Source: Congeria kusceri
Lineage: Eukaryota; Mollusca; Bivalvia; Myida; Dreissenidae
DNA: 64,000 bases
Assembly (NCBI GenBank): GCA_027627225.1
Contig: CM051027.1
Coordinates: forward strand, 85,995,951 to 86,059,950
Direction of reading: 5' to 3'
In this document: positions 1 to 64,000 of the stretch, piece by piece
Position numbering within the stretch: the stretch's first letter is position 1
Layout of the letters: every line of letters starts with the position of its first letter
Notes under the pieces: generated by a model
What the model was told of the DNA's origin: nothing
Seen by the model: the letters and a program-made list of their open reading frames with translations, nothing else
Databases searched by the model: none
Program-made: the position numbers and the translations under genes

Positions 1-3000
1 AATCGCTTTGAATTCTTGCCATAATCATAAATCAGTTCTTTGCCTGCACTGATATCCCTCGTGGCAAGCAAACACAAATGTGGTGTGTTGTTTAAAACTT
101 TCAATTTCATAACACAATTAATCATATGTGTGTCTCTGTCATTCACGTATTGGCAAATGTGTGACATATTAGAAGAAGCATCGATGCTGAAAATTTGATA
201 TGATTGACAGTGTGTAAACCCATTTAAAACAAAATAAGTTTAACTTTCTAAGAAATAAAAGACAATAGAGCTTAGTAGTCAAGAGTTAATTTAGAAGATA
301 GGGTATTTTGCTGGTTTCGGTATATTTCATTTAATTTCATGTCAGGGTGTCATTAACTTCTCCACTCATTCACGCAACACATTACATTTTGAATTAGTCG
401 CTGTTCTTTTGTATATGCTTAAGATTGGGTACACACTAGTTTTGGTATCTTGTATCATTCTTATACAAGTACAGAACAAGAACATCGACAAAAGCATACC
501 ATTGTTGTCTTCCTCTAAATTTGAAGAAAAACATCATATTTTCTTCCTGTTTCTTCTTCCTCTCCTTGGCCTGATCTTCATCAAGATGTTCTCCCACATA
601 TTCTAAAAGGAAGTCCCCTTTTCTGTGAATCTGGGTGGCGAACACTCCATAGCCTACTCCAGATAAAAAATAAAAGAAAACACAGTTTACTGATACTGCC
701 ATACCTTATTAATGCTTTATTGTTTAATGTAAATCTTTGACTGAAATGTTTGCATAATTACAGTGCTCCAGAATTTTTTTCATGCGATTAGTTTTTCACT
801 TCCAATTTTTGGTATAAATAGCTTTTTACTTCCAGAAATTAGCTTCAATTCGTTTTCTTATATTAATATAAAAAGTAATTACAATATAAACATTTAATGT
901 ATGTTCACAACTTATGTCATCAGTGAAAAGTCACTTTTTCAAAAGATTTATTACATAAAATACATTTGGAAGTGGTTTATTTTCTTTACTTTTTCATTAT
1001 TAAATAATATTTTAACAGGGGGTTATTTTAGAGCAGAGGCCATTTTACTACCACAAGAAATTACGACACTCAACGGTTCCCAACCTATACGAAACTAAAC
1101 AAGAATCAAACTCCTCGCAGTGATTTCCTCCCCAAGCGGGTTAACGGCAGACAATGCATTTACAAGTAAAATCCTTCCAGATCTGGACAAGGTCCATGTA
1201 AAAATGTACAGACTACTGGCACTCATGACTGGTAAAATATTCAGGTTAAGTACTTATGCAGTTGACTGGCCAGTAAATTGGAATTTGGGCCAGTAATAGC
1301 TGCTAGTTTACCAGACTTTGTGGCCAGTAATGACTTTGGGACTTTCCCGAAGACTGTCCATTAAAACAAGATATTTTTCAATAGAACTTTCTGTAATAAC
1401 TATGTTGCCACATTTTAAAAAATAATTCCCATTTTTTATAATTTCACCGCATTATTTAATGTCAATTTCAAAAGCGTCTTGAAACGCTTTTCAGTTATTT
1501 ACTGTATTATAAACACTTTGGTTGTTGTGAAATTACCACGTGGGCAAAACTAATATCACTTCCGGTGTCCCATTGTTTACAAAACAAAATTCCAAAATAA
1601 CAAGTAGTTCAAAATGTGCGGCACGGTTAGACCATCATTAAAAAAATACTTGAACTCTTATGTTTTAATAAGCGACAATGTACAGGAATTTGGCATAAAC
1701 AGCCTCAAATAACAATTATCCAAATAACATACCCCAAAATCCTTGACTATTTTTAGAAGGGCTGTCCCCAAAATGTCATTTAGTCCGATATTATTTGTAT
1801 TATTATTATAGTTTATAGTATAAACTTTATACTATTCAGTGATGCTAGTTGAGGAATGTATTCTGGAGATTGCAAAAACGTGTTTTGGCCTCATTTATAT
1901 TTGTCACACCATCTGTGACGCAGCAGCATAAATGCACCATCCCCCTTAACAAAATTAAAGGCCCCCCCTGAAACAAACTTACGCAGGGATTTTGATAATT
2001 AGGAGTCAAAATGACATCTCATGATCTGGCTTGAAAATATGAAGGGTTAAAATTAGGCATTTTATGGTCAAAATATTGATGCAAAAATATAAAAAGTATA
2101 TCATTTTTATTGCTTTTGTAGTTAACTGCTGAAAACAAGACCTGAAGAGCATCAAAAACAATGCAGGGCATATTATTTGCAAGAGTAATACATAACACAA
2201 TTGCTATTTACACGCATCAAAAAGCAGGACATGGATGTCCCCAGGAGTGTCCGGTAAAATAATAGGATAAAGGAATTTTCGGAAATGCGACATTCAGGTG
2301 GTGTTCGTATATTTCCGTAGCATCTATGTCACCGTAGTTCCTTATTTTATCGGCTGCGTCTGTTACAGTAACAAAGTGAATCAAGTCTAAAAATAGCACA
2401 CACACACACACACACAATTACTGCATTAAGACCGTCGCCTGGCGAGACTGACCTACCCCCCTACCCCCCTGCAAAATCTCACCGGATTTACACAATTCAG
2501 AAAAATGACCTGGCCAAACTTCAAAAAAACGGAAATGCCGGCACATGTGCTAAAACTTTCACCCATGCATTCCACTTTTGTAAAAAAAAAAAAAAATTCC
2601 CAGGTGCGCAAGTTCACATGCAGGTTAATATATGTTTGTAAAGTTTCATCACTCTTATGTCTCTATACTTTTGCGCGACACAAAAATCTGACTGACAGAT
2701 GGATGGAAGGACGTACAGACGAACAAGGGCGAATCTGTATGCCTCCTTCTGTGAAAGTGGAGGCATAATTAAAATCGCTGTCCCCAGGAAGTTTTTTATG
2801 GAATATATGGTACACTTTTTTATCAAGTTATTGATGAAAATCATTTAAAAACGCTTTATAATTTTATATAATGTTGGTGATCATCCTTAAACAAAACAGC
2901 TTTTCTAACATGTTTATTGTCATTCGTATTATTTCACTTTGCTTGAATAAAAGGTATATCTTTGGAAGTTTGTTTTGCCAATCTGTGAACAGGTGACTGG

Positions 3001-3438
3001 TCCTTTATACAATTTAGTATATGCCTATATTATTATTAAGCCGAAACAAACATTCTTGACATTTAACATAAAAGCCTGGATAATGAATATTACAGATGAT
3101 CATCAACTGGTACTGCTATACAGGAATTATAATCCAGGTATTAGAAGTAAATGCTACCAATACCTACTAAAATTTTGAATTGGCTACCATATTTCTAAAA
3201 AAAAGACAACTTTTTCCAGCATAAAATCCAGAAATGTCCAGTGAAGTTGAATGCTTTTTTTTGTTTGATCCTGTAACAGTTCTGCTACACTCAAAACAAG
3301 TTATATTATACTGTAAAAGATGCTTATTTAATACCCACCTTTAAAATCCGATATGAACTTAACATCAAAGCCTTCTTTGTCAAGCCCCGCCTTACACCAG
3401 TATTCACACTCCTCTTGAGGTGTCATGTGTGCTCGTTT
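1..3438 (-). CDS. KMT5A/SETD8-like SET-domain lysine methyltransferase (3' part runs off left edge; 5' exons not found)
   Basis: Three exons read on the minus strand: 3438-3339, 656-500 and 186-1. Junction phases agree exactly: AAA G|TA GGC joins the first two, and TG|C ATC joins the last two and creates the Cys of CIDAS. Introns have GT-AG ends (donors GTGGGT and GTATGC; acceptors GGAG and TTTTCAG). The joined product shows a SET domain in order: EYWCKAGLDKEG lead-in, GYGVFA (AdoMet-binding loop), KGDFLLEYVGE, FKFRGRQQCIDAS, YVND...MINC, PHLCLLATRDI and AGKELIYDYG with the catalytic-region Tyr. From family knowledge, the order and the lead-in resemble KMT5A (PR-Set7), which monomethylates histone H4 Lys20 in the nucleus. 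The usual NHS motif reads VND, so this is a divergent member and its substrate is uncertain. The sequence ends mid-codon at base 1. No start exon was recognised upstream of 3438; it may lie beyond the inserted element at 4366-10115. Confidence 0.88.
657..3338. other. Long intron of the SET gene, repeat-bearing
   Basis: This 2.68 kb intron separates the first two visible SET exons. It holds a (CA)n run near 2398-2416 and the minus-oriented hairpin end of a satellite element at 2738-2767. No convincing additional exon was seen on either strand. Confidence 0.7.
2500..2767 (-). repeat. Fragment of a satellite-bearing element with terminal hairpin
   Basis: Reading on the minus strand it begins with a perfect 9 bp hairpin, TATGCCTCC (2738-2746) against GGAGGCATA (2759-2767). 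A CGTCTGTACGTCCTTCC stretch and a single array-like unit follow. The layout equals the starts of the elements at 26161, 55313, 58775 and 60925. It lies in an intron of the SET gene. Confidence 0.65.
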
Positions 3439-4357
3439 CTGTAAATTATTTACATCTGTGTACTTATGATTAGTCCATTAAAGGAGCATATTGATTGCAA
3501 CCGTATTTCCCCAAAACAGTGACATGAATTACAACAAGGCAGACATGAATTCCCACTATGCACATTTCACGGCTTATTTTCATCAATTCAAAATATTACC
3601 CCATTCCCTCCAACCAAAGTTATATGTTACCCCAGATTTTTAAAATCCACACATGAAAAAGTTTTTAAGAATTTTCAGAATTCTATGTCATAACGAAAAT
3701 GTGTTATGATTATCTGCAAAACGATCTTTCAGGACCTGCTGACATTTGTCTGTATTACTAGAATAGTTTTTCATATCATAATTAACACGCGCACACACAC
3801 ACACATGGTAGTTTCATTTGTATGCTTATTAATGAGGAAACCATTGTCCAAAACTCTAAATTTCAGTAAAACAAGTCAATAAATGCTATAAAAACATTGC
3901 CTGTGTTGATGTTCAATAAGGATATATATTTAAAGGAACTAGATATTTAAGAAACATACGCAATTAACAATTACAATATGAGCCACTAAGCCATATAATG
4001 TTTTCTCCTTTCTATTTGAATAAAGCATAAATGATTTGTTTATGTACTTTTATACATGTAATATTATATTTTAACAAATTAGCATTGTGTCATACAATGA
4101 CTGTTCAATGTTAATGTCCCAAAGGTCTATAAAATGTATATATGATTACACGTAATTACTTATTAAAAAGTTACAGACTGTATAATACAAAATTTCAAAA
4201 AGCTAGCTACTTGTGATGATATTTTTGTTAGTAATTATTTGAAATTAGAATCTACTTGAAATTAGGTTTGCAATCTGGCAATATATTGCCATACCGGATT
4301 TTTTTGCCGTACTGCAGCCCTACTGTAATTTGCATTTCACTCGTGGAGTTGCCATGG
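3439..4357. other. No gene recognised; AT-rich with a CA repeat
   Basis: This stretch lies between the SET exon at 3339-3438 and the hAT-like element. It contains a (CA)n microsatellite at about 3787-3805. I saw no exon-like open frame with splice sites and no inverted-repeat element. Confidence 0.5.
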
Positions 4358-4374
4358 TTAGCTACCACAGAGTA
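4358..4374 (+). repeat. Left target-site copy and terminal inverted repeat
   Basis: TTAGCTAC (4358-4365) is the proposed target-site copy. CACAGAGTA (4366-4374) is the left terminus, repeated in inverse orientation at 10107-10115. Sequence identity between the two ends stops after these nine bases. Confidence 0.65.
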
Positions 4375-4848
4375 AAAATTTTTTTTCCAATATATATGTA
4401 GTGTTATACATCATTAGAAAGGTCTAAGTGAGCCTATCAAATTGAAATTGGTGTACCCGTTGAAGAGTTATGTCCCTTTGAATATTTGGAATTTACGATT
4501 CTTTCTGCCGAAAATTAAGTTTTTATGACATATCACTATTTTGTTGTAAAGCATGCAAATATTGTATATGTATTTAACAGTTTTAATCTAAACATGTTTA
4601 AAATAAAGAAAATGAAGAAAATAAGTGTCATTTCAATGCGTTACAACCCTTTGAATATTAACATTATCTATATAAAAAAAGGACAGAGTGAATTTCTGCC
4701 AACATCAGCTTTGCAATGCCATGCCGTTTGTACCGACGTGAATGCCAATAAAATTGGTAAACCATACATAAACCATTTAACATGAGAAACAATCCCTTAT
4801 TTGATCTGCAATAAAATCAAATACAGGTACCTGCAATAGTCTATGTCT

Positions 4849-7800
4849 TTATAATAACGTATAAGCTTGGTAGTCCTTGGTGAGTTCCACAGCATACACA
4901 GCACAGTCATTTTCGTAGAGCACGTTAAACCAGGCCGGATATCCAGGAACCTGCAAAAGTAAATATACAAAGTTTAGGCATCATGTTTTATGCTATGGTG
5001 ATATTATATTTCTACTAAAAGTGATTCCATAAGGCCAGTATTTCCAGTATATGATCAATGATTAAAATATGAAAACCATATAAAGGAGCAACAACATTAG
5101 CATTTATGTATCTGAAAACTACCGGTAAGTTAGACATCTTTTAGTATGTTTAATGTACTTATCAAGGGGTAAATACACATTAGTTAGTTATTTGTTTTAT
5201 ACAATTGGTGATGTTGATGTACATAAGGCCAACCTTTAAAAATAATTAGTTTGCAATTGCCTGCCCAAAGTTGATACTAATGGGTTGGTTAGTTCTATGT
5301 ACAGTTTAAAGATAGTGGACATAAATAATAGCTTCTTATTAATCTTAACCCAAATTAAAAATTACATTAAATCTTAAAAATAAACCATGTAACAACTTAT
5401 GACTATGAGATATGATGTTTCGGTTCTATCGGTAGGTAATGATAAACAAATATATTTTTCATGTTGGCCTTACTATCCCTGTAATGCTAATTAATACCTG
5501 AGATATTACAGTGCCTTTATACCAGGAAACTTTGCCATCATCTAACCATTTATGATCTATATTTTTCCCTACTAACAAATGAATGTCACTTTCTGGTGTG
5601 GGAATTTCATATGCACCCTTAACTAATTTTATAAGATTTTCTTTAAGTTCATCAACTGTTAATTGTAATCGTTGACCATTCACGGTCTTGGAGAAAGCAT
5701 ATACATTTTGATTTTCACTTTTTTGTTTAAATACATTTTTTCTGAACCGCAATTGTGCTTTCAATGCTTCATCTTTTTGTTTTGTTGAATTTAATTCAGC
5801 TACTTCTTTGTTGACCTGATCTTCAGTCTGCCACAAACCATAATACATAATGTCGTTTGTCTCCTTTTCCAGTTTTTCTACTCTTTTCTTCTCCAATAAT
5901 TCTTTTCTTTTAAATTCCTCGTGTTGTTTTTCCATCCTCTGTTGCCATATTTCTTCTTCCCTTTGTTTGAATTTTTCTCTTTCTTTTCCTACTGCCTTAC
6001 TACATTCAATAATAAGCTGTGATGCATCTTGTCTGTGTGAAAGCCACTCTGCTGTTTTATTTAAAGAAAAAGTGATGTGTGATTCTAATGCAAGTGTTGA
6101 AATGTTGGGTTTGACGGACATTATATGATCAGCATATGAAAATATTCTTTCAGGATATTTGTTGTGTTTGTCCACACTTGATGTTTCTTGCAGGTCAAGA
6201 TTTTCATGGATTCCTCCGGGCAGATGATCAACATACTGTTTTTCAATTAGCGTTACCATTGCTGGTAAAATCACAGATAAGATGGTAAAGACATGATTGT
6301 CAATGCAGGATGGTTTCAGTAACTCTTCAAGAATCTTGTCATTTTTAGTTGGAACATCTTCATAAAGTTTTAAATTTCCTGATACAAAACTTTCTATTTT
6401 TTGAACTGATTCATGTAAAAATTCTATCAGTCGCGCATACCTTTTATTCATATCACTTATAGAAATGTCTCTGTCTTCTATCACATTCCACAATGGAGTT
6501 GTAATGACTTTTGAAATGAGGCCTAAACTTTTACACCCGGCAATAAAAAACGGTTGTTTCAAATCAAACAGTACAGATTTCAACAGCTCATTTAATGTTG
6601 GAGATTTTTCAAGGTATGAAATCATATGTTCATGCAAATAAAACACATGTCCAGCATTAGTGAAGAGTATGTTAAACCTGTTTCCTTTTAATGGTTGTAG
6701 GGGCAATCCATGCATACCATTTGATTTCAAAAACCCAGAAATAAAAGTTACAAAATTAGAATGGCAGCCGTTCTTCTGATCACCTCGTTTTGCGAAAGCC
6801 TTACATGCTGTGAAAATACTTCTTAATGTTCCAGACTGTCCGCTTTTATTAAATGTAACATTATGTATTGGCACATGATCGTCAAAATGACTTTTTTCTA
6901 CTTGGAACAAACATTTACCTGATACTTCAGCCATGTGGACAAGAGTGTGCAAACCACAGAAAAAATTATTCATTTTTGCCACTGCTGCTTTTTCTTCTTC
7001 TTCCATCTTATTGTAATTGTCATAGATTTTTGGTAAAATTTCATTTCTATATTCGGCCAATATTTCATTAAATTTAGTTTCCATTGCAGCACGGTCGCTC
7101 ATTGTATTTTTTATATTTGTAAGAATTTTTTGTCCTGGAGAATTGTCGGAAGAACATGCACTGTCAAAATCAGAAAGAATGTTTTTAAATGTTTGCAATG
7201 TATCATGGCTAGATTTTGTTGCCATATCTCTGAGGCCAAGAAGTGTGTACTGCCCTTCACTGTCTCTAGTTGCAAAGGCACCCCACTTTGACCCATATTT
7301 ACTGGTCTCATCTGTGTGTAGTGTAGTGTCTAATTTATCCGGACAAGTATCAATAATTTGCTTTCGAGCCAACAGTCCTCGTTCGATAGACCAATTTTGA
7401 ATAGTACTGGCTGCTGGAAGTTTATTTGGTTTTTTCTCGACTAATTTCAAAACACTTTCAATGACAGAATTCACGTTTTGATATGACACATGATTGTCTA
7501 AAAGAGAATGCACACACATATGCAGTTTTGTATTATATGTCTTTGTTTTTTCGTCATACAGTTCAACATTTTCAATTTGTGAATCATTTTGTACAATACT
7601 TCTAAGATATTCGTTTTCTTCAAAAATTGAATCAAAATTTTCTTGTAATTTACTATATTCATTTTCAAGGTGCTTTCGTTCGTCGATAATTTGCTTGACA
7701 TCATCTTCAGTATAAATTTTTTCGTTTTTTTCATGGTCAATTTTTCTACATTTTGCGCACCAATAGGATTCCCTATTGGCTGTTCGTTTCAGTTCTTTTT

Positions 7801-8261
7801 GCTTTATTTCATTTTTTTTTTCACTTTTTTTGAAACTTTCATTTAATAAATCTCTGTCTTCAATTGTACTTAATAAGTTGCTTTCAATTATATCTTTTTC
7901 AGACTTCAAGTGATTTATTTCAGTGGCCAATTCATTCGAAACCTTATCATAAGCATAAGCCTTTAGTTCGACGTTGTCATATACGGTGAAAACTTTTTCA
8001 TGGGATGTGGACACTTCAGTTTGCTTACTTGATGGAAATTCATATTGTTTTTGTAAAAATCTTTCCAAATTATCTTTTCCCTTAACACGAGACTTACTTT
8101 TATTTAAATGTTGGAATTTCTTTAAAATTCGTTCCAGCTGAACTATAATTGTTGTCAGACAACAGTTATTGTTTGTCATTGGGTGTAGAAACTTGGCAGT
8201 TTCAAGTAAGCCATTATTCTTTATTTTACAAACTATTTGGTCATTTGTCAAATCCATGGCT
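4849..8261 (-). CDS. hAT-like transposase with C-terminal Spindlin-type Tudor domain, 953 aa, two coding exons
   Basis: Exon 1 runs 8261-5498 (TTTTCAG acceptor, then ATG at 8257-8255; donor CAG|GTATTA) and exon 2 runs 4950-4849 (TTGCAG acceptor, stop TAA). The junction is phase 0. I chose ATG 8257 because it follows a strong acceptor; the 57 open codons before it are probably intron. Residues 105-230 are coiled-coil-like with a CAKC pair at 167-170. Residues 240-450 look like an RNase H-fold core: D316 in HTDETS, D388 in MSDRAA and C434-x2-H437. The third acidic residue is not assigned. Residues 680-735 hold DHLPGG and PERIFS, resembling the hAT dimerisation region. Residues 740-850 are a charged coiled coil. 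Residues 895-953 match Spindlin repeat II by eye: VGKNIDHKW, WYKGTVISQVP, LYEND, VY, L.KDY. Aromatics W904, W912/Y913, Y932 and Y939 fall at the methyl-lysine cage positions of SPIN1 as I recall them. The ORF is unbroken. Expected roles are DNA transposition in the nucleus with possible reading of histone H3 methylation; the second role is inference. Confidence 0.87.
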
Positions 8262-8472
8262 CTGAAAATGAAGAACATAAAACTGATACTTACATTACAA
8301 GTGTGACGACAATATTTAGCACGGTCTTCCAGTCTGGTGGGGAAACTAAATATAACAGAACTGAAAAAAACAAAAGAAAAATGTAAACAAATGAAACAAA
8401 TGTAGGAAATAATATTTCTACTAAACAAAAATAACTAAAGCGAAACAAAATTTACATATGTATTAAAATAAT

Positions 8473-8730
8473 GCCAACCGGTTATCTCAGTTGGTAAAGC
8501 ACTGGACTTAAAATCAGAGGATAAGGGTGTAATTTCAAGCATGACTTGTGTTGGGACCGGTCAAATAAATATTTCTATGGCAATTCTACCCAAACCTCTG
8601 ATTCATGCAGGGCAGTTGTTAGTTACTGGCATTAGTATGTGCACTTAGGAGTTGTAAAGCAGTTTGCCCAGGAAGGGTGTGATTAGGTTAACTGACCGCT
8701 GTTATATAATTGAAATACTTATCAACAATT
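8473..8730 (+). mobile_element. tRNA-derived SINE
   Basis: The 5' part looks like a decayed tRNA: a box A-like TATCTCAGTTGG at 8483-8494, then ACTGGACTTAAAATCAGAGG in the anticodon-arm position and a degenerate box B. The 3' part (GCAGGGCAGTTGTTAG, then GTTAACTGACCGC and TATATAATTGAAATACT) resembles the conserved tail of molluscan SINEs as I remember them. It sits inside the hAT-like element between the two minus-strand ORFs, so it inserted after that element arrived or travelled with it. Confidence 0.6.
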
Positions 8731-8839
8731 TGAAACTTCATCTGCACCAGCAGGAAAGAACTATAAATATAATATAGGTCCAATCTGTTGCATGTAGCGA
8801 ACAATCTAAACAAATGAAAACAATTTTATACTAAGGGTG

Positions 8840-9379
8840 TTACATAGAAAAAACGTAAATTTCGTCGGAACTAGAATCTTGCACATTAATTTCAATTTTT
8901 GATTTCTTAAAACAAATCTCTGTGCTACATGAACCTAATGAAAAGGTGGATGGGCTAGTTGCCTTGGTGCATTTGGAAATGATTGATGGTGGTTTTGACT
9001 GGAGTTCAGTTGGGGGGACACACCACGTTGAACTTTGAGACCATATAGGTTCTATCCAACAAGGATCTTGTGCCTGTTGGAAAGAAGGTTGCTCTGTTGC
9101 ATTTCCATTTTCATCAAAAGACACAACATTTTTACTTTGTGTTTCCAGAAGGCTTTTCTCAAGATTATAATCAACTGAAATTTCTGCTGGTAAACTGGTC
9201 AAAAAACGAAATAATAAACCCAAGCTTGCTGAATGAAAAACCAATCGATTTGAATTTGAAAAGAAGTCAAACTCAGGCTTGTTGAAATAACTAAAATCAG
9301 TGTAACTAAGCAAATCAGAAGCCCAAATGCAGTGCATGTAATTTATTAAACCATCTGGTGTAAATATTGACCGTGCCAT
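8840..9379 (-). CDS. Unrecognised 179-aa ORF inside the hAT-like element
   Basis: An open frame starts at ATG 9379-9377, just after an acceptor-like GTATTTTAG on the minus strand, and ends with TAA at 8840-8842. The product is Ser/Thr-rich with a hydrophobic N-terminal third, a Cys/Trp-bearing middle (CWIEPIW, STWCVPP) and an acidic tail (DSSSDE). I do not recognise a domain. It lies upstream of, and co-directional with, the transposase-like gene, so it could be an accessory protein of the element or part of a 5' exon of that gene. No canonical donor linking the two was obvious. Coding status is moderate because the length is not decisive. Confidence 0.42.
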   Translation of the reverse strand: MARSIFTPDGLINYMHCIWASDLLSYTDFSYFNKPEFDFFSNSNRLVFHSASLGLLFRFLTSLPAEISVDYNLEKSLLETQSKNVVSFDENGNATEQPSFQQAQDPCWIEPIWSQSSTWCVPPTELQSKPPSIISKCTKATSPSTFSLGSCSTEICFKKSKIEINVQDSSSDEIYVFSM

Positions 9380-10106
9380 TATGGATGTATCTAAAATACA
9401 ATAAAAAATCATACTTTTCATTTCAAACATTCATTTCTCCGTGCCATTTCGATCAGATTTTAATGTTAAGTCACGAAATTTGCTAGTGTTTCGTTTGATT
9501 TGTTTACTTCCGGTTAATATATTTCGGACACAATACATTCGGACAGAAATCATCAAGGTCGAAAATGAGGTTGCGCATTTTTATGCGCAGCAGACGACAA
9601 TTTTACAACGTGTTATAATGTGAAGTAAAATGATCATATTCCATGATTAAAAAATAAAATCGTTGCAACCACTTAACATATGGGATATATGCATGTTTTT
9701 TCCCTCACCAGATAGCTTAAAACTCGCTTAAAAAAAGCAGTTAACTATGTTTTCCAGAAAAAACACTCCGAACAGGTGCGCAAGGCTGTTTTAAGTTTCG
9801 TACTTTCCGCCCAAATCCCGGGATTCCGCAGAATACGTCATCAGCGAGATTTTAAACATGTGACCCTGTTGGCCAAAATGGCATCCGACAATGCGGAAGT
9901 AAAAAAAAATCGGTTAAAGTCAAGTCCGATTAAAAAAAATTTACACGCTTAAATGCAATAATTTCAACAATTAGTCGCTGAATAATTATTTTTTTCACAT
10001 AAAATGCGTTATATATTAACTTATTCATGTTTGTAGTGTTAAAATTGTAACTTAAACAAACCATGGTTTATAACGGAAGTAGAAGGGGAGGTAACAAATC
10101 GAGTAC

Positions 10107-10123
10107 TACTCTGTGGTAGCTAC
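10107..10123 (-). repeat. Right terminal inverted repeat and target-site copy
   Basis: TACTCTGTG (10107-10115) is the inverse of the left terminus and is followed by GTAGCTAC (10116-10123), the second target-site copy. With the following CATGG it is part of the palindromic stretch around the insertion site. Confidence 0.65.
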
Positions 10124-11362
10124 CATGGTTGCTGGCAAAGAGTATTTTAATAATGTCATTTCCATTGAACATGTTTAACATTGCTTCTGTTGTGAAAACA
10201 ATGAAATGTGGTCACATGTCAATTGCATTGCAGTAATATTCAAAATTTGTTTCTGGTCAAATTTTGCATTTAATGACTTGTAATACGTTTAATATTCAGA
10301 AGAAACACAAGTATGCCTATATCAAATGTTTGTTTTGATGCAATATTGATATTGTTCACTCAAATAAAAAAAATAATGCGACACTACGGTCAATTTTGGA
10401 AGAACAACATTTTACACATGCATAAGTGAAAGGTTACAAACTAGAACAAACATGCGCAGGCGTCATCTTCAATGGACAATTAAGAACTCAATGACATATC
10501 AATGGGTTTGAATGTTTTTAATTATTGTTTCAAGTGGTTACAATTGAACCGTTGATCATTACTTTGCCCTAAAAAACTATTGTCCAGTTTAATAGCTGAC
10601 AAATTTTGCTGTCCGGACCGAGGGAAAATTTGGAGGGCTCGGTCCGTCACTTACTGTCGAAGACTGACATTAGCCTGTGATATGCTCCTTCATTACGGTA
10701 AACCAAATTGGCACGACATTTTGAACTACAAGCTTAAAAAACTTACTCTTTGTTCAGCATTGTTGTTTATGACTGCCTTTACCTGAAAATATAATTAATG
10801 TCCTTAATTTCAACAGATCATTAAAAAAAACACAAATGGTCGTGGACTTTCGCATTCGAGGCGCCGCCTATGTGTCATAATGTTAACCATATGCAGTTTG
10901 AAGGCCTTTTTAAGGCTTTTATCGGTTATTTGCGGCCCTTAAAATAATATGAGATGATAGAACACAGACTGATCTTGCCATTAAACGTATTACTTTTTTA
11001 ATGGACACTCAATAATCTACATTGTTTTCTTCACAAATACATCGTTTACTGAAGGTCGCTAAACGTTTACACCGGTTCAGAATGAGGCTCCATTTGGAAT
11101 CACCTTGCGATATGACGTTTTACTCAGTTCTTTCGGGAAATACGCGTTTTTCGTCATCATTTTAAGTTTACAAAAGGATGCAGCTGCATAATGAGCGAAA
11201 CCATGCCGTAAGAATTTTTTATTATTTTCCCATGATTTGCAGTCAAAGTTCGACATACTTTAATGATGCACCAGTTAATAAATATGTAAGCGCGTATTCG
11301 CGTTAGCTTTGCTGTATTCTTTTGGGATTTACGACTGAAACAGTGAAAAAGCAAACATTAAA
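10124..11362. other. No gene recognised between the hAT-like element and the Tudor gene
   Basis: This 1.2 kb stretch contains a hairpin at about 10616-10656 (GGACCGAG against CTCGGTCC). I searched it by eye for upstream exons of the following gene (RNase H-like core motifs, CxxH, GNRFNILF) and found none. It may hold that gene's promoter. Confidence 0.5.
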
Positions 11363-13101
11363 ATGCAAGCGCTTTTTAGCGCCAGCGGTTTTAAAGCAGT
11401 CATAGAAGATTGGCACCACAATGACATTGTCGCAACATATCTAAAAGTAATTCTACCAGCACTGGCTGAGTGTTCAAATAAGCTTTATGCGGATCACCTA
11501 CCTGGAGGGAAATGGACAGGGGCTACAGATGAAATGAGGAAAAGGGCCAAGTCCGCTCAGAAGAACAACAAGTTTGCAGAATCTGTGTTTGGGTACCTGG
11601 ACAATTTACTCCACAAGAAACCCAATATCAGTGTTCTAGCTTCAGAAGCATATATAATGTTTACTTCAAACAAAACCAGCAAATGGATTGAGAGTAAATC
11701 TGAGGAAGAAAAACAAATTCTTGTACACGAGGCCATGAGAGACAGTTTTCATGTGAAAGAACAATTCAAAAAAAGGCATACTGAAATTCAGAAAAAGATA
11801 CGAGACAGGATGATAGAACGAGCAAAATTGGCTGCTGACAAAGAAGCACGGAGATTGCAGAAACTGACAAACTTTACAGATGATATTATCTATTTCGGTC
11901 TGTGGCAAACAGAATCAGAAGTTGACAGTGCTCTTATTAGAATCTCAAACAAAACTGAACAAATAAAAGCATTAAAATCACAATTAAACTTCCGGCGTTT
12001 TGTATTACAACAAAGTCCAGACAACCTGAAAGACGTGTACAAATTCTCCATAAATGAAGAAGGGAAAAATAGGAAATTGGACGTTGAGGAACTAATATGT
12101 TTCGCCAAAAAGTTTATTCAGCATGCCCATACATTGGATGCCAGCAAGGAGAAAGACACACGAAAATGCTTGTTAACGGGTAAATGCGTTGAGCATAAAT
12201 TTGTCTCAAACGGAAAAGAAGCATGGTGGAAGGGTAGAGTGATATCACAGGTAAAATAGGAGGCAAACTTACAACTAACATGATATTATTAAATGCATGC
12301 CTGTGGCTTATATGGAAATATCAGTGATTTAAAACTGGTAATTCACTGTTTCAAACAGTGAAAAATATCAGTGGAAATTATCAATAATTTTCACTGTTTT
12401 GTTGTGAAATGACGTCGTTTTTTAACGTCATGACGTTATTATTCCTGCGAAATTCTCCAATTTAAACCTTTTAAAATGTAAACAAACGGTGGATAAATCA
12501 TTAAATAAAAAAAATTAATTGATTTTGTATGATTATTGATTTTAATTCACTCTTGATCATAGAAAATAAAAATTTTCACTTGTGGCTGCGCCACTCGTGA
12601 AAATATTAATATCTCTGATCACTCGTGAGTTAAAATTGATTATTTACCGAAACCAACAAATATCCTCTATATGCTGTATTGTTTATGAATCTATATTTTG
12701 TGTGACATTATTTTATTATCATACACACCTTATGATATAAAATATCTTAGCATTTTACATAACGTATATTCATATTTTAATAGTATTGTTGTGTCTTGTG
12801 GTGCATTCAATTTTACTTACAATTACTAACATTCACTAACAAATGTTCAAAGAACTTATTTTACATAGAAAAAATAAGAACACATGTTTTAATTTAGTTA
12901 TATTAATGGTAAAACTACCCATTGAGTCTATTCCATAGTGTGATTGACTTAAATTAAACGTCCTTAACACAGCCATTTCGTTTTCAGGTCCCAGGCTACC
13001 CAGAGTGGCACAATATCATGTACCAAAACGACAGCGCCGTTTACTGGTACCAGCTTCTAAAGGATTATGAGAAAGGGGATCTGAGGTTGCTTGTACAATA
13101 A
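11363..13101 (+). CDS. Truncated relative of the Tudor-fused transposase, 333 aa, two exons
   Basis: Exon 1 is 11363-12250 and exon 2 is 12988-13101. The donor is CAG|GTAAAA, the acceptor TTTTCAG|GTC, phase 0, with the stop TAA overlapped by AATAAA and a second AATAAA at 13107-13112. The product aligns with the last third of the protein at 4849-8261: DHLPGG (residues 44-49), KNNKFAESVFGYLD, KPNIS, SNKTSKW, a charged coiled coil, GLWQTE, and a C-terminal Tudor repeat (VEHKF, WWKGRVISQVPGYPEW, MYQND, VYWYQLLKDYEKGDL). The last part is strikingly close to SPIN1 repeat II. F280, W289, Y308 and Y315 occupy its aromatic-cage positions. The intron splits the Tudor domain after VISQ exactly as in the other gene, so the copy arose by DNA duplication and not retrotransposition. 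No catalytic core is present. ATG 11363 sits where homology begins; an acceptor-like CTTTTTAG lies at 11370-11377, so upstream exons remain possible. Confidence 0.85.
12311..12650. repeat. Foldback repeat in the intron of the truncated Tudor gene
   Basis: TTTCACTTGTGGCTGCGCCACTCGTGAAA-type dyads (about 12573-12604) and matching TCACTGTTT/AAACAGTGA arms near 12344-12362 give a MITE-like palindromic stretch. It accounts for much of the intron. Confidence 0.45.
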
Positions 13102-14175
13102 AAGTAAATAAAATTGTTATGGAAGTTAATAATTTTGTTCAAGATATGCTCAACAGTTCGGTTCTTGATTACTTTATGATTGTGATATTTTTGACACATA
13201 CATTTCCGTATTTTTTAATTTTCAAAACCCTCTAACTTTGTCAAAAGTCAACAGATTTTAATAAAATAAAAACCATAGGTTATGTCTTTTTCAGAGCTTT
13301 CCAACGATATATATAACTCTATACCTGGATGGAAATCATTTTTTGGTCTAACATCATTATTATTGGTATGATGACGATGATGAGGAGGAGAAGGAGGAGG
13401 ATGAAATGCAAATTGGACCCTTTCAAAAAAAAAAAAAAAAAAAAAATTACGCAACGCTTTCCGTAGCCCAAGGCAGCCATTCTTCTTAATCTTAACCGCC
13501 AACACTGGCGAACCGTAGTCTATACACTCTAGGACCGAGTAACCATTTTGCCGCCAATTTGCCGAATCGGTACGTATGGAGCCGAGTAGTTACGAATGAC
13601 CACAGAGCGGAAATTGAAAAATATATTCTCGCTAACAGACCGTTAAAAATCGGAAAAAAATCAATATAAATCATGTTTTACAATTTATTTATGAAGTAGA
13701 CAGTCAAAAATACAAACATATTTCCATTTTCATCATTTATTTAATCTCTAACCAATGTCTGCCTAAATCCGTTAGGGTATATGTCGTCATATATATAAAG
13801 GCTTTTTTGGGGGTCACGTAATTTCAGGGGAAAAAAGGAATATTGAGAAATTCATGCAATTATGAATTGAGAAAGACACATAGAAGTATATTAAATCGGA
13901 ACTGAAGCAAAAAATCGAAGGACAAACTAAGTCTGCGGACCTAAATATTAGGCAGACCAAATCTTGTCTGCCTAAGTCACGAGTCTGCTTAAGTCTTAAA
14001 AATATATACTTCATGTCTGCCTAAAGATTATGACATATATATATATATATATATATGTTATTATATATATGTTTTTTTTTGTTATTGGACAAATTATAAA
14101 TGAATCAAACTTGTAACAGTGTGTTTTATATTTTAAAGGAGCATACCGACGGTATTTCGCATGCATATAAACATA
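13102..14175. repeat. Simple repeats downstream of the Tudor gene; no further gene
   Basis: The stretch holds a GA/GAT-rich tract at 13368-13402 and a poly(A) run at about 13426-13447, possibly a retroposon tail. An (AT)n microsatellite lies at about 14036-14060. No gene is supported. Confidence 0.6.
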
Positions 14176-14970
14176 CTGTGGAATCATTTAATTTCGTTGA
14201 CATGAAATTTCGTGGATTCGTAAAATCGTGCATATTCGTTGGATCTTAAATTCGTGGATTTTGATTTTTTGGCCAAAACCTAAAAAAAATACTGTATCTA
14301 TGTGCTTTTTGTTTATTCTAACAACCCTTGCGCTCAGTTGACATCTGCTTAAACAACAACGTGTCAATTACCCGCATTGTCCGTATCTTATCGTCTCAAT
14401 CTCGCGATAACGTGGTCCTTAATGTAATAACACCATACCAATTAGCGGGATTAAACATAGGTGCAATATACCAGTATCGGAATAAACAGTTCAATTAATA
14501 GTGGTACCCATAGTGTCTTGTATAATTGTAATAAAACAGTGTGTCCTATTAATGGCAGTTTGACACGAAGCCAGTTAAGCGCATGAAAATTAACAAGTTA
14601 CAAACTGCGAATATCGATACGTGCGTGATAATTGAGCAATCTATACCTTTCAGTTATTCTGTCAGTATTATCTGTTCTTTCAAGAAGGAAACATCATACA
14701 ATTATTTATTTTTTCAAACATAGTCAAGTATAATTTAACATCATGTCAGTATTCAAAGTAAATAATTATCAAGGGAGGTAACACAATCACCCAAACATGA
14801 GTCAAAAGTAGTTGCGCCCCTTTAGTCTGACGTCACAGTAGTGCAGATACTAATAATTTTGGATATAAGACTTCGGACATAAACGTTCGTTGTACATTTG
14901 AGTTCGTGGTTGAGCTGACCCACGAAAATCCACGAAAATTAGTGTCCGACGAATGATAATGGTTTTACAG
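14176..14970. mobile_element. TA-flanked inverted-repeat element (Tc1/mariner-type MITE)
   Basis: It begins CTGTGGAATCATT and ends AATGGTTTTACAG, with TA on both sides (14174-14175 and 14971-14972). Both ends share TTCGTGGATT-type motifs just inside. At 795 bp and without an ORF it is non-autonomous. A related fragment occurs at 35525-35650. Confidence 0.7.
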
Positions 14971-15011
14971 TATATTAAAACAAGACAATTTCTTGTTTTC
15001 CAATTATTTAC

Positions 15012-15400
15012 AATATATTGATGGAATCATTAAGAAAAAAGTACAAACAAAGACAATAATTTTGGGAGAAATGGTTCCAGTAAGATTCGAACTTGCACCT
15101 ACAAATTCACGTTCTTTTTTCTCCCACGCTATACAAAGTTTATTAAGGGTGTCCACGCCCGTAACGGTACATTCATTCATGCTGATTTTACTACTACTAC
15201 AAATTTTCATTTGTCCGCAAAAGTTTCACCGGTGACCACTGTTTATTTGATAAAATAATGTTTGTTTGCTACATGTTTACAGAAACAAAACTATTGAATT
15301 TAACATTGCTTCAATAGTAATTCTCTGTAAATGAAGTTTATTTTACTAAACGTTATTGTCCATACACCCCTTTTTAAACGTTTCGTTGGCTACACTTTTG
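15012..15400 (-). repeat. Dispersed repeat with tRNA-like box, copy 1
   Basis: This copy starts ATATTGATGGAATCATTAAG and contains AAGATTCGAACTTGCACC, a box B/T-arm-like sequence in inverse orientation. It continues to TACACCCCTTT. A diverged copy with the same order of landmarks is at 39656-40005. It is probably a SINE. Confidence 0.5.
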
Positions 15401-15429
15401 TTTTGTGACACAAGAAACCCTACTGTTTT

Positions 15430-17349
15430 TAGCTCACCTGAGCACTAAGTGCTCATGGTGAGCTTTTGTGATCGCCCGTCGTCAACTTTTCATTCAGATG
15501 ACATCTCCTCCTTAACCACTTGGCAGATCTTTACCAAACTTCACAGGAATGATCATTGGGAGACCCTCTTTCAAATTTGTTCAAATCGTTATGGTCCGCT
15601 GCATATGTAGGTCATCAGAGCTAAAAATATATTTAAAAAGTGTAAACTAAAAAAAAATTTCTTTTCTCAAACCGCAAGGCCCAGAGGTTTCATATTTGGT
15701 ATGTAACATCCTATAGTCGTCCTCTTCAAAGATTGTTCAAATTATGCCCCTGGGGTCAAAACTGGCCATGCCCCGGGGGTCACATGGTTTATATAGCATA
15801 TATAGCAAAATGACTTTAAAAATCTTCTCCTCTGAAACCACAAGGCCCAGAGGTTTTATATTTGATATGTAACATATTGTAGTGGTCCTCTCCAAGGATT
15901 GTTCAAATTATGCCCCTGGGGTAAAAACTGGCCACGCCCTGGGGGTCACATGGTTTATATAGAATATATAGCAAAATGACTTTAAAAATCTTCTCCTCTG
16001 AAACCACAAGGCCCAGAGGTTTCATATTTGATATGTAACATCCTATAGTGGTCCTCTACAAAGACTGTTCAAATAATGCCCCTGGGGTCAAAACTGGCCA
16101 CGCACCGGGGTCACATGGTTTATATTGAATATATAGCAAAATGACTTGAGAAAAAAATCTTCTCTGAAACCGCAAGGCCCAGAGGTTTCATATTTGGTTT
16201 GTAACATCCTTTAGTGGTCCTTTAAAAAGTTTGTTCAAATTATGCCCCTGGGGTCAAAACTGGCCACGCCCGGGGGTCACATGTTTTATATGGAATAAAT
16301 AGCAAAATGACCTTAAAAATCTTCTCCACTGAAACCACAAGGCCCAGAGGTTTCATATTTGGTATGTAACATCCTATAGTGGTCCTCTACAAAGATTGTT
16401 CAAATTATGCCCCTGGGGTCAAAACTGGCCACGCCCTGGGGGACACATGGTTTATATAGACTTAAAAACCAAAATGTCTTTAAAAATCTTCTCTGAAACC
16501 CCAAGGCCCTGAGTATCATATTTGGTATGTAACATCCTATAGTGGTCCTCTACAAATGTTGTTCAAATTATGCCCCTAGGGTCAAAACTGGCCACGCCCC
16601 GGGGATCACATGATTTATATACACTTAAATAGCAAAATGACTTTTAAAATCTTCTCCTCAGAAACCGCAAGGCCCAGATGTTTCTTATTTGGTATGAAAC
16701 ATCATATAGTGGTCCTCTACGAAGATTGTTCAAATTATGCTCCGGAGATCAAAACTGGCCACGCCCTGGGGGTCACATGGTTTATATAAACGTAAATAGC
16801 AAAATGTCTTTAAAAATCTTCAACTGAAACTGCAAGGCCCAGAGGTTTCGTATTTGGTATCGAACATCCTTTAGTGGTCCTCTACAAAGATTGTTCAAAT
16901 TATGTCCCATGGGTCAAAACTGACCACACCCCAGGGGTCACATGGGTTGTATAAACTTATATAGCAAAATAACTTTAAAATTCTAATCCTCTGAAACCGC
17001 AAGGCCTAGAGGTTTCATATTTGGTATGTATATGTGGTCCTCTACAAATTTTGTTCAAATTATGCCCCTGGGGTCAAAACTGGTCACGCCCAGGGGGTCA
17101 CATGGTTTATATAGACTTAAATAGCAAAATGACTTTAAAAATCCTCTCCTCTGAAAGGCAAGGCCCACAGCTTTCCTATCTGTACTATGTAACATTGCAT
17201 AGTGGTCCTCTCCGAAGACCAGAGGTTTGTTAAGATTGTTCAAATTATGCCCCTGGGATAAAAAAAAAGCCACACCTTGGAGATGCAAATTCTAATTGGG
17301 TTACAAGGTCACAGGTGAGCATCCTAGGGCCCTCAGGGCCCTCTTGTTT
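15430..17349 (+). repeat. Satellite-bearing element, about ten copies of a 166 bp unit
   Basis: It opens with TAGCTCACCTGAGCAC plus a GTGCTCATGGTGAGC hairpin arm. It then runs about ten tandem units of about 166 bp (landmark CCAGAGGTTT at 15681, 15847, 16013, 16179 and 16344). It closes with GGTGAGC and the hairpin GGGCCCTCAGGGCCC followed by TCTTGTTTT. Small open frames inside are repeat by-products. Confidence 0.8.
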
Positions 17350-17578
17350 TTAAATATTCTTTTGTTTCATAAGAGGAGTATACTTGTATGGTATTGTATG
17401 TGAGTATTGTGTGCTGTTTGAATCTATAGCCAGTGATGAGGATAGGTGAAATACATGAAAAAACTAATAAGTTACATATTTGTCAAGTTTTAAATTGATA
17501 TCGACAGTTCAATCTACATTCCTTATTTTTTAAATTACCACAGATGCCTAATATCTTTTAAAAATGATATTACTTGTT

Positions 17579-19050
17579 AGCATACCTGAGCACGAAGTGC
17601 TCGGTCGTGCTCGGTGAGCTATTGGTATAGAGGACCTCTCCTGCGTCGTCCGTTGTCCGTATGCAGTCAACAGTTGGGTTTGTATTCACGCTGGAGACTT
17701 CCTTTTTTATCCAATCTTAACCAAACTTGCACAGTTTGTGTATGACCATAAAATATAGGTTGTGATTGTTATTGGGTCAGATCACACCAGTAACACTAGA
17801 GTTATGGCCCCTTTTTCATGCAAAAAAAGTGCAAAATGCCTTTTTCCACCATATAGACTTTTATTTTCCATCCAATCTTAACCAAACTTTCGCAGTTTGT
17901 GTATGACCATCAGATCTCAGCAGACACCAAAAATGGGCCAGATCGTGTTTCAAACACGAGTTATTGCGGTTTGTTTTTTTTTTAAATATATACAAAAATG
18001 GACATTATTCAGGATAGAGACTTCCAATCTTGCACAGTTTGTCTATTGCCATGAGTTTACAGTTAAAGTCAAATATAAGCAAGATCAGACCAGAAACACC
18101 GGAGTTATTGCCCTTTGTGAAAAAAATATGCAAATATGGAAAAATGGACATTATTCAGGATAGAGACTTCATTTTTTATCCAATCTTCACCAATCTTGCA
18201 CAGTTTGTATATGACAATAAGATTACAGGTGAAGTCAAATATAAGCTAAATCGGGCCAGAAACACCAGATTTATTGCCCTTTGTGTGTGAAAATAATACA
18301 CAAAATTGGACATTATTCATGATAGAGACTGCATTGTTCATCCAATCTGCACCAATTGTGCACAGTTTGTCGATGAACGTAAAACTACAGTTGAAGTCGA
18401 ATATAAGCATGATCGGGCCAGAAACACTGGAGTTATTGCCCCTTGTGTTTGGAAAAAAAACATCAACAAGCTATCAATGATTGGCTTGCACACACGATTT
18501 TTTATTCAATGTTGACCAAACTTACACAGTTTGCGTGTGACCATAAAAAATTATAAAATTTGATTTCCAACAGTTGCGAACCTTGCATGCAGTTATTTGT
18601 ACATGCAATATTGATGGCTTCAGAGTCTGCATTAACATCATTTATCATCATTGGACAGAAAATTATAAGAGAAAAAGCAAAACTTGACCTTATAGCACAG
18701 CCATTGCAATTATCGCATTGCAACTAGTTCTCCAAAATCGTCTCAAAAAAGACATCAAAATCTACTGCTTCTGCATTTTCCAGAATTGTCACTGACTTGA
18801 TGAAAAAGGGTCAGGTAAGAATATCAAGAAATATGATTTGAGAACCATTAGCAAAAACACCGCAAATCCAGTACCCAACTCGTAATTTAGTAATTTAGAT
18901 TGCACAAATCGATGTTTTAAATCAAATTGGATCCTATCCCCCTTTGCATATTGTTCAGATACCTAATTGTCAAACCTGTCACAACAGTATGGTTTTCATC
19001 TGTACCAGTTCTGAGGTGAGCGCTTTGGGCCATCATGGCCCTCTTGTTTT
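17579..19050 (+). repeat. Satellite-bearing element, about 150 bp unit
   Basis: The start has CCTGAGCACGAAGTGCTC. Several units carry CACAGTTTGT.TATGACCAT and GAGTTATTGCCC. The end is GGTGAGC, then the hairpin GGGCCATCATGGCCC followed by TCTTGTTTT. A close relative occupies 37417-38785. Confidence 0.75.
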
Positions 19051-21181
19051 ATGATAATATATTTCCAGAAATGTACTGAAGTAAGATTTCAATTTTACTG
19101 TTAATATCTCTTAACATTTATATAAAAATAAATGTCACACAATTTTATTATTTCTTCAACTTCTTAAGTATGCATCTGATGACGACAATAAGACTTCATA
19201 AATACTGGGCAAAATGTAACATATGTTTCTTTGGTGGTTCATTGCATGTGTATGAATGAGGAGTTCATGCAGATTTGTATACCATGTGTTTTTATGGGAC
19301 AGTTTTGTTTTGACATGTTGAAAAGAGATGAATGTAAGAAAAGTGAACTTTATTTACACCAATTTAGTAAATGTATGATGAACATATGACCGTCCAACGA
19401 TGATGAATAACAATTTCACAGATCATCTACTTTTAGTTTACAAAAATAACATTTAAAAGGCACATTTCCAATCCCATTTTGGTCCTCAAAAAATGGAGAA
19501 AAACAAACAGCGAGAACAATAAGTGATATGCATTGGTGTTGTACATAAGTTTCTTCTAAATATAAGACATGTGTTCAATGCTATCGTTAATAATTAAAGT
19601 TCAAACTTGTATGCATCTTATGTTGAGTACCAGGTGCTCGATTAGAAGTGTATTAGGTACAATAATTGTTGTATGAAATTTTCATGGTTCAACTGCACCA
19701 CAGTTGCTGTAAAATTGCTTAAAAGTTTGTATTGCCTAAAGATCTTAATTTCTGTGACTTTCAAATCATGCTTTACAAGATAGCCTGTAAAAGCATGTGT
19801 ATTTATTAATGTATTTATTCATTTTAACAATATTCATTTTAATAATTATACTATTAATTTCAGCAATTTTTCAGATTAAGGGTTAGCAATTTTTTTAGCC
19901 GTAAATCTTGCTCTAGCCTTTCTGTCATGCTGTTTTGTTGAGAAATACTTTATTTTTATCATCACAAACATTTTTCAAGAGTATCATGTGCATTTTTATA
20001 TAATGCCAGTATGATATTTTACAGAATATAATAAGCAAATAACTTGTATCAAAGCAGTATTTAGCAATATTTGCTGACATAAAAACAAATTTGAGTAATA
20101 ATTAGGAAATAATTGTATGTGAAATTAAATTCATTAATCAATGTTTAAAATGTGATCAGAATAATAAAAAAAGAGTACTACTGCTACTTCTGACCTCAAA
20201 ATACAATATGAATGTGTTTGTTAATACAATTTACAAATTATTTCAGATCAATTTCAAATTAGAAATGAATAGTTGAGAAAAATATGTAGAACAAACATTG
20301 GTAGAATATAATTAATCAAAAAGTTACTAGTGTATTTCAAAAGAAAAATATTGAAAAGCAAAAACAAATCTCACACAATTACAAGAAATATGCGGACATT
20401 CTGCTTCTGTTAGCAGACACAATATTTCCTCATATCCAGCTAAGGGACCTGGGAGTTGCACTTCTTGTGAAGGTTGTCTCCCTTGGTCATCATAGGCTAC
20501 ACCTCAGTAGTTGGATAAATATCAGTGGAACTTTGAAGGGAGGTCCAAGAATGTTGTCCCTATAGCTACTGTTTAGTTGATACTGGGATAGTCTGCTGTG
20601 TGATTTGAAACTATAAAAAATACATTTTAGAAAATGTTAGTACTTCTATAGTCTGCTGTGTGATACAAAAGCTATTAGAAAATGATAAAAACTGTATATT
20701 TAAAATTGCTGGTCAGGAAATGTACAAAATGTAACAAGTGAATTAAAAGTCCCAGTTTGTATTTCCTATGGTCAGTTGTTGGAGAGTACTCTTTAAAACA
20801 TGTACAATGTTTTATTGCCAATAACGAAAAAAGGCATTGATTTGCACTACAGTAATTATTACCCAGTGCTATAGAGCCTATTCCCTTTGATCTTTGTATT
20901 TTGTTGAAGTAAAAGATAAATATTCCTGAATATTTATTTACTTTTTGTGTACATGTAACAAAAACTTATTTGCAAAGAGCGTGTAATTTGCAATTTGATG
21001 CTCGTCTATATTATTTTTAATTTTTAAATGTTCACATTAATAATTTGAACATTATTTGCATTATTTGAGCAACATGTAGTTTATTTTCTGAGCTTTAGCG
21101 TGCCAGTACAATATGTACTATAGAATGAATAATCATGCTTTTGACTGTTGGGGGATGTGGATATTTTTTGCAATGGAATTT
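19051..21181. other. AT-rich stretch without recognised gene or array
   Basis: I saw no tandem array and no inverted-repeat element here. On the minus strand about 20370-20500 stays open for some 44 codons (VAYDDQGRQPSQEV...). It has no clear splice sites and I do not count it as an exon. Confidence 0.4.
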
Positions 21182-23434
21182 TTAGCTTGACTATCCGAAG
21201 AATAGGTGAGCTATCCTACTACCCGCGGCATCGGCATCAGCGTCCGCGTCTGAATTGGTTGAAGTTTTTATTCAAAAGTCTTGTAACTTCAAAAAAACTA
21301 CATAAGTTATTCACTTGAAACTTGGAATATACCTTTGTCATTAACTCCAGTATCAAGGGCAACATTCCCCATAACTCGGTTTTGTATTTTAACAGTGTTA
21401 TGCCCCCGGCACCTTGATGCGGGAGGCATATAGTGATCGTCCTGTCCTTCCGTCTGTCCGTCCGTCCTTCCGTCCGTGACAAGATTAAGTAGATTTTACC
21501 GTATCGTCTAGAGCCAACACTGCTTACAACAACACTTGGATACTTACACAGTTGCTGCTTATGACTATTCCCTATCCACCCATATCACCCAACCTCACTT
21601 TGACCTTGACCTTGACCAAATTTGGACTTAGAACAATTCAAAAGTGCCATTTCTTGGTTAACTAGATTTTACCATTTCGTCTAGCACCAACACTGCTTAC
21701 TACAACATTTGGTTATTTACACAGTTGTTACTTATGACTTTTTCCAATCCAACCATATTACCCGACCTCACTTTGACCTTGACCTTGACCTAATTTGGAC
21801 TTAAAATAATTCAAAAGTGCCATTTATTGGTTAACTAGATTTTACTGTTTCGTCTAGCACCAGCCCCGCTTACTACAACACTTGGATACTTACATAGTTG
21901 TCGCTTATGACCATCCCCAATCCAACCATATCACACAATCTCACTTTGATCTTGACCTTGAACTAATTTGGACTTATAATAATTTATAAGTGCCATTTCT
22001 TGGTTAACTAGATTTTACCGTTTCGTCTGGCACCAACACCGCTTACTACAATACTTGGATATTTACACAGTTTTTACTTATGACCGTTCCCAAGCCACCC
22101 ATATCACCCAACCTCACTTTAACCTTAACTTTGACCTATTTTGTACTAAGAAATGGGGTACCCAGCACCAACCGGGGGCATGTGTGTTGATCAAACACAG
22201 AATCTTGTTCACTTAAATTTTCTGGTTAAAGTTTATATTAAAAGATTTATAACTTCAAAACTACATAAGTTATTCACTTGAAACTTGGAATATACCTTTG
22301 TCATCAACTCCAGTATCAGGGGCAACATTCCCCATAACTTTGTTTTGTAGTTTGACAAAGTTATGCCCCTTTTCCACTTAGATTTTCTGGTTAGAGTCTA
22401 CATTCAAAAGTTTTGTTACTTTAAAACTACATAAGTTATTCACTTGAAACTTGGAATATACCTTTGTCATCAACTCCAGTATCAGGGGCAACATTCCCCT
22501 TATCTCTGTTTTGTATTTGGACAGTTATGCCCCTTTTTTACATAGTTTTTCTGGTTAAATTTTATATGCAGAAGATTTGTAACTTCACAACTACATAAAT
22601 TATTCACTTGAAACTTGGAATATACCTTGGTCATCAACTCCAGTATCGGGGTGAAGATTCCCCGTGTACTTGAAATTTGGAATATACCTTTGTCATCAAC
22701 TCCAGTATCAGAGGCAACATTCCCTATAAGTCTGTTGTGTATTTTAACAGAGTAATGCCACTTTTTCACATAGATTTTCTGGTTAACGTTTATATTCAGA
22801 AGTTTTTTACTGCAAAACTACATACATTTTTAACATAGAACTTGGAAAATACCCTTGCCATCAACTCCTATCAGGGGCATCATTTCCTATAACTGTGTTT
22901 TGTATTTTGACAGAGTTATGCCCCCTTTTCGCATAGATTTTCTGGTTTAAATATTATATTCAAAAGTTTTATAACTTTAAAACTACACAAGATATTCACC
23001 TGAAACTTGGAAAGCATCTTTGTCATCAACAGCAGTATCAAGGGTAACATTCCCCATAACTCTGTTTTGTATTTTGACAGAGTTACTCCCATTTTTTACA
23101 TAGATTTTCTGGTTAAAGTTTATGTTCAGAAGTCTTATACCTTGAAAACTACATAGGTTATTCACTTGAAACTTTGAATATACCTTTGCCATCTACTCCA
23201 GCATCAGTTTCAACAGTACCCATAACTTTTGTATTTTTTTTGAGTTTTTGTTCCAAAGTCTTAAAATTTATGAACTATAGGTTTTCACTGGAAACTTGGA
23301 ATAATTTGATGAAATAATTGCCATAACCCGGTTTTGTATTTCAACAAATGTATGCCCCTACCACTTTCCTAAATATGTACCGACTGAAATACTTCGAATA
23401 GTCGAGTGCGCTGTCCTCTGACAGCTCCTGTCAT
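21182..23434 (+). repeat. Satellite-bearing element, about 160 bp unit, with a nested insertion
   Basis: It starts TAGCTTGACTATCCGAAG and ends with TTCGAATAGTCGAG, an inverted pair, then the hairpin GCTGTCCTCTGACAGC. Units carry GGAATATACCTTTGTCATC at about 21325, 22288, 22455, 22617 and 22678. The array is interrupted at 21410-22195 by another element. Confidence 0.75.
21410..22195 (+). repeat. Nested satellite element, about 175 bp unit x4
   Basis: It begins TTATGCCCCCGGCACC...GATGCGGGAGGCATATAG and a GTCCGTCCGTCC tract. It has four units with CGTCTAGCACCAACAC (about 21504, 21679, 21852 and 22024), and ends CCGGGGGCATGTGTG...AATCTTGTT. It splits a TTATGCCCCTTTTTCAC unit of the host array. 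A relative is at 54500-55140. Confidence 0.7.
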
Positions 23435-24025
23435 TGAAAGTGTAATTATACCAGGATAATACAGTTCAGTAGGACAATAAATAAAAGGAGCATAAAATAA
23501 TTCTCGCTCGCAGATGCCTTGATTAATATTCTGTTTAAGATGGGTTTGTTTTTTTAATCCAATATTGTTAAAAACATCAGGAAATGGTGCTGATGCTGAG
23601 TGTTACAAAATCCTTGCCAAATTTAATAAAACAACTAATTATCAACATATTGGACCATGTTTGTACGGGCCAAAATAATATTGGAGATGTGTCTTAAAAA
23701 AATAATAACTTTATAAACTGCAAGTAGATGATCTGTGAAATTTTATTTGCTGTTGTTCGGAAGTCACATGCTTATTCTATATTTACTAATTTGTTGTAAA
23801 TTTCACTATATATTCATTTCTTTTCTAACACATACAAAGCGGAATAGTTCTATTACTACCTCATGGTATAGGAATTTGCATTATTTCTCGTTCATTCACT
23901 TTGCAGTAAACTGTTGATTAAACATGATGTCTACATAAAGCTCGAGTATTTAATGAAATGTTGTAGTTTTCAAATACATACATGTGCAGTTAAAGAAATT
24001 ATTTTATAATTTGGTGGCATTTTTA

Positions 24026-24988
24026 GCTCACCTGAGCACAACGTGCTCATGGTTGTGCTCATGGCGAGCTTTTGTGATCGCCTTTTCTCCGTCGTCCATC
24101 GTGCGTCGTCAACATTTACATTGTTAACACACTAGAGGCCCCATTAAAGGCCAATCTTCATAAAACTTGGTCAGAACATTTCTCGAAATTATATCTCGGC
24201 CAAGTTCGAATCTGGGTTATGTGGGGTCAAAAACTGGGTCACTAGGCCAAATTGAAGAAAAAGCTTGTTAACACTCTAGAAGTCACATTTTTTGCCTAAT
24301 CTTCATGAAACTTGGTCAGAAGCTTTGTTCTTATGATATCTCGGCTGAGTTCGAAAATGGTTCCCCTCCGTTGAAAAACATGGCGGCCAAGGAGCGGGGC
24401 AGTTTTTATTATATGGCTATTGAAAAAGCTTGTGAACATGCCAAATCAACATGAAACTGACTCAGAACCTTTGTTTTTATGATATCGTGGCTGAGTTCAA
24501 TAATGGTTTCACTCTGCTGGAAAACATGGCCGTCATTGGGCGGGGTAGTTTTCCTTATATGGGTATAATGAACACTTAAAGAAGCTTGTGAACACTATAA
24601 AGGCAACATTTATTGCCCAATCTTAATGAACGTACTTGCCTATATCCTTTGTTCCAATGATATCTCGGCGGAGTTCGAAAATTGCTCATGCTTGGTCAAA
24701 AACTAGGTCACTAGGTCAAATAGAATTTTTTTTTTTTTAACTCTAGTTTTGCCTATTCGTCTTGAAAATTGCTCAGAACATTTGTTTCAGTAATATCTCA
24801 GGATAAGTTTGAAACTGGGTCATGTGGGGTTAGAAAACTAGGTCACCATGGCAAAATTTAACAAAACGCTTTAAAACATTCTTGAGGCCACATTAATTTT
24901 ATAGGCCAATCATCACGAAACTTGCTCTGAACAGTTTAGTTCCTTAGCCGCTCAGGTGAGCGACCTTTGGCCTTTTGGCCTTCTTTTT
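24026..24988 (+). repeat. Satellite-bearing element (GCTCACCTGAGCAC type)
   Basis: It starts TAGCTCACCTGAGCACAACG and has diverged units with GAACATTTGTT..ATGATATCTCGG. It ends CAGGTGAGCGACC followed by the hairpin GGCCTTTTGGCC and TTCTTTTTT. Confidence 0.7.
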
Positions 24989-25392
24989 TGTAAGATGTTA
25001 TTACATTTAATTGTATTTATAATTAAAATGAATGTTCTTACATCACTAGAAAAAAATATTTACAGTAAATCGAGATTATTTATGGGTACATTTGTTATTA
25101 TGAAGTACATGAAATTTTAATAATGTACTGCTAATCTGTAGTTATGAAATGTTGTTGCTGTTGACATCACTTTTTCATAAATCGTTAATTAAATATGATT
25201 GTTCTTGTTCATTATTATTTGAAACATTTTTGAAGAACTTTGGTAAATCTGGGTTTGTTTTATGATTACTTGTTTCCTATTATATTTTAATCTGATGAAA
25301 TACTATTCTGCAAGATGTGCTGGATACCAAGTTTGTTTTCATGTGGTCTCCGAAAATTGGTAAATAAGTCTCAAACCTTCGGGATTTTGTGC

Positions 25393-25858
25393 GACAAAGC
25401 CTTTAAAAAAAAATGTTAGCGTAGCTGTTTAAGATCACTTTTGACCTAGATTTCTTGCGATAATTATGCAGTGGGAAAATTGAATGCCAATAGATTTGGG
25501 CAAATATTCTAAGTTTAGGGAATGCAAATTTATAACAATGGTTTAATGTATCCCAATAACTGTTGAATACGTTTGGGGATTAAAATTTGCATAATTGTTT
25601 ACATGAGCGGTTAAAATAAAGTTATAAACATATCTTCGACATACACTCTAGAACTGAATGAAATAACTATTTTGTTTAGCCTATATAATCGGCGCACTCT
25701 ATAAATAGCAATTACAACACTGCAATTCAAGGGGGGCTACAGTCGGTCACAACGTACAATGCTGCCTTTTGAGCTCGTGTCTTGTCTGCCTGTCAATAGT
25801 GTTAAGGTTTCTTGTGACAAGCACAAAATATAGAGGTAAATTTCTGGTATTTTTCTGA
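25393..25858 (+). repeat. Foldback family, left-type arm (copy 1)
   Basis: This arm contains TAGCGTAGCTGTTTAAGATC, CTTGCGATAATTATGCAG, AACTGTTGAATACG and TGTCAATAGTGTTAAGG. It is repeated in inverse orientation at 31791-32320. One internal deletion of about 65 bp distinguishes the two. Confidence 0.75.
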
Positions 25859-26157
25859 TCAATATGCAAAAAAATATTAGCAAATTTGATAGAGCTTATA
25901 TTTCCTATGTTATCATTGTGTAAAAATATTATTGTACGTTGTAACCGACTTGGGTCCCCGTGAATTAATTCTAGCGAGTACAACACACTGCAGCAGGAGA
26001 GTGAATCATACTAAAAATAGTGTGCGGTAAAGCAGTGTTCATACACACGCATCAATTAGCGTGCGGAGAATCCTAAACCCTAGAATTTCAATAAATGGGG
26101 AATTTATATTTAAAATTTAACTGTGCATGTTAATTTATATTTGAATTGTGGTTGCGT

Positions 26158-27463
26158 TTTTATGCTCCCCAACAAATATTTGGGGAGCATATAGTTGCCG
26201 CCTTGTCCGTCTGTTTGTCCGTCCGTTTGTCCGTCCTTACGTCGCTCCTTCCGTCCCACTTTCTTGTTCGGGCTATTTCTTAGCAACTAATAGCCGAAAT
26301 TCAATGAAACTTTATGGGAAGCTTAATTACGAGTAGGTGTGCATATTACCAGGACATTCCGCTTCATTGATTTTTAGCTGAGCTTTCCTTCTACCCCCGG
26401 CATCGATGTCAGCGTCCGCGTCTGAATTTGGTTCAAGTTTTAATTCAAAAGTATTGTAACTTCAAAACTATACAAGTTATTCACTTGAAATTTGGAATAT
26501 ACCTTTGTCATCAACTCCAGTATCAATGGCAACATTCCCCATAACTCTGTTTTGTATTTTGACAGAGTATGCCCCTTTTTCACTGAGATTTTCTGGTTAA
26601 AGTTTATATTCAAAAGTTTTGTAACTACATAAGTTATTCACTTGAACATTGGAATATACCTTTGTCATCAACTCCAGTGTCAGGGGCAACATTCCATATA
26701 ATTCTGTTTTGTATTTTGTCAGAGTTATGCCCCCTTTTCACATGGATTTTCTGGTTAAAGTTAATATTAAAAACATTTGTAACTTCAGAACTACAAAATA
26801 GGAACATACCTTTGTCATCAACTCCAGTGTCAGGGCCAACCTCCCTATAACTCTTGTTTTGCATTTTGACAGAGTTATGCCCTTTTTTCACTTAGATTTT
26901 CTGGTTAAAGTTTACATTTAAAACTCTTATAATTTCAAAACTACATAAGTTATTAAGTACATAAGGTTGAAACTTGAAATAATTTGATAAAATGATTGCC
27001 GTAACTCAGTTTTGTATTTCAACAAATGTATGCCCCTTCCACTTTCAAAAATATGTACCACTGAAATACTTCGAATAGTCGAGAGCGCTGTCCTCTGACA
27101 GCTCATGTTCTCAGAGTTATGGGACTTTGAAGATTTCTGAAATATGTTTACAGTGAACAATTCTTGACTTTTTTGTCGGGGCTATTTCTCAGCAACAACT
27201 GGCTGGAATTCAATAAAACTTTATGGGAAGCTTCATTGCCAAAAAGAGGTATGCATATTACCAGGACGTTCCACTTCAGTGATTTGTAATTGGACTTATG
27301 GGACTTTTAAGATGTCAATTGTGTCATATCTATTTCTCAGGAACTGCTATATGAATTCAATGATGCTTGATGGAATACTAAATAACTAGAAATTGAAATT
27401 ACCATACCGGTATTACAGTAAGGTCCATCACTTTGATTTATTTTATTTTGTTAAGCAAAATTT
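26158..27463 (+). repeat. Nested pair of satellite-bearing elements
   Basis: The outer element starts with the hairpin ATGCTCCCCAACAAATATTTGGGGAGCAT and a TCCGTCCGTTTGTCC tract. At about 26370 it is cut by an inner element of the 21182 family (TAGCTGAGCTTTCC, four units). The inner element ends at about 27110 with GCTGTCCTCTGACAGC. The outer unit then resumes with CTCAGAGTTATGGGAC. Confidence 0.7.
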
Positions 27464-28222
27464 TCAAAGAAAAATTTCGGTTATTAGATTGGCGTATGTT
27501 GTTGGGCGGGCTGGCAGGCGTAGAACTTTTTGTTTCCACTCTCTAACTCGAGAACAGATTGAGCTATTGTAATGAAACTTCATGCATAGATATCTTATAG
27601 AAAGACCTTGCTTGGGATTGCATATGGGGTGGGTGGGGTCAAGGTCACTGTTACTAAAAATAGCAAAATGGTTTCTGCGCAATAACTTTAGAACACATTG
27701 AGATATTTTAATGAAACTTAATACATAGATACCTTATATCAAGACCTCGCTGGGGATTGCAATGGGCTGAGTGGGGTCAAGGTCACTGTTATTAAAAATA
27801 GAAAAAACGGTTTTCGCTCAATAACTCGAGAACGCATTGAGATATTGCAATGAAACTTTATACATAGATATCTTATATCTAGACCTCGCTTGGGATTGCA
27901 TATGGGATGGGTGGGGTCAATGTCACCGTTACTAAAAACAGACAAACAGTTTATGCTAAAAAGCTTGAGAAGACATTGAGATTTTTAATGAAGCTTAATA
28001 AATATATACCTTATATAGAGACCTTACTTGGGATTGCATATAGGATTGGTGGGGTCAAGTTCACCATTACTTAAAATTTTATTGATGTGCTGACTTTAAT
28101 GCATTTCGTTCGAAAAATTCGGTCTTCTTGCAAGTTCCATGCTTATTGTTTTAGAAAAAAAAAGCCAATAACTCTTGACAAGCACAAGAAAAGTCGAGCG
28201 CGCTGTCCTCCGACAGCACTTG
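27464..28222 (+). repeat. Satellite array, about 140 bp unit
   Basis: Units carry GAGACCTTGCTTGGGATTGC and GGTGGGTGGGGTCAAGGTCAC at about 27603, 27743, 27885 and 28020. It ends in GCTGTCCTCCGACAGCACTT. Other arrays of this unit are at 29290, 55560, 58980 and 60144. Confidence 0.75.
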
Positions 28223-28764
28223 TTATGTTTAAAGGTCGCAATCATTTATAAACTACTTGAATTATTCAAAGTGATAAAAACACTTTTTTTTCTATTTTCG
28301 TATATTTTTTATGAAAATCAGTTACTATTAAACATTTGTTTACATAATACTCACAGTCCTTAATTATATAATACTTTAAATTATTTTAGCTCTCTATACA
28401 AAATATATTTTTGGCATTTCTGTATGCATGCAAATTGTCTTTGAAAAAAAAGACCAAGAAAATATTAGCCAGGGTATCTGTCTCCCTGTATCAAACAACA
28501 TTGTCTTCTTTATTATCTGGAAAAAAGATGCATATTAAAAGAATGAAGTGTTTATAAACAAAACGGCTTTGCACCCAGATAAGTCGGAACATTGTTTATG
28601 TTGGCAGAAAAATGTACTTTAAACATTCAAGCAATTTATAAAGGGAATCCCACTTGGGAAACATATTTTCTGCCAGACAGAATACATTAAATGAACAGCG
28701 GATATTTAGATGTTCAACTTTTTCCAAAAGTTTCTGTTCTTTTTTAAAAAGGTCTAGTTATATA

Positions 28765-29111
28765 AGGCGCAAAAAAAAAATACGTTTGTTTCAGGTAACC
28801 CGACCTACCCTAAAAAAATGCCCCGACCCTAGAACATTTTATTGGGTGTGTCAGATTGATTTTTGGTTTATTTACCTTTTTCATTAATTGAATGTGTTTT
28901 GGGATAAATAAGTGTTTTATTTTGATAGTATCCACTTATAAACAATGTTTAGGGATATTACTGATACGTTTTGAATATTTATTCAGTTTTAGAATCTTTT
29001 AAGTTGACCATTTACCAAAAAAAAAAATTAATAAAAAAAAAAAATCCCGACCTACCTACCCTATATTTTGGGGCATGTTACCTGAAACAAACGTATTTTT
29101 TTTAAACGCCT
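28765..29111. mobile_element. 347 bp MITE with long inverted repeats
   Basis: Inverted ends share AAATACGTTTGTTTCAGG followed by TAAC, inside AGGCG...CGCCT. No ORF is present. The interior is AT-rich. Confidence 0.65.
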
Positions 29112-29289
29112 AAGTAACAAGGTGTCTTTAAAAAAGACAGTCAGCTTTGAAATTAATATGGAGTCATTTTTCCATAAATATAATACAAGAGGACCAAGGT
29201 GATCGGTTACATGACTTCTCGGACCCCAGAATTTTCGGTCCTTTCTAAAGAGACGTCTCGGACCCCAGATTTTTCGGTCCCTACTAAAA

Positions 29290-30400
29290 AGACTTCTCAG
29301 ACACTAAATTTGTGGCGGCGTCATCTTTTCGTTTCCGCTCTCCAACTCGAGAACAAATTGAGGTATTGTAATAAAACTTCATACATAGATACGTTGTATC
29401 GAGACTTTGCTTGGGATTACATATGGAGTTGGTGGGGTCAAGGTCACTCATACTAAAAATAGAAAAACGGAACCGCTCAATAACTTGAGAATGCATAAAG
29501 ATTTTAATGAATCTTTATACATAGATACCTTATAGCGAGACCTTGCTTGGGATTGCATATGGGGTGGGTGGGTTCAAGGTCAAGGTCACCATTACTAAAA
29601 ATAGAAAAACCGTTTCCGGTCAGTAATTTGAGAACGCATTGAGATATTTTAACGAAACTTCAAATATAGATACATTTTATCAAGACCTCCCATGGGATTA
29701 CATATGGGCTCGATGGGGGCAAGGTCAAGGTCACCGTTACTTAAAATAGAAAAACGGTTTCCGCTCAATAACTTGAGAATGCATGTAGATATTTTAATGA
29801 AACTTCATACATAGATACCTTATATCGAGACCTCGCTTGAGATTGCATTTGGGGTGGGTGGGGTTAAGGTCACCATTACTAAAAATAGAAAAACAGGTTC
29901 CGCTCAATAAATTGAGAATGCATTGAGATATTTAAATGAAACTTCATACATAGATACCTGATATTGAGACCTTGGTTGGGATTGCATATGGGGTGGTTGT
30001 GGTCAACGTTGCGATTACTAAAATTAGACAAACAGTTTCCGCTCAATACCTAGAGAACGAATTGAGATATTTTAATGAAACTTCATATGTAGATACCTTA
30101 TATCTAGACCTCTCTTGTTTGTGATGGCATATGGAGTGGGTGGGGTCAAGGTCACCTTTTCTAAAAATAGAAAAATGGTTTCCACTCAATAACTTAAGAA
30201 CTTATGTAGATTTTTTAATGAAACTTCATATGTAGATACCGTATACTGAGATCTCGCTTTGCAATTGCAAGGTCAAGATCACCATATCCTAGCCATAGGT
30301 GTATGACCTTCACCATGCAACCAGAACTTTCATTATTGTGCTGACTTTTATGCATTTCGTTAGAAAAATTTGGTTTTCGTGGAATTTCCACATTTCTTGT
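29290..30400 (+). repeat. Satellite array, about 140 bp unit, seven to eight copies
   Basis: This is the same unit as 27464-28222. GCTTGGGATT landmarks recur about every 140 bp from 29407, with GTTTCCGCTCAATAACTTGAG between them. Confidence 0.75.
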
Positions 30401-30639
30401 TAAATTAATTTTGGTACAGGTGTAACATCATAAAATACAGATTAAGTTCAACTTTGGTTACAAACTACTAAATTTTGACAGAGTTATGGCTCCTGTTAAA
30501 ATAACATTTTTGCAAATACACTGTTAAACGTTCACAAATAAAAGCATTCTGTCTGTGTCCATTTCTGTCGAATGGACGCCATTGTTTTGTGACAAGGCCA
30601 TATTGTGGTGGTATATACATCACTCGTGTGACAATTCTA

Positions 30640-31785
30640 GTTGCCCGTTGTTTAATTTTTTTGTGCGGCGCATAACTTAATTAGTATTGAAGGGATTCAA
30701 ATGAAACTTCATATAATGATAGAGGACAATGAGCAGAAGTGCAGAGCACAAGGACAACAACTCTTTCCTCAATTTTTATGGAGTTATTGCCCTTTGTTTT
30801 ATTTCCTTATGTGAAGTATTTATTTTCTTGTGCGGAGCATAACTCTAGATAGAAGACAATGAAAGGAAGTGCAGAGCACAAAGACTGTAACTCTTTCTTC
30901 AATATTTATGGAGTTATTGCCCTTTGTTTAATTTTTGTGCGGAGCATAACTCCATTAGTATTGAAGGGATTCAACTAAAACTATATGTAATGATAGAGGA
31001 CAATGAGAGGAAGTGCAGAGCACAAGGACCACAAATCTTTCTTTAATATTTATTGAGTTATTGCCGTTTGTTTTATTTTCTTATGTGAAGCATTAATTTT
31101 CTTGTGCGGAACATAACTCCATTAGTATTGAAAGTATTCAAATGAAACTGCATATAATGATAGAGGACATTGAGAGGAAGTGCAGAGCACAAGTATCATA
31201 ACTCTTCCTTCATTATTTATGGAGTTATTGCCCTTTGTTTAATTTTCTTGTACGGAGCATTACTCCATTAGTATTGTAGGGATTCAAATAAAACTTCATA
31301 TAATGATAGAGGACAATGAAGGGAAGTGCAGATAAGGACCACAAATCTTTCTTTAATATTTATGGAGTTATTGCCGTTTGTTTTATTTTCTTATGTGAAG
31401 CATTAATTTTCTTGTGCGGAACATAACTCCATTAGTATTGAAGGTATTCATATGAAACTTGTTATAATGATAGAGAACAATGAGAGGAAGTGCAGAGTAC
31501 AAGGACTATAACTGTTTCTTCAATATTGATGGAGTTACTGCCCTTCAGTTAATTTTCTTGTGCAGTGCATAACTCCATCAGTATTGAAGTGATTTAAAAT
31601 AAAACCACATATATTGATATAGGATGTTGAGTGGAAGTGAAGAGTATAGCAGAGTACAAGGACCATAACTCTTTTGTTGGAAGCGTCATTTTTGCCAGCA
31701 TGTAACTGTCATTGTGTTGCCTTCCTCTGACAAGCATATGCTTCGGGGGCATACGTCACATCCTGTGACAAGCCTTGTTTTGCTT
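30640..31785 (+). repeat. Satellite-bearing element, about 150 bp unit
   Basis: Units carry TGTGCGGAGCATAACTCC, TTAGTATTGAAGGG and GAGGACAATGAGAGGAAGTG. It ends GGGGGCATACGTCACATC...GCCTTGTTT beside the right arm of the foldback family. Confidence 0.7.
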
Positions 31786-31790
31786 CTTTT

Positions 31791-32320
31791 TCAGAAAAAT
31801 ACCAGAAATATACCACTTTATATTTTGTGCTTCTCACAAGAAACCTTACACTATTGACAGGCAGACGTGAGGCGAGCTCAACAGGCAACATTGTACCTTG
31901 TGACCAAATGTCGTGCCCATGATTTGTAGCATTGTAATTTCTTTTTATAGAGTGTGCCAATTATGTAAGCTAACAAAATAGTTATTTCATTATGTGAATT
32001 AATATAACATCCTGATCATGACATACAATGAGTAAAATTGTTCATAATTATGTTTAGTTCTAGAGTGTGTATGTCGAAGATATGTTTATAACTTAATTTT
32101 AACCGCTTATGTAAACAATTATGTAAATTTTAATCACCAAATGTATGCAACAGTTATTGGTATACATTAAACTATAATTGTAAGTTTGCATTCCCTAAAA
32201 CTAGAAGATTTGCCCAATTCTATTGGCATTCAATTTTCCCGCTGCATAATTATTGCAAGAAATCTAGGTCAAAAGTGATCTTAGACAGCTGTGCCGAAAA
32301 AAAGCTTTAAGGCCTTGACT
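31791..32320 (-). repeat. Foldback family, right-type arm (copy 2)
   Basis: This is an inverse copy of 25393-25858, ending GATCTTAGACAGCTGTGCCG. Together the two arms enclose about 5.9 kb of satellite elements. Confidence 0.75.
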
Positions 32321-32630
32321 GTGTTATGGTGTGTAAATTTAGTAGTAGTCACTACATTGAAAATTGCAATGTGGTCCATAAATTTCATAATGATTGTGTA
32401 TGCATTGACTATAAAACATTTCTTTGCCTGACATAATTGTGATGATCATCACATTTAAGTAATATTCTATTCATGTCATTAACATATCTCAGATATCCAG
32501 TTAGTAGTTTCTTAAGCTTGTTATGTAATAAATTGCTTTATTATACCTCACCCTTCTGTTTTCCTTCTTTGTTCATATAAAAATGGATCAGTCAATAATT
32601 GGAAATATCATAGTGTAATATCACCTGCTA

Positions 32631-33583
32631 CTGGTTGGCGAGTAGTATCTGTGAACTAGCAGTATCCGTGATTTGTATATTAAAAGGTGTAAAAGCTCTC
32701 CAGCATTGCATGTTGTGTTTACACAAATCACCTAGCAACTGTTCCAAATGCAGAATAAGTTGAAGTCGGCAAAACTTCATATTTTTCAAGATATTTAGAT
32801 TTTTGTGAAAAAAATAATCTCAAAACAACTTAACTCCTCGTGGGGCATTCACGCGCACGTCTTTGCGCATGCGCATAAATATATAATTGAACCCCTATTT
32901 TTATCTTACACTTCCCAGTTTTCGGTTTACCAAGGGTGATAGCTTGGTTATTCACATAAAGCAGCAATTTTAGTATTCAGACACCACCACCCATATATTC
33001 AACACGCATTTTTAGTGAAATAACAAAGAATTGCAATTTTAAAATGTTTACTCAATTATACGGCTAGTTTCGGGACGATTTGGACAAAATTTCGATGCAG
33101 GAGGGATGTCTACTTCGATAATAACATGATTATCTCCCTTTACCATTAGCAAATGTTTAAGGGCCGCCAAAGGGGTAATCAAAAGACCATTTTCGGCATC
33201 CACTTATGTTAGTAATCGCATTATCACCGCTAATCTGGCATAGAATTTAATAATATTACATCATTATGATGTAGGTAATATAATGTAGAACAGTATAGAG
33301 CAATTAAAATCTTGAGGTGTGTACCACAACATTCACATTTTCAACTGAAAGGAAAGATCACGGACACTACTAGTTTTATTGCTTCAAGTAATGCTTATTG
33401 ATTACCTCTTTGGAGCCCCTTATATGGAAAAAACCATATGACGTCATGACAAGATATTTACATCCTCATAAACAGAAGGAGCCTAACTTTGTACTGCAGC
33501 AAACTTTTCTTTAAAAGTATTACTTACGCGATTGAAAATAAAGAAAAACTACTAAAAAATCACGGATACTACTCGCCAACCAG
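32631..33583. mobile_element. TA-flanked inverted-repeat element, 953 bp
   Basis: It starts CTGGTTGGCGAGTAGTATC and ends with the inverse GATACTACTCGCCAACCAG. TA lies at 32629-32630 and 33584-33585. It is a Tc1/mariner-type non-autonomous element without a transposase frame. Confidence 0.8.
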
Positions 33584-33689
33584 TATGATGTCATGTCGAT
33601 TGACAGATTGATCGGGGTAAATATTGATGAACACATTTTGTTAGCATTAAACATTTAGTAAATCACTCAGTTTTACAAAAGCACATTGT

Positions 33690-33848
33690 TTATGCAGAAA
33701 GATGACATCAGTGTCAAAATGGCAAGGTATGCTTCCATAGCGGAAAATGAACTTATATTCCTTGAAAATAAGAAGGATTCGATCAACACACAGGGAATTA
33801 TCAAAAGAAGTGTTTCATTATTCAGAGAGTTTCTTGGAGAAGAAAATG
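33690..33848 (+). pseudogene. Possible Crypton/tyrosine-recombinase-like N-terminal exon
   Basis: The plus frame reads ARYASIAENELIFLENKKDS, then INTQGIIKRSVSLFREFLGE. This resembles the N-terminal segment (ARFA.L...EL..L...KDS.NT.....VFR.YL) of Crypton-derived recombinase-like proteins common in marine invertebrates. A GT follows at GAATGT|TGT, but no downstream exon was found. Recognition is from memory of the pattern only. Confidence 0.4.
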
Positions 33849-34020
33849 AATGTTGTGTGTTTGTTGTTGTATAAAGTGTATTTCTTCCACAAAATCTTTT
33901 TTTCTGAATAATAAAAGAAATATTTCTTGTTTTGCGGGCGATAGTCTTCGCCTTGGGCAACAGTATTTCCTCAGGTTGACAAAATGCACTATCGCCGTCA
34001 AAGAATGCAATATTTATATA

Positions 34021-34540
34021 CAGCCGAAACGCAATACAACGAATCGCGATACTACGAAATGATGGGATACTACGAATACGGCTGCAGGTCCCGTCCGAAT
34101 TCCATATATATTTAAATATAAAAAGATGCAATACTACGAAATCACGATCGAACTAAAGATGCGATTTTACGAATAGATTTTCTGGCCCCATCGTTAGATT
34201 TTCATTAAAAATTAATGTGATACTACAAATAAGTTTGCAGCTGAGACGTTCGCACCTTATTGAGAAAGTTTTCACACGTACCCAAGCCAGTCTTTTTGTT
34301 GAAAGGATATCGCTCATGGTCAATGGCGTTATAAACAAAGGCCCAGTTATTTATACCGTAAACTAAAATTTCACACTAGAATGTAAACGCACGTCTAGAT
34401 ATGTGAATCTTAACTGGCTAGTGTGTTTGTTTTGGGTCTGTATACATTCTGCATGTATGTATTATTTTAAAACGATGTTATGCGATACAACGAACAATTC
34501 TGTATCTCCCTTGACTATTCGTAGTATCGCGTTTCGACTG
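34021..34540. mobile_element. TA-flanked inverted-repeat element, 520 bp
   Basis: It starts CAGCCGAAACGCAATAC and ends GTATCGCGTTTCGACTG, with TA at 34019-34020 and 34541-34542. Internal GATACTACGAA motifs repeat near both ends. No ORF. Confidence 0.75.
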
Positions 34541-34829
34541 TAATGTCTAATGGTTGTGTGATTTGAAACTTCAAGGGAGGGAGGTATAGTATAAGAAAAA
34601 GATTGCTGATTTTATAAGAAGCGTGAAATAGCCTTATCCTGAATGGACAGTAATGGATGGTAAGAAACACGATAAAAACCTTACATGAGAAGGTTTGGTT
34701 CCAGAAACCAATCACCAAACAGGGAAGCTTTTGGGAAGCAAATATTTGCCGATTTGTTCCACTGTTATTCCGTAGCTCTGTAGTTTCATCATACTTGCTT
34801 ATCTGGAGCTTTAATTTGGTCATGGACGG

Positions 34830-35115
34830 AGGGATTTCAAAATTACTTGACTCAAATGTTTGCCTTCATGAGACAGAGTGAGGTACGCATGAATCTGCTG
34901 TAGGTCAAAGGTCAAGGTCACACTTAGATGTCAAAGTTCAAAATTGCCACTTTGCTAGTCCGTGCTATACCTTGGCCATAGAATGATGCACAAACGCTCA
35001 CATGAACCATGTCGCTAGGTCAAAGTTCGAGGTCAAAGATCAAAATTTGCAATGTATAGGGGGGATTTTTCAATGACTGCACAAATGTTTGCCTCCGTGA
35101 GTCCGTGTTTCACTT
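34830..35115 (+). repeat. Short satellite fragment
   Basis: Two diverged units carry TAGGTCAAAGGTCAAGGTCA and AGGTCAAAGTTCGAGGTCAA. The minus-strand 159-codon open frame that overlaps this end and extends to 35512 looks non-coding. Confidence 0.5.
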
Positions 35116-35119
35116 TGAC

Positions 35120-36460
35120 TTGACAGCGTCTAGCAGTGTGAAAGCAGCAGCATCCAGGAGTATCCGTTGATTCTACCGATACTCTTATTATTATAATCTC
35201 TCTCAGGCAATAACACTGAATTTGAGTGCTTCTGAACTGTTGGAACCACCAGCTTCTGCCACACTGACTTAAGATAAAACACTTCTTGAACATAATAATT
35301 GTAAATTTGATGAGATTTATTGGGCAGGCAACTATTTCTATTAATAACAAAAACCCAACCAAAGTCATCCCTTTCATAACTGAACAGATTAATATTGGGG
35401 AACACATTCTTAGCATTTGTAGATCATTCTTGAACCAACAACATTTTATTCTTGTCACAGTTTCTTCCCTTGTATTGAAAGTTATTGCTCCTCCTGACAC
35501 CCTGTGAGGCAAATATTATTAAACTGTAAACGTATAAAAATTCGTCGGTATTAAATGTCGTTATTTCTTTAAAAGGGACGAATTTGTTGGTACTTGATTT
35601 CGTGGTTTCAAAATTTAAAAAAAAATTAATGTGAATGCTAAAATTTATTTCCTAAATAAAATATTGTCAAATTAACAGGTAGTCGTTTGCAATGCGTGTG
35701 CAGCATATCACATGATCCGATAATTTCCGCTGACTACGTGTCAATTAAACTGTTCCCTAATTGACCCCCAACTGTTAATTGGCATCTGATTGTTATTGTG
35801 CTGTTGTAACATCTGCAAACTGTTACTAGCGGTGTTGATCTAGAGATAAGAATGAGTCATTATGGAAAATTTAAACTGCCCCTTATTTGCATCTCAGAGT
35901 TAATTGATGTCAATTGGCATGTGTGATAAATTTACAAACTGTTACAATGGCGGTTTTCAATCAAGAGATAAAAAGTGTAAGAAGTATGGTAGTTTCTTAT
36001 TTCTGTTAAAAATATGATACTGCACCAGTACAACTGGATATTTTTTTGGATATTGGCAACATTAGGATGCTAAATGTATGAAAATTTTGTTGGGAATAGA
36101 ATTCCTGGTTAGGTCTACCAATGAAATTGACAAAAATTCCTACTCCACAAATAATAATAGTTTAAGAGTAAGCAACTTTTATTAACCTACGGGTATTAGT
36201 TGAAATATTCAGGACTGCAGTCAACAGCATTCAAAATTAAATCTGGACCCAAGAAATTGTAGTTTATTTTTTACCCTGTAAGGCATTTTTTTTTAAATTC
36301 ATTGAAAAAAATCCGTTAGTCTAAATAAAATTTGAATATGTTAAGTTTTGATTCAGGTTTTGTTGAAAAGTAACTACTGGAATGTGTCTGGAATATGTCT
36401 GCTATAAATACACCACATGATAGTTCCAAACTTTTACTTCGTACTTTTACTATTTATGAA
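35120..36460. other. No gene supported; remnant of the 14176 MITE family
   Basis: About 35525-35650 resembles the interior of the element at 14176-14970 (ATTCGTCGG, GGACGAATTTG, GATTTCGTGG). At 35740-35960 a diverged direct repeat (GTCAATTGGCA, CAAACTGTTAC, AGAGATAA) occurs twice. Confidence 0.4.
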
Positions 36461-36461
36461 T

Positions 36462-37330
36462 CCCCCGCCGCGAAGCCCTTCGTCCGTCCGTCCGTCCGTC
36501 TGTCCGTAACATTTTTGTGTCCGCTATCTCCTATACCCTTTGAAGGATTTTCATGAAACTTGGCTCAAATGTTAAGGTCATTGAGACGATGTACAGAAGG
36601 CATGAGTCAGTCACGCCGGCTCAAGGTCAAGGTCACACTTGAAGGTCAAATATTTGAGCCTCCATTTCGTGTCCGCTCCATATCTCCTATGCATTTTGAA
36701 GGATTTTCATGAAACTTGGCTGATATGTTTAGGTCATTGAGACGATGTGCAGAACACATGGGCCTTTCACACCAGCTGAAGGTCAAGGTCACACTTTAAG
36801 GTTAAATTTTGGAGCCTCCATTTTCGTGTCCGTTTTTCGTAACCGCTCCATATCCAGTATACCCTTTGAAGGATTTTCATGAAACTTGCCTCAGATGTTT
36901 TGCTCATTGAGACCATGTGCAGAAGGTATAAGCCAGTCACGCCAACTCAAGGTCAAGGTCACACTTGAAGGTTGAATGTTTGAGCCTGTATTTTCATGTC
37001 TGTTCTAAATCTCCTGTGGCCCTGTAAAGGATTTTCATGAAACTTGCCTCAAATGTTTATCACATTGAGGCAATGTGCAGAAGGCATGAAGCAGTCATTC
37101 CACCTCAAGCTCAGGGTCACACTTGAAGGTCAAATGTTTGAGCCTCCATTTTTGTGTCTGCTTCATATCTCCTATGCCCTTTGAAGGATTTTCATAAAAC
37201 TTGGCTGAAATGTTTATCACATTGAGGCGATGTGCAAAAGGCTTGTGGGCATGTATGCAAAAATGTCCTTAAATAATTTGTCTAGCTGATTTACTCTCAT
37301 ACATTGAACCAGTAAGGACCTGGATATATT
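36462..37330 (+). repeat. Satellite-bearing element, about 155 bp unit x5
   Basis: It opens with CCCGCCGCGAAGCCC and GTCCGTCCGTCCGTC. Units carry TTTGAAGGATTTTCATGAAAC and AAGGTCAAGGTCACACTTGA. Confidence 0.7.
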
Positions 37331-37416
37331 TTCTCTACCCTGGTATCCAACTTTTCGCAGTCAATTTCGGAGGAATAGTGTTAATGCTGCAGTTCTGAAA
37401 GATAAGGCAAGAGTTT

Positions 37417-38785
37417 AAGCTCACCTGAGCACGAAGTGCTGTGTGACCTACTGGTATAGGGGACCTCTCAGGCGACGTCCGGCGTCTATCGTCCGTCATT
37501 AATGTGCCATCAACAATTTGGACCGTTATCGCGATAAAGACTACATTTTTTATTGAATCTTGACCTAACTTGCACAGTTTGTGTAAGACCATAAAATCTC
37601 GGATGGGATTGATATTGGGTCAGATCACACCAGTAACACCAGAGTTATTGCCCCTTTTTCATGCAAAAAAAGTACATAAGTGCCCTTTCCAACATATAAA
37701 CATTATTTTCCATCCAATCTTAACCAAACTTTCACAGTTTGTGTATGACCATCAGATCTCAGCAGACATCAAAAATGGGCCAGATCTTTTTCAAACACTA
37801 GAGTTATAGCCCTTTGTTTATTAAAAAAATATTCGAAAATGGACATTATTCAGGATAGAGAGACATTTTTCATCCAATCTTCACCAATCTTGCACAGTTT
37901 GTCTATGACCATAAGATTAAAGGTGAAGTCGAATATAAGCAAGATTGGACCAGAAACACCAGAGTTATTGCCCTTTGTTTGTCCATTTTTGCATATTTTT
38001 TTCACATTTTTCAGGATGGAGACTGCATTTTTCATCCTATCTTCACCAATCGTGTACAGTTTGTCTATGAACGTAAGACTACAAGTGAAGTCGAATATAA
38101 GCATGATTTGGCCAGAAACACCAGAGTTATTGCCCCTTGTGTTTGGAAAAAAACATCAACAAGTTATCAATAATTGGCTTGCACACATGATTTTTCATTC
38201 AATGTTGACCATACTTACACAGTTTGCGCATGACCATCAAAATTGTTTGATAAAATTTGATTTCCAATAGTTCCAAGACTTGCATGCAGTTATTTGTAAA
38301 TGCAACTTCGATGTCTTCAGTGTCTGCATTAACATCATTTATCATCATTGGAAAGAAAATTAATGCATTAACATCATTTATTATCATTGGAAAGAAAATT
38401 ATCAAAGAAAAAGCAAAACTGTACATTATAACATAGCCATCCCAATTATCGCATTGCAACTAGTTTTCAAAAACTGTTTGCGAAAAAGACATCAAAACTT
38501 ACTGTTTGTGCATTTTCCAGAATTGTCAATGACTTAATGAAAAAGGGTCAGGTAAGAATATCAAGAAAAATGATTTGAGAAGCATTAGCAAAAAAACGAA
38601 CATCCACTACCCATCTCATACTTTAGTTAGCCCATTGCACTAGCCGATGTTTTACAACAAAATTGATCCTACCTCCTCTGTGTATTGTTCAGATACCTTA
38701 ATTTTCAAACCTGTCACAACAGTATGGTCTTCATCTGTACCAGTTCTCAGGTGAGCGCTTTGGGCCATCATGGCCCTCTTGTTTT
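37417..38785 (+). repeat. Satellite-bearing element related to 17579-19050
   Basis: It starts AGCTCACCTGAGCACGAAGTG and ends GGGCCATCATGGCCCTCTTG. The unit and 3' flank (ATTATCGCATTGCAACTAG) are shared with 17579-19050. An internal 50 bp direct duplication (GCATTAACATCATTTAT) is present at 38323-38395. The 143-codon frame here is repeat-derived. Confidence 0.75.
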
Positions 38786-39478
38786 ATATATTTCCAGAAA
38801 TTTGTTGCTCAATCTGACCCATTGTTGCCTTCTGCTGCAGTTTTATGATCACCTACAAACTGTGGAAGTTTAGTCAAGATTGGAAGAAAAATAAAGTCTA
38901 TGAACAAAAAAGGCAATGTTTGCATTTTTTCCACATACAAGGTTCCATTACTCCGGTGTCTGTGGTCTAACCTTACCCATTTCTGGCTCCTGCTGAAATC
39001 TTTTGGTCACACGCAAACTGTGGAAGTTTGGTCAAGATTGAAAGAAAAATGAAGTCTTAATCAAGGTAAAATGGCAATTTTTGCCTTTTTTCAACAAAAA
39101 AAAGGCAGCATAACTCTGGTGTTTGAAGCCAAATCTGGCGCAATGTTGACTTCTACTATGATCTTTTGATAATACACAAACCTTGGAAGTTTGGTCAAGA
39201 TTGGTAGAAAAATGAAGTCTCTATGAACAAAAAAGGCAATTTTTGTCTTTTTTTCCCACAAACAAGGGGCCATAACTCCAAGGTTTCTGGTCCAATTTGG
39301 CCCATTATCAATACCAACCAAGATTATATGATCTTACACAAACTCTGCAAGTCAGGTCAAGATTGAATAAAAAATGTATTCTTTATCGCGATAACGGGCC
39401 AAATTAGTGATGACGGACGACGCCGGAGAGGTCCCCTATACCAACAGCTCACCGAGCACTTTGTGCTCAGGTGAGCTA
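38786..39478 (-). repeat. Satellite-bearing element in inverse orientation
   Basis: It ends on the plus strand with ACCAACAGCTCACCGAGCAC and CACTTTGTGCTCAGGTGAGC, the inverse of the usual start, and has a CGACGCCGGAGAGGTCCCC segment. It abuts the element at 37417-38785 tail to tail. Confidence 0.7.
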
Positions 39479-39655
39479 ATTAGTATTGAATTGATTAATG
39501 TATTTCATACAAACTATGGTAAGCCAATAACTATTTGCCATTAGTATTCCCAGTTTAAAGGGCCATATTAATGGTATGTCCCATAAATTTAGACACATTT
39601 TAAAACAAACCATATATTCCCAATTTTCATGAATATATTTTGGCAGTAGCAATAA

Positions 39656-40005
39656 TATATTGATGGAATCATTAAGAACAAATTATATAAAACGCCAAAA
39701 ACTTTTCAATACACAGTTCCATCAGGATTTGAACTCAGCCTTCAAAATCATGCACTTCAATGGAAATTTTCCTTCGCTAGACTACATTTATTAATAATGT
39801 GCATGCGTGTAGCGGTACTTCATGTACATTTCATTCATATCGATTTTACTTCTACTACTTATTTTCCAAAACAAATATTTTACTGTTTGATTATAAAAAT
39901 GAGACCTATTTGTGAAGTAATCATTTAATGCATAGTTCATAAACTAAAATTTTATTTTATAAAATATACTGTATTAGCCATCTATACACCCCTTTAAGTA
40001 AACCA
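39656..40005 (-). repeat. Dispersed repeat with tRNA-like box, copy 2
   Basis: This is a diverged copy of 15012-15400, with ATATTGATGGAATCATTAAG, AGGATTTGAACTCAGCC, CATTTCATTCATATCGATTT and TACACCCCTTT in the same order. Confidence 0.5.
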
Positions 40006-40559
40006 AAAAAGTGTACCTAGTTTCCATGAAAGTATGAGTTACAAGGTGATTACTCAGTTATCAGTCAATCAATCAAGGTGTGACACCCTAGAGTGAAAAC
40101 TTGCAGCAGACTCCCCTTATCTGTGGGCTGGCAATTATAGAACATTACTCTTCCAATCCATTCAATTTTGCACTTAACATGTCTTTCTCCAATGGTTCAA
40201 TGCTTAGTGCATGGTGTATGTTTATTTTGTGCTACAAGTTTTGAAGCTATTTTGACATTTGTTTATGAGTCTGAAACTTTGCATTGATGATGCCAGTTTC
40301 TGAGGTTTTCATGAGAATTTATATGACAGTTTGTAAACATTGCAAATACAATATTTATGAACATCATATCTAAAAGTAAGAATAGTTATTACTGGCAATT
40401 ATTTATATCTAAGAAAAGTTTATATTACATCCAATAACTTTGTGAGTCAATGTTTTGTGATGTTATTTAGCAGTAATCAGTGCTTCTTAAAATTGTTTTT
40501 GGATAACAATTGCTGCGTTATATGATGAGTAGAACATCACAACATGTGAGTATACTTTC

Positions 40560-41238
40560 TTTTTGGGGGAGCATACAGTCGCCCCTTTGTCCGTCCGTCC
40601 GTCCTTCCCTCACACTTTCTTGTCCGGAGTATTTCTCAGCAACTACTGGCTGGAATTCAACGAAACTTCATGGGAAGCTTCATTACCCAGTGGAGGCCTG
40701 CATATAACCAGGACGTTCCGCTTCGGTGATTTTTTTCAGAGTTATGGGACTTCAAATATTTTTTAAATTAGTATATAGTGCACATTTCTTGACTTTCTTG
40801 TTCGGAGTATTTCTCAGCAACTACTGGCCGGAATTCAAAGAAACTGCATGGGAAGCTTCATTACAAAGAGGAGGTGTGCTTATTACCGGGACGTTCCACT
40901 TCAGTGAATTTTTTTTTTAAGTTATGGGACTACGAAAATTTCTCGCATATAGTATATAGTGCACAATTCTTGTCCGGGTTATGTCTCAGCAACTACTGGC
41001 CAGATTTAAATGAAATTTAATGGGAAGCTTCATTACCAAGAGGAGGTGTGAATATTAGCAGGATGTTCCACTTCAAAGATTTTTCTTAGAGTTATGGGAC
41101 TTTGAAAATTTCTGAAATATAGTACACATTTCGATTGTAATTTTGTGATTTTAACATCTTTGCCCTTCTCATTGCATTTATATTGCTTGACAAAGCGCAT
41201 TGTGGAGCATACATCAGTTTTACTGATATCCTTGTTTC
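40560..41238 (+). repeat. Satellite-bearing element, about 155 bp unit
   Basis: It begins GGGGGAGCATACAGTCGCC and GTCCGTCCGTCCGTCC. Units carry ATTTCTCAGCAACTACTGGC. It ends with the hairpin ATCAGTTTTACTGAT followed by ATCCTTGTTT. An inverse relative is at 50987-51701. Confidence 0.75.
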
Positions 41239-42027
41239 TTCTGTCTGTTTTATTTTCACATGATCTTCAAACACTAGAACATCACTTGCAATCAAAAATA
41301 AGTTTGTAATTTTGTGTCACAAGGTATTGTATTAAATATAGTATGTTAAGTATGTAATATCAACATCACAATTTGTTTGCGTAGTTGGGAATATTTCAAG
41401 AGCAGTACATAATTCTTAAAACTATTGAAATCTTATCTAGCACAAGATATCTTATCATGCAATAGATGTTAGCAATAATAAATTATATTTCATCGAAAGT
41501 ATAAGTAACAATTGTTTGAAATTAAAGCAACTATTTACACAAATGGACAGCTGAATTGGATTGTATGGAATGGCATATGTGGATGTAAAAACATACTTTA
41601 TTTAATGCATGATCGTACCAGTAAACAGAACTGTGTGACTAAAATTTAAATTGTCAATTTAATGAATACTTTTTTTGGGATGAGCTATTCTGCATATGGT
41701 TCAATCCCAAATATGTTAGAAAAGCAAACATTTATCCTATATTGTTTACTAACCTGGTAACCTTTGTGTACAAGGGCACATGTAAAGTACTGGTTGATTC
41801 CCTATCCACTAACTGTAACAGATTGTGTTATTATTGCAAAACCATTGGGGACAAATTTCAATATTTTAGAAGAAAACAACAAAATGTTACATCTACCAAA
41901 ATGTGTTGGGTTGGGTTTGTTATAATTTGTCACTATGAATACACATTTAAATGTCATGACCGAGGGGGGTCACTGATGAATGATCCAGCTATGCAATGAC
42001 ATGCTGAAGCTGTCGCTTCCAGTACTT
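41239..42027. other. No gene supported
   Basis: AT-rich. An 85-codon plus frame at 41742-41999 has Cys and His residues but no recognised domain or splice sites. Confidence 0.35.
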
Positions 42028-42255
42028 ACGTTACATTGTGTGGATGATACACTGGTCCGTGGGTTGGCAGAGTGATGTCTTTGGAAGCAGGAACTGGATC
42101 TTGTTCAGTGAGATGTGACTGTGCATTGTCAATGAATAGAGGAATCTTTCTCTGTGACTGGTTCATGCTTGAATCCAACCACTTCAGCTAGTCCTCCATG
42201 ATTCCAGTCATCCTCCACACTTTCTTGTTGGATTAATAGCTGACTGTTAGCTTGT
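42028..42255 (-). pseudogene. Tigger/pogo-type DDE transposase fossil
   Basis: On the minus strand the frames read SNKKVWRMTGIMED, then LKWLDSSMNQSQRKIPLFID and NAQSHLTEQDPVPASKDITL. This matches the SNKKAWMT...WL..LD..M..Q.RKILL..DN..SH part of Tigger-like (DDE_1) transposases, including the second catalytic Asp. A stop lies between MED and LKW, and the N-terminal part is not recognisable, so it is a decayed fragment. Confidence 0.7.
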
Positions 42256-42570
42256 CAGAGTACCAAAGCAGCATGTTTTCTTTGATTTGTCAATCACAGT
42301 CGGTGTCATCATTTCACTAATGCACACAATCCCATTGTTATGAAATCCTTTGATCTATTTCCACCAACAGGTCACTCCCTTCCTGAAGTAAGTTAATCTG
42401 AAGAAATAAAAAACACAGATATAAAACATAACTTCAAAGGATATGCAAAATAAGAACATAGTTATTAAACATAAAAGGCATTAGTGTCTTGTTATCTACC
42501 ACTTCTGTTGGACCTCAGCCCGCTCTCCACTTCAATATTGTGGTGACATAGAAAAAGCAACTTATGATCA

Positions 42571-42881
42571 AATGGGGTTTATTTATACATACTGTAAACT
42601 CCCAATTGCTTGAAGTTGCAGAGACCAGCAATGAAACTCTGAGCCATCTATACTTCGGAGCCAAACCAAGTCCAAGTTTGTGTACTTGTACAGGTGGAAA
42701 TTTGTTAGCCTTTAAGTTTCATATTTAATGGGGTTTATTTATACATACTGTAAACTCCCAATTGCTTGAAGTTGCAGAGACCAGCAATGAAACTCTGAGC
42801 CATCTATACTTCGAGCCAAACCAAGTCCAAGTTTGTGTACTTGTACAGGTGGAAATTTGTTAGCCTTTAAGTTTCATATTT
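42571..42881. repeat. Near-perfect tandem duplication of a 155-156 bp unit
   Basis: Copies at 42571-42726 and 42727-42881 differ by one deleted base (TTCGGAGCC against TTCGAGCC) as far as I can read. The unit does not belong to the satellite families around it. Confidence 0.85.
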
Positions 42882-43069
42882 CTAAAGGAAAAGTAATCAG
42901 ATAACTTTAACCCCACACCATTATATACATATAAAAACTGAATATTTATTTTCACATTTTATTAACATTATTTTAAAACTGAAGTTTATACTGACATTAA
43001 TTAATAAAATATCAATAAACATATACAAAAGCAATAAGATGTTATCACATTCCATACACAGCCCAATTC

Positions 43070-43728
43070 CATATACCGGTATGAAAAACATGGATGTCGG
43101 GGAGGTGGGCAGTTTTCCTGGCTATATAGAAACTTAAAAAATCTTCTGGATTTCAAACTAATTTGATAGAATTGTCCTTATGTGACACTACCAAATTTCT
43201 TCAAATCATTTTGATTTTTTTAACAACATGGCTGCCAGGGGGCGGGGGAGTTTACCTTATATGGCTATATAAAAAACTTTGAAAATCTTATTGTCAGAAA
43301 CCGCATGCTTGATTTTAAACTTATTTCATATAAATGGTCCTTGGGTAACACTACTAAATTCCGCCTTTCGTCCATCGCTCGTCGTTTGTCCTCAACATAT
43401 ACTATGTGAACACTCTATGGACCACATTTATTGCCCAATCTTCATGAAACTTTTCCAGAACATTTGTTCCAATGGTATCTCAGAGGAGTTCAAAAACTAG
43501 GTCACTTGGTAAAATTGAAGGAAAGACTTGTGAACACACTTAAGGCCAAATTTGTTGCCCATCAACATGAAACATGCACAGAACAGTTGTTCTTACGATA
43601 TCTTGGTCGAGTTTGAAACTGGGTCATGTTGGGAAAAAGCTTGTGAACACTCCAGAGGCTACATATGTGGCCAGATCAACATGGAACTTGCTCCTCAGGT
43701 GAGCGACCTAGGGCTTCTTGTTTAAAGA
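43070..43728 (+). repeat. Satellite-bearing element (AACATGG..GCCAGGGGGCGGGG type)
   Basis: Diverged units carry AATCATTTTGATT and AACATGGCTGCCAGGGGGCG. It ends CTCAGGTGAGCGACC, then TAGGGCTTCTTGTTT. Relatives are at 57045 and 63678. Confidence 0.6.
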
Positions 43729-44689
43729 TATTTCTTGTTTCTCTTAAAATTTCAAATATTCTGTTTACACAAGCATGTCTAGAAAAGATAGAAATAAATT
43801 ACTGTCAACCTTTAAAACTTGTGTAAGAGTCGAATGGATTTGTTTTTATATCATGAATTATCTCTGCTTTTCTCAGGGTTTGGTTTCAGCTTAAATTCCC
43901 CACCACATACCTGATGCAGTGACTGATTTCTTGTGACTGACACACTTCTAAATGCTTCTAAATGCTCTGAAGGATAAAAGTGTATTTGAACTGAGTTTTG
44001 TAATATCTTTAGAGTCTAAACGGCCTTTGTTACTATCTTACTACAAGTTAGGTTTGCATACTGCAACAAATTATTGCTCTGTGCTTATTACTGTAAGAAC
44101 ATTTAATACACGATTATGTGAAGTTGGAATAAGATGTCAAACATAGAATAAACTGTTTTATTACAGCAATGTTTTATATTCAGTTTTCCATTTGTAATTT
44201 GGTAATTTTGCAGAGTAATTAGTGCAATAGACACCTGCATATATAACTGCATCAGAAAACTTGATTTTACCACAAAACTGTATACTTGTATGCATTTACA
44301 AAATTTGCACACACAAAAATGAATTGTGTCCATGCGTGCATGAACCCTGTTTATAAATACAGTAAAAATTATCAAAGACACAATCAGTTTTAATGAAAAT
44401 GTCATGGAAAAATGCTAATTACACCAAAAGTATTGACAGAATATAACAAACATACATAACATGAAATGCTCAGTTTTATGTGAAAAAAGAAACAAAAATC
44501 ATGTCCATTCTATGTTTGATGTCTTATTCTTACTTCACATAATACAGTGTTATTTGAATATTATTTTGTCACATCACAAGATACGTTTGCATGCTAATTA
44601 TTCAGTTTATTAGAACTTACATGCAACACATTTGAACAAACGCAAGAGAAATCTGTTTGTAAAATTGTATTGCTTGTTTCAAGAATGTT
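43729..44689. other. No gene recognised
   Basis: AT-rich, with only short open frames and no splice support. TTCTATGTTTGATGTC near 44510 is the inverse of GATGTCAAACATAGAA near 44132, a short dyad enclosing about 370 bp. Confidence 0.35.
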
Positions 44690-44985
44690 TTTTCGGCTTA
44701 GCTGTCTAATATCACTTTTTACCTAGAAAACTGAATGCCAATAGAATTGAGATAATTTTCTAATTTTAAGGTGGCAAACTTACAACAATGGTTTAATGTA
44801 TACCAATAACTGTTGCATATTTTGGGGGGATTACGATTTACATAATTGTTTACATAAGCGATTAAAATAAAGTTATAAGCATATCTTCGACATACACTCT
44901 AGAACTGAACATAATTATGAACAATTTTACTCATTGTATGTCATGAACAGAATGTAATATTCATTCACATAATGAAATAATTATT
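44690..44985 (+). repeat. Foldback family, left-type arm (copy 3)
   Basis: It shares TAGCTGTCTAATATCAC, CAATGGTTTAATGTATACC, TTTACATAAGCG and TCTTCGACATACACTCTAG with 25393-25858. Its outer part gives way directly to the satellite element at 44986. Confidence 0.7.
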
Positions 44986-45678
44986 GGGGGGATATATTGC
45001 TTTGCACCAGTCGGTCGGATGGTCGTTTGGTCTGTCCATAGACCATTTCGTTTCCGCACGATATTTAGTGAACGCTGGTTACTTGGGAGGAAAGAAAGAT
45101 GCCTATTGATTTTGAGGTCAAAGGTCAAGGTCACAGGGGCTTGTAACATAAAATTCGTTTCTGCACGATATCTAGAGAACGCTTTGACCTACGATCATCC
45201 AAGTTGATATGCTGGTTACTTGGGAGGAAAGGAAGAGGCCTATTAATTTTGAGATCAACAGGTCAAAGGTCAAGGTGACAGAGGCTTGTAACATGAAAAC
45301 TGTTTTCTCTGTAGACCATTTTGTTTCTGCAGGATATCTAAAGATATTTTGGCCTATTTGATGTTTAAATCAAACAGAAAACAGGTATCCTTATATAATA
45401 GACTGTAAAAATAAATCCATAATTATACTCTATCTTTCTTTCAGCGTTGTATTTACTTTCTAATGCATTAAATTTAATTTCCTCTCCATGTGTTAATGTG
45501 CATTTACAATATTAAAAAAGTCTCTTTAACAATTGCACATATTGATGATTTGGCTGCAAGTCGGGGGGGCATACATGTTTTACAAACATCTGTTGTTAAA
45601 ATAAGCCAATCCTCGGGGATGCAAATTCCAATTGGGTAACAAGGTCTAAGGTGAGCGTTCTAGGGCCCTCTTGTTTCA
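44986..45678 (+). repeat. Satellite-bearing element (GGTCGGATGGTCG type)
   Basis: It starts GGGGGGATATATTGCTTTGC with GGTCGGATGGTCG, and has units with CGTTTCCGCACGATAT and AGGTCAAAGGTCAAGGTCA (45115-45133). It ends AGGTGAGCGTTC and AGGGCCCTCTTGTTTC. Confidence 0.7.
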
Positions 45679-46371
45679 GTGCACCATTGCCGTACCAGTT
45701 ATAAACAAATTTTAGTCCTGCGTCCATAAATAGCTCCTGGTATAGACTTTGAATTAAGTGCGCTGCGTCCAGTAACAGACGCAGTTGTTTTTGAGGCTGA
45801 GACGAAATTGAAACACATAGCGAACGATACTAAGGGTACTTGTGTGCATTTGTAAAGTCTTGAAGACATTTGGTGTCCTAATTGCTAGTTAAATGAATGA
45901 AGTTCCCATGCATGAATTTTGCATGGAGAAATCCCGTTATGGTGGTCAGTAAAGTACGTAACATACGGAATTATATACAAAGCAACATGGTTTAATATGC
46001 AGATTTAATTATAAGTGGTGAAAAAGTTACCAAGTTATTTTAAGTTTTAAAATTGTTACTTGTTTTATATATTTCAAACTTCAAATACTGTACAACATGT
46101 TTCATAGACAGCCCTAACATGACTAGTCCAGTTTATGACAATCGATATTACTGTTAGAAGTACAGTGATTCATGAAAAGCATGCAAAGTGGATGAAGCAG
46201 TACTGCAATGATCGATTTAATCCAGAGCAAGTTCGCTTTAAACCGAAAGTGTTTATAAAAGTATTGCAAAGGTACCTAGAAATAGTAGATCTAACAAGAT
46301 CTTTTGAAAACAATAGTATTATTGTCACCAGTAGAGTGTGGACATTCATAAGTAACTGGTAAAAGATGGCA
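45679..46371. other. No gene clearly supported upstream of the Tc1 fossil
   Basis: A 75-codon plus frame lies at 46135-46362 directly before the Tc1 fossil. It may be a degenerate N-terminal part of it, but shows no recognisable helix-turn-helix. Confidence 0.35.
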
Positions 46372-46850
46372 CGGAGTTCTCTTTAAGTTATTCTCAAAGA
46401 CTGTTAAAGGATGCTGGCTTTATAAACAGCAAGCCCCATTATTCACAAATGGTGAAGGAGCACTACTTACAGCCAATAGTGGATTTCTGTTCCATGTTGG
46501 TCTATTGTAAATTGACTCATTAAACGACAATCTTTACTGATGGAAGTTCTTTACAGATACACAATAACCTAACAAGTTATAGACCAGAGGGATCAGCAAG
46601 GACCTCTTTTCCTAAGCTTAAACAACCTCAAAAAGTTCATGTGTGGGTTGGAATAAGTCACACACCTATGGTTACATTTGATGGCACCTTGAATAGTCGT
46701 TATTTTATGGACAACATACTAAAAGAGGCATTCCTGCCATTCTTGAAATCTAAGTATCCAGATGGACACAGATTCCAGTTATCCCAATACATCATTCAGC
46801 ACTAACATGGAAATTTGTGGCTGACAATGGAATAAATTGGTGGAATGTGA
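46372..46850 (+). pseudogene. Tc1/mariner-type (DD34E-like) transposase fossil
   Basis: Successive plus frames read SLSYSQRLLKDAGFINSKPH, then YSQMVKEHYLQ and IVDFC. These continue to TIFTDGSSLQI (first catalytic Asp), KVHVWVGIS, TFDGTLNSRYFMDNILKEAF, LPFLKSKYPDGHRFQ and INWWN. The order is that of Tc1-like transposases. Stops interrupt it at about 46507 and 46803, and the QDND block carrying the second Asp is replaced by LSQYIIQH, so it is dead. Confidence 0.82.
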
Positions 46851-47267
46851 CCGTCAGGTATTTGTAATTAAATATTACCTAGAAGTAAATATTTTTACAC
46901 ATTTTCACACACACATGCACGACAGGGTTGGCATAAAACCCGGGTTTTATAGTGTTGACCGGCCCGGGCAGGTAATACTGGGAAAAACCGGGTTTTATAG
47001 GGTTTTACTGGGAAATAGTGGGCAATACTGGGGAAAAAAGATATTGCACAATTATGTTTACATTACATACTTATAATGAGTTTCTACATTATAAACACAT
47101 ATCTGTTATATACTGTAAGTTACATTGTTTATTTCTTTTTCATGTGGAAACATTATACTGATTATTTCTTTTTTTAATTTTCACAAAATTTAAGTTGGAT
47201 TTTTTGGTCAGTCTGGGCAATACTGGGTATTACTTGGCATCTGTGTTTTTACTCACAATTCATTATA

Positions 47268-47716
47268 TTTTTATGCCCCCAAAGTAGGGCATATAGTAGT
47301 CACACCGTCCGTCTGTGGGTGGGTGCGTGCGTGGGTGGGTCCGTCCGTCCCGACTTCGTTTCCGCTGTGTAACTTTTTAATGCCTGGTTGGATTTTAATA
47401 TAACTTCAGATTATAATTACCCATGACTAGAAAATGTGTCGCGTACAATCCAATGCTTGTCAGTCAAAGGTGAAGGTCACAATTCAAGGTCAAAGGTCAT
47501 GAATTTTTGTTTCCACGCCGTAACTTCTAAATGCCTGGATGGATTTTATTATAACTTTAGATTATTATGCCACATGACCAGACGATGTGTTGCCTGCAAC
47601 TCCCATACTCGTCAGTCAAAGGTCAAGGTCACAATTCAAGGTCCAAGGTCATGAATTTTCGTTTCCGCTCCATAACTTCTAAATGCCTGGATGGATTTTA
47701 ATATAACTTCAGATTA
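47268..47716 (+). repeat. Satellite-bearing element fragment
   Basis: It opens with the hairpin TATGCCCCCAAAGTAGGGCATA and GTCCGTCCCGAC. Two units carry AACTTCTAAATGCCTGGATGG and TCAAAGGTCAAGGTCAC. Confidence 0.7.
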
Positions 47717-48590
47717 CTTTTCGGCGTAGCTGTCTAAGATCACTGTTTACCTAGATTTCTTGCGATAATTATGCAGCGGGAAAATTGAATGCCAATAGAA
47801 TTAGGCATAGAATTGATGCATGTACGAGTATATTAACGCAGCTATATACAACGGCTGCTAGCCACGTGCGCTATTTTCAGAATGACACTACTGTTTCTGG
47901 AATGTGATGAACTCGGTAGAATCAATGGGCTACATGAAACGGCAACTCTATGAATGAGATTTATGAATGGGAACATTGCACAATTGCTATTTATAGAGCT
48001 ACCGCTTATATAAATGTAGGCTAAACAAAATAGTTATTTCGTTACGTGAATGAATATAGCATTCTGTTTATGGCATACAATGAGAAAAAACTTTCATAAT
48101 TAGCCTCAGTTCTAGAGTATATGTCGAGAATATGTTTCTAACTTCATTTTAACCGCTATGTAAACAATTATGTAAATTTTTAATCCCCCAAAGTATGCAA
48201 CAGTTATTGGTATACGTTCAACCATTGTTTAAAGTTTGCATTTTCCCTAAAATTAGACAATTTGCCTAATTCTATTGGCATTCAATTTTCCCGCTGCATA
48301 ATTATCGCAAGAAATCTAGGTAAAAGTGATCTTAGACAGCTACGCCGAAAAATAATCTGAAGTTATATTAAAATCCATCCAGGCATTTAGAAGTTATGGA
48401 GCGGAAACGAAAATTCATGACCTTGGACCTTGAATTGTGACCTTGACCTTTGACTGACGAGTATGGGAGTTGCAGGCAACACATCGTCTGGTCATGTGGA
48501 TAATAATCTGAAGTTATAATAAAATCCATCCAGGCATTTAGAAGTTACGGCGTGGAAACAAAAATTCATGACCTTTGACCTTGAATTGTG
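47478..48590. repeat. Large palindrome: 330 bp arms around a 455 bp spacer
   Basis: The left arm 47478-47807 and right arm 48263-48590 are inverse copies with only a few differences. The arms include satellite units plus the foldback terminus TTCGGCGTAGCTGTCTAAG. The spacer is foldback-family sequence. Confidence 0.8.
47820..48354 (-). repeat. Foldback family, right-type arm (copy 4)
   Basis: It runs from GGCTGCTAGCCACGTGCGC to GATCTTAGACAGCTACGCCG. It is duplicated in the same orientation at 48960-49487. Confidence 0.75.
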
Positions 48591-48852
48591 AATTGTTACG
48601 ACTATATTTTTGATAACGCAACCATAAAAATTCATTAGACTATGATGTTTTTAAATTATATCAATAGAAATATGATATATCAGGGGTTCCTGTGTATAAT
48701 TAGTATTGCAAATTGTGTATTCATGCTACGCGGATAACAATTCGACGCATTCCGAATCTTCTTTCATAACATTTTTCTATAGAAAATGTAGCATCTTTTT
48801 ATAGATTAAATAACATCTACCGGAGAAGTTGATAGAAAGATGCAATTATACC

Positions 48853-48933
48853 ACGACATAATTATGTCGTTCCCACGAGATAAGATCTCGTTCCAACGAG
48901 ATAAGATCTCATTCCCACGACTTAATATGTCGT
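48853..48933. repeat. Four consecutive dyad-symmetric motifs at 21-22 bp spacing
   Basis: The motifs are ACGACATAATTATGTCGT (48853-48870), ACGAGATAAGATCTCGT (48875-48891), ACGAGATAAGATCTCAT (48896-48912) and ACGACTTAATATGTCGT (48917-48933). They are joined by TTCC(C/A)-type linkers. Confidence 0.8.
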
Positions 48934-48959
48934 GGGAACAACATAAATAAATACATGCA

Positions 48960-49487
48960 CATGTCACATCTATGCCACCGTATACAATGGTTGCTAGCTA
49001 CGCGCGCTATTTTTAGAATGACACTACTGTTTCTGGACTGTGATGAACTCGCTAGAATCAATGGGCTACATGGAACGGCAACACTGTGTATGAGATTTAT
49101 GAATGGGAACATTGCACAATTGCTATTTATAGAGCGTACAGCTTATATAAATGTAGGCTAAACAAAATAGTTATTTTGTTACGTGAATGAATATAGCATT
49201 CTGTTATGGCATACAATGAGAAAATACGTTCATAATTAGCCTCAGTTCTAAAGGATTTGTTGAAGATATGTTTATAACTTCATTTTAACCGCTTATGTAA
49301 ACAATTAAGTAAATGTTTAATCCCCAAACGTAGGCAACAGTTATTGGTATATGTTAAACCATTGTGTGAAGTTTGCATTCCCTAGAATTAGAAAATTTGC
49401 CCAATTTTATTGGCATTCAATTTTCACACTGCATAGTTATCACAAGAAAATCTGGGTCAAAAGTGATCTTAGACAGCTACACCGAAA
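48960..49487 (-). repeat. Foldback family, right-type arm (copy 5)
   Basis: This is a direct copy of 47820-48354 (GGTTGCTAGCTACGCGCGC to GATCTTAGACAGCTACACCG), more diverged toward its end. Confidence 0.75.
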
Positions 49488-50035
49488 AAATGAAAATAAG
49501 TAATGAAAATAGAAGATAAAAGTGATTTGTCCAGTAATCTCCGGTATTGGCCAATATCAGATGATATTAATATTGACCAGGCTGGCATTATTGTCCAGAC
49601 AGAGAAAGCCTCCTTAAGTTTTATTGTTTTCAAAAAAGAACAATTCAATGCAAGAAATAAAGGATGAATAATTTCAGTAAGTGTAGACATATTTCAATAT
49701 CAAGGGGAATCATTTCACAAACATTATAGAAAATATTTCATAATAAGTGTTTCTATAAAAAACGAATGAATGAACCAGTGGATATGTGCCGGCACTTACA
49801 AAAATACTTAACTATGAATATATTTAATCTGCAAAACTAAACAAGTTATTTTCTTAATGACATAAGTTAACTGAGCATTTAGATGTATAAAAACAATTAA
49901 AACTGCATATTAAATGAAGAAAGAACAGTATTGCCCAGTATTGCCCACTTTCAGAGTATTGACCGGGCCAAGAAAAACTGGAAGAACCCACTGGGAAAAC
50001 CCGGATGGGTGATTCGTGCCAACCCTGATACACCA

Positions 50036-50986
50036 ATCAGCTCTACTTTCAGTCCAGGGCTGGGAGTACATAGAATCCTTGTCAAAAATCAACAAAAATC
50101 TTTAATAATACTGAGAGATTAAAGTGTGAGGGGGATGAAGTTAGTGAGAGATAAAAAGGGGGAAATGCAGGGAAGAGTCTGAGGGTGAGAAGAGAACGGG
50201 GTGGGGGTGGGGTGGGGATATTATTCTGTGTAAAGTTTCATCGAACAGTCTCAAGTGAACATAAATTTGGTAATTTTATGTTTAAGAACATTAATAATTG
50301 CTGAAATTAAATGGTGGACATTAAAAGTGATTTTAACACAAAACCACGAATGAAATTCAGATGTCATTACAAAGACATTACAAAGTGGTTTCTAGCTGTA
50401 TAAATGACTTTTAACTGGCTTTAATTAGCAAACCTGAGTTTTTATATAGACATTAGGAATAAAGCTCATGAATTTTAAATAATTTTTAATTTAAATGTAA
50501 ACTCTACACTCCTGGTTAAATCATACTGACAGTATAATATATTAATCTTCTGGAATTTCAATAGAGAAATAATGATTGCAATTACATTAGATGACATGAC
50601 ATGATAGATATAAATTGGGAGTCTTTATTATCTAATTCACATGGGGCTTTTTAAACTGTTGACAGAAGCCAAAGGTCTTTTGAGAAGGTAATTTCCAAAA
50701 CAGGTCTCGCGGAAAACTACTTCTTTTCTTTGCTGTCTATTAGTCAGTAAATCGAAACCCGAAAGGGTCCTTCACAACAGCAACATTTCACACCCATTTT
50801 CTTACATATTAATTATTTAAGATAAGGCTAAAAAAAATTGTTGATTTGTTTCTCAGGCAGCGCCGCAACATTTTTTTAATGGCCCGCCACGAATTTGATT
50901 AAATGCCAAAAATAAATTGTATTAACTGTGTTTTAAGCGATTGCACCCGGGTTTTAAAGGAGCAGTGCAGAAATATGTTAATAACA
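50036..50986. other. No gene; G-rich tract
   Basis: A purine-rich tract with several GGGG runs lies at about 50125-50218 and might form a G-quadruplex. Nothing else was recognised. Confidence 0.4.
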
Positions 50987-51701
50987 AGGATATCAGTAAA
51001 AGTGATGGATGCTCCCCGGTGCGCTTTGTTAAGTTATATAAATGCAATGAGAAGGGCAGAGATATTAAAATGACTAAAAATCAGTAGAACTGCAAGACTC
51101 AATCTGACATCAAAACTGTATGAAAGCGTACCACCTAAATTCATGCAGTAAAATTGTAAAAATAAAATAAAAACAAAATAAAATAAATCTAAGTGATGGA
51201 TTATTACTGTAATACAGGTGTGGTTTATTCAATTCCTAGTTATTTAGTTTTCCATCCAGAATGACTGAATTCATAGAGCAGTTCCTTAGTAATAGGTATG
51301 ACACAATTGACATCTTCAAAGTTCCATAACTCCAAGAAAAATCACTGAAGCGGAACGTCGTGGTAATATGCATACCTCCTTTTGGCAATGAAGATTCACA
51401 TAAAGTTTTATTGAAATCTTGCCAGTAGTTGCTGAGAAAAAGCCCATACAATAATTGTGCACTATAAACTAATTTCAAAAATCTTCAAAGTACCATAACT
51501 CTGAGAAAAATCATTGAAGCGGAACATCCTGGAATATGCACACCTCCTCTTGGAAATGAAGCTTCCCATAAAGTTTCGTTGAATTCCGGCAATTAGTTGC
51601 TGAAAAATAGCCCGGACAAGAAAGTGGGACGGAAGAACGGACGGACGGACACACTGACAAGGCGGCGACTATATGCTCCCCCGAAATTTTTCAGGAAGCA
51701 T
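50987..51701 (-). repeat. Satellite-bearing element, inverse relative of 40560-41238
   Basis: The start hairpin is TATGCTCCCCCGAAATTTTT...GGAAGCATA (51670-51701) with GGACGGACGGAC beside it. The end is the ATCAGT...ACTGAT-type hairpin with AACAAGGAT (50987). Units carry AGTTGCTGAGAAA. Confidence 0.7.
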
Positions 51702-53154
51702 AAAAATAAAACTTTGCAGAAAGTGTTTCAAATAGACATGTTACCGAACAAAATACAAAAACTACGCATTGAAATCTGTGAATTATTAACATTTTGGTAA
51801 CTTGCTATCCTCTGTTTTCTGTATGCGATAACTGGTGATGACTCTGGTGTAAACAAGCATGTAGATTATAGTTTATTCTGTTCGTACCAAGTGCTTTTGA
51901 ACAATGCCTTTCATAAAGAAGAAACAAATTTCGGATGAATAAACACCATAAACGTTCATAAGAACTATTACTAAAATTACGATGTATTGAATCGGATCCC
52001 ATGGTCAGCAGCTTAAAGTAAAACGAATCGGCATTTTAACATGAATCGTCAAAAAATAGTTAATAAAAAATGTGTGGCTGGCCATAAAAAAATGTTTTGG
52101 TATTTCCAGTAACTTTCTTCCTGTCTGATTTAATTATATAAATCGGATATACACAAATTGTGAAAAACTGTAAATTTTGAAAAAAAAGTCATATTCGATT
52201 GGGAACCGTTATACATATCGTGTATTTGTTGATTTAAACTTTTGTTTTGTAGATGCCTTAGCTTGTGTACTAGCATTCCATATTTTTTGAAAAAAATCTC
52301 TATATATATGTCCTATGGAAACAAACGAAAATGCCAGCTGCATTGAAAAGTGTTGATTTCCTTTTCAAAAATTATTGGTGATTACAAAAATAATTCCTAT
52401 TTTTAACAGTTATAAAAATATGAATTACGAAAAGTTAAATTCTATATATAGAAGTACTTTAATGCTGATGTCATATCAATTTGAAGGCACTTATGTTAAT
52501 TATGAAAATTGAAATTGATTGTCTTTTTACATCAGCTTACATAAATGACCGTTTGTGATTAATAAATCTATATTTAGAATTTTATAAAATGGGATGCTTA
52601 TGTTGTTATTAAAACTTAAAATTGTCTTTAACCTGAACTTATTTACTTGTGTTAATAAGCCATTATATAGTGGCAATAGAAAAGAATAGGAGAAAAAAAA
52701 AATACTTCAATAAAAAAAAAATTTGCCCTCCCTCCTGATTTTTTGGAAAAAGTGCCTGAGAAACAATGCATTAATTTTTTTAGCCTAATGTATGTAATAT
52801 GTATTATAATATGTGTATCATGTGATTTATTACAATTACAGTTTCTAAAATGGTCAATTTATAAAATAGTAACTTTAAACTTATGACACTCTTACTTATG
52901 CTATTTACTTGTATGTAACCAAAATATTTACCGGTGTCCTGGAATAAGATCAACAAATTAATGCGTTACATCGGTTATTTTTGACTCGTTGCGAAAGTGT
53001 TTTTTTTGTTAGCAATTCTCATTCTGAATATTTTGACAACAAATAACTGCAATTTATTAATTTTATACTGTACTATGGACAATCGAGAGCTTGCATCGTA
53101 TGATCTATTTTAATTCAGTAGTCTACAAACAAAGATCTATAAATAAACATGGGT
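51702..53154. other. AT-rich, no gene recognised
   Basis: I saw no array, inverted-repeat element or exon-like frame in this stretch. Confidence 0.4.
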
Positions 53155-54074
53155 CATGGAATCAAAGCCACATCTCATTGGTGTTAATGATGCGCTGGAG
53201 GAATAAATCGCCCTGTCGCCCAGCCCGCCTGAGGAAGGCACGCAAATCTTGCATGCGACATTCCTTTTCTTCCTGCTTTAGAAGGTGCGGTACCCAGCGT
53301 GCATGTACCTGTAACATAATATAATGCTGTTTATGCTTACAAAAAAGGAAATATAAGTTTTTTTAACATACAATTCCATAGCGATGTTTATTTAATGCTA
53401 TTAGATATAGTCACATAGTTTTTCTTACTGACCCCGTACGGTGTGATACAGGGTTTGTAAATTAATATTGGGCGATAGCATAGCTCATTTATTAATGATT
53501 TTATATTTGTTTAGAAAGAATGATTTTCTGACTGGATATTGACTGCTACTGACATAGTATGGAATAATACACGGTCAACAAATGACCCGGCTAATTGACC
53601 AAAAAAAAGCGGTATGATAAAAAATCTTTTACTCCCTAGAGTATTGGTTATTTCAAAGTATTGAATTTGACTTAATTTAAGGATTTATCTTATCGGATTG
53701 AAATTTGTGGCTAAAATAAACCTTAGTTATATATGCAACTGTTCCGTGAGAATTCTGTGGATTGTACCATAGCTGGTATCAAACATTTCGGCTAGGCCGC
53801 GTATGGTAGCCCGTCTGTCTTTTTCCAGCGTCTCGGCGACGGAAGACGTTTGCGTCGTACGCATTTTGTTACCACCACCCCTACGACCCGCATAATCTTC
53901 CAGGCTGGTCCGACCATCTGAAAATCGCCTGTGACTCTCAAAAACTATCGTCTTACTCTTGGCTGTCTTATGTGGAGTTTCTCTTCACATATTAAGTGTC
54001 TCCGAAGGTGATTTTCCAAGCTGCTGACAAAACTTAATGTTAGCATGGATTTCCATACGTTCTGATGAAGACAT
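53155..54074 (-). pseudogene. Mariner-family transposase pseudogene, 5' half, with insertion
   Basis: Minus-strand frames read HANIKFCQQLGKSPSETLNM (first helix-turn-helix), then HRRFSDGRTSLEDYAGRRGG, DRRATIRGLAEMF, TSYGTIHRILTEQL, then ARWVPHLLKQEEK and INTNEMWL. This is the order of mariner transposases. A stop follows TLNM, there is a frameshift, about 410 bp of foreign DNA separates TEQL from the ARWVP block (about 53335-53745), and the GDE.W block with the first catalytic Asp is altered to TNEMW. The C-terminal half is missing. Confidence 0.8.
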
Positions 54075-54497
54075 TTGCAAGTTTTCAATGTTGCGACTAT
54101 GTTGCGTTGAAACTTGTTTACATTTGCATCCAACGATCTAATGACGTCAAATTTGAGTACGACATCATTCTGTTGATACATTAGTGAACTTTTGCCAATA
54201 TGGGTTATTTTTTCACGCATTTAGGTGTATTATAAATCGACGTATATGTCGTGTTTTGTGGACTGCGCCGCTTAAGCGTTACCATGGTTATTAAAGGCTA
54301 ACTATAGTGGTACTGGACGATAGCAAAGGAATAATATTTCCAGCTGAAACAACTAAAACAATGAGCTTAACAAAGATATAAAATTCAAAGAAGACAACAT
54401 AATTATTATAAGATTTATAAATAAATTAAGGTTAATTCTGGATCTTCCCTTGTATAATTACGTTTACATAAGATAATTAGGTCTAACAAAATATTTT
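54075..54497. other. No gene recognised
   Basis: It contains upstream sequence of the mariner pseudogene; its inverted termini were not identified. CACTTAAG-like and CCATGG sites carry no further signal. Confidence 0.3.
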
Positions 54498-55140
54498 TAT
54501 GCCTCCAGCATCTTGATGCGGGAGTGATTGTCCTGTCCGTCCTTCCGTCTGTCCGTCGTTCCGTCCATGCCAAGTAGATTTTACTGTTTCGTCTAGCACC
54601 AACACTGCTTACTACAACACTTGGATACTTATACAGTTGTTGCTTATGACCATTCCCTATTCACCCATATCACCCAACCTCACTTTGACCTTGACCTAAT
54701 TTGCACTTCAATAATTCAAATGGGCTGTTTCTTGGTTAACTTGATTTTACAGTTTCGTCTAGTGCCAACACCGCTTGCAACAACACTTGTACTTGAATAT
54801 TTACACAGTTTTTACTTGTGACCGTTTCCAATCCACCCATATCACCCAACCTCACTTTGACCTTGACCTTGACCTAATTTGCACTTAGAATAATTCAAAT
54901 GGGCTGTTTCTTGGTTAACTAGATTTTACTGTTTCATCTAACACCAACAGCGCTTGCTACAACACTTTGATAATTACACAGTTGTTGTTTATGACTATCC
55001 CCCAATCCACCAATCACCCAACCTCACTTTGACCTTGACCTTGAACTAATTTGGACTAAGAAATAGGCTATCCAGCACCAACCGGGGGCATGTGTGTTTA
55101 TCAACCACATAATCTAGTTTCGTTACTAAAAATTAGTTTT
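54498..55140 (+). repeat. Satellite-bearing element related to 21410-22195
   Basis: It starts TATGCCTCCAGCATCTTGATG and GTCCGTCCTTCCGTC. It has three units with TTCGTCTAGCACCAACAC, and ends CCGGGGGCATGTGTG. Confidence 0.7.
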
Positions 55141-55311
55141 CATTATGATGTCGTATACTATGGAATAAGAAGCCAAATTATAAAGTTTAAAATTGGGAAA
55201 TTGAACGTCATTTAAACAAATGTTTTCTTTTAGCAAAAATGCACTCATAATTCACATGCTTTTAGTTTCATTTGTCGCCGATAGTCTTTCTATGCTGTCA
55301 GCGTTTTTATT

Positions 55312-55925
55312 ATGCCCCCCTTCCAAGAAGTGGGGTATATTGCTTTGCACCTGTCCGTCGGTCAGTCAGTCGGTCGGATGGTAGGTCTGTCCGTAGACCA
55401 TTTCGTTTCCGCATGATATCTAGAGAACGCTTTGACCTACGATCATTTAAGTTGGTCGCTTTGACCTACGATCATTTAAGTTGGTATGCTGGTTACTTGG
55501 GAGGAAAGGAAGACGCCTATTAATTTTGATGTCAACAGGTCAAAGGTCAAGGTCACTGTTGCTAAAAATAGAAAAACAGTTTCCACTTAATAACTTGAGA
55601 ACGCATTGAGATATTTTAATGAAATTTCATACATAGATACCTTATGTTGAGACCTCGCTTGGGATTGCATATGGCGTGGGTGGGGTCAAGGTCACCATTA
55701 CTAAAAATAGACAAACTGTTTCCGCTCAATAGCTTGAGAAGACATTTGAGATGTTTTAATCAAACTTCATATGTAGATACCTTTTATCTAGACCTGGCTT
55801 GGGATTGCTTATGGGGTTGGTTGGGTCAAGGTCAAGGTCACCATTACTAAACATTTTATTTTTGTGCTGACTAATGTATTTCGTTAAAAAATTTAGATTT
55901 TCATGTAATGTCCACGTTTCTTGTT
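55312..55925 (+). repeat. Satellite-bearing element (GGTCGGATGG start, 140 bp units)
   Basis: It starts TATGCCCCCCTTCCAAGAAG and GGGGTATATTGC. AGGTCAAAGGTCAAGGTCA lies at about 55538-55556. Two units of the CGCTTGGGATTGCATATGG array follow. Confidence 0.7.
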
Positions 55926-57044
55926 TTCATTCTTTTATTTTTACAATTTTACTGCATGTTCATATTGTATTTTTGTGATATGCTCACATACAGTTTTGAT
56001 GTCAGATTGAGTCTTGCAGTTCTAGTGATTTTTAGTCATTTTAATATCTCTGCCTTTTTCATTGCATTTATATTGCTTGACAAAGCGCATTGGGGAGCAT
56101 CAATCAGTTTTACTGATATCCTTGTTGGCACAGTACAACAGGCTGCTGACCATTCCTTTTTTCATTTTCAGTAGAAATTCATCCATCTTTAAACCATTTG
56201 GTCAACTAATATACCATTAATGAACTACATTCTTTCAAATGTTCACACATTTTCATCATTTTGATTGTCTATGATGTTGATTTTGTAAGTCCAATGCTAA
56301 ATTTGAGAGCACTCGTTCTTTCACCATTTCCCAGGCAGAATAATAAACAACGTGTCTTTTCAGCGGCTGAAAAGTCAAACGTTGAATGGACATTTACTTT
56401 ACTTTATTTAATGTCTGGTCATCAATTTGTAAATGGCAACAGCAGCCATAATAGAAAAATTCCTTAAACATTCAATACAACGGTTTTGCCATGATAATCT
56501 AATGAAGAAAACAATTACAGGATATAGATTGTTGAATGGCATATTGCATCACCCCTCAGGCACGCCATCAGGACGACATTTTCTTTCATGTTCATTCCCT
56601 TACCACCTGTAATTTAGTTATTTAATGTTAAAATTATGTTCTTTTTTTATTAAATTGACTTGTACTTGCCTGTACGATGTATGGCGTGGAATAACTAACA
56701 TGAATGTGAGAATTTTTTAGATTTTTGCGCAGTAATTGAATCTATTCCCAAAGCTTTTGTTTATTGTCTATGTCAGTTCCAGTCAACTTATCAAGAACTC
56801 GCCTTTGTAATTTAACCCTCCTCAAATTGAAGGGTATTCAGATAATTACATAAACAAGGTTAAGGAAAAGTTTCATCCTCAAGGGACTTGAACCTAGGAA
56901 CTCTTGCAGGATGAGTGCTCACTTGACAGCTAATCAGGCTGTCACATACCATCTCCCCTATTTGACATTAGTACCTCCGCCATGGAGGTTATGATTTTGC
57001 TGGCATTTGTTTGTCTGTCTGTCTGTCCGTCCGTCCCTCTGTCT
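55926..57044. other. No gene; solo satellite-element end
   Basis: About 56040-56125 is a lone 3' end of the 40560 family (AAAGCGCATTGGGGAGCAT, then hairpin ATCAGTTTTACTGAT and ATCCTTGTT). The remainder shows nothing supportable. Confidence 0.5.
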
Positions 57045-57900
57045 GTAGCTCACCTGAGCACAAAGTTTTGTGATCAGTCTGTGTCCGGCGTCTGTCGTCC
57101 ATCGTCAACATTTTACTTAAAAAAACTTCTCTTAAACCAATTGGCGAATTTTAACCAAACTTGGCAGGATCGTTCCTGGGATGGTCCTATAACAAATTTC
57201 TTCAATTCATTAGAAATATATTGAAAACTCTGGTTGTCATGGCAACAAAAAGATTAACAACTGGAAAACTTCAAAAAATCTTATTGTCAGAAACAACTGG
57301 CTGGATTTGAAAATAGTTTTCACTGATATGTTCCTTGTTTGACCCTCTATCATATTCCTTCAAATCATTTTGATTCGTGAAAAAACATGGCCGCCATGGA
57401 AAATATCTGAAAATCTTTTTGTCAGAAACCACTGGCTGCATTTGAAAATAGTTTTCACTGAAATGTTCCTTGTTTGACCCTCTATCAAATTCCTTCAGAT
57501 CATTTTGATTCGTGAAAAAACGTGACCGCCGGGGGGCGGGGCAATTTTCCTTATATGGCTATATTGAAAACTTTAAAAATCTTCTTGTCTGAAACCACTG
57601 ACTCGATTTCAAAATAATTTCACAGAAATGTTTTTTGGGTGACTTTCTTCCAAATGCATTTAAATCATTTTGATTCATGAAAAAACGTGGCTACCAGGGG
57701 GCAGTGCAGTCTTTCTTATATGGCTATATTGAAAACTTGGAAAATCTTGTCTGAAACCGCAGGCTGGATTTGAAAATAGTTTTCACAGAAACATTCGTTG
57801 GGTGACCCTATACCAAATTCCTTCAAATCATTTTGATTTGTTAAAAAACATGGCCACCAGGGCACAGATGGAAAATATTATGTAACCACTATCTGGATTT
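57045..57900 (+). repeat. Satellite-bearing element (GCTCACCTGAGCAC start)
   Basis: GTCTGTCTGTCCGTCCGTCC precedes TAGCTCACCTGAGCACAAAG. Units carry AAATTCCTTCAAATCATTTTG and AACATGGCCGCC. Confidence 0.65.
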
Positions 57901-58774
57901 TGAAATAATTCCACAGAAACCTGCCATTTTGATTCATGTATTGTGATGTTGTTTGCATAATATGTCCTGACATTAGTTTTATGCTAAATTGTTAAACAGT
58001 CACTTCAAACCTTTCAGCCAATATTGAATCAACCTGGTTAACAATGATTCTCCCAGACAATCAATAATTCATAGCTTTTTTATTTGAAGGTTATGTTTCA
58101 AATTCAGTATCAGAATTTGCAATTAAATGTGTTCTCTTTGTTACAGTTCCATTCAATACAAGGTATTAATATTAGAATTAGAAAATTTGGCAGTGGTTTA
58201 AGCCCATATTTGCACAATTATCTTTCTGCTTGGATAATTGATATATTTCCTAGCAAGTATATTGTTGCATAACCTCAGATAAGGCTTTAAAATATAATTT
58301 TAGCAACAGTGTTACTACAGAATGGATTTTTCTTGAATGAATCCCAACAAATAATTGTTGTGGATCCAAATAATGTCATGATAACCAATATAATAGCAGG
58401 TCATTAGAATGAGAAGGATTTTTTAAATAGTTTTTAAAGTTAAAGCACTTTGACAAAAATATGTGTGTTAGTTCAAACTTAAGTATTAAGTTAATTATGT
58501 TTAAATTAGCTACATAATATTTTGCTTTTAAGTTGATACAATAATGAATGGTGGAATATTTAAAAAAAAAAATTGTATGATGAAGAGATTAAATTTTAAA
58601 ATAACTTCTTGTGAGCATGAGATTACGCATGGAATCTGCAGCTATGATGAAAAACTCTGCATTTCAAATAAATCTGGTATGTATATGTTTGCAGTATTGT
58701 TCATTGTACATGCAGGAAATATTGCTTGATGATGAATTAATTTTATTTATTATTATTATTAATTATATTTCTTA
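57901..58774. other. AT-rich, no gene recognised
   Basis: Only short open frames without splice support and no repeat structure were recognised. Confidence 0.4.
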
Positions 58775-60925
58775 TTATGCCCCCCCTTTGAAGAAGTGGG
58801 GGTATCTTATTTGCACGTGTACATCAGTCGGTCGGTCGGTTGGTCCGATGGTCGGTCTGACCGTAGACCATTTCGTTTCCGCACGATATCTAGAGAACGC
58901 TTTGACCTACGCTCATGAAAGTTTGTTTGCTGGTTACTCTTGAGGAGAGGAAGACACCTATACATTTTGAGGTCAACAGGTCAAAGGTCAAGGTCACCGT
59001 TACTAAAAATAGAAAAACGGTTTCCGCTCAATAGCTTGAGAACGCATCGAGATATTGTACTGAAACTTTATACATAGATACCTTGTAACAAAAGGAAGAC
59101 GCCTATACATTTTGAGGTCAACAGGTCAAAGGTCAAGGTCACCGTTGCTAAAAATAGAAAAACGGTTTCTGCTCAATAACTTGAGAACGCATCAAGATAT
59201 TTTAATGAAACTTCATACATAGATGCCTTATATCGAGACCTCGCTTGGAATTGCATATGGGGTGGGTGGAGTCAAGGTCATCGTTACTAAAAATAGAAAA
59301 ACGGTTTCGGCTCAATAACTTTAGAATCCATAAAGATATTTTAATGAAACTTCATATGTAGATACCATATATCCAGACCTCGCTTGGGATTGCATATGGG
59401 GTGGGTGGTAGCATAACAAGTAGGGCCCTGTGCCAATATTGAGCTACTTTTTATATGGGCAATATTGGTGGGGCCTAACTGGGGAAAGACCAATTATGTG
59501 GTGGAAATTTCTCCCTATATGTCTATAGAGTAGCGACAGGATTTTCGTTGCTACTTTCACGCGCTGAAATGGCATGGTTAGCATTAATATTTCTTAATAA
59601 AATTTACATACCTGCAAAGAGAATTTATTCCTCAATAATGTTTCATAAATATTTGTACGATAGCACTTCCATTTTGGATGCAACACCAATTTAAACCTAC
59701 ACACTATTGCATTTTCAACACATCTCGCTGTCCTCCACTGTGTAAACTTTAATCGATATTCTGCTACACTGAGATGATTGCGTCATTTTGATTGGTCATT
59801 CAATTCTATCATTCATCGTCCGGTTGGTTGAAGCATATTTGAAGGGTTAAACAAGGCAATGTAAACATGGTGGACTGTACATGAATGTAGATTTTTTTGC
59901 AAGTTTAAATCGGAATTAAACGCATGTTCTAGGTAAATTTCGGCACATGTTAAGCAGTTTAGGTGTTGTTTAAGTAAAATACGTTGATTTATAACTTTAT
60001 TGTCGCAAATAAAGGAAATTAAATAAAATTTAAACTTATAGGTTTCCACCACATAAATGGTCTTTCGGCGATGAGACGTTCCAGCGAATTTAGCCCTATA
60101 TAAAGTAACAATAAATTCGCAGCATGTCTCATGAATTAGACTAGGGTGGGTGGGGTCAAAATTAATGTCACCATAACTAAAAATAGAAAAATGGTTTATG
60201 CTCAATAACTTGAGAACGTATCAAGATATTTTAATTAAACTTCATACATATATACCTTATATCGAAACCTTGCTTGAGATTGCATATGGGGTGGATGTGG
60301 TGAAGGTCAAGGTGACAGTTACTAAAAATAGAAAATGGTTTTCGCTTAATAACTTGAGAACGCATCAAGATATTTTAATGAAACTTCATACATATATATC
60401 TTATATTGAGACCTGTCTTGGGATTGCATATGTGGTGGGTGGGGTCAAGGTCACTGTTACTAAAAAATTGAAAAATGGTTTTCGCTCAATAACTTGACAA
60501 GCATTGAGATATTTTAATAAAACTTCATACATAGATACCTTATATCGAGACCTCGCTTGGGATTGCATATGGGGTGGGTGGGGTCAAGGTCACCATTACT
60601 AAAAATTGAAAAAACGTTTTCCGCTCAATAACTTGAGAATGCATCGAGATATTTTCATGAAACTTCATACATAGATCCCATATTGAGACCTCGCTTGGGA
60701 TTGCATGTATAGAGATATAGGGTGGGTGAGGTCAAGGTCTCCATTACAAAAAATAGAAAAATGGTTTTCGCTCAATAACTTTAGAATGCATCAAGATATT
60801 TGAATGAAACTTCATACATAGATACCTTGTATCTAGACCAAGCTTGGGATTGCATATGGGTTGGGTGAAATCAAGGTCAAGGTCAATGTTACTAAAAATA
60901 CAAAAACGGTTTCTGCTAAATAATT
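58775..60925 (+). repeat. Satellite-bearing element, 140 bp units, split by another element
   Basis: It starts TATGCCCCCCCTTTGAAG with GTGGGGGTATC and GGTCGGTCGGTTGG. Units with GCTTGGGATTGCATATGG run to 59408 and again from 60144. The interruption is the hairpin-ended element at 59409-60143. Confidence 0.75.
59409..60143. mobile_element. 735 bp element with hairpin-structured inverted ends
   Basis: It interrupts a satellite array and is flanked by GGGTGGGTGG on both sides (59399-59408 and 60144-60153). Inner inverted ends share GACCAWTTATGTGGTGG (about 59488-59504 and the inverse near 60048-60065). Each end also folds. The left 9 bp stem is CCAATATTG/CAATATTGG (59433-59441 with 59460-59468). 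The right one is GCGAATTTA/TAAATTCGC (60084-60092 with 60112-60120), extended by GAGAC/GTCTC. Loops are similar (ACTTT.TATA.GGGC) while stems differ. The 130-codon minus frame across its right end is not gene-like. Confidence 0.7.
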
Positions 60926-61725
60926 ATGCCCCCATTAGAAGAAGTGGGGGTATATTGCTTTGCACCTGTCCATCAGTCGGTCGGTCAGATAGTCAGTCCA
61001 TCTGTCCGTAGACAATTTTGTTTCCGCATGATATCTAGAGAACGCTCTGACCTACGATCATTTAAATTGGTATGCTGGTTACTTAGGAGGAAAGGAAGAC
61101 GCCTATTGATTTTGAGGTCAACAGATTAAAGGTCAAGGTCACAGGGGCTTGTAACATGAAATTTGTTTCCGCACAATATCTAGAGAACGCTTTGACCTAC
61201 GATCATTTAAGTTGGTATGCTGGTTACTTGGGAGGAAAGGAAGTCGTCTATCAATTTTGAGGTCAACAGGTCAAAGGTCAAGGTGACAGAGGCTTGTAAC
61301 ATGAAAACTGTTTTCTCTGTAGACCATTTCATTTCTGCATGATATGTAGAATACGCTTTGACCTACGATCATCCAAGTTGGTATGCTGGTTACTCAGGAG
61401 GAAAGGAAGACACCTATCAATTTGGAGGTCAAAGGTCAAGGTCACAGGGGCTTGTAACATGAAAACTGTTTTCTCCATAGACCATTTTGTTTCCGCAGGA
61501 TATGTAGAGATGTTTTGGCCTATTTGATGTTTATATCAAACAGAAAACATGTATCCTTATATAATAGACTGTAAAAATAAATCTATAATTATACCGGTAC
61601 TCTTTCTTTCAGCTTTATATTTACTTTGTAAAGCATCAACTTTAATTTCCTCCCCATGTGTTAATGTGCACATACAATATTAAAATTTTTTTTTAGGCAT
61701 ACATGTTTTACAAACATCTCTTGTT
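60926..61725 (+). repeat. Satellite-bearing element (GGTCGGTCAG start)
   Basis: It starts TATGCCCCCATTAGAAG with GTGGGGGTATATTGC. Its units carry TTTCCGCACAATATCTAGAG and AGGTCAAAGGTCAAGGTGA. It ends near GGCATACATGTTTTACAAAC. A relative is at 44986-45678. Confidence 0.7.
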
Positions 61726-62279
61726 CGTTTCAGTTCTGTACAGCAACAAAAAGAGAAAAAAAGTTGCAGATATTACCACTTGGTTATTTATCTAAGCCAT
61801 CGTAATAGAAGCTAAGATTGATAAACGTTTTACTGGTGATGAAATAAATGAGTTTGAAATATTTACCATTCACCTTTTTTTCCAACAGTAATCAACAAGT
61901 AATCAGGAAAAACTGAGGCTAAGAAGAAAAACACCTGTTGTGTAAATACCTTTGCTTAGTTTTCTTAGTATATGTTTGGCAAAATAATCAAGTTTTTCAG
62001 TTTGTCTTCTTATATAAAACACTTTTATACAAATTTTATCACAGCTGTTAGCATTCAGTGTCAACAACCATTGACTGACTGTGTGTGGCTCATGTCTTAA
62101 TTTACTTTTAATTGACTCTGAGGGGTATTTGTTGACTTGAATTCCTAATAGGATTGATTTTTTGATAACCACAGATTACATAATTTCCTTATGGAATCTG
62201 AGTAATAGCTTATGGCGGACGTTGCAGTTGTAATTTCTAGTTATTTTGACAACTAACAATAAGCCAAATGTTGGTTTTA
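61726..62279. other. No gene recognised
   Basis: AT-rich. The 89-codon minus frame at 61903-62172 has no recognised domain or splice support. Confidence 0.35.
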
Positions 62280-62770
62280 TTTATAATATGAATAATCTCT
62301 TCAGAGCGCAACTCCTGCTTCGTTTCTCAAGGGATTTCGACCAAACTTTCCTAGAACTGTTGTCACCAAGTGCCCCAGCGCATATTGTTGGGCTTTTGTG
62401 ATTCAATAATTTTGGGCGAAATTATGGCTCTTTGTTTATTTTGCACCTATGTAATATATAGTGAACAATCTCTGCTGAGCACAATTCCTCCTACATTTCT
62501 CAAGGGATTTCCACCAACTTTTCACAGAACTATGGTTACCAAGTGCCCCAGCGCATATTGTCAGACTTTTGTGATTCTATCATTTTGGGCAGAATTATGG
62601 CACTCTGTTTGTTTTGCACATATGTGATATATAGAGAACAATATCTTCCGAGCGCAACTCCTCCTAGATTTCTGAAAGGACTTTGACCACACTTTCACAG
62701 AACTACTGTAATTAAGTTCCCCAGTACATATTGTCAGGCTTTTGTGATTCCACTATTTGGCATAATCATG
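62280..62770 (+). repeat. Tandem repeat, about 180 bp unit, 2.7 copies
   Basis: Units carry GAGCGCAACTCCTCCTACAT-like sequence, TTTCTCAAGGGATTT, CAAGTGCCCCAGCGCATATT and TTTTGTGATTC. Confidence 0.7.
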
Positions 62771-63677
62771 GATATTTCAGGCCGGGCAGTTTCTGGCCTG
62801 AGCCGGATTTCTGGCCTTTGTAGCCGACATGGACCAGTCCTGAGATTCGTTCAGATCTGTTAAAATTTGGGGGGTGGGGTTTAGGTCCTTTTTTTTTCAC
62901 TTTCATTAAAAAAATTAATTTACAGTCATAGAAAAACATCTTCCATCTGTTGGATATTGAAAACATGACATTGTCCCTTGTTTTCAATTGAAATATTGTT
63001 TTAAAGTTGCCATATGCAACTTTTCAACTTGTCATTTGCATTTAAGATATGACTGAAAATAATTTAAAACCATGTTCAAAGACGTCACAAAAGAAAGTAT
63101 ATTATTTTATAATATTGTTAATGAAGTTTGTTCATAGATGGCTCTATGTTGATGTAATACAGCTCTGGACATGGTATTTACAGAATATAGATTTCTAATT
63201 TGGGTAACCCACAGACATGTAATGTTGAAAATTAAATGTTTTGTCTACAGTGACATAACACATGCATTTATAACAGGAGAAAAAACTGATTTTTGAGAAT
63301 TTGCCCAATCTGATAAACTCTGCATGTATCGTTTCATCGCATACTTTCTGACCAGTGTTGTTATTGAATGTATTTCATGTTTGATGCAGACATTGCAATT
63401 ACTAAAGAAGTCTGATGTTATATTGTGGCAGCTATGAAAAACATGCAGTTTGCTCAGTTTTGCAGACTTGTCGGCATGCTCTGGTAGCGAATGTACAATT
63501 TGGTTGTGTGGAATGTTTTGAAGTCTTATCGGATTTCAGAGTTATTCAATTTGTAATGAAATTGCACATTTGTTAGGAAGTTTATTGACATTTATTGCAA
63601 TTAAGAAATTGTTATGTGGCAGTTATCTTTGATACTATTACAAATATAATACACACTTTTTTTTACCTGCCCACGTT
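62771..63677. other. No gene recognised
   Basis: AT-rich stretch without arrays or inverted-repeat structure that I could see. Confidence 0.4.
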
Positions 63678-64000
63678 TAGCTCACCAAAGTTCAAAGTGC
63701 TCAAAGGTGAGCTATTCTGGTCAATCACCATCTGGTGTCATCCAACGTTAACAATTTACTTAAATAACTTGTCTGAAACCGCTTGGTGAATTTTAACCAA
63801 ACTTTGCAGGAAATCTCCTGGAATGGCCCTTTAACAAATTCCTTAAATTAATTTGAATATGTGGAAATCTCTGCTTGCCATGCAACCAAAAGCCTTAAAA
63901 AATGGAAAACTTTAAAAATCTTCTTGTCAGAAACCACTGGCTGGATTTCAAAATAGTTTTCACAGAAATGTTTCTTGGGTCACTCTACCAGATTCCTTCA
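63678..64000 (+). repeat. Satellite-bearing element, start only (runs off right edge)
   Basis: It starts TTAGCTCACCAAAGTTC and GTGCTCAAAGGTGAGC, then units with TTTTAACCAAACTTTGCAGG and AAACCACTGGCTGGATTTC, matching 57045-57900. Confidence 0.65.

Follow-up and report, generated by a model that had tools for sequence, protein, structure and literature searches.

Chromodomains occur on Gypsy integrases (chromoviruses), and some of them steer insertion. Chromatin readers on retroelement integrases are also cited in the description of Gypsy-10_Ec32, to the knowledge of its authors the first reported Tudor-bearing transposable element (PMC12477816). The PHD finger of RAG2 is described as recruiting the recombinase to chromatin carrying H3K4me3 and as restraining transposition until a histone tail displaces it (PMC11844651). 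In SPIN1, K4me3 is reported to be held by F141, W151, Y170, and Y177 of the second Tudor, with D184 contacting H3R2 and D189 contacting H3A1 (PMC7878818). Among the matches listed in the open-licence PMC literature, no title or abstract opening describes a Spin or Tudor domain on a DNA transposase.

The window analyzed here, a stretch of 64,000 nucleotides from the bivalve Congeria kusceri (contig CM051027.1), contains an hAT-like transposase fused to a Spin-type Tudor domain. The fusion is real, being backed by Pfam, by a sequence match to PDB entries, and by structure prediction. The finding exceeds the original prediction, made for this gene: it is an animal transposon family with a fused spindlin-type reader, not a single odd gene.

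Gene structure and the mobile element

The two-exon gene predicted at positions 4849 to 8261, with a product of 953 residues, is present on the minus strand with its ATG at 8257 (Table 1). The AG acceptor of the intron is intact in all 18 fetched copies that contain exon 2.

Table 1. Features of the transposase gene, the surrounding element, and a neighboring relic (window positions)
Feature	Position	Strand	Description
Target site duplication, left	4352..4358	.	CCATGGT; the same 7-mer abuts both terminal inverted repeats
Terminal inverted repeat, tip nearest the Tudor exon	4359..4374	+	TAGCTACCACAGAGTA, perfect 16 bp
Subterminal motif	4404..4421	-	CTTTCTAATGATGTATAA; 46-63 nt from tip; picked by eye; similar motif at same offset in L029/L030 and L031/L032
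Exon 2	4849..4950	-	Second half of Spin/Ssty Tudor and stop; end altered by one-base deletion in the window copy
Spin/Ssty domain	4882..5572	-	Residues 896-943, interrupted by intron 4951-5497; PF02513 E 7.5e-11
Intron	4951..5497	-	GT-AG, phase 0
Exon 1	5498..8257	-	N-terminal helical region, coiled coil, transposase core, and first Tudor half; 920 aa/codons
Hermes-like core	6035..7507	-	Residues 251-741; D316, D388, C434/H437, E703
Predicted long coiled coil	7583..7969	-	Residues ~97-225 (structure model)
196-aa ORF	8840..9430	-	Within the element, upstream of the transposase
Terminal inverted repeat, tip upstream of the transposase gene	10107..10122	-	16 bp
Target site duplication, right	10123..10129	.	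CCATGGT
Relic of second related element, end of exon 1	11339..12259	+	37% identical
Relic Spin exon	12988..13101	+	Intron at the same position; 62% identity with exon 2 across 29 residues

By shuffling alone, the terminal inverted repeat (TIR) is borderline (score of 39, with 200 shuffles reaching at most 37). The call is settled by the copies elsewhere in the genome, which share the tips; the extra CCATGG in that alignment belongs to the target site duplication (TSD). Copies were sought in the 1.55-Gb genome, with 50 of 1,224 first-look candidates scored. At least 18, including that of the window, span all 920 residues of exon 1 at 96 to 100% identity, some with internal stops. Twenty copies were fetched with their flanks, one of them (L009) being the window's own. 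Similarity starts and stops within 4 nt of window positions 4359 and 10122 in 15 of the 19 others, and exon 2 is present in 17 of the 19. The exact TIR pattern occurs 53 times in the genome, against 0 for the reversed control. Of the 15 copies that have both TIRs, 14 sit between exactly matching 7-bp direct repeats, with 12 distinct sequences among them; the remaining copy, L016, has no TSD. L015, L018, L021, L023, and L024 carry no recognizable TIR on one side and stand outside the 15, and L019, L020, and L022, which share one target site, were counted once. These TIRs, TSDs, and dispersed copies are those of a TIR DNA transposon, and one that has spread recently. As judged from its sequence, the 5,764-bp element is predicted to be an autonomous transposon of the cut-and-paste type.

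Two small groups of copies stand apart. The shared target site of L019, L020, and L022 (contigs C10, C62, and C38), with one copy inverted, points to a host region duplicated after insertion or to alternative haplotypes. L015 and L018 (C3) have no Tudor exon, and their common stretch, 99.9% alike over 8 kb, is a duplicated truncated copy.

The same genome contains related elements. L030, about 52% identical, has the ends TAGC...GCTA and the duplication catgggg; in its sister copy L029, the left tip is changed and no 7-bp duplication is seen by eye. Tips beginning with TAG or CAG are common among hAT elements. L031 and L032, about 37% identical, are 7.5-kb elements with the ends TAACAA...TTGTTA and, with flanks read by eye, the duplications caattag and gtgtggg. 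All three families carry a CTTTCCAAYGATGTATA-like motif, chosen by eye, which may be a candidate binding site for the transposase; it lies 46 to 63 nt inside the tip on the Tudor exon side. At up to 3 mismatches, 0.2 occurrences are expected per base-shuffled 64-kb window, and an unrelated match with 3 mismatches lies at 38355. The relic of a second element in the window, which has lost its 5' part, is oriented opposite to the first and separated from it by 1.2 kb; a similar subterminal motif is found beside it at 13297 (3 mismatches).

The window copy is one base short near the end of the reader domain, reading QAYTLL and a stop in place of the QAGDVII of all 17 other fetched exon 2 copies. 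Because of this loss, the last strand and the equivalent of D189 are absent from it; copies with an intact reader end exist in the same genome.

The 196-aa ORF within the element may be an accessory protein or a chance reading frame. Across the 19 other copies it shows two stop changes and three indel codons, and it is short of 41 codons in L024. The copies are too similar to reveal selection on it, with too few substitutions among them for an estimate. None of 46 candidate homologs reached an E value of 0.001, a Pfam search gave no match, and the ORF was not found in L029 to L032 (best E value of 6).

Transposase core and superfamily placement

The catalytic motifs that had been read from the sequence are all found in the product: HTDETS (D316), MSDRAA (D388), CGLH (C434/H437), and PERIFS (E703). 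All five residues are unchanged throughout 46 aligned sequences (the window protein and 45 relatives). Structure prediction recovered the expected likeness to an hAT transposase, the core fold of the model being that of Hermes, an RNase H topology with D, D, and E. The model also contains the coiled coil that had been proposed, preceded by mainly helices in residues 5 to 69, whereas the C-terminal Tudor follows a long helix (residues 745 to 806) and a small helix/strand module (812 to 882). For the PERIFS region, which had been likened to the hAT dimerization domain, a search of the window protein with PF05699 gave no match at an E value of 1, although the alignment to Hermes spans the part of the fold where that domain lies.

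The label "hAT" is valid for the fold and the catalytic motifs, but it does not extend to an 8-bp duplication, a Pfam hAT domain, or a BED finger. PF05699 (IPR008906) had no match in the 45 relatives at an E value of 0.01, nor did it figure among the families seen for 20 relatives at an E value of 1 (25 shown of 34). A BED zinc finger had no match in the window protein (E value of 1), in the 45 relatives (0.01), or among the families shown for the 20 relatives (1), and other Pfam transposase models had none for the window protein or among the families shown for the two sets of relatives. A P element is less favored, its fold match being weaker than that of Hermes; the 7-bp TSD, which is known from Galileo of the P superfamily, remains a hint in that direction. 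The CxxH motif, with C434 and H437 invariant in the 46 sequences, is listed also for P, MuDR, Kolobok, and Dada (PMC9587614). Kolobok, as defined in the same source, has a 4-bp TTAA duplication and was rejected against the varied 7-bp duplications found here. An 8-bp TSD is given as characteristic of hAT elements (PMC4763223), whereas the duplication here is 7 bp in 14 of 15 copies and, by eye, also in L030, L031, and L032, although not in L029. This 8-bp rule may not be strict, since an example query in Repbase seeks hAT families with a 7-bp TSD (PMC4455052).

The Spin/Ssty Tudor domain

A profile search with PF02513 placed the domain at residues 896 to 943 with a score of 42.1 bits against a cutoff of 25, and phmmer matched the window protein to SPIN1 chains of the PDB with an E value of ~5e-14. 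The protein contains a single PF02513 stretch, whereas spindlins have three tandem Tudor-like repeats. Aromatic residues occupy the four cage positions, as had been predicted: W904, Y913, Y932, and Y939 are the equivalents of SPIN1 F141, W151, Y170, and Y177, and D946 is that of D184. By alignment, the residue set of an H3K4me3 reader is thus present, comprising the aromatic cage and the acidic contacts to A1 and R2, with the last acidic residue missing from the window copy. The proposed likeness to the second Tudor repeat of SPIN1 is borne out by the family profile and, in intact copies, by the acidic residues, but the window protein alone favors repeat I (24.4 bits) over repeat II (21.8 bits). 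For SPIN3, repeat II is the best match even with the window protein alone, and the family profile matches Spindlin-3 with an E value of 2.6e-29, most strongly in the second Tudor.

The domain was surveyed in 208 proteins (207 homologs and the window protein) with a profile built from 32 of them. At least part of it is found in 141, the other 67 lying outside the count, and all six columns are covered in 112. Among these complete domains, cage positions 1 to 3 are aromatic in 108, 109, and 112, respectively, and the fourth is aromatic in 56 and not F, W, or Y in 56, so that all four aromatics occur together in 49. Asp occupies the D184 position in all 112, and an acidic residue (Asp or Glu) the D189 position in 102. 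Conservation of this pocket across a mobile family argues for ligand binding, and the variable fourth wall may mean that specificity varies by branch. Cysteine, leucine, and similar nonaromatic residues are common at the fourth position, and ligands may differ.

A second structure prediction, of P0020 from Mya arenaria (772 aa) with 35 relatives, gave a model with a pLDDT of 86.6 and five strands within residues 714 to 769. In a Foldseek search, Hermes takes ranks 1 to 12, followed mainly by Spindlin chains (E values of 1e-3 to 7e-3, probability of 1.00). The top Spindlin rows, which include the H3K4me3 complex 4mzg, superimpose at 1.4 to 1.5 Å over 62 to 64 columns with ~40% identity, and the remaining ones do so at 1.6 to 5.8 Å. 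The modeled domain has a Tudor fold and, in the alignment, a conserved pocket. The source names P0020 a "SPIN3-like protein"; the fused domain accounts for the spindlin labels that annotation pipelines can give to such genes.

Relatives and age of the fusion

The same genome has two ORFs, of 1021 and 1012 aa, in which a single exon encodes both the core and the Spin domain. They share 39% and 35% identity with the window protein, and their Spin domains score E values of about 1e-28 with the profile made in this analysis. Since these ORFs carry both parts, the fusion is independent of the splice. It is old, and it characterizes a large family instead of being an isolated case. Named homologs come from the bivalves Mya, Mercenaria, Dreissena, Pecten, Pinctada, and Ruditapes, the snail Littorina, and the sponge Dysidea, most homologs having been found without a named source.

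A Pfam scan at an E value of 0.01 found Spin-Ssty in 20 of 45 relatives and the PTM/DIR17 Tudor in 3. Among 120 C termini listed, the complete ones have, by eye, a Tudor of the Spin type or of a second flavor; many of the nearest relatives end at, or turn unrelated past, a conserved junction, and others are fragments. In one group, 13 of 20 members have the second flavor recognized by Pfam as PTM/DIR17 Tudor, with a best E value of 9e-6 and the member shown lying under Pfam's cutoff, and one homolog branch has a Tudor that scores as PTM/DIR17-like, mostly weakly. On a FastTree phylogeny of 95 cores, from which the reader domain was excluded, the flavor assigned by a simple pattern switches 5 times, compared with a mean of 31 and a minimum of 23 in 100 shuffles. 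With so few switches, the reader appears to have been mostly co-inherited with the core.

Four homologs (P0049, P0061, P0081, and P0103) start with hydrophobic residues, after which comes the 2A-like motif GDVExNPGP; this suggests ribosome skipping at the N terminus of a DNA transposase. P0024 shares 49% identity with the animal transposase described here; it carries the label of a bacterial MAG (Sedimenticola) and is probably host DNA in a symbiont bin.

Possible roles of the reader

The reading preferred here, by a narrow lead over even, is that of a transposase in which a Hermes-like core is joined to a single spindlin-type Tudor that binds the H3K4me3 tail and biases insertion; chromatin targeting is the likely purpose of the reader. 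The core would excise the element and join it to target DNA, and the Tudor would grip the H3 N terminus methylated at K4 (A1, R2, and K4me3) as SPIN1 repeat II does. The bound Tudor would then keep the integration complex on marked chromatin, biasing the choice of sites. Against such homing stand the low share of domains with all four aromatics (49 of 112), the preference of the window protein alone for SPIN1 repeat I, the second Tudor flavor, which scores as PTM/DIR17 and not as Spin, mostly weakly, and the damaged end of the window copy's own reader. The flanks, too, show no sign of it: 12 insertion sites and 20 random 1.6-kb stretches from 11 large contigs are alike in GC (P = 0.76) and in CpG observed/expected ratio, a weak proxy for H3K4me3 (medians of 0.80 and 0.91, P = 0.83). 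Given how weak that proxy is, the null result tells neither for nor against targeting. An impression of CpG-rich flanks (0.87 versus 0.62 for the window) was lost against the random control.

A main rival, by analogy, is that the Tudor serves as a switch, folding back and blocking target DNA until an H3K4me3 tail displaces it, because the PHD finger of RAG2 both recruits and restrains. That finger is reported to suppress transposition, which a long H3K4me3 peptide relieves (PMC11844651). The C-terminal position of the Tudor, after helix 745-806 and module 812-882, would suit such a role, but the stretch before the domain is modeled with low confidence (residues 698 to 704 of P0020), and the switch is judged unlikely. 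It is about as doubtful that the domain binds something else, such as H4K20me3, methyl-arginine, a nonhistone protein, or the transposase itself, or that it only aids folding or dimerization. The variable fourth cage position fits this idea, as does the binding of further methyl-lysines by SPIN1 (for example, the H4K20me3 complex 5y5w), but the equivalents of D184 and D189, which in SPIN1 contact H3 R2 and A1, are well kept: across the 112 complete domains the former is always Asp, and the latter is acidic in 102.

Quite improbable is an anti-silencing role, in which the domain would compete with host spindlin at the element's own young copies, marked for methylation. To our knowledge, there is no evidence that molluscs use spindlin in silencing, which counts against it; the family also occurs in a sponge, and an enzyme of low abundance would be a poor competitor. 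What speaks for it comes from the mouse, where SPIN1 is described as marking young LINE1 copies before silencing and its partner SPOCD1 as required for piRNA-directed methylation (PMC11499256). The placement of the reader's second half in a separate exon could suggest that a host gene was domesticated or that two neighbors were spliced together by chance. That explanation is ruled out, with next to no probability left to it, by the at least 18 full-length exon 1 copies with TIRs and TSDs, the retention of exon 2 in 17 of 19 other copies, and the fused single-exon ORFs of 1021 and 1012 aa.

Beyond the targeting reading, it is conceivable, though held only tentatively, that these elements form a separate lineage of animal DNA transposons (bivalves, snail, sponge), perhaps a superfamily of its own beside hAT, whose built-in reader of the H3 N terminus and K4me3 would lead to preferential insertion at active promoters. 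Host spindlins with their three repeats could even have been built from a unit akin to this single-repeat reader, or the derivation could run the other way. Should the domain read H3K4me3, molluscs and a sponge would possess a naturally occurring transposase that targets chromatin by itself, and one that might be used to direct gene insertion; the many young copies make site choice directly testable.

Comparison with known systems

With Hermes (hAT; PDB 6dwz/4d1q), the element shares an RNase H core with a helical insertion, the order D, D, CxxH, and E, and a short TIR. It differs in having a 7-bp and not an 8-bp duplication, in the Pfam hAT domain and BED finger that the searches above did not find, and in its N-terminal helices, long coiled coil, and C-terminal Spin Tudor. 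The reader resembles SPIN1 repeat II in its Spin/Ssty sequence, five strands (P0020 model), aromatic pocket, and, in intact copies, both acidic residues for A1 and R2, but it is one repeat instead of three and lies inside a transposase. In Ginger1, too, the C terminus of a DNA transposase bears a domain of the kind that reads chromatin, but its transposase is Gypsy integrase-like and its reader is a PHD finger (Ginger1-9_HM, among the table rows shown in PMC2836005). Gypsy-10_Ec32 of the brown alga Ectocarpus also bears a C-terminal Tudor, but it is described as an LTR retroelement and not a DNA transposase (PMC12477816). By analogy, the nearest functional parallel is RAG2: in RAG1/2, which is Transib-like, an H3K4me3 reader both directs and controls a DDE recombinase, much as proposed here. 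There, according to the same accounts, the reader is a zinc finger on the partner protein RAG2, the system is domesticated, and the PHD is absent from ProtoRAG (PMC11844651, PMC9885083).
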